Below are positions 1-64,000 of a DNA stretch of 64,000 bases, in pieces (positions within the stretch are counted from its first letter, which is position 1; every line of letters starts with the position of its first letter). Below the pieces are notes generated by a model, which worked only from the letters and a program-made list of their open reading frames with translations, was not told the DNA's origin and ran no database searches. Where the stretch lies: NCBI GenBank assembly GCA_902567785.1, contig CACFOR010000001.1, positions 62,001-126,000 on the forward strand. The letters are read 5' to 3'. The DNA comes from an uncultured Pelagibacteraceae bacterium (lineage in GTDB: Bacteria; Pseudomonadota; Alphaproteobacteria; Pelagibacterales; Pelagibacteraceae). Both the position numbers and the translations under genes were made by a program.

Positions 1-1124
1 CCATTATATGCAGGTGAATTTCTTCCTTTTTGCATACCTTCAATTATATTTAAATCTTCTTTTTGAACAATTTGCCAAAGTTTTAAATTTTGCTTTCTAA
101 GATTTTTAAACTTTTTTGAAAAAGCTGCTTCATTACCAACATAATATATCTCCATGTGTTCTATAGTTAATTCATGATTAATTGGTTCTAACCAAAAAGC
201 GTAATAATGATCTTTGTGAATAGCTAGCATTACATTTGGAAAAAGAGAAATATATTCTGCAATATTATTTTTTTCTCTTGGCCAGTTAGGGAAAGATGGA
301 AGCTTATTTTTACCTTTTAAACGTGGATTGTAAACAGTAGTTCCTTGACCCGAGAATCTGTTTGGCAGACCTTGGATATGATAATGATCACTAATTTTTG
401 AATAAGAATTTAATCCTGGATGTACCCATGGCAAATGATAACTCTCACAATAATTTTCAATTGCAAACTTCCAATTACATTTTACTTTCAATTGGAAGTA
501 ACCAAAATCTTTTGAGTGCCTGATTAATTTCTGGTCTTTTTCTGGCCAGAATTTTGACCAACGATCTTTTAAAGGTTTGATATATTTGTCAAATGTGATT
601 TCATTGTTAGAAATATTAACCATAATTAAATCTAGCCAAATATAAGAGCGAACTTCTTTAAGATTATTTAATGACTTATTAAAATTTTTTAATTCATGCT
701 TGTTCATTCCTCCTAGATGTGGGGTGGATACAAGTTTACCATCCAGATTATATGACCATGAATGGTAGGGACATCGTAATACATTTTTTAACTTACATTT
801 TTTTTGTAGAATTTTATAGCCTCTATGACTACAAACATTGTGATATACTTTAATTTTATTTTTATTAGTTCTTAATAAAATTAATGGTATCCCAAGTAGA
901 TCAAAAGGTTTTACATCACCAGGGTTAGGTATGGAACTTGCCACACCAACCACCACCCATTTTTCTTCAAATATTTTTTTTCTTTCTATTTTTGTATATT
1001 CTTGATTGTTGTAACATTCATTAGGCAAGCCATGAGCTTTTTCAATTGATTTATTTACAATATCTAGCTTTTTTTTGTCTATTATTTTATAAATATTTTG
1101 ATGGCCGTTAAGCTTATACTTCAT
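1..1124 (-). CDS. Rieske-type ring-hydroxylating oxygenase alpha subunit (3' end outside window)
   Basis: This reading frame is absent from the ORF track because it runs off the left edge; I translated it by eye from the ATG at 1124. About 374 codons are visible. The N-terminal third carries a Rieske [2Fe-2S] motif (CSHRG, then CPYHSWSY). The middle has the mononuclear-iron motif ENYCESYHLPWVH, and the end has EDLNIIEGMQKG, which places the third iron ligand (Asp). This fits the family of glycine betaine demethylase GbcA, choline monooxygenase and aromatic-ring dioxygenases. Its neighbours handle betaine-derived methyl groups, so an N-demethylating role is plausible, but the substrate is inferred from context only. 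Only a few C-terminal residues are probably missing. Confidence 0.85.
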   Translation of the reverse strand, partial: MKYKLNGHQNIYKIIDKKKLDIVNKSIEKAHGLPNECYNNQEYTKIERKKIFEEKWVVVGVASSIPNPGDVKPFDLLGIPLILLRTNKNKIKVYHNVCSHRGYKILQKKCKLKNVLRCPYHSWSYNLDGKLVSTPHLGGMNKHELKNFNKSLNNLKEVRSYIWLDLIMVNISNNEITFDKYIKPLKDRWSKFWPEKDQKLIRHSKDFGYFQLKVKCNWKFAIENYCESYHLPWVHPGLNSYSKISDHYHIQGLPNRFSGQGTTVYNPRLKGKNKLPSFPNWPREKNNIAEYISLFPNVMLAIHKDHYYAFWLEPINHELTIEHMEIYYVGNEAAFSKKFKNLRKQNLKLWQIVQKEDLNIIEGMQKGRNSPAYN

Positions 1125-1199
1125 ACAAAAATCCTAACATTTTTGTATAATTAGGCAATACATTACTCACCAAAAGAAAATTAATAAACTACGTTAAGC

Positions 1200-2264
1200 T
1201 TAGGCTTTGTCCTGATAGTCCTTTTGATGATTTGGAATATTTTTTCCTGTCCCAAACAACATATGATTAGTCATGTCTTCCCTGTATTTACTAGATGGCA
1301 CTGTTAATCCAACAGCTTCTGCTACTTGTCTAATTAACATTGGATTTGCTAAACAACATACCCCAAGATAATTTATACCAAGTTCAAAAGCTTCCTTTGC
1401 AAATTTACCAATCTCATATCTATTGCATTGCATAGGATCTAGGGCTGTAGGGAATGCCGTCTTGTAAGGACTATGGCATGTACAACCGTTATTATCTGGC
1501 AAATTAAAAAACGTAGGATGTTCTTCTGTAGTTCTTAGGTTAATAGGTAAGGCCGCTACATGACACTTTAAAGCTTTTCTTATTTCTTTTATATAAGGCA
1601 TCATTGTAGCTGGACCTCTAAAACAGTTCATTCCTACTACATCTCCTCCGCGTTGTTCTAGTTCTTTACAAGTATCTACTATTGAAACACCATCTCTCAT
1701 TATGTTTTGAGCCATGGGTGCAATAGTAATAACACATGGCAGACCAGTTTTTTTCATGACTTTTAAAGCTGTGTAAGCTTCTTCAGCGTAATAAAAAGTC
1801 TCTCCGATCAACATATCCGCTCCCTCATCAACAGCCCAACCAACCATTTCTGAAAACATTTTTTCAACTTCTTTATTTTTTGTTTTATCTTTATCATTCC
1901 AAATATTTGAATTAGAAATGTTTCCAGCCATAAGATTGGGTTCTTTTCCAATTGGATTATCTGCAACTTTTTTAGCAATTTTTAAAGCTGCTCTGTTAAG
2001 AGGTTCTAATAGTTCTTCCTTACCAATAACTTTCATCTTCTCTCGATGACCATTATACGTAAATGCTTGAACTATATCTGAGCCAGAATGTTGGAAATCT
2101 CTGTGAAGATTTTCTAAGGCTTCGGGATGTTCTAAAGAAACCATAGGAACGAATTCCCCTGATCTCATATAACCTCTTCTTTCTATTTCAAAAAGAAAAC
2201 CCTCAGCACAAATCACAGGTCCTGAATTTAATCTTTCAATTAAATTTCTTTTACTTTTAGTCAT
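1200..2264 (-). CDS. bhmt: Betaine-homocysteine S-methyltransferase
   Basis: This 354-residue protein belongs to the zinc-dependent homocysteine S-methyltransferase family. It should move a methyl group from glycine betaine to homocysteine, giving methionine and dimethylglycine. The three zinc cysteines are visible: C214 in GMNCFRG and the pair C303-C304 in GVCCLANP. The length and the opening AEGFLFEIERRGY fit BHMT better than the cobalamin enzyme MetH. The start is set by a strong ribosome binding site (AAGGAGAG, 5 bases before ATG) that lies inside a SAM-V riboswitch. The dimethylglycine product is the substrate of the dehydrogenase at 6756. BHMT use as the route to methionine is known for SAR11. 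Confidence 0.92.
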   Translation of the reverse strand: MTKSKRNLIERLNSGPVICAEGFLFEIERRGYMRSGEFVPMVSLEHPEALENLHRDFQHSGSDIVQAFTYNGHREKMKVIGKEELLEPLNRAALKIAKKVADNPIGKEPNLMAGNISNSNIWNDKDKTKNKEVEKMFSEMVGWAVDEGADMLIGETFYYAEEAYTALKVMKKTGLPCVITIAPMAQNIMRDGVSIVDTCKELEQRGGDVVGMNCFRGPATMMPYIKEIRKALKCHVAALPINLRTTEEHPTFFNLPDNNGCTCHSPYKTAFPTALDPMQCNRYEIGKFAKEAFELGINYLGVCCLANPMLIRQVAEAVGLTVPSSKYREDMTNHMLFGTGKNIPNHQKDYQDKA

Positions 2265-2270
2265 TTTGCT

Positions 2271-2325
2271 CTCCTTTTTAGTGCTTTGGCGAATGCCAGG
2301 TGCACAATTTGGTTAAATACCTGGT
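2271..2325 (-). promoter_or_regulatory. SAM-V riboswitch aptamer covering the bhmt ribosome binding site
   Basis: Read on the minus strand, a perfect 6-bp stem CCAGGU/ACCUGG closes a loop with AUUUAACC and GUGC. The loop GUGC can pair with GCAC downstream to form a pseudoknot, followed by ACUAAAAAGGAG. The core resembles SAM-II (UUUAACC ... CUAAAAAGG), which is the hallmark of SAM-V. The Shine-Dalgarno lies in the 3' pseudoknot strand, so SAM binding should block translation of bhmt. SAM-V is known from Pelagibacter; the pairing here was read by eye. Confidence 0.8.
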
Positions 2326-2346
2326 TTTAAATTGAAATAGATTTCC

Positions 2347-2376
2347 AAAAAAAAACCACCGGCTAAAGCGGTGGCC
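2347..2376 (-). terminator. Riboswitch-controlled intrinsic terminator in the bhmt leader
   Basis: On the minus strand, CCACCG - CUUUAGC - CGGUGG forms a GC-rich hairpin followed directly by a run of nine U. The loop CUUUAGC is the exact complement of GCUAAAG in the 3' strand of the upstream SAM-II aptamer. Pairing of those two segments would be an antiterminator, so SAM binding upstream should favour termination. Confidence 0.85.
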
Positions 2377-2384
2377 TTAAGAGT

Positions 2385-2438
2385 GTCGCTTTAGCTGGAT
2401 TTTTTAAGCGCCCGCAATCTGATTCAAATCAGCGCTAA
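2385..2438 (-). promoter_or_regulatory. SAM-II riboswitch aptamer
   Basis: The minus strand reads AGCGCUGAUUUG..., then GCGGGCGCUUAAAAAAUCC and AGCUAAAG. This matches the SAM-II pattern: P1 stem GCGC/GCGC, the GAUUU loop, an A-rich connector and a 3' GCUAAA strand forming the H-type pseudoknot. It lies just upstream of an intrinsic terminator that its 3' strand can disrupt, so it probably controls transcription. A tandem SAM-II/SAM-V arrangement has been described for SAR11 bhmt leaders. Confidence 0.85.
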
Positions 2439-2444
2439 GGGTTA

Positions 2445-2473
2445 ATTTAACCACCTCATTAAATCTTTGTCAA
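2445..2473 (-). promoter_or_regulatory. Sigma-70-like promoter of bhmt
   Basis: On the minus strand TTGACA and TTAAAT are separated by exactly 17 bases. The predicted transcription start, 6-7 bases beyond the -10 box, falls only 1-3 bases before the first base of the SAM-II P1 stem. The aptamer would then sit at the extreme 5' end of the RNA. Confidence 0.65.
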
Positions 2474-2479
2474 TTGAAA

Positions 2480-2500
2480 ATCCTGGACATCCCCCAGGAT
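2480..2500. repeat. Inverted repeat between bhmt promoter and metF-like gene
   Basis: ATCCTGG and CCAGGAT form a perfect 7-bp inverted repeat around a 7-base centre. It lies upstream of the bhmt -35 box and about 22 bases before the metF-like start codon. It could be an operator shared by the divergent genes or a leader hairpin; no T-run follows on the plus strand. Confidence 0.4.
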
Positions 2501-2522
2501 CCACTGATATATCCCGAAGATT

Positions 2523-3251
2523 ATGAATTTTTCTATAGAGATCACAATAAAAACAGACCTATTAAATTTGCCTAAAATTAAAGATGTTTATATTACTATG
2601 TTGCCGGGACATGACTATAAAGATGTTGTTAAAAAGGCCTCGGAATTAGTTAAAGCTGGTTTTAATCCCGTTCCTCATTTTCCTGCTCGTTCAATAAAGG
2701 ATAAATCTGATTTAAAAGACTATGTACTTAAATGTAAGGATGAGGGAGTTAATCAGGCACTTGTGATTGGGGGTAGTACGCAACCCATTGGAGATTTTCA
2801 TTGTTCATTACAATTATTAGAGACAGGACTATTTGATGGTTTTAAGATAGGAATTGCTGGACATCCAGACGGGTCCCCTGATATATCCGACAAAGATTTG
2901 GAAAAAGCTATGATTGATAAAAAACCTTTTGCAGACTATATCGTAACGCAATGGTTATTAGATTCAGATTCTATAACTAAGTTTATTTCTAAACAATCTT
3001 TACCAGTTCACGTGGGAATTACTGGGCCCTTAAATATAACCAGCTTATTAAAGTTTGCAAATATAGTAGGGGCAAAAAATTCTTTAAATTTTCTTAAATC
3101 TAATGTCACTAAAGCTGTGGATTTATTAAAACCAAGAGATCCAAATGATATTATTCAAAAACTCAAAGAATCGACAGAGAATTTTCATATCTATACTTTT
3201 GGAGGTCTAAAAGAAACTAACAAATGGTTAATGGAGAATAATTATGCCTAA
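2523..3251 (+). CDS. Methylenetetrahydrofolate reductase-like protein (MetF family)
   Basis: The 242-residue product fits a short MetF-type TIM barrel. It opens with SIEIT as in MetF, then has PHFPARSI, VIGGSTQPIGDF (the substrate/flavin strand region), IAGHPDGSP and a C-terminal FGGLKET. Bacterial MetF is usually near 290 residues, so this is a compact, divergent member. MetF interconverts 5-methyl- and 5,10-methylene-tetrahydrofolate with FAD. The next gene, a THF-dependent methyltransferase-like protein, begins inside this one (8-bp overlap), so the two are probably translated together. The likely role is oxidising methyl-THF made by that partner, as the MetF beside LigM does in sphingomonads; this direction is inferred. 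Confidence 0.78.
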   Translation: MNFSIEITIKTDLLNLPKIKDVYITMLPGHDYKDVVKKASELVKAGFNPVPHFPARSIKDKSDLKDYVLKCKDEGVNQALVIGGSTQPIGDFHCSLQLLETGLFDGFKIGIAGHPDGSPDISDKDLEKAMIDKKPFADYIVTQWLLDSDSITKFISKQSLPVHVGITGPLNITSLLKFANIVGAKNSLNFLKSNVTKAVDLLKPRDPNDIIQKLKESTENFHIYTFGGLKETNKWLMENNYA

Positions 3252-4668
3252 AAAGAGAAAAGCTAAAAAGAAAAAAGTTAAAAAAATTAAATCTGTTTCA
3301 TTTAAACCTGAAAAGATTAATTATGATAAAGTTAAGCACACTACATCTGTCGATCAATCAGATAGACATGTGCCCTATAATTTAAGACAAAGCGGTCCAA
3401 CAAAAGTTGAAATGTTAATTTCAACAAGAGTACGCAAATCACCTTATTGGCACCTTTCGATGAAAGCTGGATGCTGGAGAGCTACTGTTTATAATCGCGT
3501 TTATCATCCAAGAGGCTACGTAAGACCTGAAAAAGGTGGAGCAATGGTCGAGTATGCGGCAATTAAAAACCACGTAACAATGTGGAATGTTGCTGTGGAA
3601 AGGCAAATTCGTGTTAAAGGACCTGACGCTGAAAAATTTACAGATTATGTAATAACACGTGATGCGACTAAAATTTCAACAATGAGAGGTCGTTATGTTA
3701 TTCTTTGCAATAATAAGGGCGGAGTATTAAACGACCCAGTTTTATTAAGAGTAGCTGACGATGAGTTTTGGTTTAGTTTATCCGATTCTGATATTGGAAT
3801 GTACTTACAAGGTGTTAATGCTGATAAAAGATTCAATGTAGAAATAGATGAAATAGATGCATGTCCAGTACAAATACAAGGACCTAAATCAAAAGCATTA
3901 ATGAACGATTTAATTGGAGATCAAGTTGATTTAGATAATATGCCTTTTTATGGTTTAGCAGAAGCTAAAGTAGGAGGTAGAAGCTGCGTGATTTCTCAAT
4001 CAGGATTTTCAGGTGAAGCTGGATATGAAATTTATCTTCGTAATGCTACTTTATATGCAGAAGACATGTGGAATGCTGTTCTAAAAGCTGGAAAAAAACA
4101 TAAGTTAATGGTTATTGCTCCCGCGCACCATAGAAGAATCCAAGCAGGAATTTTGTCTTGGGGTCAAGATATGGATAATGAACACAATCCTTTTCAGTGT
4201 AACTTGGGTTATCAAGTTTCTCTGTCTGGTAAAGGTGAGTGGAATAAAAAAACAGATTATGTGGGAAAAGAAGCTTTAGAAAAAATGAAAGAGGAAATTA
4301 AACAAGGGAAAAATCCTTATAAACTTCAACTCGTAGGATTGGAACTAGGAGGAAAACCAATAGAAGAATATGCGCCAGACTTTTGGTTAATTTCTGATGC
4401 TAAAGGAGGCAAGCCAATAGGTTATATTACTTCTCCTTGGTATCACCCAGAAAAGAAAAAAAATATTGCAATGGGATATGTTCCATACGAAGGCCATATA
4501 AGTGCTAAAGGTTTTCCAATTGGAAATTTTGGTAAAAAATACAAAGTTCATTTACCAAAGAAATATTCTAAAAAACCAGTTAATGCTGTAGTTGTACCTA
4601 TACCTTTCACGCAGTCATTCAATGCAAATACTCGTGAAGCTGAGGTGTTGGCTACTTTAAATAAATAG
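3244..4668 (+). CDS. GcvT-family THF-dependent methyltransferase, LigM/DmdA-like
   Basis: This 474-residue protein belongs to the aminomethyltransferase (GcvT) superfamily. The folate-binding fold starts near residue 60 (RVRKSPYWHLSMKAGC). IQGPKSKALM and SGFSGEAGYEIYLR are typical GcvT elements, and the C-terminal barrel ends in AVVVPIPFTQSF. The length and the ending resemble vanillate demethylase LigM, while the opening of the fold resembles the DMSP demethylase DmdA. The first ~58 residues are an extra tail, with 12 lysines in the first 24. The gene overlaps the metF-like gene by 8 bp. It probably strips a methyl group from an unidentified substrate onto THF; calling it DmdA would go beyond the evidence. 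Confidence 0.75.
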   Translation: MPKKRKAKKKKVKKIKSVSFKPEKINYDKVKHTTSVDQSDRHVPYNLRQSGPTKVEMLISTRVRKSPYWHLSMKAGCWRATVYNRVYHPRGYVRPEKGGAMVEYAAIKNHVTMWNVAVERQIRVKGPDAEKFTDYVITRDATKISTMRGRYVILCNNKGGVLNDPVLLRVADDEFWFSLSDSDIGMYLQGVNADKRFNVEIDEIDACPVQIQGPKSKALMNDLIGDQVDLDNMPFYGLAEAKVGGRSCVISQSGFSGEAGYEIYLRNATLYAEDMWNAVLKAGKKHKLMVIAPAHHRRIQAGILSWGQDMDNEHNPFQCNLGYQVSLSGKGEWNKKTDYVGKEALEKMKEEIKQGKNPYKLQLVGLELGGKPIEEYAPDFWLISDAKGGKPIGYITSPWYHPEKKKNIAMGYVPYEGHISAKGFPIGNFGKKYKVHLPKKYSKKPVNAVVVPIPFTQSFNANTREAEVLATLNK

Positions 4669-5295
4669 TTAAATATTAAAGCTAGCTTTAATACCATCCA
4701 CAATAAATTGTGTTGCAAGGGCAGCAAGTATAAATGCCATTACTCTAGCTGTAGTATGTAAGAATTGTTTAGGTAAAAACTTTACAATATAACTTCCACC
4801 TATCATTAATATTAGGCTGACAATTAGAGCTGCTATTAAAGCAATTATAACTACCACATGAGATTCAGGAAAATTTGCATAGTTTCCCACTAAAAGAATT
4901 ATCGTGGCTAATGTAGCTGGGCCAGCAATAAAAGGTATAGCAATTGGAAAAACTACAATTTCATCATAGTTTTTCTCATCCAGTGCCTCCTCCACCTTTT
5001 TTTCTCTTCTTATTTTTCTTTTTTCAAAAAGAATATCGATTGCTATAAACATGAGGATAATTCCTCCTGCAATTTTTAAAGAGTCTAAGGTTACTCCTAA
5101 TGCTTCTAATAAATATCTTCCGATATAAGCAAAGGCAATTAAGATAAAGAAAGCTATTATTGTACTTTTTATTGCTATTTGAGTTCTTTTTTTAAATTTA
5201 GCATCCTCTGTAAGACTTAAAAAAAATGGTAAATTTCCTATAGTATCTATAGTTATAAAAAATAGTACGAAGGAATTTATAAATGTGTTAAGCAT
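4669..5295 (-). CDS. MarC family integral membrane protein
   Basis: This 208-residue, very hydrophobic protein has about six predicted transmembrane segments. It has the MarC/UPF0056 features: DTIGNLPFFLSLT in the first segment, LKIAGGIILMFIAIDI in the third, and PIAIPFIAGPATLATIILL in the second half. The family's function is not established; the old link to multiple antibiotic resistance has been withdrawn. The gene is convergent with the GcvT-like gene, with no gap between the stop codons, and divergent from the Yip1-like gene. A charged cytoplasmic loop (KRKIRREKKVEEALDEK) separates the two halves. Confidence 0.88.
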   Translation of the reverse strand: MLNTFINSFVLFFITIDTIGNLPFFLSLTEDAKFKKRTQIAIKSTIIAFFILIAFAYIGRYLLEALGVTLDSLKIAGGIILMFIAIDILFEKRKIRREKKVEEALDEKNYDEIVVFPIAIPFIAGPATLATIILLVGNYANFPESHVVVIIALIAALIVSLILMIGGSYIVKFLPKQFLHTTARVMAFILAALATQFIVDGIKASFNI

Positions 5296-5343
5296 GCCTT
5301 TATTTCATATATCTTCATGGCAATAATATGATATAGAGAAAAA

Positions 5344-5871
5344 ATGAATTCAGTTTTTGTAAACAGGATTATAAGAGCCTGCAAATTGGACACAACGCTC
5401 TACGAAGAAGTAGAAGCAGATAAATCAGCAACAACACAGGCGGCAATTGTGGTTGTGCTTTCAATAGTGGCTTTCGGAGCCGGAACTTTTTTTACTTATG
5501 GTTCTTTTAATGTTTTAATTCCTATTTTAGCAGCCTTAGCAGGTTGGTTTGTTACTTCTTTATTAATTTATTTTGTTGGGGCAAAACTTTTTCCAGACAA
5601 AAATACACAATCTAATCTAGGAGAATTGTTGAGAACTATTGGATTTTCTTATTCTCCTGGTTTAATTCGAATATTTGGATTTAATCAAGATTTATTAGTT
5701 ATAACTTTTATTGGATCAGGAATATGGTCAGTGATTGCGATGGTAATTGCAGTTAGGCAAGCTCTAGATTATCAAAGTACATGGCGAGCAGTTGGGGTAG
5801 TAGTTATTGTATCCTTATTTCAAGCATATGTTGCATTCAAATTAGGACTTATGCCTTCGGAAGATTTTTAA
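5344..5871 (+). CDS. Yip1-domain membrane protein
   Basis: The 175-residue product has a soluble N-terminus (RIIRACKLDTTLYEEVEAD) followed by four to five hydrophobic segments, which fits the Yip1/YIPF-like family of small alphaproteobacterial membrane proteins. The NRIIRAC...YEEVEAD opening with the 'ATTQA' stretch is typical. Bacterial members have no defined biochemical role. It ends in convergent overlap with the 43-codon zinc-ribbon gene: the two stop codons share bases. The ATG follows an A-rich stretch with no clear Shine-Dalgarno. Confidence 0.72.
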   Translation: MNSVFVNRIIRACKLDTTLYEEVEADKSATTQAAIVVVLSIVAFGAGTFFTYGSFNVLIPILAALAGWFVTSLLIYFVGAKLFPDKNTQSNLGELLRTIGFSYSPGLIRIFGFNQDLLVITFIGSGIWSVIAMVIAVRQALDYQSTWRAVGVVVIVSLFQAYVAFKLGLMPSEDF

Positions 5872-5999
5872 ATCGGAAAAATAGTTTTTGAAGTATAACA
5901 AGAATCGCAAATTTTATATCCATGCTTAATTAAATTTTGAGTAACGCTTTCATCTTCTTTTTTACATTCTTCACAAACATTATCTAATTCTTTACTCAT
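5868..5999 (-). CDS. Small zinc-ribbon protein, 43 residues (missed by the ORF track)
   Basis: Reading the minus strand from the ATG at 5999 gives a 43-residue protein with two Cys-x2-Cys knuckles, CEEC and CDSC, about 20 residues apart. That is the layout of a minimal zinc ribbon. The start codon overlaps the stop of the upstream 153-residue gene (ATGA), so translational coupling is likely. The 3' end overlaps the stop of the convergent Yip1-like gene. I cannot name a family. The coupled start, paired cysteines and clean stop argue for a real gene, but short ORFs are common in AT-rich DNA. Confidence 0.6.
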   Translation of the reverse strand: MSKELDNVCEECKKEDESVTQNLIKHGYKICDSCYTSKTIFPI

Positions 6000-6457
6000 A
6001 TTATATCAGCTACGAATGTTGGGTCAGAAACTCCAGTAGTCATCCAGCAATTTTTAAACTTTCCTTCTTGTTCTACTTTTTCAATTTGCCAAATATAGTA
6101 ATATTTTTTTTTATCTTTAGATAAAACATATACTTTATATACAAATTTATTTGGATCTTCCTTTAAAATTTTTGTTTCACTATTTTTATGACTAATTAAA
6201 ATTTTATAACTATCGCTGTAAATCATCTTCTTAAATCTTTTTAGTGGACCTGTAGAAGCTTTATTAAATGGGTGAGCAAATTCCCAAGTTTGTTCAATAC
6301 CAGCATCTTTATATGGTGTGTTGTTATTTTTTAGTGAGTTCAATTGAATCATGAGTACTTCAAAAGGTTGAAGATTTGAGTTTGGTTTAATCAAATCAGC
6401 ATTGGAAATATTTGTAAAAACAAAAAAGATAAATATTAATTTAAATAGTATTTTCAT
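5996..6457 (-). CDS. Exported protein, possibly DUF4864-like
   Basis: The 153-residue product begins with a clear signal peptide (KILFKLIFIFFVFTNISNA, cleavage probably before DLIKP), so it is probably periplasmic. The mature part (IQLNSLKNN..., FAHPFNKASTGPLKRFKKMI..., YYYIWQIEKV...GKFKNCWMTTGV) resembles DUF4864-type proteins of the NTF2-like fold. That assignment is by eye and only moderately secure. It is the middle gene of a three-gene minus-strand group. Its ATG overlaps the stop of the upstream 80-residue gene by one base, and its TGA overlaps the ATG of the zinc-ribbon gene. No function is known. Confidence 0.6.
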   Translation of the reverse strand: MKILFKLIFIFFVFTNISNADLIKPNSNLQPFEVLMIQLNSLKNNNTPYKDAGIEQTWEFAHPFNKASTGPLKRFKKMIYSDSYKILISHKNSETKILKEDPNKFVYKVYVLSKDKKKYYYIWQIEKVEQEGKFKNCWMTTGVSDPTFVADII

Positions 6458-6699
6458 TATTTGTTTTCAGCTGGCTTTAATTCTCCATCTTCATACTTTG
6501 CAGGCGAATATTCGGTATTTGGGTTAAAGCCTCCATAAAATCTCAAAAAGCCTAAAGCTATTATAAGTAGAATTAAGCTAGTTACGGATAATTTTGCTAT
6601 TGGAACTTTTTTATTTTCAAGTTTTTTAAGCCAAGAATAGAAAAAATATAGACCAAAAGGACCAACAATTGCCAATAAAAGTATAATTTTTTTAATCAT
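6457..6699 (-). CDS. Small two-helix membrane protein, DUF6111-like
   Basis: This 80-residue protein has two hydrophobic segments (IILLLAIVGPFGLYFFYSWL and SVTSLILLIIALGFLRFYGG) joined by a short basic loop, and ends in an acidic, proline-containing tail (YSPAKYEDGELKPAENK). Size and layout match the small alphaproteobacterial DUF6111 family, though I could not check by search. It is the first gene of the coupled trio with the exported protein and the zinc ribbon, and it is divergent from the dimethylglycine dehydrogenase gene. Function unknown. Confidence 0.55.
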   Translation of the reverse strand: MIKKIILLLAIVGPFGLYFFYSWLKKLENKKVPIAKLSVTSLILLIIALGFLRFYGGFNPNTEYSPAKYEDGELKPAENK

Positions 6700-6755
6700 T
6701 TAAATCTAACTTGACCTATCATAAGGTTATATTTAGAAATTTACCTTATTTATTT

Positions 6756-9188
6756 ATGAAATCAAAAGCTAAAGTTGTCGTAGTAGGTGGTGGTGCAGTA
6801 GGAGTGAGCATGCTTTACCATCTAGCAAAAAAGGGGTGGTCAGATGTTGTTTTGGTTGAAAGGAAAGAACTAACCTCTGGATCAACTTGGCATGCAGCTG
6901 GTTTATTACCACTTTTTAATATGAGTTATTCTGTAGGTCAATTGCATAAATATGCAGTAAATCTTTATAAAACTTTAGAAAAGGAAACGGGGAAAAATGT
7001 AGGCTTTAGCGTAGTATCAAATATTAGATTAGCTAGCACAAAAGATAGAATGGATGAATATCATCAATATGCAGGAGTGGCACAAACAATTGGAGTTGAT
7101 GTAAAATTTTTAAAACCAAAACAAGTAAAAGAAATTTGGCCTTTAATTAATACGGAAGGATTAATTGGAGCAATACAACATCCTGAAGACGGATATATTC
7201 AACCAGCAGATTTAACGCAAGCTTTAGCAACGGGTGCCAGAAATAAAGGAGCAGAAATTTATAGAAACACAGCTGTAGTAGGAATTAAACAAACAAAAAA
7301 TGGATGGGTTGTAGAAACTGATAAAGGAACAATCGAATGTGAACATGTTGTTTCTTGTTCAGGAAATTTTGCAAGGCAAACTGGGGAAATGGTCGGCTTA
7401 GATATTCCAGTCATACCTGTTGAACATCAATACATAGTTACCGAACCTCATCCGGAAATACAAAAAAGAAAAAAAGAAGGTCTTCCAGAAATGGGAGTTC
7501 TAAGAGATAGTGATAGTCGTTGGTATATGAGAGAGGAAGCGGGAGGATTAATATTAGGCCCTTATGAAGACGGAGCACCTTGTTGCTATGTAGATGGTCC
7601 AGCAAAAGATTCAGAGTATGAATTATTTCAAGAAGATTTAGAAAGACTTGGTCCTCACATTGAGGGAGCAATTCATCGTGTCCCTGCTTTTGGAGAGGTT
7701 GGTGTTAAAAAAGTTTATAATGGAGCAATTTGTTACACCCCAGATGGAAACCCAATTGTAGGTCCTGCTTGGGGACTAAAAAACTTTTGGATTAATGAAG
7801 GTCATAGCTTTGGGATTACAGCAGCGGGTGGAGCAGGCTGGCAACTTGCTGAGTGGATTATAGATGGAGAGCCAACTATTGATATGCTTGGTGTAGAGCC
7901 GAGAAGATATGGTGATTATGCAACTAAATCATATTTAAAAGAAAAAAATGAAGAGGCTTACCGTAATGTATTTATCATTCATTATCCCGATGAGGAAAGA
8001 TCTGCAGGAAGACCCTTAAGGACGGCTCCTTGTTATGAAAGGATGAAAAATTTAGGTGCTGTATTTGGTCAAAAATTTGGATGGGAAAGACCAAATTTTT
8101 TTGCAACAGAAGGAATGGAACAAAAGGACGATTGGTCATTTAGAAGATCAAAATGGTTTAAAGCAATAGAAAAAGAATGCAAAAATGTTAAAGAAAATGT
8201 TGGTCTTTTGGATATGACAGCATTTGGAAAATGTAGAATTAAAGGACCAAAAGCGGAATCATTTTTAGATTATTTAGTTGCTAACAAACTTCCAAAAAAA
8301 ATTGGTAGAATTAATTTATGTCATGCTCTTAACACAAAAGGCGGAGTTCATTCAGAATTTACTATTATGAGAGAATCTGAAGACAGTTTCTACTTAGTAT
8401 CCGCAGGAGCATTTCAAAGATTAGACCATGATTGGATACTTAAATGGATGCCAAAAGACGGATCAGTTCAGTTTGAAAATTTAACAAATAGTATTGGAGT
8501 ATTGGTTGTTTCTGGACCCAAAGCAAGAGAGTTAATGAAAAGAGTTTCAAAAGATGATTTTTCAAATGAAAATTTTAAATGGCTGAGTTCAAAAAAAATT
8601 AATGTGGGCTATGCACCAGTTAACGCAATGAGAGTAAACTTTGTAGGAGAATTAGGTTGGGAACTTCATCATCCTATGGAATATCAAAATCATATATTTG
8701 ACAAATTAATGGAAGCTGGAAAAAATTTAGGTTTAAAACCATATGGAATTAGAGCCATGAATAGTTTAAGGGTTGAAAAATCTTATAAATTAGTAGGAAC
8801 AGAATTATCTATTGAATATTCACCTTATGAGTCTGGTTTAGATAGATTTATACACCCCAACAAAGGTAATTTTATTGGGCTAGAAGCTCTTAATAAATGG
8901 AGAGAAAAAGGTTTTCAAAATAAGTTAGTAACACTTGAAGTACATAATATAGATGATGCCGATGTTTTAGGAAACAATCCCATTTACCAAAACGATAAAG
9001 TTGTTGGCAGAGCTACAGGCGGTGATTTTGGTTTTAGACTAAATAAATCAATAGCTTTAGGGATGGTTAAACCAGAACTTGCGACAACAGGTCAAAAATT
9101 AAAAATTGATATTTTGGGCAAAATGCACGAGGTTACAATTTTGGATGAAAGTCCTTATGACCCGGAAAATAAATTATTAAGAGCATAA
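6756..9188 (+). CDS. Dimethylglycine/sarcosine dehydrogenase, FAD- and folate-dependent
   Basis: The 810-residue flavoprotein has two modules. An N-terminal DAO-type oxidoreductase carries the dinucleotide fold VVVVGGGAVGV and the motif STWHAAG, whose His is the covalent FAD site in mammalian DMGDH and SARDH. A C-terminal GcvT-type folate domain starts near ALNTKGGVHSEFTI. It should oxidatively demethylate dimethylglycine or sarcosine and hand the one-carbon unit to THF. I use the ATG at 6756; the track begins at a TTG at 6711 whose extra 15 residues are not part of the fold. That TTGACC may instead be part of a promoter. etfB starts at the next base after the stop, so ETF is the probable electron acceptor. 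Dimethylglycine versus sarcosine cannot be decided by eye. Confidence 0.88.
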   Translation: MKSKAKVVVVGGGAVGVSMLYHLAKKGWSDVVLVERKELTSGSTWHAAGLLPLFNMSYSVGQLHKYAVNLYKTLEKETGKNVGFSVVSNIRLASTKDRMDEYHQYAGVAQTIGVDVKFLKPKQVKEIWPLINTEGLIGAIQHPEDGYIQPADLTQALATGARNKGAEIYRNTAVVGIKQTKNGWVVETDKGTIECEHVVSCSGNFARQTGEMVGLDIPVIPVEHQYIVTEPHPEIQKRKKEGLPEMGVLRDSDSRWYMREEAGGLILGPYEDGAPCCYVDGPAKDSEYELFQEDLERLGPHIEGAIHRVPAFGEVGVKKVYNGAICYTPDGNPIVGPAWGLKNFWINEGHSFGITAAGGAGWQLAEWIIDGEPTIDMLGVEPRRYGDYATKSYLKEKNEEAYRNVFIIHYPDEERSAGRPLRTAPCYERMKNLGAVFGQKFGWERPNFFATEGMEQKDDWSFRRSKWFKAIEKECKNVKENVGLLDMTAFGKCRIKGPKAESFLDYLVANKLPKKIGRINLCHALNTKGGVHSEFTIMRESEDSFYLVSAGAFQRLDHDWILKWMPKDGSVQFENLTNSIGVLVVSGPKARELMKRVSKDDFSNENFKWLSSKKINVGYAPVNAMRVNFVGELGWELHHPMEYQNHIFDKLMEAGKNLGLKPYGIRAMNSLRVEKSYKLVGTELSIEYSPYESGLDRFIHPNKGNFIGLEALNKWREKGFQNKLVTLEVHNIDDADVLGNNPIYQNDKVVGRATGGDFGFRLNKSIALGMVKPELATTGQKLKIDILGKMHEVTILDESPYDPENKLLRA

Positions 9189-9938
9189 ATGAAAATTTTA
9201 GTCGCAGTTAAAAGAGTCATAGATTACAATGTTCAAATTAGAGTTAAAGAGGATGGAACAGGCGTACAAACTGACAACGTTAAAATGTCAACTAATCCAC
9301 CAGACGATAATGCTATAGAGGAAGCAGTTAAACTTAAAGAATCAGGTAAAGCAAAAGAGGTAATTGCAATAACTATAGGAGAAGAAAAAGCACAAGAGAC
9401 TGTTAGAAAAGCTTTAGCAGTTGGTGCGGATAGAGGAATTCATGTTAAAGCAGATAATTATATTGAACCCTTGGGTGTTGCTAAGATTTTAAAAAAAGTT
9501 ATTGAAAAAGAAAAACCCGATATTGTTTTTATGGGTAAACAAGCTATTGATGATGACTGCAATCAAACAGGACAGATGCTCTCATCACTTTTGGGCTGGC
9601 CACAAGGTACTTTTGCTTCAAAAATAGAAGTAAAAGATAAATCAATGGAAGTTACTAGAGAAGTGGATGAAGGTTTAGAAACAATAGAAATAAATCTTCC
9701 AGCTATTGTTACTTGCGATTTAAGGCTTAATGAACCACGTTATGCTTCACTTCCAAATATAATGAAAGCAAAGAAAAAACCAATCGAACAACTAATAGCA
9801 AAAGATCTAGCTGTTGATATTTCAAACAGAATTCAGCAAATAAAAGTAGAAGAACCTCCTAAAAGAAAAGGTGGAGTTAAGGTAGCTAGTGTCGCTGAAC
9901 TTGTTAGCAAACTTAAAAATGAGGCAAAAGTAATCTAA
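9189..9938 (+). CDS. etfB: Electron transfer flavoprotein, beta subunit
   Basis: The 249-residue protein matches EtfB throughout: [19 protein letters not shown] at the start, the conserved [38 protein letters not shown] near the middle, and [21 protein letters not shown] in the C-terminal half. EtfB binds AMP and, with EtfA, carries electrons from flavin dehydrogenases to ETF:quinone oxidoreductase. The ATG abuts the dehydrogenase stop codon, and the stop overlaps the etfA ATG (TAATG). The arrangement implies one transcript and fixed stoichiometry. The dehydrogenase upstream is the obvious donor, though ETF can serve others. Confidence 0.95.
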
Positions 9939-10891
9939 TGACAGTTTTAGTGATAGCAGAGCATGATAATTCAAAACTAAAAACATTTTCTTTAAATGCA
10001 ATTAATGCTGCTTCTAAAATTGATTCAGATGTACATGTTTTAGTAGCAGGCAGTAAGTGCGAAAGTGTTTGTAAAGAAGTAGCGGGAGTTCCGTTAGTTA
10101 AAAAAGTTTTACAATCAGATTCGCCTAATTATGAGAATTATTTAGCGGAAAATTTAACCCCATTAGTTGTAAAACTGGCAGATAAATATACTCATATAGT
10201 AGCATCGGCTAATACATTTGGAAAAAACTTTATGCCAAGAGTTGCTGCTTTATTAGATACATCTCAAATCAGTGATATAATAAAAGTCGATAGTCCTGAT
10301 ACTTTTGTTAGACCTATTTATGCAGGAAATGCTTTTGCAACAGTTAAAAGTAATGATAAAAAAAAATGCATTACAATAAGACCCACATCATTTGATCCAG
10401 CTACTACTTCTGGTGGTTCTGCATCAATAGAAAAAGTAGAAGCTGTTGACGTGCCAAATATTTCTAAATTTCTTAAAAAAGAAGAAACTAAATCTGAAAG
10501 ACCAGAGCTCGGAACAGCAAGAGTCGTTATTTCTGGTGGAAGAGGTATGCAAAGTGGGGAAAATTTTAAATTAATAAATGCTATTGCAGATAAGTTAAAT
10601 GCGGCGGTGGGAGCATCACGAGCTGCAGTTGACGCAGGTTATATAAGTAACGATCATCAAGTAGGACAAACAGGCAAAGTTGTTGTTCCTGATTTATATA
10701 TTGCAGTTGGTATTTCTGGAGCAATTCAACATTTAGCAGGAATGAAAGAAAGTAAAATTATAGTTGCAATCAACAAAGATGGCGAAGCTCCTATTTTTAG
10801 TATTGCTGATTACGGATTAGAAGCGGATTTATTTGAAGCTTTGCCACAGTTCTTAGAAGAACTTAACAAACTGAATACTATCCAAAAATAA
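9938..10891 (+). CDS. etfA: Electron transfer flavoprotein, alpha subunit
   Basis: The 317-residue EtfA has the FAD-binding C-terminal domain with SGGRGMQSGENF, GASRAAVDAGY, QVGQTGKVVVPDLYIAVGISGAIQH and IVAINKDGEAPIF, all diagnostic. The N-terminal half is the usual adenine nucleotide hydrolase-like fold, with standard length. It forms the heterodimer with EtfB and holds the FAD that shuttles electrons. It starts one base inside etfB and is followed 21 bases later by the ETF-quinone oxidoreductase gene, so the whole respiratory link for methylamine oxidation is in one operon. Confidence 0.95.
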   Translation: MTVLVIAEHDNSKLKTFSLNAINAASKIDSDVHVLVAGSKCESVCKEVAGVPLVKKVLQSDSPNYENYLAENLTPLVVKLADKYTHIVASANTFGKNFMPRVAALLDTSQISDIIKVDSPDTFVRPIYAGNAFATVKSNDKKKCITIRPTSFDPATTSGGSASIEKVEAVDVPNISKFLKKEETKSERPELGTARVVISGGRGMQSGENFKLINAIADKLNAAVGASRAAVDAGYISNDHQVGQTGKVVVPDLYIAVGISGAIQHLAGMKESKIIVAINKDGEAPIFSIADYGLEADLFEALPQFLEELNKLNTIQK

Positions 10892-10912
10892 AAAGTTTGA
10901 TATAGTCTTCAT

Positions 10913-12520
10913 ATGCCAAGAGAAGCAATGGAATATGATGTAGTAATTGTTGGTGCTGGTCCAGCAGGATTATCAACTGCGATTAAGCTAAAACAATTGG
11001 ATCCAAATTTAAATGTTTGTATATTAGAAAAAGGATCTGAAGTTGGTGCTCACATTTTAAGCGGAAATGTTTTTGAAACCAAAGCGCTTGATGAACTTTT
11101 GCCAAAATGGAAAGAGCAGGGAGCGCCAATTAAAACAAAGGTTTCTAAAGAAAAATTCCTATTTTTGGGTAAAAATAAATCTTTAAGCTGGCCAACTTGG
11201 CTTTTACCCTCGGTTCAGAAAAATCATAAAAATTACATTATTAGTCTAGCCAATCTATGTCGTTGGCTGGCAGAACAAGCAGAAAAACTAGGTGTAGAAA
11301 TATTTCCAGGTTTTCCAGCTAGTGAAGTTATTTATAAAGAGGATGGTTCTATCAAAGGAGTAGCCACTCTAGATATGGGTATAGATAAAGAAGGTAATAA
11401 AAAAGATGGTTATCAAGAAGGTATGGATTTGTATGCAAAAGTAACAGTATTTGCTGAAGGCTGCAGAGGCCATTTAGGCAAACAAATTATTAAAAAATAT
11501 AATCTAGATTCAGGAAAAAATCCCCAACAATATGGTATTGGCTTTAAAGAAATTTGGGAAGTAAGCGACCAACAACATCAAGAAGGTTTAGTCATGCACA
11601 CAGCTGGCTGGCCATTAGATAAAAAAACTTATGGTGGGAGTTTTATTTATCACGCAGAGAAAAAACAAATTTACATCGGGTATGTTATTGGTCTTGATTA
11701 TGAAAATCCTCATTTATCACCTTTCGATGAGTTTCAAAGATTTAAAACACATAAAGATATTAAAAAAATGCTAGAGGGTGGAAAAAGAATTGCCTTTGGA
11801 GCGAGAGCACTGATAGAAGGCGGTGTTCAAAGTTTACCCAAAATGTATATGCCGGGAGGGTTATTAATTGGTTGCGATGCAGGAACTTTAAATATGCCAA
11901 AGATAAAAGGATCACATACTGCTATGAAAAGCGGAATTATTGCTGCGGAAACAATAATTGAAAATTTTAAAAATAAAAAAGATTTATCCATTTATGAAGA
12001 TAAATTTAAAAAAAGTTGGGCATACAAAGAGTTACATCAAGCAAGAAATGTAAAACCAAGTTTTAGCTGGGGTTTAATTGTTGGTATTATTTATACAGGT
12101 TTAGATCAAATAATATTTAGAGGAAAATTACCATTTACTTTAAAACATAAACACGCCGATCACAAGGCATTAAAGCCAGCCGATCAAATGCCTAAAATAG
12201 ATTATCCCAAACCAGATGGAAAAATAACTTTTGATAAAACTAGTTCGGTTTATTTAACAGGAACCAATCATGCTGAAAATCAACCAGTTCATCTTAAATT
12301 GAAAGATCCAAATTTACCAATTAGCTACACATTGAAAGAATACAATGAACCTGCGCAAAGATATTGTCCAGTGGGTGTTTACGAAATACAAGAAAATAAA
12401 TTTGTAATTAATTCACAAAATTGCATTCATTGTAAAACCTGTGATATTAAAGAGCCTTCACAAAATATAACTTGGGTAGCTCCCGAAGGAGGGGGCGGAC
12501 CAAAGTATGGAAATATGTGA
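10913..12520 (+). CDS. Electron transfer flavoprotein-ubiquinone oxidoreductase
   Basis: The 535-residue ETF-QO starts with an FAD-binding fold (YDVVIVGAGPAGLSTAIKL). It contains the quinone/membrane-region motif AGTLNMPKIKGSHTAMKSG and ends with a 4Fe-4S ferredoxin-like domain (YCPVGVYE..., NCIHCKTCDIKEPSQNITW, PEGGGGPKY). Length and domain order match the bacterial and mitochondrial enzyme. It takes electrons from reduced ETF and passes them to ubiquinone at the inner membrane. It is the last gene of the run starting with the dehydrogenase at 6756, and is convergent with the DUF2237 gene 9 bases downstream. The ATG at 10913 leaves eight residues before the fold; an in-frame ATG at codon 6 is an alternative start. 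Confidence 0.95.
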   Translation: MPREAMEYDVVIVGAGPAGLSTAIKLKQLDPNLNVCILEKGSEVGAHILSGNVFETKALDELLPKWKEQGAPIKTKVSKEKFLFLGKNKSLSWPTWLLPSVQKNHKNYIISLANLCRWLAEQAEKLGVEIFPGFPASEVIYKEDGSIKGVATLDMGIDKEGNKKDGYQEGMDLYAKVTVFAEGCRGHLGKQIIKKYNLDSGKNPQQYGIGFKEIWEVSDQQHQEGLVMHTAGWPLDKKTYGGSFIYHAEKKQIYIGYVIGLDYENPHLSPFDEFQRFKTHKDIKKMLEGGKRIAFGARALIEGGVQSLPKMYMPGGLLIGCDAGTLNMPKIKGSHTAMKSGIIAAETIIENFKNKKDLSIYEDKFKKSWAYKELHQARNVKPSFSWGLIVGIIYTGLDQIIFRGKLPFTLKHKHADHKALKPADQMPKIDYPKPDGKITFDKTSSVYLTGTNHAENQPVHLKLKDPNLPISYTLKEYNEPAQRYCPVGVYEIQENKFVINSQNCIHCKTCDIKEPSQNITWVAPEGGGGPKYGNM

Positions 12521-12529
12521 AAATAAAAA

Positions 12530-12910
12530 TTAAGAAAGATCGACAGCGTATTTTTTTAGTTTTTCCAAAGGTATGATTTTTAAAGTTTTATAATTTGTTT
12601 TTTTTAAAAAAATTTTACACGCCGTTCCAGCATTTATTGCTTCAGAATAAGTGCCCGCACAAATACACCAAGAGTCACCTTCTTTTAAACCAGGGAAATT
12701 GAACTCAGGGTGAGGGGTAATTAAATCGTTACCTGCATCTTTTGCCCACTCTAAAAATTTTGTAGTAACTTTTGCACAGACAGTGTGTACGCCATGGTCT
12801 ATTTCATCTGTATTACAGCAACCGTCTCTAAACCATCCTGTGAGAGGATTGTTAGAGCAAGTTTCAAGCTTTTCTCCCAATACATTTTTTTGAAAATTTT
12901 CTTCTTTCAT
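12530..12910 (-). CDS. DUF2237 family protein
   Basis: The 126-residue protein is full length for DUF2237. It shows the family pattern NVLGEKLETCSNNPLTGWFRDGCCNT, HTVCAKVTTKFLEWAKDAGNDL, FPGLKEGDSWCICAGTYSEA. It is rich in conserved cysteines (C18, the CC pair, C46, and the two in WCIC), which may bind metal or be redox active. No function is established. The ATG overlaps the hisI stop by one base, so the two are probably co-translated. Confidence 0.88.
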   Translation of the reverse strand: MKEENFQKNVLGEKLETCSNNPLTGWFRDGCCNTDEIDHGVHTVCAKVTTKFLEWAKDAGNDLITPHPEFNFPGLKEGDSWCICAGTYSEAINAGTACKIFLKKTNYKTLKIIPLEKLKKYAVDLS

Positions 12911-13377
12911 TATAATTTTGTTGGATTTGGCTCATCCTTATATATTTTTTTGGGGTCAAAAATTTTTTTCCTTTCTTTAAATTCCATTTCTAATTTTTCA
13001 ATATTACCAATTTTTCCTAATGGGATTGATCTATAAAAACATGAACGATAGCCTACGTGGCAACTAGCACCACTACCTATGTCCACAGATAACCATATAG
13101 AATCTTGATCGTCATCAATTCTCATTTCTTTTATTTTTTGGACAAATCCACTAATTTGACCTTTATGCCATATTTTTTCTCTTGAACGACTCCAATAATG
13201 AGCTTCTTTGGTTTCAATTGTTTTTATTAAGGCTTCTTCATTCATATAGCCGTGCATCAAGATGTCGCCGTTTTTAAAATCAGTAGTAATTACAGGGATG
13301 AGGCCGTTTTTGTCGAATTTTGGCGCTAAATACTTGCCTTCTTCAACTTCTTTTATATTATCTCTTTTTTTAAACAT
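12910..13377 (-). CDS. hisI: Phosphoribosyl-AMP cyclohydrolase
   Basis: The 155-residue HisI opens the ring of phosphoribosyl-AMP in the third step of histidine synthesis. Conserved elements are VITTDFKNGDILMHGYMNEEAL, the SRSREKIWHKG signature, DDDQDSIWLSVD (metal aspartates) and ASCHVGYRSCFYR (zinc cysteines). It is the stand-alone cyclohydrolase without a HisE domain, as is usual in Alphaproteobacteria, and lies away from other his genes. It is divergent from folE with only 33 bp between the starts, so the two promoters must overlap or lie inside coding sequence. Confidence 0.93.
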   Translation of the reverse strand: MFKKRDNIKEVEEGKYLAPKFDKNGLIPVITTDFKNGDILMHGYMNEEALIKTIETKEAHYWSRSREKIWHKGQISGFVQKIKEMRIDDDQDSIWLSVDIGSGASCHVGYRSCFYRSIPLGKIGNIEKLEMEFKERKKIFDPKKIYKDEPNPTKL

Positions 13378-13410
13378 AAATTATATTATATAGGTATTTA
13401 AATTAATAAC

Positions 13411-14019
13411 ATGAAATTAGTTAAAGGCACAGATCAGATAAAAAATAAAAATTCGTCAATTTCTGATGAAAAAGCAGAAGAAGCAATCAGAACTATTATT
13501 CAGTGGATAGGAGAAGATTCTGAACGTGAAGGATTAGCTTCTACACCCAAAAGGGTAGTTAGAGCATTTAAAGAGTATTTCAAAGGATATTCCGAAGATC
13601 CTGGAAAGTTTTTATCAAAAACTTTCACCGAGGTAGATGGTTATGATGATATGGTAATAGAAAAAAATATAAGTGTTCATAGTCATTGCGAACACCATAT
13701 GGCTCCGATAATAGGAGTGGCTCATGTTGCTTATATCCCATCAGATAAAGTTGTTGGTTTGAGTAAACTCGCAAGAGTTGTAGAAGTTTTTTCAAAAAGA
13801 CTTCAAACACAAGAACGTTTAACGATGCAAATTGCAAAAACAATCATGGAGGTTTTAAAACCTCGCGGCGTTGCTGTAACAATAGATGCGACGCATCATT
13901 GTATGACTAATAGAGGAATTAAAAAGGAAAATACAACTACAGTTACAAATTACTTTCTTGGAGCATTTAAAGACGATTTAAGTTTTCAAAATCGTTACTT
14001 AAGATATATTAATAAATAA
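13411..14019 (+). CDS. folE: GTP cyclohydrolase I
   Basis: The 202-residue FolE converts GTP to dihydroneopterin triphosphate, the first step of folate synthesis. The zinc/active-site segments HSHCEHHMAPI and ATHHCMTNRG, plus YIPSDKVVGLSKLARVVEVFSKRLQTQERL, are textbook. Length is normal. Folate supply is relevant here because at least three nearby gene products (MetF-like, GcvT-like, dimethylglycine dehydrogenase) depend on THF. The gene is followed 35 bases later by acuI, and no terminator is visible between them. Confidence 0.95.
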   Translation: MKLVKGTDQIKNKNSSISDEKAEEAIRTIIQWIGEDSEREGLASTPKRVVRAFKEYFKGYSEDPGKFLSKTFTEVDGYDDMVIEKNISVHSHCEHHMAPIIGVAHVAYIPSDKVVGLSKLARVVEVFSKRLQTQERLTMQIAKTIMEVLKPRGVAVTIDATHHCMTNRGIKKENTTTVTNYFLGAFKDDLSFQNRYLRYINK

Positions 14020-14054
14020 TAACGTTTATTAATAATAGATCTAAAATTTTTAAA

Positions 14055-15056
14055 ATGAGCGATAAGTTTAAAGCGATAGTATTAAACCAATCAGGTGAAA
14101 AATTTAGTAGAGAAATAAAGACTTTAGATAAGAGTTTTTTTAAAAGTGGAGATGTATTAATTAAAGTTGATTATTCAGGTTTAAATTATAAAGACGCACT
14201 GATACTGAACAATGGTGCAAAATTAGTTAAAGAATACCCTCACATACCCGGCGTAGATTTTTCTGGAACGGTTACAGAAAGCGGAAGTGCAGATTTTAAA
14301 TCTGGGGATAGAGTTGTTGTTACTGGATGTAGAGTAGGTGAAATTTACCCTGGTGGATATTCTCAAATAGCAAAAGTAAAAAGTGAATTTTTAATTAAAA
14401 TCCCTAAGGAAATTTCCAATAAGAATGCAATGATTCTTGGAACAGCGGGTTTTACATCTTTACTTTGTGCTTTTGCCATAAAAGCAAGAGAAGAATTATT
14501 ATTGGGAGAGAAAGTAAAAGATGTTTTAGTAACAGGAGCAAGTGGTGGAGTAGGAAGTATTGCAGTAATGATACTTTCTAAATTGGGATATAATGTTTCG
14601 GCTGTCACAAGCAAAAAAGATCAAGCCGATTATTTAAAAAAACTTGGAGCTTCTAATGTACTAGAAAGAAAAGATTTTGAAGGTGAGCCAAAAGTATTGG
14701 GAAAGGGATTATGGGATGGTGTAGTTGATACTGTAGGAGGAACAATTTTAGCCAATGCAATTTCTCAAACAAGACACAGTGGAATTGTAGCTGCCTGTGG
14801 AAATGCAGCAAATATAAAGCTTAATACCACTGTTATGCCCTTCATTATTCGTGGTGTAAAATTATGGGGAATAGATTCGGTGATGATAAGCAAAAAAAGA
14901 AGGGAATTTATTTGGTCACAAGTTAACCAGCTTATTGATTTTGATCTTTTAGAGAAAAATACAAAAATGGTAAGTTTGGAAGAGTTATTAAATATTTTTT
15001 CCAACATGTTAAAAGGTAAAACTTTTGGAAGGACAGTTGTTGATTTAAATAAATAA
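14055..15056 (+). CDS. acuI: Acrylyl-CoA reductase-like MDR oxidoreductase (AcuI/YhdH family)
   Basis: The 333-residue zinc-free medium-chain reductase matches the AcuI/YhdH family. It has LNYKDALILNN, YPHIPGVDFSGTV and VTGCRVGEIYPGGYSQIA near the N-terminus. The NADPH fold is VLVTGASGGVGSIAV with SAVTSKKDQADYLKKLGAS, and WDGVVDTVGG follows. AcuI reduces acryloyl-CoA to propionyl-CoA with NADPH and protects cells that break down DMSP. That role is known in marine Alphaproteobacteria, but YhdH-type relatives of unclear function look similar. The stop is separated by one base from the LysR gene start, so the regulator is co-transcribed and may control this operon. Confidence 0.8.
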   Translation: MSDKFKAIVLNQSGEKFSREIKTLDKSFFKSGDVLIKVDYSGLNYKDALILNNGAKLVKEYPHIPGVDFSGTVTESGSADFKSGDRVVVTGCRVGEIYPGGYSQIAKVKSEFLIKIPKEISNKNAMILGTAGFTSLLCAFAIKAREELLLGEKVKDVLVTGASGGVGSIAVMILSKLGYNVSAVTSKKDQADYLKKLGASNVLERKDFEGEPKVLGKGLWDGVVDTVGGTILANAISQTRHSGIVAACGNAANIKLNTTVMPFIIRGVKLWGIDSVMISKKRREFIWSQVNQLIDFDLLEKNTKMVSLEELLNIFSNMLKGKTFGRTVVDLNK

Positions 15057-15057
15057 A

Positions 15058-15948
15058 ATGGATTGGGATAAATTAAAAATATTTCATGCTGTTGCAGAAG
15101 CTGGAAATTTTACAAAAGCAACATACATACTTAATTTGAGTCAATCAGCTATTAGTCGTCAAATTCAATCTTTAGAGCAGGAATTAAAGACACAATTGTT
15201 CGAAAGGCATGCTAGAGGTTTATCTTTAACAGAAAATGGAGAATATTTATTTAAAACTGCACATGAAGTGATTTCTAAACTTAAAGATGTTGAATCAACT
15301 TTAATAGATAAAAAAAATAAACCGAGTGGTAAATTAACAGTGACTACAGTTGTTAGTTTTGGAACCACATGGTTAACTCCTAGAATTCAAGAATTTATGA
15401 AACTTAATCCTGAAATTGAAATTGAATTAATTTTTGATGATAAAGAACTAGATTTAAGTACTCGACAAGCAGATATTGGTATTTGGATGAGACGACCTAA
15501 ACAATTAAACTATGTACAAAAAAAGTTAATTGATATTAATTACCATATTTATGGCTCAGCTAAATATTTAGAGCAATATGGGCATCCAAAAAATACTTCT
15601 GAATTATCAAAACATAAATTTATTTCTTATGGGAGGGGCGCCCCTTCGCCTGTTTTTAATCCTGATTGGGCTTTAAAATTGGGTATTAAAGATGGAAAAA
15701 AGAGAAAAGCAATAATGAAAGTAAACAGCGTTTATGGTTTATTGTTAGCAGTTCAAAGTGGAGTTGGGTTAGCAGCGCTTCCTGATTATATTACAGCAGA
15801 AATACCAAATATTATTAGAGTTTTACCTCAAATTGAAGGGCCCAAAACCGAAGCTCATTTTGTCTACCCTCAATCTTTAAAAAATGTTGCTAGAGTTGTT
15901 GCCTTTAGAAATTTTTTATACAGTAAAATTAAAAAATGGGAATTTTAA
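15058..15948 (+). CDS. LysR family transcriptional regulator
   Basis: The 296-residue LysR-type regulator has the N-terminal winged helix-turn-helix (DKLKIFHAVAEAGNFTKATYILNLSQSAISRQIQSLEQEL), followed by a substrate-binding domain beginning near KLTVTTVVSFGTTWLTPRI. The effector is unknown. It is fused operonically to acuI (one-base gap), so an acrylate- or CoA-ester-related signal is a reasonable guess. It is convergent with the bactofilin gene. SAR11 genomes carry few regulators, which makes its coupling to one enzyme noteworthy. Confidence 0.92.
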   Translation: MDWDKLKIFHAVAEAGNFTKATYILNLSQSAISRQIQSLEQELKTQLFERHARGLSLTENGEYLFKTAHEVISKLKDVESTLIDKKNKPSGKLTVTTVVSFGTTWLTPRIQEFMKLNPEIEIELIFDDKELDLSTRQADIGIWMRRPKQLNYVQKKLIDINYHIYGSAKYLEQYGHPKNTSELSKHKFISYGRGAPSPVFNPDWALKLGIKDGKKRKAIMKVNSVYGLLLAVQSGVGLAALPDYITAEIPNIIRVLPQIEGPKTEAHFVYPQSLKNVARVVAFRNFLYSKIKKWEF

Positions 15949-15951
15949 AAA

Positions 15952-16269
15952 TTATTTATGAGTTTGAGTTTTAATTTTTAACGTAGCACCTTCTTCAATT
16001 GATAAGGTTTTTTGATTTAATACCCCATCAATGTCCGCAGTTTTTCTTATATTTATTTGATCAGCGTTTACATTTCCCTTTAGCTTTCCTCCTAAAGATG
16101 CCTGTTTTGTTTTTATATTTCCTTTAATATTAGAATTTAAATGCGTTTCAATATTTTCTGATTTAATGTCACCACTAATCTTTGCATCAATTATAATTTT
16201 ATCTTTTTCAACAATGTCTCCCTCAACAGAAACATCCGCAAGCAAAGTTGAAGATTTATCACTGCTCAT
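15952..16269 (-). CDS. Bactofilin-type polymer-forming protein
   Basis: The 105-residue protein is almost entirely a bactofilin domain: a right-handed beta-helix seen as repeated short turns (VSVEGDIVEKDKIIIDAKISGDI..., GNIKTKQASLGGKLKGNVNADQINI..., ADIDGVLNQKTLSIEEGATL). Bactofilins form filaments at the membrane and act in cell shape or polar organisation. The length is near the minimum for the family, with very short tails. It is divergent from the iron transporter operon; the shared region carries direct and inverted repeats. No M23 peptidase partner gene is adjacent. Confidence 0.88.
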   Translation of the reverse strand: MSSDKSSTLLADVSVEGDIVEKDKIIIDAKISGDIKSENIETHLNSNIKGNIKTKQASLGGKLKGNVNADQINIRKTADIDGVLNQKTLSIEEGATLKIKTQTHK

Positions 16270-16276
16270 AAATAAC

Positions 16277-16337
16277 TCCTATACAACTTAGCATATACAC
16301 AGATAAGCATAGGTCCTATACAATTTTTAGTTGTATA
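16277..16337. repeat. Direct and inverted repeats between bactofilin and iron transporter
   Basis: TCCTATACAA occurs twice as a 10-bp direct repeat (16277-16286 and 16314-16323). The second copy is half of a perfect inverted repeat, TATACAA-TTTTTAG-TTGTATA (16317-16337). The placement just upstream of the bactofilin start suggests operator sites, possibly for a regulator of that gene. The binding protein is unknown. Confidence 0.45.
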
Positions 16338-16356
16338 TGTGGCAATAAATGCAATT

Positions 16357-16378
16357 GATAATCATTATCATTGATAAT
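16357..16378. promoter_or_regulatory. Fur-like operator upstream of the iron transporter
   Basis: GATAATCATTATCATTGATAAT contains three alternating copies of the hexamer GATAAT/ATTATC, the classical composition of a Fur box, 35-56 bases before the binding-protein ATG. It closely resembles the enterobacterial Fur consensus. Iron-dependent repression of this operon is the natural reading. Confidence 0.7.
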
Positions 16379-16412
16379 AGTTCTCATTAATTATAAATTA
16401 AAAGGAGAAAAA

Positions 16413-17432
16413 ATGAAAAAAATATCAATTTTGGCCTTCATACTATCTTTGTTTGTAAATTCAGTTTTTGCAAATGAAGTTAATGTATTTAGTGCAAGAC
16501 ATTACGATTCTGATGTTCAGTTATACGAAAAATTTACTGCAAAAACAGGAATCAAAGTGAATGTAGTATCAGGAAAAGATAAAGCTCTTCAAAAAAGAAT
16601 AACAGAAGAAGGCAAGGATTGCTTAGCTGATTTATATATTACAGCTGACGCTGGAAGATTAGGTGCTTTTCAAGCTAAAGGAATGTTTCAAAGAGCAAGT
16701 TCACCAGCTTTAAAAAAAGCAATCCCATCAAATTTTAGATCAGCATACTGGTTCGGAATAGCTAAGAGAGCAAGAGTTATTTATTACTCTCCAAGCAGAT
16801 TAAACGAAAACGACTTGCAAGGTATGACATATGAAGATCTTGCTGATAATTATTGGAAAGGTAAAGTTGTAATAAGAAAATCTAATAACGTTTATAACCA
16901 ATCGTTAGTAGCTTCTTTAATAGCTAATAATGGAAAAAAGAAAACAGCTGAATGGGCAAAAGGTGTTGTTAATAATATGGCAAGAACACCCAAAGGTAAT
17001 GACAGAGCTCAAATTTTAGCTGTTGCAGCTGGCGAAGCTGAACTTGCTGTAGCTAATACTTATTATATTGCTTTGATGTTATCTGGCAAAAAAGGTCCGG
17101 AACAACAAGCGGCTGCAAAAAAGGTTAGACCTTTTTTTCCAAATCAAGATGGAAGAGGAACTCACATGAATATTAGTGGTGGTGGAGTTTTAAAACATGC
17201 TCCTAATAAAAAAAACGCTATTAAACTTTTAGAGTTTTTATTAACGAAAGAAGCACAACAGCACATAGTTAATAATACTTATGAATACCCTATGATAGAA
17301 GGTGTTAAACCTCATAATTTGATAGCTCAATTTGGTCTTAACTTTAAACAAGACTTAAAAACAAAAGTATCTTCTTATGGTAAAAACCAAGCTGCTGCAT
17401 TAAAAATAATGACAGAAGCAGGGTGGGAATAA
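16413..17432 (+). CDS. Fe(3+) ABC transporter substrate-binding protein (FutA/FbpA/SfuA type)
   Basis: The 339-residue periplasmic protein starts at the ATG at 16413, preceded by AAAGGAG; the track's start at 16371 lies inside the Fur-like box. It has a signal peptide (KKISILAFILSLFVNSVFA, cleavage before NEVNVFSARHY). The mature protein matches ferric-ion binding proteins: NVFSARHYDSDVQLYEKF, GIKVNVVSGKDKALQKRI, and the double tyrosine in VANTYYIALML that ligates iron. It delivers iron to the permease encoded downstream. The strong RBS and the hairpin just after the gene suggest it is made in excess over the membrane parts. Confidence 0.93.
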   Translation: MKKISILAFILSLFVNSVFANEVNVFSARHYDSDVQLYEKFTAKTGIKVNVVSGKDKALQKRITEEGKDCLADLYITADAGRLGAFQAKGMFQRASSPALKKAIPSNFRSAYWFGIAKRARVIYYSPSRLNENDLQGMTYEDLADNYWKGKVVIRKSNNVYNQSLVASLIANNGKKKTAEWAKGVVNNMARTPKGNDRAQILAVAAGEAELAVANTYYIALMLSGKKGPEQQAAAKKVRPFFPNQDGRGTHMNISGGGVLKHAPNKKNAIKLLEFLLTKEAQQHIVNNTYEYPMIEGVKPHNLIAQFGLNFKQDLKTKVSSYGKNQAAALKIMTEAGWE

Positions 17433-17442
17433 TACCCTCTTA

Positions 17443-17652
17443 ATGAGCATGGATCACACAAGTAAAAGAAAATTTAATTTAAACAAACCCCTATTTGATT
17501 TAAATAAATCTTCAAAAACTTGTGTGATCTGTTTTAACGAAGCTTTAAAAATTGATAGAAAAGTTAACAATAGATCATTGAATGATATTAAAATAAAAGA
17601 AATAAAAGAAATTGTTAACTCAATTTTTGAAAGCCAAAAAAATGTTACTTAG
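17443..17652 (+). CDS. Small hypothetical protein between iron-binding protein and permease
   Basis: A 69-codon ORF fills the gap between the iron-binding protein and the permease and overlaps the permease ATG by 11 bases. The product is basic, has a short internal repetition (FNLNKPLFDLNK) and one CVIC pair, and lacks signal or membrane segments. I do not recognise a family. The upstream RBS is weak. Its first third is part of a strong hairpin, so it may be a real gene, a leader that couples translation to the permease, or chance. A second in-frame ATG lies two codons in. Confidence 0.45.
   Translation: MSMDHTSKRKFNLNKPLFDLNKSSKTCVICFNEALKIDRKVNNRSLNDIKIKEIKEIVNSIFESQKNVT
17452..17529 (+). 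promoter_or_regulatory. Long intercistronic hairpin after the iron-binding-protein gene
   Basis: GATCACACAAGT (17452-17463) and ACTTGTGTGATC (17518-17529) form a perfect 12-bp inverted repeat. Between them a second stem can form, ATTTAAACAAA with TTTGATTTAAAT, around the loop CCCCTA. TGTTTT follows the outer stem. In RNA this is a substantial two-part hairpin that could protect the 3' end of the upstream message or act as a leaky terminator. It overlaps the 5' part of the 69-codon ORF. Confidence 0.65.
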
Positions 17653-19249
17653 AAAATTTAATTTTTGGTATATAAGTTCATTTTTTATTTCTCTATTAGT
17701 AGCATTACCAATAATAACAGTTTTTTTTGGTTTTTTTGAACTAACTACAGATTATTTTTTACTTTTAAAAAATACTTTCTTATTAAAATATATTTCTAAT
17801 TCTATTTTACTTTTAGTTGGAGTTTTGTTTTTAACATTTTTTTTTGGTGTTGGTTCAGCATATTGTGTATCTTTTTATGAATTTCCAGGTGTAAATTTTT
17901 TTAAGTGGGCCTTAATATTATCTTTTGCTGTTCCTGCTTATATTTATGCATATTCACTTACTGCTTTTTTTGAGAATTATGGAACAGCATTTTCGATTCT
18001 AACTTATTTTTTTGGATCTCATGAATATAATGCGTATATACCTAAATTCGATGGACTATTTGGTTCAATACTAGCTATCTCTTTTTCATTATTTGGCTAT
18101 GTATACGTATTAACAAGAGCTTCATTTTTCTATCAATCGCAAAACTTAATTGATGTAGGTAGAAACCTTGGCTTATCTTCAAAAAAAACTTTTTTAAAAA
18201 TCATTCTTCCTTCAGCAAGACCAGCAATAGTTGTTGGTTTATCATTGGTAGCTATGGAAACTCTGTCGGATTTTGGTACAGTTTCCTTTTTTAGCATTTC
18301 AACATTAACAACAGCTATTTATAATGCTTGGATTGCTTTTGATGATTTAGCATCAGCTAACCAGCTATCCTTCATATTATTATTATTTATTTTATTTTTA
18401 TTTTTTGTTGAGAATTTTTCAAGAAAAGGTGCCAAATATCACTCTCTATCAAAAGGGGGTTTTGTAAATAAAAAAAAGATTAGGCTTACAGGCGTAAAGT
18501 CATTTTATGCAGTACTTTTTTGCAGCGTATTATTTTTCTGTAGTTTTTTATTTCCCGTATTGCAGATGCTTTATTGGACCTTTAAATTTCCAAAATACTT
18601 ACAAGATCTGAATTTTTTAACGATAGGATTCAATACTCTATTATTAGTATTTTTGTCTTGCGTTTTAATGATCGTTTTCGCTTTCATAGCTAATTATGGA
18701 AACAGAGTAACAAAAAGTAAATTTCTTGATGTGCTAACAACTTTTTCTGTATCGGGATACGCTATACCAGGTGTAATACTTGCTGTAGCTTTTATAACTC
18801 TAGTTTCATACTTAGATAATTTTGTATTTATAAATTTTAAAACTATGTTTATAGGATCAATTTTTGGTTTGGTGATTGTTTATTTTGTTAGATTTTTTGC
18901 CTTATCTTCAAATGGTATTAAGTCAGGGTATTTAAAAATTAATAAATCAATGGATGAAAGCGCATATCTTTTGGGGTATTCAAAATTTAAAACTTTTAGC
19001 AAAGTTCATATTCCATATCTTAAGAACAGTATATTTCTAATAAGTATTTTAATAGCCATAGAAATAATCAAAGAATTACCAATTACACTAATACTTAGAC
19101 CGTTTAATTTTGAAACGTTTGCTACTACTGCTTATATTTATGCTTCACAGGATTTACTTGAGGCAGCAGCAGCACCATCTTTATTTCTTATTTCAATAGC
19201 TAGTGTATTTATTTTAATTGTTTCAAAATATATACTATCTGATAATTAA
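17642..19249 (+). CDS. Iron(III) ABC transporter permease (FutB/FbpB/SfuB type)
   Basis: The 535-residue permease has two fused six-helix halves, the arrangement of FbpB/SfuB. Each half carries the cytoplasmic loop that contacts the ATPase: DVGRNLGLSSKKTFLKIILPSARPAI in the first and SMDESAYLLGYSKFKTFSKVHIPYLKNSI in the second. I chose the ATG at 17642; the track begins at a TTG ten codons earlier, within the small ORF. The start lies inside the upstream ORF, so coupling is likely. It moves iron from the binding protein across the inner membrane. Confidence 0.92.
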   Translation: MLLRKFNFWYISSFFISLLVALPIITVFFGFFELTTDYFLLLKNTFLLKYISNSILLLVGVLFLTFFFGVGSAYCVSFYEFPGVNFFKWALILSFAVPAYIYAYSLTAFFENYGTAFSILTYFFGSHEYNAYIPKFDGLFGSILAISFSLFGYVYVLTRASFFYQSQNLIDVGRNLGLSSKKTFLKIILPSARPAIVVGLSLVAMETLSDFGTVSFFSISTLTTAIYNAWIAFDDLASANQLSFILLLFILFLFFVENFSRKGAKYHSLSKGGFVNKKKIRLTGVKSFYAVLFCSVLFFCSFLFPVLQMLYWTFKFPKYLQDLNFLTIGFNTLLLVFLSCVLMIVFAFIANYGNRVTKSKFLDVLTTFSVSGYAIPGVILAVAFITLVSYLDNFVFINFKTMFIGSIFGLVIVYFVRFFALSSNGIKSGYLKINKSMDESAYLLGYSKFKTFSKVHIPYLKNSIFLISILIAIEIIKELPITLILRPFNFETFATTAYIYASQDLLEAAAAPSLFLISIASVFILIVSKYILSDN

Positions 19250-19257
19250 TATATTGT

Positions 19258-20316
19258 ATGAGTAATAATTTTATAGAAATACAAGACGTAACTTTTGCCG
19301 CGAGTAATAAAAATAAAGTAAATAATGTTACTTTTAATTTAGAAAATGAAGGCGAAATTGTTTGTTTGTTAGGTCCCTCAGGCATAGGAAAAACTACAAT
19401 ACTTCGTGCAATAGCAGGATTAGAAAAAATTGAAAAAGGAAAGATTCTTTTAAAAGGAAAAATAATTTCATCACCTGATTTTCATATGGAGCCAGAAAAA
19501 AGAAACATAGCTCTTTCTTTTCAAGAAAACTGTTTATTTCCACATTATAATGTTATTGACAACATTAAGTTTGGTGCTGACAGAAATAAAGATAAAAAAT
19601 TTAACTTTTCAGTTTATGATATTATAAATTTGCTTCACCTAGAAGAAATTCAACAAAAATATCCACATGAAATAAGTGCGGGCGAAGCTCAGCGTGTTTC
19701 TTTAGCACGTTCTTTAATGTCTAAACCAGATTTACTTCTTTTAGATGAGCCTTTTTCAAATATTGATCAAAGTCTAAAAGAAGAACTGCAGTTAAAAATC
19801 AAAAAAATATTAAATGAGGTCAATATCTCAACAATAATAGTTACACACGATTCTTACGAAGCTTTCTACATGGGAAATAAGTGTGGAATTATATTAGATC
19901 AATCATTAAAACAATTTGATATACCTTATAATATTTATCATTACCCAAACTCTGTCGAAGTTGTTAATTTTTTAAATAGGGGAATCTTGATAGAAGCTAG
20001 AGTAACTGGTGCCGATAGTTTAGAAAATACTGAATTAGGAACAATAAAAGGAAATTTTATCAAAAAACAAACACAAGGTTCCACTGTGCAACTTTTAATT
20101 CAACCTGAAGATTTAGAACATGACGACCAAAGTAATTTAAAATTAGAAGTAGTGGATAGAAAATTCAGAGGAACAAATTTTATTTACACTTTAAAAACGA
20201 TGAATAATCAGCTTATTCCAGTTTTTGTTCATTCTCACCACGAACATCAACATAAAATAAAAGATAAATTTGGAATTAAAAGACCTATTTATATTGATCA
20301 CCTGGTATGTTTTTAA
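19258..20316 (+). CDS. Iron(III) ABC transporter ATP-binding protein (FutC/FbpC/SfuC type)
   Basis: This 352-residue ATPase begins 9 bases after the permease. It has Walker A LLGPSGIGKTTIL, the Q-loop SFQENCLFPHYNV, a signature that deviates from LSGGQQ (ISAGEAQRVSLARSL), Walker B LLLLDEPF and the switch His in IVTHDSYEA. A C-terminal OB/TOBE-like domain follows (LLIQPEDLEH..., VVDRKFRGTNFIYTL). It ends with a His-rich segment (HSHHEHQH) that might sense metal; that idea is speculative. Together with the two upstream genes it makes a complete ferric iron importer. Confidence 0.92.
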   Translation: MSNNFIEIQDVTFAASNKNKVNNVTFNLENEGEIVCLLGPSGIGKTTILRAIAGLEKIEKGKILLKGKIISSPDFHMEPEKRNIALSFQENCLFPHYNVIDNIKFGADRNKDKKFNFSVYDIINLLHLEEIQQKYPHEISAGEAQRVSLARSLMSKPDLLLLDEPFSNIDQSLKEELQLKIKKILNEVNISTIIVTHDSYEAFYMGNKCGIILDQSLKQFDIPYNIYHYPNSVEVVNFLNRGILIEARVTGADSLENTELGTIKGNFIKKQTQGSTVQLLIQPEDLEHDDQSNLKLEVVDRKFRGTNFIYTLKTMNNQLIPVFVHSHHEHQHKIKDKFGIKRPIYIDHLVCF

Positions 20317-20362
20317 AATGAAAAAAATTTTAGTTATATTTATTAAATTAAAGTTTAGATTG

Positions 20363-20391
20363 TTGCTTACACAATAAGAGATTGATACTAT
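20363..20391 (+). promoter_or_regulatory. Candidate promoter of the TPP riboswitch-thiV transcript
   Basis: TTGCTT and TACTAT are 17 bases apart, and an overlapping alternative -10 (TATAAC) lies 3 bases on. Transcription would start around 20397-20401, almost at the first base of the TPP aptamer. This is the same economy as in the bhmt leader. Confidence 0.5.
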
Positions 20392-20393
20392 AA

Positions 20394-20472
20394 CAATATT
20401 TTAGGGGGTGTCCGAGTGTGGACTGAGATTATACCCTAAGAACCTGACCGGTAATTCAGTGAGGGAATGTTG
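20394..20472 (+). promoter_or_regulatory. TPP riboswitch overlapping the thiV start codon
   Basis: The sequence carries the thi-box core: GGGGUG, CUGAGAUUAUACCC, GAACCUGACCGG, GUAAUUCAGUGAGGGAA. The ORF's ATG is inside the last bases of the element (GAGGGAAUG). If the transcript begins far enough upstream, CAAUAUU (20394-20400) can pair with AAUGUUG (20466-20472) as helix P1, burying the start codon itself. TPP binding would then block initiation of thiV. The aptamer identity is firm; the exact P1 is tentative. Confidence 0.88.
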
Positions 20473-21897
20473 AAACAATTATATTTTATAAATCAGAGTA
20501 CAGCTTTAATATTAGTTATATTAATAAGCTTGTTGTTTGTAACTATTGGTATTTTCTATTCCAGAAAATATCGAGGATATTCAAATTATCTTACCGCCGG
20601 GAGAAACGCAGGAACATTATCTTTAACTACCAGTTTAGTTGCATCAGCACTAGGTGCATGGATATTATTTGGTCCAGCTTCTGCAGCAACATGGGGAGGA
20701 ATAGGGTCGGTAATCGGATATTCTCTTGGAGCTGCATTCCCAATGATAGCATTAATTTATTTAGGAAAAAAAATAAGAAAAGATTTTCCGACAGGAATTA
20801 CATTTACTCAATTTATTTTTCATAAAATAGGTAAAAATTTATTTAAATTTATAATTTTATTAAGCGTATTTTATATGTTTATTTTTTTATGTGCAGAGAT
20901 AACAGCCATAGCAATGTTAATAAATTATATTTCTGGTGCCTCGTTATGGATAACTGCAGGTTTAGTAATAGTAACAACTTTAATCTACACTTTATATGGA
21001 GGATTAAAAGCTTCTATACTCACTGATAACTTACAATTTTTAATAATTATAATTTTATTATTAGTTTGTGCAAATTACATATTTAACTCAGATTTTATAT
21101 CTTATAAAAGTATTACGAATAATTCTGCCGATTTATTAAGTGGAAAATATATTCCAAATTACACGGCAGGACTAACTTTTTTTATAGCAGTAGCGGCTAC
21201 TAACCTGTTTCATCAGGGTAACTGGCAGAGAGTTTTTGCGGCAAAAAATTATCATGTATTAAATAAAAGTCTTAAATTATCTTTTTTAATTATTATACCT
21301 ATCGTTTTTTTTATGGGGGTTACTGGTATAATTGCAATTTCTGTTGATAGTAAAATAAATCCAGACTTGGCCTTTTTTTCTATATTATTAAAAGGTAAAT
21401 CGGAATTATTGTATATGGGAATAATTATTTTGGGTATATCGTTAACAGTTAGTACGGTTGATACATTAGTTAATGGTATTTCTAGTTTAATTATTGTAGA
21501 TGGCAAAAAAATAAATAAAAATTTAAAATCCTCAAATGGGTTAGTAATTTTTCTTTCAATTATTGCTTTCTTTGTTGCATCAAAGGGATTTAGTATTTTG
21601 TATTTATTTTTATTAGCTGATCTTTTATGTTGTGCTGCTGTATTTCCAGTTTTTTATGGTTTTTATAAAAAAAATTTAAAAGAAAGAGATTTAATAAAAT
21701 CATTAATATTAGGTTTGATTCTAGGACTTTTGTTTTTTCCGGATCCAGATTTTTCAAAGAGTATTTTAGTAGGATTATTGTTACCTTTTGATTTATTTCC
21801 TCAAATTATATCAAGTTCCTTGTTATTTTGGTCTTTTTTATTAGCAACAGCAGGACCTGCAATTGTTATAATAAGTTATGATTCCTTTAAAAGATGA
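20467..21897 (+). CDS. thiV: Sodium:solute symporter, ThiV-type (putative HMP/thiamin precursor transporter)
   Basis: The 476-residue protein is a sodium/solute symporter (SSS family) with about thirteen membrane segments. SRKYRGYSNYLTAGRNAG, LVASALGAWILFGPASAATWGG, LYGGLKASILTDNLQF and FHQGNWQRVFAAKN are family elements. A TPP riboswitch directly at its start ties it to thiamin metabolism. In SAR11 such a gene, thiV, is proposed to import the pyrimidine precursor HMP, which these cells cannot make. The start is the ATG inside the riboswitch's 3' end; no ordinary Shine-Dalgarno spacing is present. The 3' end overlaps the rhomboid gene by 20 bases. Confidence 0.87.
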   Translation: MLKQLYFINQSTALILVILISLLFVTIGIFYSRKYRGYSNYLTAGRNAGTLSLTTSLVASALGAWILFGPASAATWGGIGSVIGYSLGAAFPMIALIYLGKKIRKDFPTGITFTQFIFHKIGKNLFKFIILLSVFYMFIFLCAEITAIAMLINYISGASLWITAGLVIVTTLIYTLYGGLKASILTDNLQFLIIIILLLVCANYIFNSDFISYKSITNNSADLLSGKYIPNYTAGLTFFIAVAATNLFHQGNWQRVFAAKNYHVLNKSLKLSFLIIIPIVFFMGVTGIIAISVDSKINPDLAFFSILLKGKSELLYMGIIILGISLTVSTVDTLVNGISSLIIVDGKKINKNLKSSNGLVIFLSIIAFFVASKGFSILYLFLLADLLCCAAVFPVFYGFYKKNLKERDLIKSLILGLILGLLFFPDPDFSKSILVGLLLPFDLFPQIISSSLLFWSFLLATAGPAIVIISYDSFKR

Positions 21898-22564
21898 TAA
21901 CCCAACATCTGGCCGACCAGTTGTAACTTATTTTTTAATTGCTCTGTGTGTATTAATTTTTTTTATTCAATTAAGCTCAGAATCATATAAAACCGGACAA
22001 CTATTTTATTCATATGGATTAATTCCATCAGTTTTAATGGGGCATAATCAGTTACCAATGGACCTTTATGTGGTGCCTGGTTATATAACGATTTTTACCT
22101 CAATGTTTATGCATGGTGGTTTTATGCATTTGATTGGAAATATGCTTTATATGTGGATTTTTGCAGATAATATTGAAGATAACTTAGGACCTACAAAATT
22201 TTTAATTTTTTATCTTCTTGCTGGCATAGGTGCTGCGATGACGCAAGTTTTAATGGACACTAATTCTCAAATACCTATGGTCGGAGCAAGTGGTGCAATC
22301 GGAGGCGTATTAGGTGCTTATCTTATAAATCATCCCAATGCTAGAGTTCTTGTATTAATTCCTTTTGGATTTTTCAGTCAGCTAATAAAGATAAGAGCAT
22401 TATACGTATTAGGATTTTGGTTTATACTTCAATTCATTTCAAGTGGAGGGGGAGTTGCTTATGCGGCACATATTGGTGGTTTTGTTTCAGGTATGATTTT
22501 GATATTATTTTTTAACAAAAAAATAAAAAGAAAAAATAAAATAATGAAAGGACCATGGGGGTAA
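21878..22564 (+). CDS. Rhomboid family intramembrane serine protease
   Basis: The 228-residue membrane protein shows the rhomboid catalytic motif GASGAIGGVLGAY, with Ser as nucleophile, and the partner His in AAHIGGFVSGM. Also visible are the upstream HLIGNMLYMWIFADNIED segment and the large L1-like region after PGYITIFTSMFMHGGFMH. Six or so transmembrane helices fit. It cleaves membrane proteins within the bilayer; the substrate is unknown. It starts within the last 20 bases of thiV, and its stop overlaps the rseP ATG (TAATG), which places two intramembrane proteases side by side in one transcript. Confidence 0.93.
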   Translation: MIPLKDDNPTSGRPVVTYFLIALCVLIFFIQLSSESYKTGQLFYSYGLIPSVLMGHNQLPMDLYVVPGYITIFTSMFMHGGFMHLIGNMLYMWIFADNIEDNLGPTKFLIFYLLAGIGAAMTQVLMDTNSQIPMVGASGAIGGVLGAYLINHPNARVLVLIPFGFFSQLIKIRALYVLGFWFILQFISSGGGVAYAAHIGGFVSGMILILFFNKKIKRKNKIMKGPWG

Positions 22565-23670
22565 TGAATTTTTTAATTCCATTTTTAGCTTTAATAACTG
22601 TAGTTGTGTTCATTCATGAGTATGGACATTATTATTTTGCAAAAAAATACGGTGTAGGTGTAACAGACTTTTCAATTGGATTTGGAAAAGAAATTTTTGG
22701 ATGGAATGATAAATCTGGAACAAGATGGAAAATTTGTTGGATTCCTTTGGGAGGGTATGTAAAATTTTTTGGAGATCGTAATGTTTTTAGTCAATCAGAA
22801 CAACAAGAATTAATCGAAAAGTATAATGAAAATGATAGAAAAAAATTATTTATACTAAAACCTTTATATCAAAGAGCATTAATAGTTGCGGCGGGACCTT
22901 TAGCTAATTTTCTTCTTGCTATATTAATTTTTACAATGATTAATATATTTGTTGGCAAAGATATCACACCAGCCATTATTGATGAAGTTCAAAAAGATAG
23001 CCCAGCTTATAAGGCTGATCTTAGAAAAGGTGATAAAATTTTATCTATAGATGGTAATAAAGTTGAAAGTATTTTAGAAGTTTCAACTTTTATCAATACT
23101 TCAACGTCTGAAACAATTGAATTTAAAATTTTAAGAAATGATGAAAAATTCTCAGTATTTGTTAAACCTAATTTAATTGATGGACAAGATTCTTTAGGTA
23201 ATTCAGCAAAAAAAAGAATAATAGGTATAAAATTATCTCTACCAGGAAACGAATTTAATAGACAACCCCTAGGTCCTAGCAAGGCTATATACTATTCTCT
23301 TAAAGAAGTTTGGTTCGTTACTACCACTTCATTAAGTTATGTTGGAAAAATTATTACTGGATCAGGTGATTCCTCACAATTAGGAGGACCTATAAGAATT
23401 GCAAAAATTACTGGTCAAGTTGCTGAACATGGATTTGTACCTTTTTTAAGCATCATGGCATATATTTCTATAAGTTTGGGTTTAATAAATTTATTCCCGA
23501 TTCCTATGCTTGATGGAGGCCATTTAATGTTTTATTTATTTGAAAAAATTTTAGGTAAACCATTAAGTCAAAAAACTCAGGAAGGTTTTTTTCGAATCGG
23601 TTTATTTTTGTTATTTTCTTTGATGTTTTTTGTCACATTTAATGATCTAAAGGATTTAGGATTGTTTTAA
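22564..23670 (+). CDS. rseP: RIP metalloprotease RseP (site-2 protease)
   Basis: The 368-residue M50 peptidase has the zinc motif HEYGH in the first helix, a PDZ domain (ITPAIIDEVQKDSPAYKADLRKGDKIL...) in the periplasmic part, and the second metal motif NLFPIPMLDGGHL near the C-terminus. Only one PDZ is clear, whereas enterobacterial RseP has two. I use the ATG at 22564, one base into the rhomboid stop; the track start lies three codons earlier. In many bacteria rseP sits between dxr and bamA; here it is separated from them and follows a rhomboid gene. Confidence 0.92.
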   Translation: MNFLIPFLALITVVVFIHEYGHYYFAKKYGVGVTDFSIGFGKEIFGWNDKSGTRWKICWIPLGGYVKFFGDRNVFSQSEQQELIEKYNENDRKKLFILKPLYQRALIVAAGPLANFLLAILIFTMINIFVGKDITPAIIDEVQKDSPAYKADLRKGDKILSIDGNKVESILEVSTFINTSTSETIEFKILRNDEKFSVFVKPNLIDGQDSLGNSAKKRIIGIKLSLPGNEFNRQPLGPSKAIYYSLKEVWFVTTTSLSYVGKIITGSGDSSQLGGPIRIAKITGQVAEHGFVPFLSIMAYISISLGLINLFPIPMLDGGHLMFYLFEKILGKPLSQKTQEGFFRIGLFLLFSLMFFVTFNDLKDLGLF

Positions 23671-23835
23671 TTGATATTTTACAAAAGTATTAATTTACAA
23701 ATAATCATTTAAAATCAACGCTTTTTAGCTATATATCTATATATTGTGTTGATATCTTTAAAATACACTAAAAAAAACATTGATTTTCCTTGTATTTATG
23801 AGAAGAGTAAAAAAAGTACATAAAAAGGGGCTAAA

Positions 23836-24111
23836 ATGAACAAAAAACAACTAGTTGCGAAGATATCATCTTCAATGAATCTTAGTAAAGCAGATGCAGA
23901 AAGAACATTTGATGGTATTACTGAGATTATTTTAGGCTGCTTAAAGAGTGACGAGCAGGTTAAAATTGCTGGTTTTGGTACTTATAAAGTAGCAAAGAGA
24001 AAGGCCCGTGTAGGCCGAAATCCTAGAACAGGAGAGCAAATACAAATTGCAGCTTCTCAAAAGGTTAAATTCTTACCGGCAAAAGCATTAAAAGAGATGT
24101 TTAATAAATAA
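23836..24111 (+). CDS. hup: HU family DNA-binding protein
   Basis: The 91-residue histone-like protein matches HU from end to end: MNKKQLVAKISSSMNLSKADAE, then KIAGFGTYKV and the DNA-binding arm signature KARVGRNPRTGEQIQI, ending KFLPAKALKEMF. It bends and compacts DNA as a dimer. The 165-bp upstream region is the longest fully non-coding gap near here and presumably holds a strong promoter. AAGGGG lies seven bases before the ATG. A strong terminator follows. HU rather than IHF is favoured by the closeness to HupB, though alpha/beta type cannot be told by eye. Confidence 0.94.
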   Translation: MNKKQLVAKISSSMNLSKADAERTFDGITEIILGCLKSDEQVKIAGFGTYKVAKRKARVGRNPRTGEQIQIAASQKVKFLPAKALKEMFNK

Positions 24112-24117
24112 CTATTT

Positions 24118-24160
24118 AAAACAGCCTTTATACCAAATTTCGTTATAAAGGCTGTTTTTT
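24118..24160 (+). terminator. Strong intrinsic terminator after hup (bidirectional)
   Basis: AAACAGCCTTTATA and TATAAAGGCTGTTT form a long perfect stem around an 11-base loop, followed by a T-run. The A-run on the left arm makes it work in both directions, so it can also end the minus-strand purF/glycosyltransferase transcript arriving from the right. Confidence 0.9.
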
Positions 24161-24169
24161 CTGTGTTTT

Positions 24170-25204
24170 TTAATAGTCTTTATTTTCTTCCCAAATATTT
24201 TTCCAATCAACATTAGGAGAAAGCCCAAAAATTGAGTTAATGTTAGTACAGTGAATAGCTAATGATGGTATGGGAGATAAACAGTATTCAGTTTTATATA
24301 TTTCGTGAAGAGGTTTTTCAAAAGGGTAGTGTTCAAACTGGCACATAGCAACAAATTTGTTCCAATATTTATCTATTAATATTTTACTTGTACAAAAAGT
24401 GCACAAGGTTTCTTCAACTCTTCTCCAATGTTTTTTTGAACCCAAAAAAATACTAGAAGGTTCTATTTTTGTGTATAGATAAGGATAGTCAGTAGGACAA
24501 AGTATTAATTCTTTATTTAGCTGAGATGATATTCTTTCATAAGAGAGTATCATTTCATTAAAAGTTTCTATTTGATGAATATAATCGTCTTCAACAAAAT
24601 AAACTAAATCATTAGATTGATTTTTGGCTACCATTAAGGATTTATGTATATTGCACATATTAGAGATTTGATTACTAGTGACATTTTGATTTTTTTCATT
24701 AATTTTTTTTATATTGCTAGCAAATTCATCTATGTTTAAATTAATTATAGAGTTTTTAATATTTATTTTTTTTAGGATACTTTCAATTTTTTTTATATCT
24801 TCAGTTTTTGAATTATGATCCACAACAACAATGTCAAAAGAAATTTTTGGAAAAGATTTTTTAGAATAATTTAGAGATTTAATTATTGAATTTAAAGATC
24901 TAAATGTGTATTCAGATTTATTTTTATCAAATAATCTTTTTTTATTTTGTGTAAGCATATTTACTGATGTGCATGATCTAAAAATTACAGTAAAAGAATT
25001 TATTTTTCTAGAAATTTTAACTTCACCCAGCGGAAGATTGATAGACTTTTTCCCTTGAATGCTCAAATTTTCATCAAGTTTTTTTTCTTGAGTGGGAACA
25101 TAAAAATTGCTTTGATCAATTATTTCATACCCAACGATTCTGCAAATTTTAGTAAATATTTTTTTTAAAAAACTTTTATTTGATTTTTTATTTTGTTCTT
25201 TCAT
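24170..25204 (-). CDS. Glycosyltransferase-like protein (GT-A fold, uncertain)
   Basis: The 344-residue protein has a basic N-terminal tail, then what looks like a GT-A nucleotide-sugar fold. FTVIFRSCTSV and FDIVVVDHNSKTEDI fit the first strands of GT2 enzymes, and VYFVEDDYIH provides a DxD-like metal motif. HWRRVEETLCTFCTSKILID and HEIYKTEYCLSPIPSLAIHC follow. It would add sugars to cell-surface polymers, but the donor and acceptor are unknown. It is the last gene of the purF transcript (4-base gap) and ends at the bidirectional terminator. Surface-glycan genes are often variable between strains; this one may be too. Confidence 0.55.
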   Translation of the reverse strand: MKEQNKKSNKSFLKKIFTKICRIVGYEIIDQSNFYVPTQEKKLDENLSIQGKKSINLPLGEVKISRKINSFTVIFRSCTSVNMLTQNKKRLFDKNKSEYTFRSLNSIIKSLNYSKKSFPKISFDIVVVDHNSKTEDIKKIESILKKINIKNSIINLNIDEFASNIKKINEKNQNVTSNQISNMCNIHKSLMVAKNQSNDLVYFVEDDYIHQIETFNEMILSYERISSQLNKELILCPTDYPYLYTKIEPSSIFLGSKKHWRRVEETLCTFCTSKILIDKYWNKFVAMCQFEHYPFEKPLHEIYKTEYCLSPIPSLAIHCTNINSIFGLSPNVDWKNIWEENKDY

Positions 25205-25208
25205 AATA

Positions 25209-26642
25209 TTAAGATTTAGATTTCATAAATGATATTTGACTATCCATAAAATCTTTATCATTTGAGTCAACGGGTTTAATTGGATAATCTCCTGTAAAAA
25301 AATGGTCCGTAAATTGAGGATAAGATGAATTTCTTTTATCATATCCCATAGATTTATATAATCCTTCAATAGATAGAAAATCTAGTGTTTTAGCGTTAAC
25401 AATTTTTCTCATTTCTTCTACATTATACTTTGAAGCCAGTAATTCATTTTTGTTAGGTGTATCAACTCCATAGTAATCGGGATACTTAATAGGAGGAGAG
25501 GCGATTCTCAAATGTACTTCTTTTGCACCCCATTCATAAAGCATTTTAATTATTTTTATTGAAGTTGTTCCCCTAACCAGAGAATCATCAATCAAAATTA
25601 AAGATTTATTTTCTATAAGCGATTTGTTGACGCTGTGTTTTAATTTAACACCTAAACTTCTTATTTGCTGAGTTGGCTCAATAAAAGTTCTTCCAACATA
25701 ATGATTTCTAATAATACCCAATTCCACATTTTTATTAACTTTTTCTGAGTAACCTATTGCGGCAGGAACACCAGAATCTGGTACTGGTACAATTAAATCT
25801 GAATCAACATGGCTTTCTTTTGCAAGCTGGCTTCCTAATTTTTTTCTATACTCATAAAAACTAGTGTTCTTTATTATGCTGTCTGGCCTTGAAAAGTATA
25901 TATATTCAAAAATACAAGGTCTTTCTCTCATTTTAGGAAATGGTTTTATACTTTCCAAACCTTTTTCGCTTATAACAACTATTTCACCGTTTTCGACTTC
26001 CCTAATAAATTTTGCACCAATTATATCAAACGCACATGTTTCTGAAGCTAAAACGTAAGATTTATTAAGTTTACCAATTACTAAAGGGCGAATTCCAAAT
26101 GGGTCTCTAATTCCTATTAATTTTTTATTTACAAGTATAGTTAATGCATAGCCTCCTTGAATTTTAAAAAGAGCATCAATTATTTTGTCAATTATTTTTA
26201 GTCTTTTTGATTTTGCAATTAATTGAACTATAGTTTCTGTGTCAGATGTTGTTTGAAAAATTGAACCATTTTTAACTAATTCTTTTCTCAAGTGCAAAGC
26301 ATTACTAAGATTTCCATTGTGGGCAATCCCAATCCCACCTAAATGAAGATCAGCAAAAAAGGGTTGAACATTTTTTATTAAATTATTTCCAGCAGTAGAA
26401 TAACGATTATGCCCTATTGCATGATTTCCAGGTAATTTTTCTAATACTTTTCCTTTTGTAAAATTATCTCCAACCAAACCTAATCTTCTTTCAGAATAAA
26501 ATTTTTTTTCATCGAATGTAATTATTCCACAAGCTTCTTGCCCTCTATGTTGTAGGGCATGCAAACCTAATGCAGTAAGAGCAGCTGCATCTTTGCTATC
26601 GAAAATTCCAAAAACGCCACATTCTTCTTTTAATCGATCCAT
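25209..26642 (-). CDS. purF: Amidophosphoribosyltransferase
   Basis: The 477-residue PurF makes phosphoribosylamine from PRPP and glutamine, the first committed purine step. After a seven-residue propeptide (MDRLKEE) comes the N-terminal nucleophile Cys in CGVFGI. GHNRYSTAGNN and the PRPP loop LILIDDSLVRGTTS are diagnostic. Length is standard. It abuts cvpA upstream, the usual cvpA-purF order. The downstream glycosyltransferase-like gene is only 4 bases away. Confidence 0.96.
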   Translation of the reverse strand: MDRLKEECGVFGIFDSKDAAALTALGLHALQHRGQEACGIITFDEKKFYSERRLGLVGDNFTKGKVLEKLPGNHAIGHNRYSTAGNNLIKNVQPFFADLHLGGIGIAHNGNLSNALHLRKELVKNGSIFQTTSDTETIVQLIAKSKRLKIIDKIIDALFKIQGGYALTILVNKKLIGIRDPFGIRPLVIGKLNKSYVLASETCAFDIIGAKFIREVENGEIVVISEKGLESIKPFPKMRERPCIFEYIYFSRPDSIIKNTSFYEYRKKLGSQLAKESHVDSDLIVPVPDSGVPAAIGYSEKVNKNVELGIIRNHYVGRTFIEPTQQIRSLGVKLKHSVNKSLIENKSLILIDDSLVRGTTSIKIIKMLYEWGAKEVHLRIASPPIKYPDYYGVDTPNKNELLASKYNVEEMRKIVNAKTLDFLSIEGLYKSMGYDKRNSSYPQFTDHFFTGDYPIKPVDSNDKDFMDSQISFMKSKS

Positions 26643-27191
26643 CTAAATTTTTTCTAATTTTTCTTCAGTTTGCTCGTAGTAATCTTTACTATTTGGAAAT
26701 TCATCAACCAAAAATTCACTTCCTTTATATATTATTTCAAAAGAATAAGTACCTTCGGTTTCAATAGGCCAATTTGTATGTGGATAAAACCAGTTGAGCA
26801 ATGAAAACAAACATACACAAATTACATAACTTTTAAAAATACCAAACATTAACCCAAAACTTTTGTCTACGGAACCAAGACCTGTATAAGTAACAGCTCT
26901 GCCAATTGCCTTACCTATATTAATTATTATAAAAAGTGAGATTATGTATATAAAAATTCCAAGCCCTACATCACTAATAAATTTTGATTCTATGTATTCC
27001 TGTACCCAAGGATTAAATTTTGGTACCAGAATTATTGTAATTACTAGAGCAAGCAACCATTTAGAAAAAGACAATAGACTTAACATGAATCCTTTTGCAG
27101 CACATCTAGCCATTGAATAAATAGTAATTAAAAAAACAATAAGATCAAATGCAGAAATACTATTTTGTATAAATTCTATTGCTTCAGTCAT
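26643..27191 (-). CDS. cvpA: CvpA family membrane protein
   Basis: The 182-residue protein has four hydrophobic segments and matches CvpA: FDLIVFLITIYSMARCAAKGFMLSLLSF near the start and KAIGRAVTYTGLGSVDKSFGLMFGIFKSYVI in the middle. I use the ATG at 27191; the track's first codon is a TTG two codons earlier. The start overlaps the end of the RND gene by 8 bases (ATGACTGA). CvpA precedes purF in many proteobacteria; it was named for colicin V production, but its general role is probably in the envelope. Confidence 0.88.
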   Translation of the reverse strand: MTEAIEFIQNSISAFDLIVFLITIYSMARCAAKGFMLSLLSFSKWLLALVITIILVPKFNPWVQEYIESKFISDVGLGIFIYIISLFIIINIGKAIGRAVTYTGLGSVDKSFGLMFGIFKSYVICVCLFSLLNWFYPHTNWPIETEGTYSFEIIYKGSEFLVDEFPNSKDYYEQTEEKLEKI

Positions 27192-29637
27192 TACCAAAAG
27201 GTTTTACTATTAAAATAAGCTTTGGCAATAGTGTTAAGACCGAAATCATGGCCAAAAGCATTGCTATTCCAGTAAAAACTCCAAAATAAATAGTAGGTAT
27301 GAAATTTGAAAGTACAAGAATAGAAAAACCAAAAACAATTGTTATAGACGTGTTTAATATAGCGACTCCTACTGTATCATGACACTTTTCAAGTGTTTTA
27401 TTATAATTTTTAATATTTTTGAATTCTTCTTTGAATCTATAAATATAATGTATGCTATTGTCGACAGCGATACCTATTGTAATTGCAGCAATTGTTATAG
27501 TCATCATATCTAAAGGTATTCCTAGCAAACCAATGATTCCTAAAATTAAAAAGGCGGCCATAAAATTTGGAACAACCCCAATTAAAGATAGAGTAAGATT
27601 TCTAAACAAAACCAAGAACATAATCGTAATACCTGCCATTACAACGCCCAAGGTTAATATTTGTGATTTAAATAGACTTTGTAACAAATTATTAAATAGG
27701 ATCAGAACACCTGCTAATTTGAATTCTTTGCTGTTTATTCCTAATTTGTTCTCTATATCGTAATTAATTTTTTTTATTAATTCATTTCTTCTAAGATCGT
27801 CTTTCGAGTCTAGTACTCTCAAACTAATTCTCGCTTCATTATTTTTTATGGAAATATAAGGATCAATTATTTCCTTTTTTATAGATTCGGGTATTTTAGT
27901 ATATAAGACGCCCAATTCTAACCCTTGTAGTTTTTTTCCATTATTTAAATCTTCAGCGACCCTGACCATTGATGCAAAAGATATAACTTTTCCAACAGCA
28001 TCCAAATTATCTAAATAATCATGGATTTTAGTTATTGTATCTATCTTATTCCTGGTAAACCAATATTTTGAATCATCTTTTTCTTCATCATCCCAGCTGT
28101 CAAATTCATCATCATCATCTTCTTTTTCATTCTTTTCAGGAAATTTAATAATTACATCAAGGGGAGTTGTTCCTCCTAGCTTGTCATCAATTAGTTTCAT
28201 TCCTTTATAGATTTCAGTTTTTTTGTCAAAATAATTTATAAAACTATTTTCGACCTCGAGTTTTGATATACCAATAATACTTATTAAGATAATTAAAGAA
28301 GCTGAAACAAAAATAGTTTTGGTATTATTTTGTGCAATCTGACTTAAAAAAGATGTAATTATTGATTTTTTTTCATTTCTATAACTTACATTTTCTTTAC
28401 TCAAAATATTTAAAACAGCAGGTAACAAAGTAAAAGTTACAGATATCGAAACTAGAAGGCCAACTGTCATCATCCAACCAAAATCAATGATAGGTTTGAT
28501 TCCACTAAATATTAGTGAAAGAAAAGCACAAATTGTTGTAAGTACCGTATAAAGAATTGGCCAAAACATTTTTTCTGCTGTCCATAGTATTGATTCATTA
28601 TTTGAAATGTTCGGGTTTTCTTTTTTAAATTGCAAATATCTAACACTCATATGAATATTCATAGCCATAGTTAAAATAAGCATTAATGCTATAAAATTTG
28701 AAGATATTACTGTTACTTTCCATCCGACCAAACCTAGTAAACCAATCATAATAAGGACTGAAAAAAAACAACTTAAAAGAGGAATCAATACCCACAATAA
28801 ATTTCTAAAAACAAACCAAAGTGTGCAAACAATAAAAAGAAATACTCCAGCTCCAAATACTATTATGTCATTTTTTATATAAGTCATCATATCATCAGCA
28901 ATCATAGGTATTCCTCCTAAATGAATTTTTGCTGTATCCTGATGTTTTTTTATGATTGCTCTAATTTCATTTATATTTTGATGATTTTTTTGATTATAGT
29001 ATTTTTTATAATTATCATAATCCTTTATAAATTTTTTATATTCTTTTTTATCTTTAGAAGTTAATTGATTATTATCTTTTTTATTCAAATATGAATTTTT
29101 AGTTTTTATAAGGTTTGATAATTTTTTATCAGTTTTTATATATACAAGTATTCCTGTAGTATTCCCATCTTCACTTATTACAAATTCCTTATAAATTGGA
29201 CTATTAATAATTTCGTCAAACCCTCTTTGTTTATCAACATCTTCGCTAGATAATGTCTTAAAATTTTTAATTCTTTCTGTTAATGGGTCGTCATTATTTT
29301 TTAACAAAGGAACATCTAAGATTGTAATTACATTATTAGCCCAACTTAAATTTACAAGTTCGTTTTTTAATTTTTTTAAATTTTTTATGGTATTTTCTTC
29401 CAATAAATTATCATTAGGAGTATATGTTAAAACTAAAAAATCTTTTGATCCATATTTGGTATTTACTTCCCTTAAGTATTTAAGATCAGGATCATTTTCT
29501 AAAAGCAATGTGTCTGAAGATGCATCCAATTGGAAGTTTTTAGCAAAATAGCCAAAGCTAACTAATAAAATAAAAAGAATTAATAAAGTGATTTTGGGTT
29601 TTTCAATAACTGAATTTCTATATATTTCTTTAATCAT
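27184..29637 (-). CDS. RND superfamily membrane protein (MMPL/Patched-like exporter)
   Basis: The 817-residue protein has the duplicated RND layout without the trimer features of AcrB. There is an N-terminal helix (ITLLILFILLVSFGYFAK), a periplasmic domain, five helices from about residue 255 to 410, a second copy of helix plus domain from about 440, and a last five-helix block. FGAGVFLFIVCTLWFVFRNL and MTITIAAITIGIAVDNSIHYIYRFKEEF (proton-relay region) are typical of the hopanoid/lipid-type RND exporters. An unusual acidic patch, EKNEKEDDDDEFDSWDDEEKDD, interrupts the second periplasmic domain near residue 500. Substrate unknown. It overlaps cvpA downstream and follows dnaB by 13 bases. Confidence 0.82.
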   Translation of the reverse strand: MIKEIYRNSVIEKPKITLLILFILLVSFGYFAKNFQLDASSDTLLLENDPDLKYLREVNTKYGSKDFLVLTYTPNDNLLEENTIKNLKKLKNELVNLSWANNVITILDVPLLKNNDDPLTERIKNFKTLSSEDVDKQRGFDEIINSPIYKEFVISEDGNTTGILVYIKTDKKLSNLIKTKNSYLNKKDNNQLTSKDKKEYKKFIKDYDNYKKYYNQKNHQNINEIRAIIKKHQDTAKIHLGGIPMIADDMMTYIKNDIIVFGAGVFLFIVCTLWFVFRNLLWVLIPLLSCFFSVLIMIGLLGLVGWKVTVISSNFIALMLILTMAMNIHMSVRYLQFKKENPNISNNESILWTAEKMFWPILYTVLTTICAFLSLIFSGIKPIIDFGWMMTVGLLVSISVTFTLLPAVLNILSKENVSYRNEKKSIITSFLSQIAQNNTKTIFVSASLIILISIIGISKLEVENSFINYFDKKTEIYKGMKLIDDKLGGTTPLDVIIKFPEKNEKEDDDDEFDSWDDEEKDDSKYWFTRNKIDTITKIHDYLDNLDAVGKVISFASMVRVAEDLNNGKKLQGLELGVLYTKIPESIKKEIIDPYISIKNNEARISLRVLDSKDDLRRNELIKKINYDIENKLGINSKEFKLAGVLILFNNLLQSLFKSQILTLGVVMAGITIMFLVLFRNLTLSLIGVVPNFMAAFLILGIIGLLGIPLDMMTITIAAITIGIAVDNSIHYIYRFKEEFKNIKNYNKTLEKCHDTVGVAILNTSITIVFGFSILVLSNFIPTIYFGVFTGIAMLLAMISVLTLLPKLILIVKPFGND

Positions 29638-29650
29638 TGAAGTGTTAAAG

Positions 29651-31084
29651 TTATTTATTTTCTAAATCCTTGAATTTAGTATACATCGCTTCAAATTCAA
29701 CTTTAACATTTCCTGTTGGTCCATGCCGTTGCTTTCCGATTATGATTTCAGCTAAATGAGATATTTCTTCCATTTTTTGTTGCCATTCAGCATGCTCAAT
29801 AGAACCTGCTGTTGGTTCCTTATTTTGAAGATAATAAGCTTCTCTAAATACAAACATCACAACATCTGCATCTTGTTCAATAGATCCAGATTCTCTCAAA
29901 TCAGATAATTGTGGTTTTTTATCATCTCCTCTTTGTTCAACCGCACGAGATAGTTGAGATAAAGCCAAAACGGGCACGTCAAGTTCTTTTGCTAAGGCTT
30001 TTAGTCCTTGCGTTATTTCAGAAACTTCTTGGACTCTATTATATTCTTTTTTTCCTGAAGATTTCATTAGCTGAATATAATCAACAACAATTAGCTCAAG
30101 TCCAAAAAGTCTTTTAATCCTTCTTGCCCTGTTACTAATTGCAGCAATAGAGATAGCTGGTGTTTCATCTATATATAAGGGAAGTTCAAAAATATTTTTT
30201 GAAGTTTCAATAAATTTTTCAAATTCTTGCTCTGACACTTTTCCTCTTCTAATATCATTTGATCTAATTCTTGATTGCTCAGAAAGTATTCTAGTTGAAA
30301 GCTGCTCAGAGGACATTTCTAAGGAAAAAAAGGCCACAGTAGATTTTTTTTCTTTTTTTTCTATATTTTTTGCTGCATGAAAAGCAATATTTGTAGCAAG
30401 AGCTGTTTTACCCATTGAAGGTCTTCCAGCTATTATAATTAAGTCTTGCTTATGCAATCCTCCTAATCTTGAATCTAGATCTGTTAATCCCGTAGGAACA
30501 CCAACAATACCCTCCTCGTTTTGATATGCAATTTTGGCCATATCAATTGTTTGTTTAAGAGCACTTTCAAATTTCATAAAAGATTGATTAAAATGACCTC
30601 TTTCAGCCAAATCAAATAAAGATTTTTCAGCATTTTGAATAATTTCCTCGCCCGAAGAAGTGGTTTCGGAATTATTAGTAGCTTCATGAGAAAGGAATTG
30701 GGAAATTTTAATTAATTCTCTTCTTAAATGCATTTCCTGAACAATATTTGCGTAATCTATCGCTTGTTTGGTTGAGGTTGAAAATTTAGTAATTTGAATT
30801 AAATATTCTTGACCACCAAGTTCCTTTAAGCCTTCGTTATTTTCAAAGTGATTTTTTAATGTAATTGGGTTAGCTAGAAGTCCTTTGCTTATTAAATTTT
30901 CAATTGTTTTAAATATTTTTACATGTATTGGGTCATAAAATTTTTGTGAATCAAGAATAGGTGTGATTTCATCAAAAATCTCATTTGAGACAAGAATTGA
31001 ACCAATTACAGCTTGTTCAGCCTCAATGTTGCAAGGCATTTGATTTTCACTGCTTTTAACTATTTTTAAAGGTTGTTGGGCCAT
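29651..31084 (-). CDS. dnaB: Replicative DNA helicase
   Basis: The 477-residue DnaB has the N-terminal DnaG-interaction domain (MPCNIEAEQAVIGSIL) and the RecA-like motor with Walker A GRPSMGKTALATNIA, Walker B LELIVVDYIQLM and ALSQLSRAVEQRGDDKKPQLSDLRESGSIEQDAD. No intein is present, and length is standard. It follows rplI with a 94-bp gap that contains a palindrome and long T-runs on the coding strand. The order rpsF-rpsR-rplI-dnaB is common in Alphaproteobacteria. Confidence 0.96.
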   Translation of the reverse strand: MAQQPLKIVKSSENQMPCNIEAEQAVIGSILVSNEIFDEITPILDSQKFYDPIHVKIFKTIENLISKGLLANPITLKNHFENNEGLKELGGQEYLIQITKFSTSTKQAIDYANIVQEMHLRRELIKISQFLSHEATNNSETTSSGEEIIQNAEKSLFDLAERGHFNQSFMKFESALKQTIDMAKIAYQNEEGIVGVPTGLTDLDSRLGGLHKQDLIIIAGRPSMGKTALATNIAFHAAKNIEKKEKKSTVAFFSLEMSSEQLSTRILSEQSRIRSNDIRRGKVSEQEFEKFIETSKNIFELPLYIDETPAISIAAISNRARRIKRLFGLELIVVDYIQLMKSSGKKEYNRVQEVSEITQGLKALAKELDVPVLALSQLSRAVEQRGDDKKPQLSDLRESGSIEQDADVVMFVFREAYYLQNKEPTAGSIEHAEWQQKMEEISHLAEIIIGKQRHGPTGNVKVEFEAMYTKFKDLENK

Positions 31085-31096
31085 GTTTATTTATTA

Positions 31097-31109
31097 AGTA
31101 TTTAATACT
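31097..31109. repeat. 13-bp palindrome just upstream of dnaB
   Basis: AGTATTTAATACT is a perfect palindrome around one base, 12 bases before the dnaB start codon. It is preceded on the coding strand by two runs of eight to ten T. It could be an operator or part of a weak rplI terminator; no GC-rich stem is present. Confidence 0.35.
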
Positions 31110-31178
31110 AAAAAAAAAACAAAAAAAACCTGAAAGTTATACACGAAATTAATTTACTGTGGAAAATAATGATAACAA

Positions 31179-31637
31179 TTAATTTGATTCTTCTTCTTTT
31201 ACAACTTCAATGTGAATTGATGCCTGAACTTCAGCGTGTAGATTAATTTTAGCCGCATATGCCCCAATTTTGTTTATTTCTTTAGGCAGATCGATCTGGG
31301 AAGTTTTTATTTCCATCTTATCAATATCTTGAATTTTATTAGAAATTTCCTTTGGTTTTATAGAGCCATACAATTCATTGTTGTCCTTGGACCTTTTTGA
31401 AAACTTGTAATTTTTATTATTTATTAAATCATAGATTTTCTTAGCTTCTTTTTTTAAGGATACATTTTTTTCATTAAGTTTCGCCTTTTTTTTATTTACT
31501 AAGTCTATGTTTTCTTTTGAAGCTAAGAGTGCTTTTCCAAATTTTATAAGAAAATTTCTGCCATGACCTCTTTTAACATTAACAACATCACCTATATTTC
31601 CTAGATTTTTTATATTTTCAAGCAAAACAACATTCAT
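31179..31637 (-). CDS. rplI: 50S ribosomal protein L9
   Basis: The 152-residue L9 starts with the conserved MNVVLLENIKNLGNIGDVVNVKRGHGRNFLI rRNA-binding domain. A lysine-rich connecting helix and a C-terminal domain (EISNKIQDIDKMEIKTSQIDLPKEINKIGAYAAKI) follow. It lies 9 bases after rpsR, in the S6-S18-L9 operon. It bridges the L1 stalk region of the large subunit. Confidence 0.96.
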   Translation of the reverse strand: MNVVLLENIKNLGNIGDVVNVKRGHGRNFLIKFGKALLASKENIDLVNKKKAKLNEKNVSLKKEAKKIYDLINNKNYKFSKRSKDNNELYGSIKPKEISNKIQDIDKMEIKTSQIDLPKEINKIGAYAAKINLHAEVQASIHIEVVKEEESN

Positions 31638-31646
31638 AAGAATCTT

Positions 31647-31919
31647 TTATATTAAGGCTAAGAGTCTAGCTCTTTTTATTGATCTAGAAAGTTCTTTTTG
31701 TTTTTTTAATGAAACAGAAGTGACACGAGAAGGCATAATTCTTCCGCTTTCAGAAACATATTTTTTTAATAACTTTATATTTTTGTAATCTATCTCAGGT
31801 GCGTCCTTTTTTGATAAAGGGCATGCTCTGTTAAATTTTATTTCGGATTTTTGAAATAAATTAAATTTTTTAAATTTATTATTTCCTTTCTTATCTTTTG
31901 AATTTCTTCTTCTTTTCAT
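31647..31919 (-). CDS. rpsR: 30S ribosomal protein S18
   Basis: The 90-residue S18 carries [35 protein letters not shown], with the basic N-terminal extension and C-terminal [19 protein letters not shown] typical of the family. S18 binds 16S rRNA as a heterodimer with S6. Its start codon overlaps the rpsF stop by one base, so the partners are probably translated in equal amounts. Confidence 0.96.
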
Positions 31920-32257
31920 TATTCTTTGCTTTGATTATCTTTTTTTTCTATATATTCTTTTTCTAGATCATGTTTTTTTACTCTAACTGTTAAGTATCTA
32001 ATTAAAGATTCATCTATATTTTCTGTTTTTTCTAATTCTAGAATGGTTTTTCCCGTTCCCGTGAATTTGAAATGAAAATAAAATCCCCTCTTATGTTTTT
32101 TTATTGGATGAGAAAGATTTCTTAAGCCCCATTCCTCAGTTTTCAGAATTTTTCCTGAATTTTTATTGATTAAATCTTCGTACTTACTTCTTACTTTTTT
32201 AGATAAGTCATCAATCTTATCTTGTTTAACTATTAAAGTATGTTCGTAACAATTCAT
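31919..32257 (-). CDS. rpsF: 30S ribosomal protein S6
   Basis: The 112-residue S6 begins [22 protein letters not shown] and has [21 protein letters not shown], with a lysine- and glutamate-rich C-terminal tail ([19 protein letters not shown]). It heads the rpsF-rpsR-rplI operon. In other bacteria the S6:S18 dimer binds a leader hairpin of this mRNA to repress it. The leader here has an inverted repeat at 32278-32295, but I cannot confirm the S6:S18 motif. Confidence 0.95.
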
Positions 32258-32277
32258 TTAGCTCTTTCTTTAATTAA

Positions 32278-32295
32278 TTTGATATTATTATCAAA
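32278..32295 (-). repeat. Inverted repeat in the rpsF leader
   Basis: TTTGATA and TATCAAA flank a 4-base centre about 20 bases before the rpsF ATG. On the minus strand a second possible stem (CCTT...AAGG) lies just upstream. It may be the autoregulatory leader of the S6-S18 operon, or an operator between rpsF and fabD. Confidence 0.35.
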
Positions 32296-32394
32296 TAATC
32301 TACCTTTTTTATAAGGAGAAGGTGGTTTTATACTATTAATATTTTCAATATACAACTACTAAAATTCAATTATATTATATCTTTTTATTATTTT

Positions 32395-33303
32395 ATGAGA
32401 GCTATTTTATTTCCAGGCCAAGGTTCCCAACAAGTAGGAATGGGGTTAGATTTTTTTGAAAAGTTTGATTCAGTTAAAAAAATTTTTAAAACTGTTGATG
32501 ATACCTTAGGATTTTCTCTTTCAAAAATTATATTTAATGGACCTGAGGAAGAATTAAAACTAACAAAAAATACCCAGCCAGCTATTATGGCAGTGGGTGT
32601 ATCTCTATTTAGTGTTTTTCAAGATAAATTTAATTTAACAAATTCAAAATTTTTTGCAGGACATTCTTTGGGTGAATATACTGCACTAGTTTGTGCTGGA
32701 GCATTAACTTTGGAAAAAGCTACTTACCTATTGCATGAAAGAGGAAAATCTATGCAAGAAGCTGTTCCTCCAGATGAAGGTGCTATGATTGCTGTAATGG
32801 GAATGAAAATAAATGAGATTGAAAAAGAAATTAATTTGCTTCCTAAAGATGAAGTTTGTGAAATTGCTAATGACAACACAGATGGGCAAGTTGTAGTGAG
32901 TGGAAAAAAAAAAGTAATTGAAATCCTTAATAAAAATTTAAAAATAAAAAAGAAAAGAGGAATACTTTTGCCTGTAAGTGCTCCTTTTCATTGCTCCTTA
33001 ATGAAAAAAGCTGCAGAGAAAATGAGAGAGAAGATTGAAAATATAGATTTTTTAAAACCAAAACCGCATATAATCAGCAATGTTACAGCTAAGGAAGAAT
33101 CAGATGTGAACAAAATTAAGTCACTATTGGTTGATCAAATAGTGTCAAGAGTTAGGTGGAGAGAAAGTGTAAACTATATGATAAAACAAGGAGTAGATGA
33201 TTTTATAGAAATAGGCCCTGGTAAAGTTCTTGCTGGTTTAGTAAGAAAAATAAATAAAGATGTAAAAATTTCAAATTTTAATTCATTGGAGAATCTAAAT
33301 TGA
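32395..33303 (+). CDS. fabD: Malonyl CoA-acyl carrier protein transacylase
   Basis: The 302-residue FabD loads malonyl groups onto ACP for fatty-acid synthesis. FPGQGSQQVGMG at the start, the nucleophile motif GHSLGEYTAL and the catalytic His in PVSAPFHCSLM are clear, as is EIGPGKVLAGLVRKI near the end. It is divergent from rpsF and starts an operon with fabG (4-base overlap), then acpP. Confidence 0.96.
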   Translation: MRAILFPGQGSQQVGMGLDFFEKFDSVKKIFKTVDDTLGFSLSKIIFNGPEEELKLTKNTQPAIMAVGVSLFSVFQDKFNLTNSKFFAGHSLGEYTALVCAGALTLEKATYLLHERGKSMQEAVPPDEGAMIAVMGMKINEIEKEINLLPKDEVCEIANDNTDGQVVVSGKKKVIEILNKNLKIKKKRGILLPVSAPFHCSLMKKAAEKMREKIENIDFLKPKPHIISNVTAKEESDVNKIKSLLVDQIVSRVRWRESVNYMIKQGVDDFIEIGPGKVLAGLVRKINKDVKISNFNSLENLN

Positions 33304-34034
33304 TTAATTTTAAAAATAAAAAGATTTTAATTACAGGTGCAAGCGGAGGTATTGGCACTGAGTTAGTAAAAAAATTTGTTTCTTTAGGAGGGAATGTTAT
33401 TGGCTCAGGTACCAAAACAGAAAAATTAGATAAATTAAAAAAGGAATTTCCTAATATAAAAGTTAAAAAATTTGATATTTCGGATCATACTAGAATTGAA
33501 GAATTTATTGACGATGTTTCTTTAGAATTAGGAGGATTGGACATATTAATTAATAATGCTGGTATAAATAAAGATAGTTTGTCATTAAGAATGAAAGACG
33601 ATGAATGGAAAAAAGTTATTGATGTAAACTTAACATCTACATTTTTATTAACTAAGAATGCCATTAAAGTAATGTTAAAAAATAAATATGGAAGAATTGT
33701 AAATATTACTTCTGTGGTTGGTCACACGGGAAATTTAGGTCAGTCAAATTATTCAGCCTCAAAATCTGGTATAATTGGAATGTCTAAAAGTTTGGCCATA
33801 GAGTATGCTAAAAAAAATATAACTATCAATTGTGTTTCGCCTGGATTTATAGTTTCAGATATGACCAACAACATAGCAGAAAAGGTTAAATTATTCCTGA
33901 CATCAAGAATTCCAATGGGAAAACTTGGAACAGGCGAGGATGTTTCTAATTGTGTAGCATTCCTGTCTTCGGAACAAGCATCATATGTAACTGGCGAAAC
34001 AATACATGTAAATGGCGGCATGTATATGTCTTGA
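33300..34034 (+). CDS. fabG: 3-oxoacyl-[acyl-carrier-protein] reductase
   Basis: The 244-residue short-chain dehydrogenase has the NADPH motif TGASGGIG, the NNAG strand (LINNAGINKD), catalytic Tyr-x3-Lys in YSASKSG, and the C-terminal GETIHVNGGMYMS. It reduces 3-oxoacyl-ACP. The start is a TTG overlapping the fabD stop (TTGA); no ATG occurs before the conserved fold begins, so this unusual start is well supported and implies translational coupling. Confidence 0.96.
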   Translation: MINFKNKKILITGASGGIGTELVKKFVSLGGNVIGSGTKTEKLDKLKKEFPNIKVKKFDISDHTRIEEFIDDVSLELGGLDILINNAGINKDSLSLRMKDDEWKKVIDVNLTSTFLLTKNAIKVMLKNKYGRIVNITSVVGHTGNLGQSNYSASKSGIIGMSKSLAIEYAKKNITINCVSPGFIVSDMTNNIAEKVKLFLTSRIPMGKLGTGEDVSNCVAFLSSEQASYVTGETIHVNGGMYMS

Positions 34035-34089
34035 CAAAATTCATTAATAATTTATTAAGAACTAATAAATCAAAATAAGGAATTTACAA

Positions 34090-34329
34090 ATGACAAAAGA
34101 TGTAGCAGCAAAACTAAAAAAGATGGTGGTCGACCATTTAGGCGTTGATGAATCTAAAGTAACTGATGAAGCAAATTTTATAGATGATTTAGGGGCTGAT
34201 AGCTTAGATACTGTAGAACTAGTTATGGCTTTTGAAGAAGAATTTGGTTCAGAAATTTCTGACAGTGAAGCAGAAAAAATTCTGACAGTCGGTGATGCCA
34301 TCAAATTTATTGAAAGCAAACAAGCTTAA
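34090..34329 (+). CDS. acpP: Acyl carrier protein
   Basis: The 79-residue acidic protein has the phosphopantetheine attachment Ser in [21 protein letters not shown]. Length and acidity are standard. AAGGAATTTACAA just before the ATG serves as RBS. It follows fabG by 55 bases. In most Alphaproteobacteria fabF, mltG and a yicC-like gene would come next; here gmk follows directly. Confidence 0.97.
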
Positions 34330-34365
34330 GAATAATTTAAAAGACATCAGGCCGACAATATTACT

Positions 34366-34998
34366 ATGACAATTAATAAAAAAGGCATGATGTTTGTTTT
34401 GTCTTCACCCTCTGGAGTAGGCAAAACTACTCTAACCAAGAAACTCGCAGAAAATAATTCCCAATTTGTTATTTCTATTTCTCATACAACAAGAAAACCA
34501 CGAGAAAACGAAATAGATGGCATAGATTATTATTTTGTGAAAAAGGAGGAATTTGATTTATTAATAAAAAAAAATAGTTTTTTTGAATATGCTAATATTT
34601 TTGATAATTATTACGGTACATTAAAACAACCTGTTTTGGAATTTCAATCTAAAGGAAAAGATGTTTTATTTGATATTGATTGGCAAGGTACACAGCAACT
34701 TAAAAAAATTAAAAATCTTTCGTTAGTAACTTTTTTTATATTACCACCTAATATAAAAGTTTTAAAAGAAAGGTTATTACACCGTCACAACGGACAAGAG
34801 AAATTAATAGAAAAAAGAATGAATAAATTTAATGAAGAAGTTTCACATTGGAACGAATATAACCATGTTGTCGTTAACGATGATCTGAACAAATGTTATG
34901 ATACGATATTAGATATAATCACTTCCGAAAAAAAAGGTGTATGCAAGAAACAAAATCAAAGCGAAATATTAGAAAAAGTCAAAGAACTAATCAGATAG
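34366..34998 (+). CDS. gmk: Guanylate kinase
   Basis: The 210-residue kinase phosphorylates GMP to GDP. The P-loop SSPSGVGKTTLTKKL, the GMP-binding SHTTRKPRENEIDGIDYYFV and the lid region HNGQEKLIEKRM are evident. It overlaps the 3' end of the convergent rsmA gene by 12 bases, so the two mRNAs share antisense ends. Confidence 0.96.
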   Translation: MTINKKGMMFVLSSPSGVGKTTLTKKLAENNSQFVISISHTTRKPRENEIDGIDYYFVKKEEFDLLIKKNSFFEYANIFDNYYGTLKQPVLEFQSKGKDVLFDIDWQGTQQLKKIKNLSLVTFFILPPNIKVLKERLLHRHNGQEKLIEKRMNKFNEEVSHWNEYNHVVVNDDLNKCYDTILDIITSEKKGVCKKQNQSEILEKVKELIR

Positions 34999-35796
34999 CT
35001 TTTCATATTGCATGGCTATTTTGTAGTAAGTTTCACAACTGAGTTCTTCTGGTCTGGCACTTAAATTAATATTTAAGTTTTGAATTGCAGATTTATTATT
35101 AAGAAACAATTTTTTAAAATTTTTATTTATCATTTTTCTTCTATTTGAAAATAACACTCGAGTTACCATTTCAAGATTTTTTGAATTTTTAAGATTAAAT
35201 AGTTTGTTTATTTTTGGTTTAAATGAGAGAAGAGTTGAATTAATTTTAGGTTTTGGAACAAAACAATTTTTAGAAATATCAAAATGTTTTTTAATTTCCA
35301 GTCTCCAATTTGACAAGATAGATAACCTCCCATACTCTTTTGTATGACTTTTTGCTGAGATTCTGTCCGCAACCTCTTTTTGAAACATAAAAATCAAAAT
35401 TTCATACCAGGGCGGCCATTTATCTAACATTATAAAAGAGGCTAATATTTTAGTTGATATATTATATGGGAGATTGCCAAAAACCACGACATTTTTACTA
35501 TTGAATTTTTTTTTTCTCATCAAACTAAGAATATCACTATTAATTATTTGTATATTTTTATAATTTTTAAATTTCTCATTTAAAAAAGAAACTAATTCTT
35601 TATCTTTCTCAATCGCAATGATTTTTTTTGGGTTCATTGATATTATATGTTCAGTTAAATTTCCATATCCTGGACCAATTTCTATGACAGTACTGTTTTT
35701 ATTAATATTACCGACTTTTAGTATTTTATTTATTATATTTTTATCTATCAAAAAATTTTGTCCTAAACTTTTTTTAGGTTTTTTTAAAAATTTCAT
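34987..35796 (-). CDS. rsmA: 16S rRNA (adenine(1518)-N(6)/adenine(1519)-N(6))-dimethyltransferase
   Basis: The 269-residue RsmA/KsgA dimethylates two adenines near the 3' end of 16S rRNA. PKKSLGQNFLIDKNI, the SAM motif VIEIGPGYGNLTE and the catalytic NLPYNIS (VVFGNLPYNIST) are present. It is the last gene of the minus-strand lptF-lptG-lptD-surA-pdxA-rsmA run, the usual alphaproteobacterial order, and starts 3 bases after pdxA. Confidence 0.95.
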   Translation of the reverse strand: MKFLKKPKKSLGQNFLIDKNIINKILKVGNINKNSTVIEIGPGYGNLTEHIISMNPKKIIAIEKDKELVSFLNEKFKNYKNIQIINSDILSLMRKKKFNSKNVVVFGNLPYNISTKILASFIMLDKWPPWYEILIFMFQKEVADRISAKSHTKEYGRLSILSNWRLEIKKHFDISKNCFVPKPKINSTLLSFKPKINKLFNLKNSKNLEMVTRVLFSNRRKMINKNFKKLFLNNKSAIQNLNINLSARPEELSCETYYKIAMQYEKLSD

Positions 35797-35799
35797 TAA

Positions 35800-36771
35800 T
35801 TATTTAATGTTATTAAAAAATTTTATAGACTCAATTAAACTTTTTGGATTTGCAATATTTTTTCCAACAATATTATCTCCAACTCCATGGTCAGGAGAGG
35901 TTCTTACAAAAGGTAATCCTAGAGTAATATTAACTGCATCAAAGTTAAATAATGTTTTAAATGGTGTTAAAACTTGATCATGATACATTCCAATTATTAC
36001 ATTAAACTTGTACTTTTTATACATTGCAAAACTAGAATCAGTAGATATTGGACCTTTTATTTTAATTTTTAATTTTTTTAGAATTTTAACAGCACTAGCA
36101 ATAATTTTTTCTTCTGTATATTTTTTTGAACCTGAATAATTATGTGGATTAAAACCTAAAACTGCAAAATTTGGCCTTTTTTTAATAATTTTTTTATAAA
36201 ATTTATTTATGATTAATACATTTTTTACAATTTTTTTTCTATTTATCTTTTTATTGACCTGACCTAATGGAATATGAGTTGTTATTGGAGAAACTGATAA
36301 ATTTTTATTGTAGATTAGCATGACCTCGTTAATTTTTTTTCCAACTTTATTAGAAAGAAATTCTGTCACTCCTTTTTGTTTATATCCAAACAGAGACTCC
36401 TTAAAAACAGGGCAATTTACAAATCCAATAATTTTTTTTTCTTTAAGAAGCTTTAAAGCAAAATCAAAACATTCAAAAATATACTTATTTGATTTATTTG
36501 AAATTTTTTCAAATGCTTTTTTTTGATTGTATTTAACATCGTATACATTTAATTCGTTATATTTTAATCTATTTATTTTATAATTTTTATTAATTTTTTT
36601 AATTTTGATTTGATATTTAAGTTTTTTTTTTTGTAAATTTAACAATTCAAAGCTACCAATCACAAAAAAATTTTTATGTATATATTTTTTTCTTAATTTC
36701 CAACTTTTAAAAATTATTTCAGAGGAAATACTATTAGGTTCGCCAGCAATTATTGCTATCGGTTTATTCAT
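35800..36771 (-). CDS. pdxA: 4-hydroxythreonine-4-phosphate dehydrogenase
   Basis: The 323-residue enzyme acts in the DXP-dependent vitamin B6 pathway. It shows IAIIAGEPNSISSEII at the start and the metal/substrate motif MYHDQVLTPFKTLFNFDAVNITLGLPFVRTSPDHG near the end. The middle is lysine- and asparagine-rich, reflecting the AT bias. It overlaps surA upstream by 8 bases. Its place beside surA and rsmA is conserved in proteobacteria. Confidence 0.93.
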   Translation of the reverse strand: MNKPIAIIAGEPNSISSEIIFKSWKLRKKYIHKNFFVIGSFELLNLQKKKLKYQIKIKKINKNYKINRLKYNELNVYDVKYNQKKAFEKISNKSNKYIFECFDFALKLLKEKKIIGFVNCPVFKESLFGYKQKGVTEFLSNKVGKKINEVMLIYNKNLSVSPITTHIPLGQVNKKINRKKIVKNVLIINKFYKKIIKKRPNFAVLGFNPHNYSGSKKYTEEKIIASAVKILKKLKIKIKGPISTDSSFAMYKKYKFNVIIGMYHDQVLTPFKTLFNFDAVNITLGLPFVRTSPDHGVGDNIVGKNIANPKSLIESIKFFNNIK

Positions 36772-37702
36772 TAAAAAATTTTATTGCTATTGTTCTTCTT
36801 ACTTTATCATAGTGCGATAAGGAGTACATCGTAAGTACCTTCGTTTTTTCTGCATTAACTAATTGATTTTTTTTCTGCTCCAAAGTCAATTTGTCTTTGA
36901 TTTCTCTTTTATCTCTAATTGTAAATATTAAAATACCTTCATCCAAAAGGACAGGTTTTGAAAGACTCCCTATTTCTGCTTCATTCATAGCATTCTTTAT
37001 TTCTTCAGAAATTACATTTTCATTTATCCAGCCCAGATTTCCACCTCGTGTTGCAGATTCAGAAATACTTAAATTTTTTGCAACAGTTTCAAATCCTTCG
37101 ATTGCAATTTTTTCTTTTAATTTTTTAATTTCATTTTCTATATTATCATTGTCTTGTGGTTTTATTAGTATTTCAGAGACTAAATATTCTTCAGTTTTAT
37201 CATCTTGAGTCAACTTTAGTTTTTCTTCAATTATATCAGGATTGACTGATATCCTATTTTTATATATTTGAAAAATTAGACTGTTCCAATGAAGCTCAAG
37301 TTTTATTTGATCTTCAAGAGTTGTAAAATTTAATTCATTAGACGTTAGTATACTTTTTAAAGTCTCCAAATCTACATTTATAAGACTAGCTATTCTTATT
37401 AATTCTTTCTGAAGATCATTTTCGCTATATTTAAAATAATCATGTCTTTCAAGTTCAATTTGTTTGACACTTCTTTTTACAATTGATTTAACAGCTAATG
37501 ATTGTAATTCTTCTCTTTTTTCTTCAGCATAGCTTTCATTATTTAATATTAATATCAGTTTAATTTCATTTACCATGTCTGATTTAGTTATTGGTATATT
37601 TCCAACAGTCATGAATAGAGAGTCGGAAATTGTAGCGGCGCTTTTATTGATGAAAATTAACATCATAAAAATTAAAAAAATTATTTTTTTTATCTTAATC
37701 AC
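36764..37702 (-). CDS. surA: Peptidylprolyl isomerase / outer-membrane protein chaperone, SurA-like
   Basis: The 312-residue protein has an N-terminal signal segment (KKIIFLIFMMLIFINKSAA), a SurA-type N-domain (VGNIPITKSDMVNEIKLI) and one parvulin domain (YLVSEILIKPQDNDNIENEI..., ATRGGNLGWINENVISEEI..., LSKPVLLDEGILIFTIRDK). E. coli SurA has two parvulin domains; one is usual in Alphaproteobacteria. It guides outer-membrane proteins such as LptD, whose gene is immediately upstream with a 4-base overlap. Confidence 0.88.
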   Translation of the reverse strand: MIKIKKIIFLIFMMLIFINKSAATISDSLFMTVGNIPITKSDMVNEIKLILILNNESYAEEKREELQSLAVKSIVKRSVKQIELERHDYFKYSENDLQKELIRIASLINVDLETLKSILTSNELNFTTLEDQIKLELHWNSLIFQIYKNRISVNPDIIEEKLKLTQDDKTEEYLVSEILIKPQDNDNIENEIKKLKEKIAIEGFETVAKNLSISESATRGGNLGWINENVISEEIKNAMNEAEIGSLSKPVLLDEGILIFTIRDKREIKDKLTLEQKKNQLVNAEKTKVLTMYSLSHYDKVRRTIAIKFFNE

Positions 37703-40125
37703 TGATTTAAAGCGGGTGAACTTATGCTAGTAAAGGGAACAAAAGTTATAGTGAACATTAGAGAATCTTTGGGTTCTAAATCATCGACATCTTGGTAAAA
37801 TTCCCTTCTATATACAAGACCAGCAGTTAAGCAATCGATTGCATATTGATAACTAAGATTATAAAGTTCTGTACTTTCTGTTTTAAAATTTTTCTTTGTA
37901 CTAAAACTTAATTTATTAGAGTCGTTGAAATTTAAAGTTACGCCAGAGCTGGCATAATGTTCGTTTCCTATATGATTTTGTTGTTCTAAATAATCAAGAT
38001 TAAAATCAAGTTTACCGAAATGTAATTTAGTCGATACTTCATTATAATTTAGATCATTTAAATTATGATCAAGGGAAAACTTATAATCTATTGTGCCTAT
38101 TTCAGAAAAATTATAATTCATATTTCCTACTACATCAGACATTTTTTGATCCAAAGAGCTTTTTGCCGGCAAGTCTTCGTTTTCCTCAAAGTTAAAGATT
38201 TGTCCTAAAGAAAGAGAGAATTTCTCTTTCTCAGAGTTTTTGTTTATTTTTTTATTAACTTTATAGTCAATACCTAAAATAGCACTTATACCACTTTCAA
38301 TTTCTGTGGTTTTATTCATCGAATATAAATTGGTGTAATCCAGAGATAAATCTTTATCGCTTAAATTTCTCATGTGACCAGGAGCCAATCTTATCATCAT
38401 GTTAGGTGAGAAAAATTTTGAGTAGTTTAAACCATCTTTTTTCATTGGTAATGCAGTTTTGTGACTTAATACACCATTTATCTCATTAACAGTTTTATCA
38501 TTTTTATACTCAGTTTTTTTTGCTTCATAATTGGTATTTCTAATCATACCTTCTAATGTATTTATAAATCCTTTTTTTGTTATAGTGCTAGAAGGGCTCC
38601 AAATAATATCATTTGTTAAAAAAGTTTCATGTTTATTAGTTTCGTAATTGTTGTAGAAAGCATTTGATTTAAAATCTATAGTTCCAAAATGTTCAGAAAA
38701 AAAGGTCTTTCCGTACATAATATTAGGTAACATATACTCATATTGATCAGACCGTTGATCTTTTCTTAAATCTTTATAAGCACTTGCAGTAATATTTAGA
38801 TACATGTCAGGCTTATTAAAGTTGTAATTAATCTGATTTTCTAGATTTGTATTTTCAGCATTGACCAAAGCAGTATTAATATCATGTGCCCTGAAGTATG
38901 TATTATTTGAAGTTTTTTGAATTTTAATAGATATATTTTTTTCATAAGATTCATTGTCAAAATTTAAATCAAGATTAGCAAAAATATGATTCCTAGAACC
39001 ACTGGTTTTTGTAGTCGAGGTATTTTTATATCCCTCGGTAAAACTTGTATCTAAAGTTAAAAATCCATTTTTAAAAGCTTGCCTGTATTCGTTCAAAATT
39101 ATTAGGTTTTCTGCTGTATAAATTTTTGGTGTGAAAGTCATATCTTTATCATCGTTTATTGCCCAATAATAAGGAGTGGTGATTCCTCCTCCTATGCCTT
39201 TGCTATTTGTAAAAAATGGAGCCAAAAAACCAGACTGTCTTTTAACAGTCGGATCCGGATGAAAAAATTTTGGAAAATAAAATACAGGTATGTCATAAAC
39301 TTTTAAAGTTGCATGGTCGTAATATATTGTTTTTTTTAATCTATCATGTGTAATTTTTTTAGCTTTCAAAGACCAAGGTGGGCATTTTCCATCTCTTATT
39401 TTGCATATTGTGAAAACACCTTTTGACAGGTTTGTTTTATTTTTTGAAATAAAAACATCATTAGAAACAAATCTTGGATCATTCTGTTTGCTTACTCCAA
39501 AACTTTCTTGATCTAAGACTACACTAACATCAGAGCCTATCATTTCTTTTTTATTTGTGTCAACGTGCAGTTCTTTAAAGGAGTATTTATTTTTTTTTAC
39601 ATCTGTGATTTTAATATTACCCATTGATGAAAATAAACTATCTTTAATATGATATTCAAACATATCTGTTTGTATAAGATTTCCATCGGTATCACTAAAA
39701 TCTGATTTCTCATTGGAAGTTAATATTTTTTCTTTAGTATCATATGAGATATTTGCTCCTACAAGATTATAACCATTCTCTAGAGTTACACTTGTATTTT
39801 CGTAAGATATAATTATTTCATTAATTTTGTCATATGTAGCCTTATCACTCTGTAAAACATTTCCTTCTGTATCAAAAATTTTTACCTCTCCTTCAGCCAG
39901 CAAAAATTCTCTGGATTTTTCATATGTTATTTTGTTAGCGCTTATTACTTTTCCCTCAGAGTCTGTTGCTTGAACTGAGCCTTTTCCTATAAGAATTTTA
40001 TTTTCCTTATCCATGATAATTTCTTTGGCGTTAATATTAAACTCCTCTGCATTAATTTTTGAATTAAAAAAAATTAAAATAAATAAAATGTAAACAGATA
40101 AAACTATTCTATTTTTGATTTGCAT
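37699..40125 (-). CDS. lptD: LPS-assembly protein LptD
   Basis: The 808-residue outer-membrane protein starts with a signal peptide (IVLSVYILFILIFFNSKINA) and an OstA/LptA-like jellyroll of repeated strands (INAKEIIMDKENKILIGKGSVQATD...). The C-terminal beta barrel begins after CKIRDGKCPPWSLKAKKITHD and contains VFYFPKFFHPDPTVKRQSGFLAP, a conserved LptD segment. It inserts LPS into the outer leaflet with LptE. The 3' end overlaps surA by 4 bases and the 5' end overlaps lptG by 17. Its presence shows the cell makes a true LPS-bearing outer membrane. Confidence 0.94.
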   Translation of the reverse strand: MQIKNRIVLSVYILFILIFFNSKINAEEFNINAKEIIMDKENKILIGKGSVQATDSEGKVISANKITYEKSREFLLAEGEVKIFDTEGNVLQSDKATYDKINEIIISYENTSVTLENGYNLVGANISYDTKEKILTSNEKSDFSDTDGNLIQTDMFEYHIKDSLFSSMGNIKITDVKKNKYSFKELHVDTNKKEMIGSDVSVVLDQESFGVSKQNDPRFVSNDVFISKNKTNLSKGVFTICKIRDGKCPPWSLKAKKITHDRLKKTIYYDHATLKVYDIPVFYFPKFFHPDPTVKRQSGFLAPFFTNSKGIGGGITTPYYWAINDDKDMTFTPKIYTAENLIILNEYRQAFKNGFLTLDTSFTEGYKNTSTTKTSGSRNHIFANLDLNFDNESYEKNISIKIQKTSNNTYFRAHDINTALVNAENTNLENQINYNFNKPDMYLNITASAYKDLRKDQRSDQYEYMLPNIMYGKTFFSEHFGTIDFKSNAFYNNYETNKHETFLTNDIIWSPSSTITKKGFINTLEGMIRNTNYEAKKTEYKNDKTVNEINGVLSHKTALPMKKDGLNYSKFFSPNMMIRLAPGHMRNLSDKDLSLDYTNLYSMNKTTEIESGISAILGIDYKVNKKINKNSEKEKFSLSLGQIFNFEENEDLPAKSSLDQKMSDVVGNMNYNFSEIGTIDYKFSLDHNLNDLNYNEVSTKLHFGKLDFNLDYLEQQNHIGNEHYASSGVTLNFNDSNKLSFSTKKNFKTESTELYNLSYQYAIDCLTAGLVYRREFYQDVDDLEPKDSLMFTITFVPFTSISSPALNQ

Positions 40126-41200
40126 AAATAACTCCTACGGCACTAAAAACGAAAATAATTATTATTGGCATCCAAACTGACATTTCTACTCCTAATCTTT
40201 CAGTTTTTCCTAGTGCCGATGAAAAGTCGTTAAAGAAATAAATTATTACACATGAAATTATAGTAATAAAAACGTACGTTAAGTTGTTTTCTTTAAATTT
40301 ATTTCCAAGCGTAAAAACTCCGCTCAATAGAACCATTGCTAGCAAAAAGAAAGGAAAAGCCAAAGACCTGTGTAATTTAGCTTCCATTTGTTTTGTTGAA
40401 TAACCTCTTTCCTCTAAAAGCTTTATTTCATTATCTATATTCCAAAATGAAATAGTTTCTATGTTTGTGTAAAGTGTCTTAATTTTTTTTAGATCGTATA
40501 TACTATTATAAAACAATTGATCTATTTTTCCTGAAATAACTTGGCCTTCTTTATCCATAATTTTAACGTTCTTTAGTAACCATTTTAAAGAAGATATGTC
40601 AGCAGATTCTGATTCAATTCTTTTAATAAAATTATTTTCTTGATCAAATTGATAAATTGTAACATTTATTAAATTATTATTTTGTAAGCTTTCAGATCTT
40701 ATTATATTATTTTTTTTCAAATCTTTTTCTTTAATCCAAATTCCATTATCTGTGATTGCAGCTAGATAATCTTTATCCCTTTCATAACTTCCTTTGATCA
40801 ATTCATATTTTTTTACTAAAGCCGATGTAATAGGGTTTATAGAAGTGACAACAAAAATTCCAAATATTATTGCTATTATACTAGGAATTATAATTACAGA
40901 AAAATTTGACATCCCAGAAATCTTTAAAGCTGTAACTTCATCAGTTCTTTTTATTTTTAAAAAAAACCAAATACCTGACAACAACATTATGAAAGGAAGC
41001 ATGTTATATAATAAATTTGGAACTACAAGAGATGTAAGTAATATAGGAACATAAATTCCTTCATTTATATCTTTAAAAAAATTTATTTCTTCATATAAAT
41101 TCATAATAAAAGTTAAAGATGCAAAAATAAGAATCATGATCATAATTACTTTTGCAAATTCTAAAGATAGATATTTATTTATTATATAAGTTCTAAACAT
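40109..41200 (-). CDS. lptG: LPS export ABC transporter permease LptG
   Basis: The 363-residue YjgP/YjgQ-family permease has membrane helices at both ends (FAKVIMIMILIFASLTFIMNL; LVVPNLLYNMLPFIMLLSGIWFF; three near the C-terminus) flanking a periplasmic jellyroll. RTDEVTALKISGMS is the coupling-helix region. With LptF and LptB it extracts LPS from the inner membrane. The order lptF-lptG-lptD supports calling this one LptG; the two paralogues look alike. Confidence 0.9.
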   Translation of the reverse strand: MFRTYIINKYLSLEFAKVIMIMILIFASLTFIMNLYEEINFFKDINEGIYVPILLTSLVVPNLLYNMLPFIMLLSGIWFFLKIKRTDEVTALKISGMSNFSVIIIPSIIAIIFGIFVVTSINPITSALVKKYELIKGSYERDKDYLAAITDNGIWIKEKDLKKNNIIRSESLQNNNLINVTIYQFDQENNFIKRIESESADISSLKWLLKNVKIMDKEGQVISGKIDQLFYNSIYDLKKIKTLYTNIETISFWNIDNEIKLLEERGYSTKQMEAKLHRSLAFPFFLLAMVLLSGVFTLGNKFKENNLTYVFITIISCVIIYFFNDFSSALGKTERLGVEMSVWMPIIIIFVFSAVGVIYANQK

Positions 41201-41208
41201 AATTAATA

Positions 41209-42339
41209 TTACATAACGTTTTCATATTTAAATTTTCTTATTAAGGTTAAATAAAAAATAGGAATCATTATTAAAGGAAATACATAATAAAAAGCAAAAT
41301 GATTCCAAGAGTTTCCAGAATATCTTACAATGACCTCTGCTAGTGCAAGAATTACAAAATTAATGAAAAAATAAATATATTTATTATAAAAATATATTTT
41401 TTGATCTCTCCTTGATGAAAGTAAAAAAGAACATATTAATGCTATAAGAGGAATAAAAATTGGAGTTCCTAATCTTTTATTAATTTCTATCTTTGTATCC
41501 ATAAATGATTTTTTTGTAGTAGTACAATTATGCATATCAGGTTTTATATTATCCTTTATTATACAATCTAAAATTTTTAAAGTTGAAGTTTCTTGCATCT
41601 TAGGTTCAGAAATACTTTTAGTAGAAATTCCAGCGAGATTTAATGAGGTTTTATTAAAGCTTATAACATTTACAGTATTATCACTTTTTAGTTTTTGAAT
41701 ATTTCCATTATATAATATCAATTGATCGCCAGCTTCATTTATATGTCCAGATTTAGCAAAAATTGTCGAAGAAGTAGTTCCTATACTTGATAATATTTTA
41801 CCATCATCGCGAATAAAAATATTTTCATAAATATCATTTTGATTTTTATTTTCAACAAATACTGTAAGTCCTTTTACGGTGTCATTAAATTGTTTTTCTT
41901 TTAATAAAGAAGGAATAAATTGCAATTGTGAGTTTTTTAATATTGATCTAGATAAATTTAGTAATGATGGATTTACTAAACTTGTTAGAAGAAGTTGTAA
42001 AAACATCACCAATATTGAAATTCGAAGTATTAAGTTAACTATATGGATTTTATTCAATCCTGATGTCCAAATAACTATAAGCTCGTTATCGTTCTCAAAT
42101 TTTAGAATGGTAACTATGATCGATATAAGAAAACACAAAGGAACTAATTTTGTTATAATTTTTGATAGAGTTAAGAAAGAGTATGAGAAGTAGGTAGCAA
42201 ATGCATGCCCATCCTCGGTAACAAGATCAAGAAAGTTAACAGCTTGCACTGTCCAAACTATGACAGAAAAGGCAAATATAGTTATCGCAAAATATCTTAT
42301 AAATTCATGAAAAAAATATTTATAAATTTCATTTTTCAT
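41209..42339 (-). CDS. lptF: LPS export ABC transporter permease LptF
   Basis: The 376-residue YjgP/YjgQ-family permease is the partner of LptG. It shares the layout: N-terminal helices, the coupling segment FENDNELIVIWTSGLNKIHI, a periplasmic domain in the middle and three C-terminal helices. Position first in the operon and divergent from pepA matches lptF in other proteobacteria. The gap to lptG is 8 bases. The 73 bp between it and pepA must serve both genes and contain a 7-bp inverted repeat, AAAGTTG/CAACTTT. Confidence 0.9.
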   Translation of the reverse strand: MKNEIYKYFFHEFIRYFAITIFAFSVIVWTVQAVNFLDLVTEDGHAFATYFSYSFLTLSKIITKLVPLCFLISIIVTILKFENDNELIVIWTSGLNKIHIVNLILRISILVMFLQLLLTSLVNPSLLNLSRSILKNSQLQFIPSLLKEKQFNDTVKGLTVFVENKNQNDIYENIFIRDDGKILSSIGTTSSTIFAKSGHINEAGDQLILYNGNIQKLKSDNTVNVISFNKTSLNLAGISTKSISEPKMQETSTLKILDCIIKDNIKPDMHNCTTTKKSFMDTKIEINKRLGTPIFIPLIALICSFLLSSRRDQKIYFYNKYIYFFINFVILALAEVIVRYSGNSWNHFAFYYVFPLIMIPIFYLTLIRKFKYENVM

Positions 42340-42412
42340 TGTAAAAGTTGTATTATATAGTTATTAAATCAACTTTGAATAGAATTCAATTTATACGTTA
42401 TAGGATGAAAAA

Positions 42413-43888
42413 ATGTTAAGTTTTACAGGCAGTTTGAGTTCAGATAGTGAGGCTTTTTCTATCTTTGTTAATGACAAATTCCATTTCATTGACAGAAAAA
42501 ACGTTCTCTCTAAAGAGGTCAGAAATAAAATAAATTCATACCTTGGTACCCTGAAACATAAAAAAAGCGAAGAAGAAATAACTTCTTTTGATATATCAGC
42601 TAAACAGAAATGTTTTATAATAAAAATCAAAAATAAGTATGAGACCTACTATCCAGAGGAAAAAGGGGGAATTTTTTACTCCTATTTAAAAAATTTTAAA
42701 AGTATAAAAAAAATTGATATTTATGTCGATAGTCTGGATCTTGGAAAAGAGGAATTGATTAATTTTTCTTCAGAATTTATTTTTGGATATAATTTAAAAA
42801 GTTATACTTTCGATATATACAAAACTTCGGACAAAAAAAAATCAAAAAGAAATATAATTTGCAGAATAATAACTTCTAATAAGGAAAAAATTGAAAAAAA
42901 ATATAAATATAATGATGCAATAAAATCAGGTGTATTTCTGACCAGAGATTTAGTTTCTGAACCCGGAAATATTTTACATCCAGACGAATATGCTAAAAGA
43001 ATAGTTAAATTAAATAAATATGGGTTAAAAGTTACTGTATATGATGAAAAAAAATTAAAAAAATTAGGATGCAATGCTTTAGTGGGAGTAGGACAGGGAA
43101 GTATAAGAGGTTCTTATCTTGTAACTATTGAGTGGAATGGAAGTAAATCTAAATCAAAACCTTTAGCATTTGTTGGTAAGGGTGTTTGTTTTGATACCGG
43201 AGGTATTTCTTTAAAACCTGCAAGATTCATGGAAGATATGACATATGATATGGCAGGATCGGCTGTTGTAGTAGGATTGATGAAAAATTTTGCATTAAGA
43301 AAAGCAAAAATAAATGCAGTTGGAGTTGTTGGATTAGTTGAAAACATGCCAGGTGGAAATGCTCAAAGACCTGGCGACATTGTAAAATCTTATAGTGGAA
43401 AAACTATAGAAGTCCTGAATACAGACGCAGAAGGAAGACTAGTGTTGGCAGACGCTATTACTTTCACGGAAAAAAAATATAAACCTAATCTTATTATTGA
43501 TTTAGCAACTTTAACGGGTGCTATAATTGTTAGTTTGGGTTCAGAATATGCCGGGCTTTTTTCAAACGATGATAAACTTTCAAAGCAAATTTTTGATGCT
43601 GGAAAAAAAGTTGATGAAAAAGTATGGAGATTACCTCTACATAAAAATTTTGATAAACTTATGGACTCAAAAACTGCAGATATGCAAAATATAAATTACG
43701 TAGGTGGAGCTGGATCAATTACAGCAGCTCAATTTTTACAAAGATTTATCATTAACAAAACGCCCTGGGCCCATCTTGATATAGCTGGTATGGCATTTTC
43801 AAAATATAGAGGTGCCTTAAACCCAGAAGGAGCAACTGGATTTGGAGTTAGATTGCTAAACAAATTTGTAGAAGATAATTATGAGTAA
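42413..43888 (+). CDS. pepA: Leucyl aminopeptidase (M17)
   Basis: The 491-residue M17 peptidase has the divergent N-terminal macro-like domain and a well conserved catalytic domain: VGKGVCFDTGGISLKPA, MTYDMAGSAVV, the signature NTDAEGRLVLADA, and DLATLTGAIIVSLG. It is a hexameric two-metal enzyme that trims N-terminal residues from peptides. The gene is divergent from lptF, a common alphaproteobacterial pairing, and overlaps ndk by 8 bases. Confidence 0.94.
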   Translation: MLSFTGSLSSDSEAFSIFVNDKFHFIDRKNVLSKEVRNKINSYLGTLKHKKSEEEITSFDISAKQKCFIIKIKNKYETYYPEEKGGIFYSYLKNFKSIKKIDIYVDSLDLGKEELINFSSEFIFGYNLKSYTFDIYKTSDKKKSKRNIICRIITSNKEKIEKKYKYNDAIKSGVFLTRDLVSEPGNILHPDEYAKRIVKLNKYGLKVTVYDEKKLKKLGCNALVGVGQGSIRGSYLVTIEWNGSKSKSKPLAFVGKGVCFDTGGISLKPARFMEDMTYDMAGSAVVVGLMKNFALRKAKINAVGVVGLVENMPGGNAQRPGDIVKSYSGKTIEVLNTDAEGRLVLADAITFTEKKYKPNLIIDLATLTGAIIVSLGSEYAGLFSNDDKLSKQIFDAGKKVDEKVWRLPLHKNFDKLMDSKTADMQNINYVGGAGSITAAQFLQRFIINKTPWAHLDIAGMAFSKYRGALNPEGATGFGVRLLNKFVEDNYE

Positions 43889-44288
43889 TTTAGAACAAAC
43901 CCTATCAATAATTAAACCCGATGCTGTAGAGAGAAATTTAGAGAATAAAATTAAAGATTTTTTTGAAAAAAATAATTTAAAAATTATAAAAAATAAAAAA
44001 GTAAAAATATCTAAAGAGGAAGCTTCAGAGTTTTATAAAGTACATCAAACAAAGCCTTTTTATAATGACTTATGCAACTATTTGTCGTCAGGCCCAATAG
44101 TAGTCATGGTGTTAGAAGGAGAAAATGCTATTTCTAAAAATCGACAGTTAATGGGAGCCACAGACCCCCTAAAAGCAGAAGAAGGAACTTTAAGAAAGAT
44201 GTATGGTATTTCAATTGATAAAAATTCTGTTCATGGATCTGACAGTTTGGAAAACGGTAAAATTGAAATAAATTTTTTTTTTAAATAA
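43881..44288 (+). CDS. ndk: Nucleoside diphosphate kinase
   Basis: The 135-residue kinase has TLSIIKPDAVERN, GPIVVMVLEGENAI, NRQLMGATDPLKAEEGTLRKMYG and the phosphohistidine in NSVHGSDS. It balances NTP and dNTP pools. The start overlaps the pepA stop region by 8 bases. It is convergent with purN 3 bases away, with no terminator hairpin in between. Confidence 0.96.
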   Translation: MSNLEQTLSIIKPDAVERNLENKIKDFFEKNNLKIIKNKKVKISKEEASEFYKVHQTKPFYNDLCNYLSSGPIVVMVLEGENAISKNRQLMGATDPLKAEEGTLRKMYGISIDKNSVHGSDSLENGKIEINFFFK

Positions 44289-44291
44289 TAA

Positions 44292-44855
44292 TTATCTAAA
44301 TATAGATATTATTGAGCTTGAATAAAGTTTATGTTCTTGAATTAAAATTTTTTTTTTTAAAGAACTTTCTGTTTCATTTTTATTTATAGAAATTTTTTTT
44401 TGAGAAATAATCTTACCAGAGTCTAGTTCTGGCGTAACAAAGTGAACTGTACAACCAGAGTATTTTTCCTTGTTATTTAATACTCTTTTATGGGTATTAA
44501 GACCTTTGTATTTTGGTAATAGAGATGGATGTATATTAATAATTTGATAACCAAATTTTCTAATAAAATTTTTTGATAAAACCTTCATAAATCCCGCTAA
44601 ACATATAAACTTTATTTTTCTTTTTTTAATTTCATAAATACAATTTCTTTCAAATTTTTCGCGGTTTTTTGAAGAAAAAAATTTATATGGAATTGAGTAT
44701 TTTTTACCAAACAAGAGTCCTTTGGCATTTATATTATTTGATATAATTAAATCAATTTTAATTGGAAAATTGTAGTCTCGTGAATTGTTTATTATAGATT
44801 TTAAATTTGATCCATTTCCTGAAATAAAAATACATGTTTTTATTTTTTTTACCAT
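44292..44855 (-). CDS. purN: Phosphoribosylglycinamide formyltransferase
   Basis: The 187-residue PurN uses 10-formyl-THF to formylate GAR in purine synthesis. TCIFISGNGSNLKSII at the N-terminus, then IINIHPSLLPKYKGLNTHKRVL and GCTVHFVTPELDSGKIISQKKI (catalytic His and Asp) are diagnostic. It overlaps purM by 7 bases, the normal purM-purN order. Together with purF at 25 kb it shows purine synthesis is complete in scattered units. Confidence 0.95.
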   Translation of the reverse strand: MVKKIKTCIFISGNGSNLKSIINNSRDYNFPIKIDLIISNNINAKGLLFGKKYSIPYKFFSSKNREKFERNCIYEIKKRKIKFICLAGFMKVLSKNFIRKFGYQIINIHPSLLPKYKGLNTHKRVLNNKEKYSGCTVHFVTPELDSGKIISQKKISINKNETESSLKKKILIQEHKLYSSSIISIFR

Positions 44856-45883
44856 TGTAGCTTACCATATGTTTTTATTTTAACATTATTTTTTGATACG
44901 AAGCCTATTTGATAAGGTTTATATTTTTTAGAAAATATTTTTTTGATTTTACTTATATTTTTTTTATTTGTAATTATACAAAAACCAACACCACAGTTAA
45001 AAGTCTTTAACATTTCCGAGTCTCTAATATTATTTTTTTTTAACCAACTAAAAACAGGTTTTATTTTGATTTTAGATAAATCAATGCTTATAGATAATTT
45101 ATTAGGTATAACTCTTATTAAATTACCCAAAAGGCCACCTCCAGTTATGTTTGCACAACCATTAATTATTTTTTTTTTATTAATTACATTGAGTTCTTTA
45201 ACGTAAATTTTTGTTGGTTTCATTAATTCATTTTTAATTCCTGGTGTTATATTTAATTTTTTATTTTTTAAAATTTGTCTAACAAGCGAAAAGCCATTTG
45301 AATGCAATCCTGAGGATGGTACTGCCAAAATAACATCGTTATATTTAATTTTATTTTTTGTTAGTAAATTTTTTTTTTCTACAATTCCAACAGCAAATCC
45401 CGCTAGATCAAATTTATTTTTTTCATAGGTGCCTGGCATTTCAGCAGTTTCGCCACCAATCAAAGCACATCCGGCAATCTTACATCCAGAAACTATACCA
45501 TTTAAAATTTTTTTAACTTTATGTAGTTCAAGTTTATTTATAGCAATATAGTCTAAAAAAAAAATTGGTTTTGCTCCCTGGACTATTAGATCATTTACAC
45601 ACATTGCAACCAAATCTATACCTATAGTATTATATTTTTTAAATTTATTAGCTATTTCGATTTTGGTTCCAACACCATCAGTTGATGATACTATGAGTGG
45701 ATTCTTTATTTTCAGTGCGCTTAAATCAAAAATGGAGCCAAAACTACCAATATTTTTAAAAGATTTTGTTTCAGTGTTTTTTTTGTAAGTTTTTCTTGAT
45801 ATTCTGGATATGTAATTTACTAACTTATCTGCAACTGCCATATTAACACCGCTTTTTTTATAAGTATTATAGTTTTTTTTCAT
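44849..45883 (-). CDS. purM: Phosphoribosylformylglycinamidine cyclo-ligase
   Basis: The 344-residue AIR synthetase has SFGSIFDLSALKIKNPLIVSSTDGVGTKIEIA, AMCVNDLIVQGAKPIFFLDYIA, GGETAEMPG and ILAVPSSGLHSNGFSLVRQIL. These are the ATP-binding and metal motifs of the PurM/SelD fold. The ATG at 45883 overlaps by two bases the ATG of the divergent DUF2066-like gene (CATG). The purM promoter must therefore lie inside that neighbour's coding sequence. Confidence 0.95.
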   Translation of the reverse strand: MKKNYNTYKKSGVNMAVADKLVNYISRISRKTYKKNTETKSFKNIGSFGSIFDLSALKIKNPLIVSSTDGVGTKIEIANKFKKYNTIGIDLVAMCVNDLIVQGAKPIFFLDYIAINKLELHKVKKILNGIVSGCKIAGCALIGGETAEMPGTYEKNKFDLAGFAVGIVEKKNLLTKNKIKYNDVILAVPSSGLHSNGFSLVRQILKNKKLNITPGIKNELMKPTKIYVKELNVINKKKIINGCANITGGGLLGNLIRVIPNKLSISIDLSKIKIKPVFSWLKKNNIRDSEMLKTFNCGVGFCIITNKKNISKIKKIFSKKYKPYQIGFVSKNNVKIKTYGKLQW

Positions 45884-46979
45884 GATAAATTATTTAGTGT
45901 TAAAATATTTAATTAAAACCCTTAACAAGAGTATTTTTGTTTTTGTATTAATTTTCACAATTATATTTATACCATTTACAAAGAGTTTTTCTGAAGAAAA
46001 TTTATTTACTATAAATAATGTTAAAATCAAAGGAACATTTGATTTAAACTTTTCTAGAGAAAAATATCTTAATAGGGCTTTTCTAGATTCTTTTGAAATA
46101 TTAATGAAAAAGATTCTACTTACAAGGGATTTAGAAAAGGTGGAAAATGTAAAGTTAAAAGAAATTAAAAACTTAATAACTAGCTTTCAAATTTTAGAAG
46201 AAAGTTATCGAAAAAATATATATCAGGCTAATATAAATGTGCTTTACAATGAAATAAAAATAAAAAATTTTTTAAGAGAAAAAAGTATACTATTTTCGCA
46301 ACCAGATTATATAACAGTAGTATTTTTTCCAATATTTTTTGTGGGTGAAGAAATAAAAGATTTTGATGACAATTTCTTCTATAAAAATTGGAACAAAACT
46401 AAAATTGATAATGAATTGATTAACTTTATATTACCAATTGAAGATTTGGAAGATATTTCTAAAATAACGGAAATGAAAGATAGAATTGAAGATCTGGATG
46501 TAGATTACTTAGTAAATAAATATGATGTAGAAAATTATGTATTTACATTAATGAATTATCGTAGTGAAAAATTTAATGTATATCTAAAAACAAATTTTAA
46601 TAATAAAAAAGTAAGCAAAAATATTTCGTATGATTTGGTAAATATAAATGATAAATCAATGTTAAATTCTATATTATTAGATCTTAAAATAAAAATTAAT
46701 GATCTTTGGAAGGGAGAAAACCTTGTTAATCTCTTCATGCCATTATCAATAGAAGTTAATTTTAAACATAATAATCTTGAAGATTTTGAAAAACTTAGAA
46801 AAGTTCTTACTCAGATGAATATAATAGATAATTATACCTTGGAAGAATTTAATATTAAGAATTCCTCATATAAAATCTTTTATTATGGAAATCCAAAAAA
46901 ATTAAGATCAGAGTTTGCGAAGTTTGGCTATAAATTGCTCAGCAACCAAGGCAATTGGGAAATTTATTTAAATGAATGA
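45882..46979 (+). CDS. DUF2066-like exported protein
   Basis: The 365-residue product begins with a hydrophobic signal or anchor segment ([21 protein letters not shown]), so it probably faces the periplasm. The rest is strongly AT-biased (Lys, Asn, Ile, Phe). A protein of this kind, DUF2066, sits between purM and hda in many proteobacteria, and the pattern REKYLNRAFLDSFEILMKKILLTRDL plus YRKNIYQANINVLYNEIKIKNFL fits it. Assignment rests partly on position. Function unknown. Its start codon shares CATG with purM; a GTG five codons in is an alternative. It overlaps hda by 8 bases. Confidence 0.65.
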   Translation: MINYLVLKYLIKTLNKSIFVFVLIFTIIFIPFTKSFSEENLFTINNVKIKGTFDLNFSREKYLNRAFLDSFEILMKKILLTRDLEKVENVKLKEIKNLITSFQILEESYRKNIYQANINVLYNEIKIKNFLREKSILFSQPDYITVVFFPIFFVGEEIKDFDDNFFYKNWNKTKIDNELINFILPIEDLEDISKITEMKDRIEDLDVDYLVNKYDVENYVFTLMNYRSEKFNVYLKTNFNNKKVSKNISYDLVNINDKSMLNSILLDLKIKINDLWKGENLVNLFMPLSIEVNFKHNNLEDFEKLRKVLTQMNIIDNYTLEEFNIKNSSYKIFYYGNPKKLRSEFAKFGYKLLSNQGNWEIYLNE

Positions 46980-47631
46980 TCAGCTAATTTTAAAATTTCC
47001 AACACATAAGGCTTATAAAAAGGAAGACTTTTATGTTTCACCAAGCAATCAAGAAGCATATGATTTTATAAATAGTTGGCCACGATGGATTAAGCGAATT
47101 GTAAATATTTTTGGACCCTCAGGATCAGGAAAATCTCACTTAGCCTCAATTTTAAAAAATAAAACAAAATGTTTACAAATTGATTCGAAAAAACTAAATG
47201 AAGAAATTTTTATAAAATTTAAGACAAAAGAAGCTTTGATAATAGAAGATCTATCTGAAAATATATCTGAAAAATTATTATTTTCAGTTTGGAACACAGC
47301 TTTACAGGACAATAAGTATGTTTTAATAACCTCAAAAAAATCAATTAGTTCTTATAATTTTAAACTAAAAGATTTAAAATCCAGAGTAAATAGTTCTTTG
47401 GTTATTGATATAAAACTTCCAAGTGATGATCTAATTAGTGTAATTCTTGCAAAAAATTTTTCAGATAAACAAATTAAGGTTGAAAAGAAGCACATTGAAT
47501 ACATAATAAAACGAATTGACAGGTCATATGAAAAAATATCTCAATTTATTTTAACTTTAGACAAATATTCCTTAAAAAAAGGGAGACCTTTTGGATTAAA
47601 AATGATTAAAGAAGTGTTAAAAATGTTATAA
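46972..47631 (+). CDS. hda: DnaA-related regulatory protein Hda/HdaA
   Basis: The 219-residue protein is a short AAA+ ATPase homologous to the central part of DnaA. It has an N-terminal clamp-binding-like QLILKFP segment, Walker [16 protein letters not shown], Walker B ALIIEDLS, a sensor region ([11 protein letters not shown]) and the [19 protein letters not shown] box. It lacks the DnaA DNA-binding domain IV. Hda promotes hydrolysis of DnaA-ATP after initiation. The start overlaps the DUF2066-like gene by 8 bases, and aspS follows 19 bases later. Confidence 0.88.
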
Positions 47632-47650
47632 ATTTTTAAAAGGAATCACT

Positions 47651-49444
47651 TTGCATAAATATAGAACACACACATGCTCGGAAATTAACAAAAAGAACTC
47701 TGGAAGCAATGTAAAACTTTCTGGATGGATACATAGAAAAAGAGATCACGGAAATCTTTTATTTTTCGACTTAAGAGATCATTTTGGATTAACACAATGT
47801 GTTATTGAAAAAAATAATAAATTTTTTAAAGAAGTAGAAAAAATCAAACCAGAGTCAGTAGTTTGTGTAAATGGAAAAGTTGTTAATAGGTCTCCAGACA
47901 CAATTAATAAAGATATATTTACTGGTGAAGTAGAGGTACAAGTCTCTCTCTTTGAAATTTTATCTGAATCTAAAGATTTACCAATGCCTGTTTTTGGAGA
48001 ACAAGATTACCCCGAGGAAACACGATTAAAATATAGATTTTTAGATTTGAGAAGAGAAGAAATGCATGAAAATATTGTTTTAAGATCAAAAGTAATTTCT
48101 TTTATAAGAAATAAAATGATAGCTAACGATTTTTTAGAATTTCAAACTCCAATATTAACAGCTTCTAGCCCTGAAGGAGCAAGAGATTTTTTAGTTCCAA
48201 GCAGAATGCATCCTGGTAAATTTTATGCCTTGCCTCAAGCACCACAACAATTCAAACAAATGGTTATGATTTCAGGATTTGATAAATATTTTCAAATAGC
48301 ACCATGTTTTAGAGACGAAGATGGTAGAGCAGATAGAAGTCCTGGAGAACATTACCAATTAGATATGGAAATGTCTTTTGTTGAACAAGAGGATATTTTT
48401 AAGATTGTAGAGCCAATTTTTTTTGATTTATTTTCTGAATATGGGAAAGGTAAAATTATTTCTAAAACTCCATTTAAAAAAATCACTTATAAAGAATCAA
48501 TGTTAAAGTATGGTACTGACAAACCTGATTTAAGAAATTCAATTGAAATATTCGATGTTACAGAGCTCATGAAAAGAGAAGATGTTAAGTTAGAAATTTT
48601 TAAAAAAGTTATTGAAAAGAATGGAATTGTTAGAGCTATACCTGCTCCTAACACATCTTCTAAACCAAGAAGTTTTTTTGATGGATACAATAATTGGGCA
48701 AAAGAAGAAAAAGCAAAAGGACTAGGCTACATTATACTAGAAAAAGAAGAAGATAAATTAATTGGTAAAGGACCTATAGGAAAATTTTTCTCTGAGAAAG
48801 CAATAAATGAATTAGCAAAATTATGTAAACTTAAGGAAAAAGATGCGGTTTTTTTCTCTGCTGACACAGCAAAAGAAGCTGAAAGAATTTCAGGCATGGT
48901 TAGACAAAAATTAGGTAAAGAATTAAATCTTATAAATAGTAATAAATTTGAGTTTTGTTGGATAACTGATTACCCAATGTATCAATATGATCAAGACCAG
49001 AAAAAATTTGATTTTAGTCATAATCCTTTTTCAATGCCACAAGTTAACATTAAAGATTTTGATAAAGCGGATCCATTATCAATACTTGCATACCAATACG
49101 ACTTAGTTTGTAATGGTTATGAAATATCTTCAGGGGCGATAAGGAACCATTTGCCTGATTTAATGTATAAAGTTTTTTCTAAGGTGGGTTATTCCAAAGA
49201 AGAAGTAAATTCAAAATTTGAAGGTATGATAAAAGCACTTTCATATGGAGCACCTCCTCACGGAGGTATGGCTCCCGGAATTGATAGGATTGTTATGCTA
49301 TTGGCAGGGAAAAATAATATAAGAGAGGTTACTTTGTTTCCGATGAATCAAAATGCACAAGATCTTTTAATGGGAGCGCCTTCAAAAATAGGCGACAAAC
49401 AACTTAAAGAATTAAATATAAAAGTAATAGAAAAAAAGAAGTAA
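47651..49444 (+). CDS. aspS: Aspartate-tRNA ligase
   Basis: The 597-residue class II synthetase has the bacterial layout: an OB-fold anticodon domain ([29 protein letters not shown]), catalytic motifs ([58 protein letters not shown]), an inserted GAD domain and motif 3 [16 protein letters not shown]. The start is a TTG at 47651 with AAAAGGA seven bases upstream; the protein aligns from this codon and no ATG lies nearer. Whether it also charges tRNA-Asn cannot be told by eye. Confidence 0.95.
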
Positions 49445-49447
49445 TTC

Positions 49448-50302
49448 TTATTTATTGCTTTTTAAATTGATTCTTACGTTACTAAGATCAACAAGTTTAT
49501 CCTTATAATTGCTTCTAATAAATCCTTTACTAGTAATACCTTTTACCAATTTTAAAAAAGTATCGTCAGCATCATCACTGGAAATTTTATCATTTATCGT
49601 CTTACTTATTGAAGGAGTATGAGCTAGATCTTCTCTACCTAAATAGGATATTGCTAGTTCCCTAAAAATATAATCTAAAATTGACGAAGCATTTAATATT
49701 CTATCGTTGCCCTTAATTTCACCAGACGGTTCAAATTTCGTTTCTATAAATGCATCAACAAATTCATCTAATGGCACTCCATATTGAAGCCCAAGAGATA
49801 TTGCTATAGCAAAGTTATTCATTAATGCTTTTACTAACTCTCCTTCTTTATTCATATCAATAAAGATTTCACCAACTTTTCCATCATCATACTCACCAGT
49901 ATGTAAGTATATTTTATGATCTCCTATGCTAACTTTTTGAATGTAACCTTTTCTTCTGTCAGGCATTTTTGATCTATTGCTATTTTTCTTTATGTATTTT
50001 TGTATATTTACATTATTTGTCTCATTCGATGTTTGAAATTTACTACTGTTAGTAATTTTTTCAGTAATAGCAGAGTTAATTTCAGAGGAATCTTTTGATA
50101 ATTTTTTGCTTGTAGATTCTTCTATATTTTTTTTGCTATCAGTTCTTTTTGTTTTTCTATTGTTTAGTCTAAGATCTATTATTTCAAATTTTCCATCATT
50201 GCGGTTTTCTAATTCAGAGAGTTTATTTTCATTAAGTTCATCAAGTTTATGTACAATTTTGAAAGTACATGAATAAAATGTTTCGACTACATATTTAGAC
50301 AT
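49448..50302 (-). CDS. Stand-alone class II (B12-dependent) ribonucleotide reductase C-terminal domain protein
   Basis: The 284-residue protein splits in two. Residues about 116-230 ([35 protein letters not shown]..., [53 protein letters not shown]) closely resemble the C-terminal TSCPD-type region of the large alphaproteobacterial B12-dependent reductase NrdJ. The catalytic barrel is absent. Residues 45-115 are a low-complexity Ser/Lys/Asn linker after a short N-terminal domain. It ends with about 50 residues unlike NrdJ to my eye. It may be a regulator or a reused relic; no catalytic claim is warranted. A palindrome lies 13 bases upstream. Confidence 0.75.
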
Positions 50303-50314
50303 AATTTAAAAACC

Positions 50315-50326
50315 TCAAATATTTGA
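50315..50326. repeat. 12-bp palindrome before the NrdJ-like gene
   Basis: TCAAATATTTGA is a perfect palindrome 13 bases upstream of the start codon at 50302. Its core vaguely resembles an NrdR box (CAATATATTG) but does not match it. It could be an operator; chance is possible in such AT-rich sequence. Confidence 0.3.
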
Positions 50327-50465
50327 TTATTTTTATATATCGTGAGCATTTCTATGATATACAGTAAATGTATTTTAAGTCTAATAAATAATTTACAATT
50401 TTTGATTGTGTGGATTTTAAATTTAGAAAAAGGATAAAGGTTAAAAACGATTCGTTTAAAATTTT

Positions 50466-50831
50466 ATGATTAGTTTTTTTAAGCAAATATTTACTTGGTG
50501 GCACAAACAAACACTAGGAACTTTTTTATACACTTTATTTTCTGGCAAGTTTGTTGGAAAAGATCAGTTTGAAAATAAATATTATACTAATTCTAAAGGA
50601 AAAAGGTGGGTTATATATAATAGCGCCATTGAATCGACAAAAATTCCACCAGAATGGCATTCATGGATACATTTTATGACAAATAAACCACACGAAAATT
50701 TAAAAAAATTTTCATGGCAGAAAGATCACGAAGAGAATTTAACAGGAACAGAAAAGGCATATAAGCCTGAGGGATCTTTAGTTCATAGTAAAAGAAAAAT
50801 TATTAAAAAATATGAAACTTGGAAATCTTAA
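50466..50831 (+). CDS. NADH:ubiquinone oxidoreductase subunit NDUFA12 family protein
   Basis: The 121-residue protein matches the NDUFA12 (B17.2) supernumerary subunit of complex I, which Alphaproteobacteria share with mitochondria. FVGKDQFENKYYTNSKGKRWVIYN, IPPEWHSWIHFMTNKP and the C-terminal YKPEG are conserved. Length is normal for bacteria. The stop region overlaps the DUF2155 gene by 20 bases, a pairing conserved in Alphaproteobacteria. Confidence 0.93.
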   Translation: MISFFKQIFTWWHKQTLGTFLYTLFSGKFVGKDQFENKYYTNSKGKRWVIYNSAIESTKIPPEWHSWIHFMTNKPHENLKKFSWQKDHEENLTGTEKAYKPEGSLVHSKRKIIKKYETWKS

Positions 50832-51342
50832 CATTTTTATTTATTTTTTAATATTTTTAATTCTAAGTACTAAAATTGCTTTTTCAGCAGATAAAATTGA
50901 ATCAGTTCCTTTAATAAACCTAGAAGATCTGTCCCCAACTTTTGAAGAAGATAAAGATGAATTGGAAACAAATGAAACTACAGATGATAACTTAAATCAA
51001 ATAAAAAATACATCTGAAGAAAAAGCTACAATAAATAATGATAAAATTTATGTAAATATTGAAGCTCTCGATAAAATAACAGCAAAAACTTCTTCTATAA
51101 AATTGGCAATAGGAGAGAAAAAATTTTTTGGTCATTTAGAAATCAAAGCTTTAAAATGTCAACTTTTGGAACACAACGATTCCCTGGACATGGTTGCTTA
51201 TTTACAGGTCAAAGATCTTTCAAATAAAGATAATAATCAGGTTTTTTTATTTAACGGATGGACTTTTGCTTCTAGCCCAACTTTAAAATCGATTGATCAT
51301 CCAGTTTATGATTTGTGGATTACAAGTTGTGATAATGTTTAA
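50812..51342 (+). CDS. DUF2155 domain-containing exported protein
   Basis: The 176-residue protein has a signal segment (IFIYFLIFLILSTKIAFSA) and an acidic variable stretch (FEEDKDELETNETTDDN). The DUF2155 domain follows: LDKITAKTSSIKLAIGEKKFFGHLEIKALKC, FLFNGWTFASSPTLKSIDHPVYDLWITSC. Two conserved cysteines may form a disulfide. Function is unknown, but the constant link with NDUFA12 suggests an envelope role tied to respiration. It is convergent with accC with a 4-base overlap. Confidence 0.9.
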   Translation: MKLGNLNIFIYFLIFLILSTKIAFSADKIESVPLINLEDLSPTFEEDKDELETNETTDDNLNQIKNTSEEKATINNDKIYVNIEALDKITAKTSSIKLAIGEKKFFGHLEIKALKCQLLEHNDSLDMVAYLQVKDLSNKDNNQVFLFNGWTFASSPTLKSIDHPVYDLWITSCDNV

Positions 51343-52676
51343 TAAAAAGATTCTTTAACAAGCCAATTTACATCAAAGTCAGAATTTACAAATTTTTCAT
51401 GTTTTAGTATTTTTTTATGCAAGTCTATGGTTGTGGTAATGCCTTCAATTACAAATTCATTTAATGATCTTAGTACTCTTTGTATTGCTTCTTCTCTATC
51501 TCTTCCCTGGCATATAAGTTTGCAAACCAAACTGTCATAGTAAGGTGTTATTTTACAACCTTGGAAAATAGCTCCATCAACTCTGGTTCTAAAACCAGAA
51601 GGCTGATGACATACTGAAATTATTCCAGGGCTTGGTTGAAAATTTTTGCTTGGATCTTCTGCGTTAATTCTACATTCAATGACATGACCTCTAAAAGTTA
51701 TGTCTGACTGTTTTAAAGAAGTCTTTCCTTTAGAAGCAATTTTTATTTGTTCTTTTACAATATCTATACCGCCTCTGATTTCAGAAACGGGATGTTCAAC
51801 TTGAATTCTTGTATTCATTTCCAAGAAGAAAAATTTTCCCTTATCATAAATAAATTCAACAGTTCCGGCACCTTCATAATTAAGTTTGCTAACCATCTTA
51901 ACTGTTCTATCCAGCAAATCTTCTCTGGTTTTTTCATTTAATACTGGACTAGGAGATTCTTCTATAAGTTTTTGATGTTTTCTTTGAACCGAACAATCTC
52001 TTTCACCCATGTGTATTGTGGTTTTGCCATCTGATAAAATTTGTACTTCGATATGTCTAGGATGTTCAAAATATTTTTCAATATAAACTTCATCATTAGA
52101 AAAATATTTTTTAGCTTCTTGTTTTGCTAAAGAAAGTGCTGTTTCAAGTTCTTCTTCTTTTTTGACTAGTTTCATTCCTTTTCCACCACCCCCAGCCGAT
52201 GCTTTGATTAGAATTGGATATCCTATATTTGATGAGATTTTTTTTGCTTCCTCAAGTGAATTTATATTTTTTTCAGATCCTTCAATAACAGGAAGACCCA
52301 AACTTTTTGCTGTTCTTTTTGCTTGAATTTTATCTCCCATTTTTTTCATTATTTCAGGGCTCGGTCCAATAAATTTTATTTTACTTTTTCCAACAATTTC
52401 AGCAAAATGATAATTTTCTGATAAAAAACCATAACCAGGATGAATGGCATCAGCTCCAGTTACATCCGCGGCTGACATAATAGCAGCTACATTTAAATAA
52501 CTATTTTGTGGTTTGTGCGAGCCTATACAAATACTTTCGTCAGCTAATCTTACATGCATAGATTCTAAATCAACATCGGAATGTACTGCTACTGTAGGAA
52601 TATTTAATTCTTTACAAGCTCTAATTATACGAACCGCTATTTCACCACGGTTAGCAATTAAAATTTTTTTAAACAT
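51339..52676 (-). CDS. accC: Acetyl-CoA carboxylase, biotin carboxylase subunit
   Basis: The 445-residue ATP-grasp enzyme starts KILIANRGEIAVRIIRACKELNI and has the glycine-rich loop KASAGGGGKGMKLV, HIEVQILSDG, ERDCSVQRKHQKLIEE and MNTRIQVEHPVSE. It carboxylates biotin on AccB for malonyl-CoA production. It is two bases downstream of accB in the standard accB-accC order. Confidence 0.96.
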   Translation of the reverse strand: MFKKILIANRGEIAVRIIRACKELNIPTVAVHSDVDLESMHVRLADESICIGSHKPQNSYLNVAAIMSAADVTGADAIHPGYGFLSENYHFAEIVGKSKIKFIGPSPEIMKKMGDKIQAKRTAKSLGLPVIEGSEKNINSLEEAKKISSNIGYPILIKASAGGGGKGMKLVKKEEELETALSLAKQEAKKYFSNDEVYIEKYFEHPRHIEVQILSDGKTTIHMGERDCSVQRKHQKLIEESPSPVLNEKTREDLLDRTVKMVSKLNYEGAGTVEFIYDKGKFFFLEMNTRIQVEHPVSEIRGGIDIVKEQIKIASKGKTSLKQSDITFRGHVIECRINAEDPSKNFQPSPGIISVCHQPSGFRTRVDGAIFQGCKITPYYDSLVCKLICQGRDREEAIQRVLRSLNEFVIEGITTTIDLHKKILKHEKFVNSDFDVNWLVKESFY

Positions 52677-52678
52677 TT

Positions 52679-53092
52679 TTATTTTACAGAAATTAGAGGT
52701 TGTCCAAATTCAACAGGTTCACCATCTTTAACAAAAATTTTACTTACAGTGCCATCATGTGTCGAAGGAACATGATTCATTGTTTTCATAGCTTCTACTA
52801 TCATTATCGTTTGTCCTTTTTTTATTTTGTGTCCCACTTCTACAAATTTCTTTCCCCCCGGTTCAGAAGCCAAGTAGGCTGTTCCCACAATAGGAGAAGT
52901 AACGTTATTTCCGTTATTTTCAGAAGATATTTGTTTTTTTTTTACATCAGCATTAGCAAAGATTGAACCTGGATTATTTATAGATCTAGAAACTTTTACT
53001 TTAGTTGTTCCTTCACCATATTCAATTTCACTTAGATTAAATTCTTTTAAATAACTTACTAATTCTTCAATTATTTTTTTATTTATCTTCAT
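52679..53092 (-). CDS. accB: Acetyl-CoA carboxylase, biotin carboxyl carrier protein
   Basis: The 137-residue BCCP has an N-terminal coiled region (INKKIIEELVSYLKEFNLSEIEYGEG), a short linker and a C-terminal lipoyl/biotinyl domain. The biotin Lys lies in VEAMKTMNHV, the MKT variant frequent in Alphaproteobacteria. The linker is shorter than in E. coli and lacks the Ala/Pro-rich run. It sits between aroQ (5-base gap) and accC. Confidence 0.95.
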   Translation of the reverse strand: MKINKKIIEELVSYLKEFNLSEIEYGEGTTKVKVSRSINNPGSIFANADVKKKQISSENNGNNVTSPIVGTAYLASEPGGKKFVEVGHKIKKGQTIMIVEAMKTMNHVPSTHDGTVSKIFVKDGEPVEFGQPLISVK

Positions 53093-53097
53093 TTAGT

Positions 53098-53544
53098 TTA
53101 TTTACTTTTATTCAAAATTTCCTTCATAGAATCTAAAGCCATAATATATCCTTTTACTCCAAATCCACAAATAATTCCTTGAGCAGCTTTGCTAATTAAG
53201 GATTTTTTCCTAAAATCTTCTCTATTATATATATTAGTTATGTGTATTTCTATTACAGGCAGTTTGATTGCCAAAAGAGCGTCTAAAATAGCAACAGAAG
53301 TGTGAGTATAACCCGCAGCATTAATTATTATTCCATTAAAAACACCTTTTGATTTTTGTATCATTGTAACTATTTCTCCTTCAATATTTGACTGATCAAA
53401 TTTAATTTCCAGATCAATAGATTTAGCATGAGATTCGCAGTTTTTTTTAACTTCTCCCAAAGTAACTTTGCCATATTTAGATTCTTCCCTTTCTCCAAGA
53501 AGATTTAAATTTGGGCCATTTATAATTAGTATTTTTTTTGTCAT
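53098..53544 (-). CDS. aroQ: 3-dehydroquinate dehydratase, type II
   Basis: The 148-residue dehydroquinase of the shikimate pathway shows ILIINGPNLNLLGEREESKYG, where the catalytic Tyr follows in the flexible loop, then GIIINAAGYTHTSVAILDAL and VIEIHITNIYNREDFR. Length is normal for the dodecameric type II enzyme. It heads the aroQ-accB-accC operon and is divergent from thiS, with just 23 bp between starts. Confidence 0.95.
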   Translation of the reverse strand: MTKKILIINGPNLNLLGEREESKYGKVTLGEVKKNCESHAKSIDLEIKFDQSNIEGEIVTMIQKSKGVFNGIIINAAGYTHTSVAILDALLAIKLPVIEIHITNIYNREDFRKKSLISKAAQGIICGFGVKGYIMALDSMKEILNKSK

Positions 53545-53567
53545 TTAAATAAGTTAAAATAATTTAA

Positions 53568-53786
53568 ATGAATAACTTAAATGTGGCAAAAATACAATTA
53601 AATGGAAATTCTTACGAAATTAATCATGGTACAAATTTAAACCAGCTGCTAAATAAGCTTAAAATTCAAAAAAACAAGGTGGCTGTTGAGATAAATGGAG
53701 TGATTGTTGAAAAAAATAAATATCAAAATCTAATTTTAAACAAAGATGATAAAGTGGAAATAGTTCATTTTATAGGAGGAGGATAA
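53568..53786 (+). CDS. thiS: Sulfur carrier protein ThiS
   Basis: The 72-residue ubiquitin-like protein ends with the required di-glycine (VEIVHFIGGG), where the thiocarboxylate for thiazole synthesis forms. The N-terminus KIQLNGNSYEINHGTNLNQLL matches. Its last codons, GGA GGA GGA, lie six bases (including the stop) from the thiG ATG and also make an ideal Shine-Dalgarno, so carrier tail and thiG initiation site share the same bases. Confidence 0.94.
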   Translation: MNNLNVAKIQLNGNSYEINHGTNLNQLLNKLKIQKNKVAVEINGVIVEKNKYQNLILNKDDKVEIVHFIGGG

Positions 53787-53789
53787 AAT

Positions 53790-54560
53790 ATGGAAGATAT
53801 TTTTACTATAGCTAACAAAAATTTTAATTCTAGGTTGATAGTTGGAACAGGAAAATACAAAGATTTTGAAGAAACAGCGAACGCAGTGAAAGCTTCAGGA
53901 GCAGATATCGTCACTGTTGCAATTAGGAGAGTAAACATTCTTGATAAAGATCAACCCTTGTTAATGGATTATTTAGATCCAAAAACTATTACATACCTCC
54001 CAAATACTGCTGGCTGTTTTTCTTCAGATGAAGCTTTAAGAACATTAAGATTGGCTAGAGAAATTGGCGGCTGGAGGTTAGTAAAGCTAGAAGTTTTAGG
54101 AGATAAAAAAACACTTTATCCAAATATGATAGAAACAATAAAATCTACAGAAGTTTTAGTTAAAGAAGGTTTTGAAGTTATGGTTTATTGTACTGATGAT
54201 CCAATTTTATCTAAAAAATTAGAAGATGTAGGAGCTTGTGCTATTATGCCATTGGGAGCACCAATTGGTTCTGGCTTAGGCTTACAAAATAAAATAAATA
54301 TAAAGTTAATTAAAGAACAATCTTCTGTACCAGTAATTGTGGACGCAGGAGTTGGAACAGCATCAGATGCAACAATAGCAATGGAGTTAGGTTGCGATGG
54401 TGTACTTGTAAACACAGCAATTGCTGAGGCTAAAAATCCAATACTAATGGCTGAAGCAATGAAGAATGCAGTCGTAGCAGGAAGGAAGGCTTTTAAAGCA
54501 GGAAGAATGAAAAAAAGAAAGTTTGCTAGTCCTTCTTCACCAAAGACTGGCTTAATTTAA
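53790..54560 (+). CDS. thiG: Thiazole synthase
   Basis: The 256-residue TIM-barrel enzyme builds the thiazole ring from DXP, dehydroglycine and ThiS-thiocarboxylate. [58 protein letters not shown] and [35 protein letters not shown] are conserved, with the Schiff-base Lys in VKLEVLGD. With thiS it shows thiazole is made de novo. It is convergent with rne, stop codons overlapping. Confidence 0.96.
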
Positions 54561-56437
54561 TAGTTTGCGGTTTTTTTATTAATAAAATTACCTTTTTTTG
54601 GCTTGGTATGATATCTAAATTTCTTATGAAATTTATGACCCATCTTAAATTTTTTATTATTTTTTATATTAATAAATTTATTATTGCCATAATTTTTATC
54701 AATTGAAATTTTTTCAATATTTTCAACTTTATTGATTATTTTTTTATTTTTATTCAATAATTCAATTGTATATTCAGGAATTACCAAGTTGTTGTTTGCC
54801 ATTATGTTTAACTCAAGTTTATATTTATTTCTAAAATGAGTAATTTCCTTTTCTAAATTTTCATTTATATATGTGCTTACTTTTAAAGGTACGCTAATAT
54901 TTATAATTTTTGCTTTATTGGAAAACGCTAATTCTTCTCCTTTTTTAACTACTTTTAAGGCAAAAGAATCAAGCGAAAGTGTCATATTCCATTTAACTGA
55001 GCTTTCTCTAAGTCTTTGTCTTGTCATCTCAAGCAGACCAAAACTACTTATTCTACCAAATTGCATTCTAGCTCTATCATCCTTTAATTTTTCCTTTAAT
55101 TTTCTTTCAATAGTTCTTCTATTATGAAAATTAAACATATCTATAAAATCAATTACAATTAATCCAGAAAGATCTCTTATTTTAATTTGCCTAGATATTT
55201 CTTCTGCTGCTTCAAGATTAGTTTTCAAAGCTGTTTTTTCAATATTTGATTCTTTAATAGATTGTCCTGAATTTACATCTATAGACACCAAAGCTTCCGT
55301 AGGGTTAATTACTATATAACCTCCTGATTCTAATTTTACAACTGGTTCGAAAATTCGATTTAGTTTTCTCTCAATTTCTTCAGCATGAAAAAGAGGTATT
55401 TTTCCTCTATATTTTTTAATTTTTTTTACATTTTCTGGCATTAAAATTTTCATAAAATTTTTTGCTTTTTGATATCCTTCGTTCCCATCTACAACAACGC
55501 TATTAGTTTCGCTGTCATACATATCTCTTAATGCTCTTTTAATTATATCTCCTTCTTCATAAACAAGACTAGGAGCTATTGAAGTAATAGTCTTTGATTT
55601 AATTTCTTCCCAAGTTTTTATTGTATTTTGTATATCGTTACCAATTTCATTTTTAGTTTTATTTAAACCCGCTGTTCTTACTATTAAACCCATAGAGTTT
55701 GGAATATCTATTTCTTTAAGAATATTTCTAATTTTTCTTCTATCATCGGAATTTACTATTTTTCTAGATATACCTCCGCCCCTTGCAGTATTTGGCATTA
55801 AAACACTGTATTTTCCAGCGAGAGATATAAAAGTTGATAAAGCAGCACCTTTTTGTCCTCGTTCGTCTTTTAATATTTGAACTAAAATTATTTGATCAGG
55901 TTTAATAACTTCTTGTATTTTGTATCTTCTAATCCCGTATTTTTTTTTCAATTCATTAAACTGGTCACTTTTTTCTGGAGTAATACTTTCTTCTTTAGGT
56001 GTTCCATTATTATTTATATTTGTTTGTTCATTAGCGTTAGCTGTATTGACACCATTATTATTAGTATTAACTGTAGCAGAATCATTATCTTTATTTTGGA
56101 TTTTTTCATTTTCTTGTAAATTTTTATTTTTTTCTTTTAATTCTAATCTTAAATTTTCTTCCTCTTTTTTAAGTCTAATTTTATCATCATGAGGAATATT
56201 ATAATAATCTGACTGAATGTCATTGAAAGCCAAAAAACCATGTTTTTGTTTTCCATAATTAACAAAAGCAGCTTGCAGAGAAGGCTCAATCCTACTAACT
56301 TTTCCTAGATAAATGTTATTTTTTAAATGGAGTCTATTTTTGTTTTCGTACTCATATTCTTCAATATGATTTTTTGATTTGAGTACAACTCTAGTTTCGT
56401 TTGGATGCGATGCATCAATGTATAAATTCTTTTCCAT
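54557..56437 (-). CDS. rne: Ribonuclease E/G family endoribonuclease
   Basis: The 626-residue protein has a split S1 domain ([22 protein letters not shown]..., [10 protein letters not shown]), the 5'-sensor region, and the RNase E catalytic aspartates in LVSIDVNSG (D387) and [10 protein letters not shown] (D430). An Asn/Glu-rich insertion (about residues 85-160) lies within the S1 region. The Zn-link CPxC motif expected after [14 protein letters not shown] is missing; the next residues are [10 protein letters not shown], and the whole protein has no cysteine. The long degradosome scaffold is also absent, replaced by a short basic tail. It probably does both rRNA maturation and mRNA decay. Confidence 0.88.
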
Positions 56438-56612
56438 GAAAATTTGTTCCCGTTTCTATTGAATATGTTGTTCATAAGTTTGAATCTCTTATTATCTTGA
56501 TAGATACTTATACCTTAAATTTACAGATAAATACATGAGTTTTTTTCTCTCATTTTCAATTAAATCTAGAAATGCCTTAAGAAAGCCAGAATCAATTCAT
56601 TTCTTCAAATGA

Positions 56613-58970
56613 ATGATAGTTTATTTTAGAAAAAGTGTAAAACTAATTGCAGCCATAATAATATTGGGTTTGTTGTTTGCTTTTTCTACTCTTTGGTATT
56701 TTTCTTCAGATCTTCCTGATTATAAAATACTATCAAATTACAAGCCTCCCATATCAAGCAGAGTTCATTCTGGAGAAGGTCAATTAATAGCTGAATATGC
56801 ATTGCAAAAAAGACTATTTATTCCTTTTGAATCAATACCAAAAAAAGTAATACATTCCTTCTTATCTGCTGAAGACAAAAATTTTTTTTCACACCCTGGT
56901 GTAGATGCAAAAAGTATATCTAGAGCGATAATAAAAAATTTACAAAATATTTTTTCTGAAAAAAGATTGGAAGGGGCATCGACCATAACTCAGCAAGTAG
57001 CAAAAAATTTTTTATTAACAAACGAAGTATCTATAAAAAGAAAAATAAAAGAAGCAATTTTGGCCTTCAGGATAGAAAGAGCATATTCTAAGGAAAGAAT
57101 TATGGAATTGTATTTAAATCAAATATATTTAGGAGAAGGAACTTATGGAATAGCAGCAGCAAGCCTAGAGTATTTCGATAAGGCAGTTAGCGACTTAAAT
57201 TATGAAGAGTCAGCGCTTTTAGCTGCTCTTCCTAAGGCACCAAGTAAGTATAATCCATATAAATCAAATGAAAGAGCAAAGATAAGGAGAAATTTTGTAT
57301 TAAAAAATCTTTATGAAAATTCTTATATAGATAAAGATGAATATGAAAAGTTAATTAAAAAAGAAATTAAAACAAAAAAAAGAAAAATAAAACTTTTAGA
57401 GGAAGCAAATTTTTATTCAGAAGAAGTTAGAAGAATTGTAAGTAATACCTATGGTTATGATAGTCTCTATAAAGGAGGCTTATCGATACGCACTCCTTTA
57501 AATTCTAGTTTTCAAATAGAGGCTTTAAATTCTCTTAGAGAAGGTTTGGAGGAATATGACAAAAGACATGGATGGCGTGGACCTATTACAAATTTAACTA
57601 CAAAAAATTGGAAAAGTAATGTTAAAGAATATATTCCAGATAGAAGTTTAAATTGGAAATTAGCAAAAGTAATTGAAGTTGAAAAGTTAGTTACAAAAAT
57701 TGAAATTGAAAATAACGAGATAGGATTTATTAATTTTAAAAATGTTTCCTGGATTAGAAAAAAAGGTTTTGAAGAAATATTGAAGCCAAACGATATTATT
57801 TATGTAAAAAAAATAAAAAAAGATAATTGGAGTTTAAAACAACTTCCAGAAATTAATGGAGCTATTGTAGTGATGGATCCTTATACCGGAAGAATTTTAG
57901 CTATGGCAGGTGGTTTTAGTTATAAACTCAGTGAATTTAATAGAGCTACCCAAGGAAAAAGACAACCTGGTTCAGCTTTTAAACCATTTGTTTATGCTGC
58001 AGCTTTAGAAAGCGGCTTTACTCCATCAACCTTAGTTCTGGACGCGCCTTTTGTTATGGAACAAGGCGAGGGATTAAAAACTTGGAAACCAGAAAATTAT
58101 GGAAAAAAGTTTTATGGTCCATCAACTCTTAGAGTGGGGATAGAAAAATCAAGAAATTTAATGACAGTTCGTGTAGCACAAAAAGTTGGATTTGAAAAAA
58201 TATCTAAGATCACCAATGAACTGGGAATATATAATGATGTACCAGAGTTATTGTCTGTTTCTTTAGGATCTGCTGAAACAACTTTGCTTAAATTAACAAA
58301 TGGTTATTGCGTCTTCGTTAATGGAGGAAAAAAGGTTGATCCAATATTTATTGATAGAATACAAGATAGAAGAGGAAAAACTATTTTCAACTCTGATAAA
58401 AGAAAGTGCTTAGGATGTGAAGAAATTTCATATCTCAAAGATGAAATTCCTTCTATAGAAGATAATAGAAAACAAATAATTTCCCCCGAAACTGCATATC
58501 AAATAACATCAATGATGGAGGGTGTGATAAAAAGAGGTACAGGAAAGAAATTAAGAAATCTTAACTTACCACTGGCTGGAAAAACCGGAACGACAAATAA
58601 AAATATGGATGCTTGGTTTTTAGGCTTTACTTCAAAATTAGTTATTGGAACGTATGTTGGTTTTGATGAGCCAAAAAGTTTAGGGAGATATGAAACTGGT
58701 GCCAAAGCTGCATTACCAATTTTCAAAAAGTTCATAGAAAGAGTAGTTAAAAAAAAAGAAGCTTTGCCTTTTAAAATTCCAAAAAATATAAATCTAGTAA
58801 TGGTTGATCATGAAACTGGCTTACAACCTAATTCAAATTCAAAAAAAATAATATATGAAGCTTTTAAAGAACAAGATTATTCTATTGTTAATCTTGAAAA
58901 ATCATCAAATAGGGATACATTGAGATATTTTGATTCTAAAAAAAGGAAAGAAATTTTTAAATTTTACTAA
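56613..58970 (+). CDS. mrcA: Penicillin-binding protein 1A
   Basis: The 785-residue bifunctional peptidoglycan synthase has one N-terminal membrane helix. A glycosyltransferase domain follows (SAEDKNFFSHPGVDAKSISRA, GASTITQQVAKNFLL, ELYLNQIYLGEGTYG), then a transpeptidase domain with the Ser-x-x-Lys nucleophile in PGSAFKPFVYAAALE, SRNLM and LAGKTGTTN. An OB-like insertion between the domains is typical of PBP1A. The ATG at 56613 directly follows a 25-codon ORF of doubtful reality. prfB follows 2 bases after the stop. Confidence 0.94.
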   Translation: MIVYFRKSVKLIAAIIILGLLFAFSTLWYFSSDLPDYKILSNYKPPISSRVHSGEGQLIAEYALQKRLFIPFESIPKKVIHSFLSAEDKNFFSHPGVDAKSISRAIIKNLQNIFSEKRLEGASTITQQVAKNFLLTNEVSIKRKIKEAILAFRIERAYSKERIMELYLNQIYLGEGTYGIAAASLEYFDKAVSDLNYEESALLAALPKAPSKYNPYKSNERAKIRRNFVLKNLYENSYIDKDEYEKLIKKEIKTKKRKIKLLEEANFYSEEVRRIVSNTYGYDSLYKGGLSIRTPLNSSFQIEALNSLREGLEEYDKRHGWRGPITNLTTKNWKSNVKEYIPDRSLNWKLAKVIEVEKLVTKIEIENNEIGFINFKNVSWIRKKGFEEILKPNDIIYVKKIKKDNWSLKQLPEINGAIVVMDPYTGRILAMAGGFSYKLSEFNRATQGKRQPGSAFKPFVYAAALESGFTPSTLVLDAPFVMEQGEGLKTWKPENYGKKFYGPSTLRVGIEKSRNLMTVRVAQKVGFEKISKITNELGIYNDVPELLSVSLGSAETTLLKLTNGYCVFVNGGKKVDPIFIDRIQDRRGKTIFNSDKRKCLGCEEISYLKDEIPSIEDNRKQIISPETAYQITSMMEGVIKRGTGKKLRNLNLPLAGKTGTTNKNMDAWFLGFTSKLVIGTYVGFDEPKSLGRYETGAKAALPIFKKFIERVVKKKEALPFKIPKNINLVMVDHETGLQPNSNSKKIIYEAFKEQDYSIVNLEKSSNRDTLRYFDSKKRKEIFKFY

Positions 58971-58972
58971 TA

Positions 58973-60071
58973 ATGCTAGACATTAAAAATAGAGTTTCTG
59001 AAATAAAAAAAATTATAGATAATATTAGGGGGTATCTTTGAAAAAAATCAAATAAAGGAAAAAATTTTAGAATTTGATAAAAAGATACTAGAAGAAAATT
59101 TTTGGAAAAATAAATTAGTCGCACAGAAAATCGTTAAAGAAAAAAAATTTTTTGATAAAATTATTAATGATTTTGACTCTATAACTAATGATCTAGAAAA
59201 TTTTGAGCAGCTTTATGATTTAGCGTTAAAAGAAAACGATAGTTTAGTAATAAAAGATTGTGAAAAAAAAATCATTTCTTTATTCAATCAAATTAAAAAA
59301 ACTGAAATTTCGTGTTTTCTATCTGGAGAAAATGATTATTTAGATACTTATTTAGAAATACACGCAGGTGCGGGAGGTACAGAAAGCCAGGATTGGGCTC
59401 AAATGTTACGAAGAATGTATTCTAAGTGGATAGAAAAGAAAAAATGCAAGTTTGAAATAATCGATGAACACAAAGGTGAAGAGGCTGGAGTTAAATCTAC
59501 AACATTAAAAATAACAGGTCCTTATATGTATGGTTGGCTAAAATCTGAATCTGGTGTTCATAGATTAGTAAGAATTTCTCCTTTTGATTCCGGATCAAGA
59601 AGACATACTAGTTTTGCTAGTGTATGGGTTTACCCGGTTGTTGACGACAGCATTAAAGTAGATATTCAAGAAAAAGATATAAGGATTGATACTTATCGAT
59701 CAAGCGGAGCTGGCGGTCAACATGTAAATACTACTGATAGTGCTGTTAGGATAACACATTTACCAAGTAACATTGTTGTTCAGTGTCAGAATGAAAGATC
59801 TCAACATAAAAATAAAGAAACATGTTTTAATATGTTGAAAGCTAGACTTTATAAATATGAAATGGAAAAAAAAGAGGCCGAAACAGAAAACCTAGCTAAG
59901 TCAAAAACTGACATTGGATGGGGTCACCAAATAAGATCTTATGTTTTGCAGCCATATCAATTAGTCAAGGATTTGAGGAATAATTTAGAAAATACAGATC
60001 CCGATAGTGTATTAGATGGTGATATTGATGGTTTTTTAGAGGCAGCACTTTATGACAGCAAAGGAAATTAA
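58973..60071 (+). CDS. prfB: Peptide chain release factor 2, expressed by programmed +1 frameshift
   Basis: RF2 is encoded in two frames: 22 codons from the ATG at 58973 reach an in-frame TGA at 59039, and a +1 shift at CTT-T continues in the frame the track lists only from 59403. The joined product is 365 residues, the normal RF2 length. The stop-codon motif SPF (VRISPFDSGSRRHTSF) identifies RF2 rather than RF1, and GAGGQHVN is the peptidyl-hydrolysis loop. The shift makes RF2 synthesis depend on its own abundance at UGA. It follows mrcA by 2 bases and precedes the AsmA-like gene by 8. Confidence 0.95.
59027..59041 (+). promoter_or_regulatory. prfB programmed +1 frameshift site
   Basis: AGGGGGTATCTTTGA is the classic site: a Shine-Dalgarno-like AGGGGG three bases before CTT, followed by the UGA stop. 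It is identical to the E. coli core, although the surrounding sequence is AT-rich. Confidence 0.95.
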
Positions 60072-60079
60072 AAATAATT

Positions 60080-62317
60080 ATGGGTAGATTTTTATTAAGA
60101 TTTTTTATTTTATTAATAGTTCTAATTTTTTCCTTTACACTTTATTTAAGTTATTTTGGTATAGAAACTGACAAATTTGATGTTTTTATTAAAGAGAAAT
60201 CTAAACAAGTAAATCAAAATGTTAAATTAGAATTTAACAAAACTAAAATACACCTTAATCCAACAGAGTTAAATTTAGTAGTAAAACTAAAAGAACCTAG
60301 AGTTATAATTAGGAGTAATACAATAAATTTATCAAAATTAAATTTATTTTTATCAATAAAATCTATTTTCAGCTCAAGTTTTTTGTTAAAAAAAGCTGAG
60401 GTAGCATTTGTTAAAAATCATATTAAAGATTTAACCAAGATTACTAGTATTTTTGTACCAAAAATTATTAATAAACAAATCAATAAAATATTTGCCGAAG
60501 GAGAAATAGAAGGTGAGTTTATCATTCCATTTGATTCCAATGGAAATATAGAAAATGATTATGGATTCTCTGGAAAGATAGTTGATGCGAGAATTAATAT
60601 AACAAAAGAATTTTTTATAAAAGATTTGACAACAGAAATTAATCACAGAAAAGTCGAAACGGCAAATTTGTTTAATATTGCTATCAAAAAAGGTTCTTTT
60701 CTAGATTTTGATCTGACAGATAGCATCTTTAAATTAAGGAGTGAAAACAATGAAATAAATGTAAAAAGTTTATTAAAAAAAAGAGGGGAATTTAATTTTT
60801 CCAAAATAAAAAAAATATCATCTTTATTAAATTTTAACATCAATAATATTAAAGATTTCAATGGAAAAATAGATCTTAAAACTAATATAGATTTTAAATT
60901 GAATAAAAAATACAGAATTGAAAATTTAGTTTATTCTATGGAAGGTGACATTCCTTACAGCGAAATATATTTTAGTGAAAATAAAATTATAAAAAAATAT
61001 TTACCTGATTATAACCATGCAGTAATACTTAAGGATTCTAAGATTAAACTTAACAAAATGAAAACCACTAATATAATTGAATTAAATGGCTTTATGAAAA
61101 CAAACAATGAATTTGATAGTTTTAATTTAAAACAAATTTATGATTATAATAAAAATAGATTCAATGTTCTTGGAAAGGCTAATTTAACTAATTCTCAAGT
61201 CAATATATCGAAACTAAATTATATTAAAGATGATGGAAAAAAATCTGAAATAGATTTTAATCTTAATTTTGTACCAAATAAGTACCTTAATATAATAAAA
61301 CTTACTTTTTTAGCTGATGAAACAAAAATTAATATAACAAAACTAAAATTAAACAAAAATTTTGAAATAGATGATTTTAAAAAATTGGAAATTAAAACTT
61401 TTAAAAATGGAAGTAAAAATAATGATTTTTTAGTAGAAAAATCTGATAAAGTTAATATTTCAGGCAAGATATATGACGCGGAACCCTTGCTTAAATCACT
61501 TTTTAAAAAAGATGATAAAAAAACTTTTGGTAACAAGTTCAGCAGTAAAATAAAGATTAATTTTGAAAAAACTATTACAGGTACCAATGATGATGTAAAT
61601 AATTTTGGAATGATAGCTACTATTAAAAATGGTTCTTATGAAAAATTAAGTTTAAAAGGAAATTTTACAGAAAATGAAATAGTAGAAATGTCCATTTATC
61701 AAATTGATAAAGAAAAAAAAACTCTTCAAGTAATATCAGATCGAGCTAGACCTTTTATAAAAAATTTTGATTTTATTAAAGGTTTTGAGGGGGGGAAATT
61801 AGAGTACGAATCGATTGTTTCCAAAGAAACTTCCAATTCAAATTTGATGATTACTGATTTTAAAGTTTCAAAAGTACCAGCCTTGGCTCAATTGCTGACG
61901 TTAGCTTCTTTGCAAGGAATAGCAGATACTCTTAGTGGAGAAGGAATAAGATTTGAATCTTTTGAAATGAAATCAAACTCCAAAGGAAATGTTATGAATA
62001 TTGAAGATGCTCTTGCAATAGGACCGGCAGTCTCAATATTATTAGAAGGTTATGTAGATAAAGGAAGAACTGTAAGTTTAAGGGGCACTTTGGTTCCCGC
62101 CACAAAACTTAACGCAATTATTGCTTCCATTCCGCTAGTTGGTGATATTTTGGTTGGAAAAAAAACTGGAGAAGGAGTTGTTGGAGTCAGCTTTAAGATG
62201 AAAGGCCCACCCAAAGATATAAAGACAACTGTAAATCCAATTAAGACATTAACACCTAGGTTTATTGTTAGAGCTGTTGAGAAAATGAAGAAGAAGAAAA
62301 AAGAAGAGACTAAATAA
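60080..62317 (+). CDS. AsmA-like C-terminal domain / YhdP-type envelope protein
   Basis: The 745-residue protein has an N-terminal membrane anchor (LRFFILLIVLIFSFTLYLSYF) and a long beta-rich periplasmic region. Its conserved C-terminal segment (FEGGKLEYESIV..., ITDFKVSKVPALAQLLTLASLQGIADTLSGEGIRFESFEM, TLVPATKLNAIIASIPLVGDIL) is the AsmA-like domain. Relatives such as YhdP and TamB form bridge-like proteins proposed to carry phospholipids to the outer membrane. A basic C-terminal tail closes it. It lies between prfB and the convergent tyrS (8-base overlap). The middle is variable and Asn/Lys-rich. Confidence 0.83.
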   Translation: MGRFLLRFFILLIVLIFSFTLYLSYFGIETDKFDVFIKEKSKQVNQNVKLEFNKTKIHLNPTELNLVVKLKEPRVIIRSNTINLSKLNLFLSIKSIFSSSFLLKKAEVAFVKNHIKDLTKITSIFVPKIINKQINKIFAEGEIEGEFIIPFDSNGNIENDYGFSGKIVDARINITKEFFIKDLTTEINHRKVETANLFNIAIKKGSFLDFDLTDSIFKLRSENNEINVKSLLKKRGEFNFSKIKKISSLLNFNINNIKDFNGKIDLKTNIDFKLNKKYRIENLVYSMEGDIPYSEIYFSENKIIKKYLPDYNHAVILKDSKIKLNKMKTTNIIELNGFMKTNNEFDSFNLKQIYDYNKNRFNVLGKANLTNSQVNISKLNYIKDDGKKSEIDFNLNFVPNKYLNIIKLTFLADETKINITKLKLNKNFEIDDFKKLEIKTFKNGSKNNDFLVEKSDKVNISGKIYDAEPLLKSLFKKDDKKTFGNKFSSKIKINFEKTITGTNDDVNNFGMIATIKNGSYEKLSLKGNFTENEIVEMSIYQIDKEKKTLQVISDRARPFIKNFDFIKGFEGGKLEYESIVSKETSNSNLMITDFKVSKVPALAQLLTLASLQGIADTLSGEGIRFESFEMKSNSKGNVMNIEDALAIGPAVSILLEGYVDKGRTVSLRGTLVPATKLNAIIASIPLVGDILVGKKTGEGVVGVSFKMKGPPKDIKTTVNPIKTLTPRFIVRAVEKMKKKKKEETK

Positions 62318-63548
62318 TCTTTACAATAACATGCTGTTTTTTTCCATGTGATACCTTCATACCTTTATCATTATCAAAGTTATCTTTATAAAATATTTTA
62401 TTTTCATTAGTTATAGTTTCGTTATTAATTTTCAAGCCATTATTTTTAATGACTCTTCTAACTTCTCCTTTTGAGTTACATAATTTTGTTAAAATAACTA
62501 AATCTAATATATTTATTCCGTTAACTATTTGATTTATTTTTACTCTTATTACTGGCAGATTTTTTCCAATAGATTTATCCTTAAAAGTTTTTTTTGCTGT
62601 TGCTTCAGAATCTTTTGCAGCTTTTGCTCCATGCAACATTGCTGTTGCTTCATTAGCAAGTAGGATTTTGAGATCATTTATATTTTGGATATTTTTTAAA
62701 CTATCAATTTTTTCTATATCTAAGTCTGTAAAAAGTTTAAGAAAATTTATTACATCTTTGTCGTCGGTATTTCTCCAAAATTGCCAGTATTGATAAGGTG
62801 AAAGCATTTTTTTATTTAACCAAACTGCCCCCTTTTCTGTTTTTCCCATTTTGGCTCCAGAAGATAATGTTATTAATGGAGTAGTAAGACCATATGTTTG
62901 TTTTTTATTTTTTCTTTTAATTAGGTCGTTGCCGTTAACTATATTACCCCATTGGTCTGAACCTCCTATTTGAAGAATACAATTATGTCTTTTATTCAAT
63001 TCATAAAAATCATAAGCTTGAAGCATCATATAATTAAATTCCATATAACTTAAGGATTGTTCTCTTTCTAATCTCAGTTTGACACTATCAAAGGTCAACA
63101 TTTTGTTGATAGTAAAATGTTTACCTATTTCTCTAAGAAAGCTAATGTAGTTTAGTTTACTTAACCACGAATAATTATTTACAAATATAGGTTTTGTTTT
63201 AGGATTTTTAGTTTTTAAAAAAATTTTAAATACATTTTCTATGCTTTTTATATTTTTATCAATTTCTTTTTTTTCAATAATTTTTCTAGTTTCTTCTTTA
63301 CCAGAAGGATCTCCAATTAATGTTGTTCCACCTCCAAGCAAAACTATTGGTTGATGTCCGTATTTTTGAAGAAGACGTAAGCACATTATTTGCATTAAAC
63401 TCCCAACATGTAAACTTGGAGCTGTACTATCAAAACCAATATAAGCTTTAATTTTACCCTTAGACATAAGGTCATTCAAAGCAGATCGATCAGTGCACTG
63501 ATTAAAATAACCTCTTTTTTCAAACTCAGATAGAAATGTTTCTTGCAT
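62310..63548 (-). CDS. tyrS: Tyrosine-tRNA ligase
   Basis: The 412-residue class I synthetase has the HIGH-like HVGS (APSLHVGSLMQIMCL), GGGTTLIGDPSGKEETRK, QIGGSDQWGNIVNGNDL and the KMSKS-like KMGKT. A C-terminal S4 RNA-binding domain (ILDLVILTKLCNSKGEVRRVIKNNGLKI) follows. Length is standard. It is divergent from anmK, a pairing seen in many Alphaproteobacteria, and convergent with the AsmA-like gene. Confidence 0.96.
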   Translation of the reverse strand: MQETFLSEFEKRGYFNQCTDRSALNDLMSKGKIKAYIGFDSTAPSLHVGSLMQIMCLRLLQKYGHQPIVLLGGGTTLIGDPSGKEETRKIIEKKEIDKNIKSIENVFKIFLKTKNPKTKPIFVNNYSWLSKLNYISFLREIGKHFTINKMLTFDSVKLRLEREQSLSYMEFNYMMLQAYDFYELNKRHNCILQIGGSDQWGNIVNGNDLIKRKNKKQTYGLTTPLITLSSGAKMGKTEKGAVWLNKKMLSPYQYWQFWRNTDDKDVINFLKLFTDLDIEKIDSLKNIQNINDLKILLANEATAMLHGAKAAKDSEATAKKTFKDKSIGKNLPVIRVKINQIVNGINILDLVILTKLCNSKGEVRRVIKNNGLKINNETITNENKIFYKDNFDNDKGMKVSHGKKQHVIVKII

Positions 63549-63609
63549 GAATTTTTAAGCTTCTTTACAACTCTAATATACAAGATTCTTTTTAAATTAA
63601 ATATAATTT

Positions 63610-64000
63610 ATGAGCAAATCCTATTGTAGTTTAGGTCTAATGAGTGGCACATCTGCTGATGGTGTTGATGCATCAATTATTCAATCAGATGGCGATAATC
63701 AATATAAAGTAATTTTCGACAAATATTTTGAGTATAAACAAGAGATATATAAAAATATTCACAACCTCAAAGAAGAAATAAATGATTCTAAAGATTTGAA
63801 AAGTTTATCAAAAAAAATTCAACCTTTAGAAAGAGAAATAACGTTATTTCATGCAGATGTGGTAAACGACATAATTAAAGGAAATAAAACAAACATTGAT
63901 CTGATAGGTTTTCATGGACAAACAATTTTTCATAACGAAAAAGAAAAAATTTCTAAACAAATAGGAGATGGTAGATTACTTTCTTCTCTTACCAAAAAAA
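63610..64000 (+). CDS. anmK: Anhydro-N-acetylmuramic acid kinase (5' part, runs off window)
   Basis: The first 130 codons of AnmK are present from the ATG at 63610; the ORF track omits it because it runs off the right edge. The ATP-binding opening GLMSGTSADGVDASII and the GFHGQTIFH segment identify the family. It phosphorylates and opens 1,6-anhydro-MurNAc during cell-wall recycling, a fitting companion to PBP1A. About two thirds of the protein lies beyond the window. Confidence 0.93.
   Translation, partial: MSKSYCSLGLMSGTSADGVDASIIQSDGDNQYKVIFDKYFEYKQEIYKNIHNLKEEINDSKDLKSLSKKIQPLEREITLFHADVVNDIIKGNKTNIDLIGFHGQTIFHNEKEKISKQIGDGRLLSSLTKK

Follow-up and report, generated by a model that had tools for sequence, protein, structure and literature searches.

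A short MetF-like gene and the GcvT/DmdA-family methyltransferase gene (AMT) that overlaps it in SAR11 bacteria probably form a C1-recovery module for glycine betaine (GB), in which AMT would act as a corrinoid-free, THF-dependent GB demethylase and MetF would then oxidise the methyl group. The AMT proteins form a clade of their own, the two genes come and go together in SAR11, and outside SAR11 the recurring neighbours of AMT are genes for the breakdown of GB.

The sequence-only reading of this DNA had taken the pair for a possibly undescribed module; in this it was mistaken, since this kind of pair is recorded by Sun et al. 2011 (PMC3160333), and a module of LigM with the MetF type S6MTHFR is also published (PMC12585457). 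Sun et al. reported metF (SAR11_1264) beside SAR11_1265 in HTCC1062 and noted corresponding genes in two further genomes. They described SAR11_1265 as an aminomethyltransferase of the GcvT kind, 'closely related' to dmdA, and left its substrate open, guessing at the second methyl of DMSP, carried by methylmercaptopropionate (MMPA). Judged from gene kind, gene order and core status, the pair studied here is very probably the same. Their account was without the haloarchaeal and gammaproteobacterial members and the link to dimethylglycine and sarcosine, and the spread of the pair to haloarchaea appears to be unreported. Transcripts of SAR11_1264/1265 fall ~5- to 10-fold in stationary phase in HTCC1062, and bhmT rises under sulphur limitation (PMC5069961).

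The gene pair and its flanks

The following features were assigned in the window, that is, the whole stretch of 64,000 nucleotides that was analysed.

3..1124, minus strand: GbcA-like Rieske oxygenase alpha subunit, 118.9 bits on the GbcA model (cut-off 670); runs off the window, whole gene at L078:11929-13125
1200..2264, minus strand: betaine-homocysteine methyltransferase (BHMT) gene bhmT, divergent neighbour of metF
2268..2331, minus strand: SAM-V riboswitch of the bhmT leader, at 53.9 bits against a gathering score of 41
2378-2352, minus strand: terminator-like stem from a terminator scan, after the SAM-II-like element and between it and SAM-V
2371..2445, minus strand: SAM-II (SAM_alpha) riboswitch-like element upstream of SAM-V, 32.5 bits, under the gathering score of 36
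2484..2513, plus strand: probable promoter of metF and AMT (TGGACA, 18 nt, TATATC preceded by TG), judged by eye and below the scan threshold
2523..3251, plus strand: MetF-like gene, 242 aa, S6MTHFR-type and SAR11_1264 type (ORF list, Pfam, best solved relative 7xg9)
3244..4668, plus strand: GcvT/DmdA-family THF-dependent methyltransferase (AMT), 474 aa, SAR11_1265 type, proposed GB demethylase (ORF list, Pfam, own clade, residues)
6756..9188, plus strand: dimethylglycine/sarcosine dehydrogenase-like (DMGDH/SARDH) fusion of FAD and GcvT parts, with DAO, FAO_M, GCV_T and GCV_T_C domains (ORF 6711-9188)

The MetF-like and AMT reading frames have exactly 8 bases in common, as had been noted from the sequence alone. 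The pair had also been described as lying between BHMT and DMGDH; both flanks are as described, although four small genes separate AMT from the DMGDH/SARDH-like gene, which lies ~2 kb 3' of the pair and is followed by ETF genes. The promoter-like motif ends ~10 bases 5' of the metF start codon, a position that suggests a very short leader. A motif of the form [CT]T[AG]GACA...TATATCCC recurs 5' of metF in the nearest SAR11 loci, with a looser form in more distant loci. The same tandem arrangement of SAM-V and SAM-II is published for the bhmT leader of HTCC1062 (PMC5069961). Outside the window, the same genome (G000:C1) encodes a second GcvT/DmdA-like protein of 396 aa, 37% identical to AMT, between two FAD + GcvT fusions (L074:8086-15107).

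Family placement of the two proteins

AMT belongs to the GCV_T superfamily of folate-binding methyltransferases by its Pfam domains, GCV_T (PF01571, 141 bits) and GCV_T_C (PF08669, 31 bits), and among solved structures DmdA (3tfh, 157 bits) is the closest to it. It scored below the cut-offs of the following family models: 243.8 bits against 410 for the DmdA equivalog model NF009133 (a Haloarcula orthologue likewise fell short, at 244.9), 133.8 against 235.85 for gcvT (TIGR00528), and 33.3 against 580 and 44.6 against 800 for the LigM/DesA models NF047885 and NF047633. Its likeness to LigM is weak (E 4e-4) and confined to a single short stretch. We constructed a maximum likelihood tree that included 29 AMT proteins together with DmdA, paralogues, GcvT and LigM. 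All 29 clustered into one clade (support 100/97), which ranges over 51-97% identity and takes in SAR11, other Alpha- and Gammaproteobacteria, and haloarchaea. The DmdA clade (100/100) and a paralogous group stand beside it; GcvT falls outside, and no member of the tree is as remote as LigM, whose branch has a length of 3.74. A profile built from the bacterial members of the clade only gave members at least 630 bits and all other proteins at most 363, with LigM at 34-39.

The catalytic Asp164 and the folate residues Glu262 and Tyr264 are conserved across the AMT clade. At the position of Trp197 in P. ubique DmdA, 28/29 clade members have Phe255, whereas the DmdA proteins sampled have Trp or Tyr, half of them Tyr; the Trp of DmdA has been named as a DMSP-specific residue (PMC7487153). 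An N-terminal extension, VDQSDRxVPxNLRQSG, marks the AMT clade and is absent from DmdA. AMT is therefore like DmdA in fold family, catalytic Asp and folate residues, and unlike it in clade, in Phe255, in the extension and in its sub-cut-off score. The AlphaFold2 model, built on 20 sequences, had a mean pLDDT of 60, too poor for a fold search or pocket comparison.

Three identities were rejected on these grounds: canonical GcvT, by score and by a tree position outside the GcvT clade; canonical DmdA, by score, separate clade and Phe255; and kinship with LigM, by scores, structure-sequence search, clade profile and tree. The sequence-only reading had seen a resemblance to both DmdA and LigM with a good fit to neither, and had named placement deep inside GcvT or DmdA as one outcome that would speak against it. 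The poor fit to either family and the placement outside the GcvT, DmdA and LigM clades were borne out, and so was the resemblance to DmdA; closeness to LigM as a demethylase found no support, the feature in common with Sphingobium lignivorans SYK-6 being the type of MetF. The tree also contained the GcvT-like paralogue groups AMT2 and AMT3, one of which may be SAR11_1303. Another GcvT-like paralogue, on the Phaeobacter inhibens plasmid pP88_b (L174:6971-11049), has genes for OsmC, enoyl-CoA hydratase and acyl-CoA synthetase downstream, and from its gene content this cluster looks like a different demethylation route.

The MetF-like protein scored 23.1 bits on the Pfam MTHFR model, just below the 24-bit cut-off, and 112 bits (E 1.8e-31) against the solved MTHFR of SYK-6, 7xg9. 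A profile of the AMT-adjacent MetF family also ranked 7xg9 best among solved MTHFRs (264.7 bits; next 61.3). The protein is of the S6MTHFR type and is predicted to oxidise 5-methyl-THF, as has been reported for S6MTHFR of SYK-6, where it is paired with LigM (PMC12585457). One gammaproteobacterial MetF beside AMT (L165:8271-8667, minus strand) matches in two overlapping frames and looks frameshifted or mis-sequenced; two related genomes carry it whole.

Conservation of the pair and its genomic context

A GcvT-like match at E <= 1e-30, mostly at AMT level, was found in 266/297 sampled Pelagibacterales genomes, a count that takes in some genomes having paralogues only. Outside the order we found 16 AMT carriers among 386 sampled genomes of the class (55-80% identity) and four gammaproteobacterial carriers, and haloarchaeal plasmids, from which the haloarchaeal names were taken, carry AMT at 51-57% identity. 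The best 80 matches in a scan of genome contigs were all SAR11. In 80/80 other SAR11 loci read, metF lies directly 5' of AMT; the pairing is thus not due to chance. In a set of SAR11 genomes chosen by AMT presence or absence, MetF occurred in 22/22 AMT-positive and 0/20 AMT-negative genomes, and within one SAR11 genus in 9/9 with AMT and 0/12 without. In SAR11, gain or loss of one gene accompanies that of the other, and the co-conservation that had been named as a check on the pair is strict. MetF and part of AMT (96% identity) also occur on a 4 kb contig with a viral classification (L039, IMGVR_UViG_3300006315_000185), which is probably a misclassified SAR11 fragment, the alternative being a host gene in a phage.

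Outside SAR11, we examined the neighbours of AMT, which include DMGDH/SARDH, soxBDAG, fhs, sdaA and GbdR and, in haloarchaea, a BCCT transporter. A DMGDH/SARDH, soxA/B or GbdR-like gene lies within ~10 kb of AMT in 14 of the 20 non-SAR11 proteobacterial carriers; no GB gene was recognised around AMT in the other six (L062, L063, L064, L072, L073 and L168, of which L168 has just MetF). MetF is absent from the vicinity of AMT in 11/20. The clearest case is that of three gammaproteobacteria of one genus, which have a cluster of AMT-MetF-fhs, GbdR, sdaA and DMGDH; the regulator is GbdR by model NF052371 (498 bits, cut-off 480), and profile searches of these three for MtgB, GbcA, soxA and BHMT gave no matches. 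The haloarchaeal neighbours, read from ORF calls that are mechanical in high-GC regions, vary by species and comprise up to two DMGDH-like genes, glyA, ilvA, fhs, formate dehydrogenase, folate genes and BCCT, with MetF alongside AMT in 4/5 regions read. On the megaplasmids of Halomicrococcus and Haladaptatus (L170, L172), pabB, folD and dihydropteroate synthase adjoin AMT, as if a whole folate-linked pathway had moved together. The neighbouring genes match a route from GB through dimethylglycine, sarcosine, glycine and serine to pyruvate, plus folate-linked C1 oxidation.

The 20 carriers outside SAR11 were set against 60 genomes that lack AMT, each from a different family of the class; the tests of significance count related genomes as independent observations, and shared ancestry inflates the statistics. 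The DMGDH/SARDH family (FAO_M) was present in 20/20 carriers and 19/60 non-carriers (p = 2e-8), and soxA in 17/20 and 22/60. Among genomes with FAO_M, an MtgB-family (PF06253) or GbcA-like (NF058607 at E <= 1e-60) gene was found in 3/20 carriers and 14/19 non-carriers (p = 3e-4), or 3/13 against 14/19 with carriers counted by family (p = 0.01). The exceptions are GbcA-like genes in G578 and G986 and MtgB-family genes in G578 and G527. MTTB-family proteins have several substrates, which makes the MtgB comparison an indirect one. AMT co-occurs with the genes for dimethylglycine and sarcosine oxidation and, in most of its carriers, appears to take the place of the known GB demethylases MtgB and GbcA.

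The first demethylation of GB in SAR11 has been credited to BHMT (PMC3160333, PMC12478193). A BHMT homologue was present in 12/27 SAR11 carriers (absent from 15/27) and in 9/20 non-SAR11 carriers; two AMT non-carriers have BHMT, and the single-contig SAR11 genomes G003 and G005 have AMT, MetF and DMGDH but lack it. BHMT cannot account for this step in the genomes without it, and its gene is repressed at plentiful SAM. We rejected BHMT as the partner of the pair in our main view, given its opposite strand, its own SAM riboswitches and its patchy occurrence; its role is methionine synthesis, outside the module.

Glycine betaine as the proposed substrate

Flavoenzymes demethylate tertiary and secondary amines, such as dimethylglycine and sarcosine, to methylene-THF, but a quaternary ammonium is not a substrate for them, and a redox-neutral transfer to THF, like that of DmdA from an onium donor, therefore fits GB. 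Such a transfer gives methyl-THF, which requires oxidation by MetF. AMT would convert GB and THF to dimethylglycine and 5-methyl-THF, redox-neutrally and without a corrinoid; the S6MTHFR-type MetF would oxidise 5-methyl-THF to 5,10-methylene-THF, feeding FolD, Fhs and formate dehydrogenase; and dimethylglycine would pass to glycine via DMGDH/SARDH and sarcosine oxidase. We infer the substrate, the direction of reaction and the coupling of the pair from what was observed of the sequences, clade, co-conservation, GB-catabolic neighbourhood and co-occurrence. By the established chemistry of the families, a DmdA-like enzyme combined with a methyl-THF-oxidising MetF and dimethylglycine genes fits GB best. 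The sequence-only reading had proposed THF-dependent demethylation with recovery of the methyl group by MetF, which the separate clade and the strict co-conservation in SAR11 support; the compound that it left unknown is indicated by gene context and co-occurrence to be GB.

We weighed four other explanations. AMT might instead demethylate another quaternary-ammonium osmolyte (e.g., choline, carnitine, proline betaine or beta-alanine betaine) to methyl-THF, with the product entering the same neighbourhood. BCCT transporters and GbdR are common to choline, carnitine and GB metabolism, the GbdR model is itself titled choline metabolism regulator, and six carriers show no GB gene in the vicinity of AMT; the demethylated products of other betaines, however, are not substrates of the recurring partners DMGDH and sarcosine oxidase, and we consider this reading unlikely. 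Transfer of the S-methyl of MMPA, or demethylation of DMSP itself, is the guess printed by Sun et al. 2011 for MMPA, and would agree with DmdA as the nearest characterised family and with the degradation of DMSP by SAR11. This appears improbable given the clade, residue and score differences set out above, the two genomes (G986 and G813) that carry AMT without a DmdA above cut-off, and a vicinity of AMT in which no DMSP genes were recognised.

Alternatively, a Rieske oxygenase or BHMT could demethylate GB, leaving AMT as a folate-loading T-protein that assists DMGDH or sarcosine oxidase. A GbcA-like Rieske gene does lie near the pair in 28/80 SAR11 loci, and a Rieske oxygenase near AMT in Haloarcula too, and BHMT is divergent from the pair in the window. 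Yet DMGDH and SoxA have their own GcvT domains and make methylene-THF, so that neither a T-protein nor MetF would be needed; a GbcA match is missing in most non-SAR11 carriers, and BHMT is patchy and SAM-controlled, which together make this role distinctly unlikely. LigM-like O-demethylation of a methoxy-aromatic with recovery of methyl-THF is suggested by the MetF, which is of the type that partners LigM in SYK-6 (PMC12585457), but is highly improbable in view of the remoteness of LigM in both tree and clade profile and of the neighbourhoods of AMT, where no aromatic-degradation genes were recognised.

The proposed GB module would resemble LigM with S6MTHFR in joining a GcvT-fold demethylase to a MetF of the same type that converts methyl-THF to methylene-THF; AMT is only remotely related to LigM, and its expected donor is a quaternary amine rather than a methoxy-aromatic. 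MtgBCD and GbcAB, which are known to start GB breakdown, share with it the predicted step from GB to dimethylglycine and the same downstream genes, but the former depends on a corrinoid protein and the latter on oxygen, whereas AMT is proposed to act as a single enzyme with THF directly. BHMT also converts GB to dimethylglycine, but passes the methyl to homocysteine for methionine. Searches of a mainly open-access body of journal papers turned up no description of a GB demethylase that uses THF and dispenses with a corrinoid. More tentatively, a corrinoid- and oxygen-independent GB:THF methyltransferase, core to most SAR11 and common to gammaproteobacteria and haloarchaea, may be a fourth way of starting GB breakdown, and the main catabolic one in SAR11, the most abundant ocean bacteria, with BHMT serving methionine only.

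GB is an abundant marine osmolyte, and SAR11 are among its main consumers. If AMT performs the first step, a major route escapes surveys restricted to the genes bhmt, mtgB/C and gbcA. The modelled flow of methyl groups and carbon through SAR11 would also change, each GB methyl becoming a C1 unit for energy and not for methionine. In haloarchaea, where dimethylglycine oxidase genes have been noted without a gene for the first step (PMC3102087), AMT would supply that missing step.
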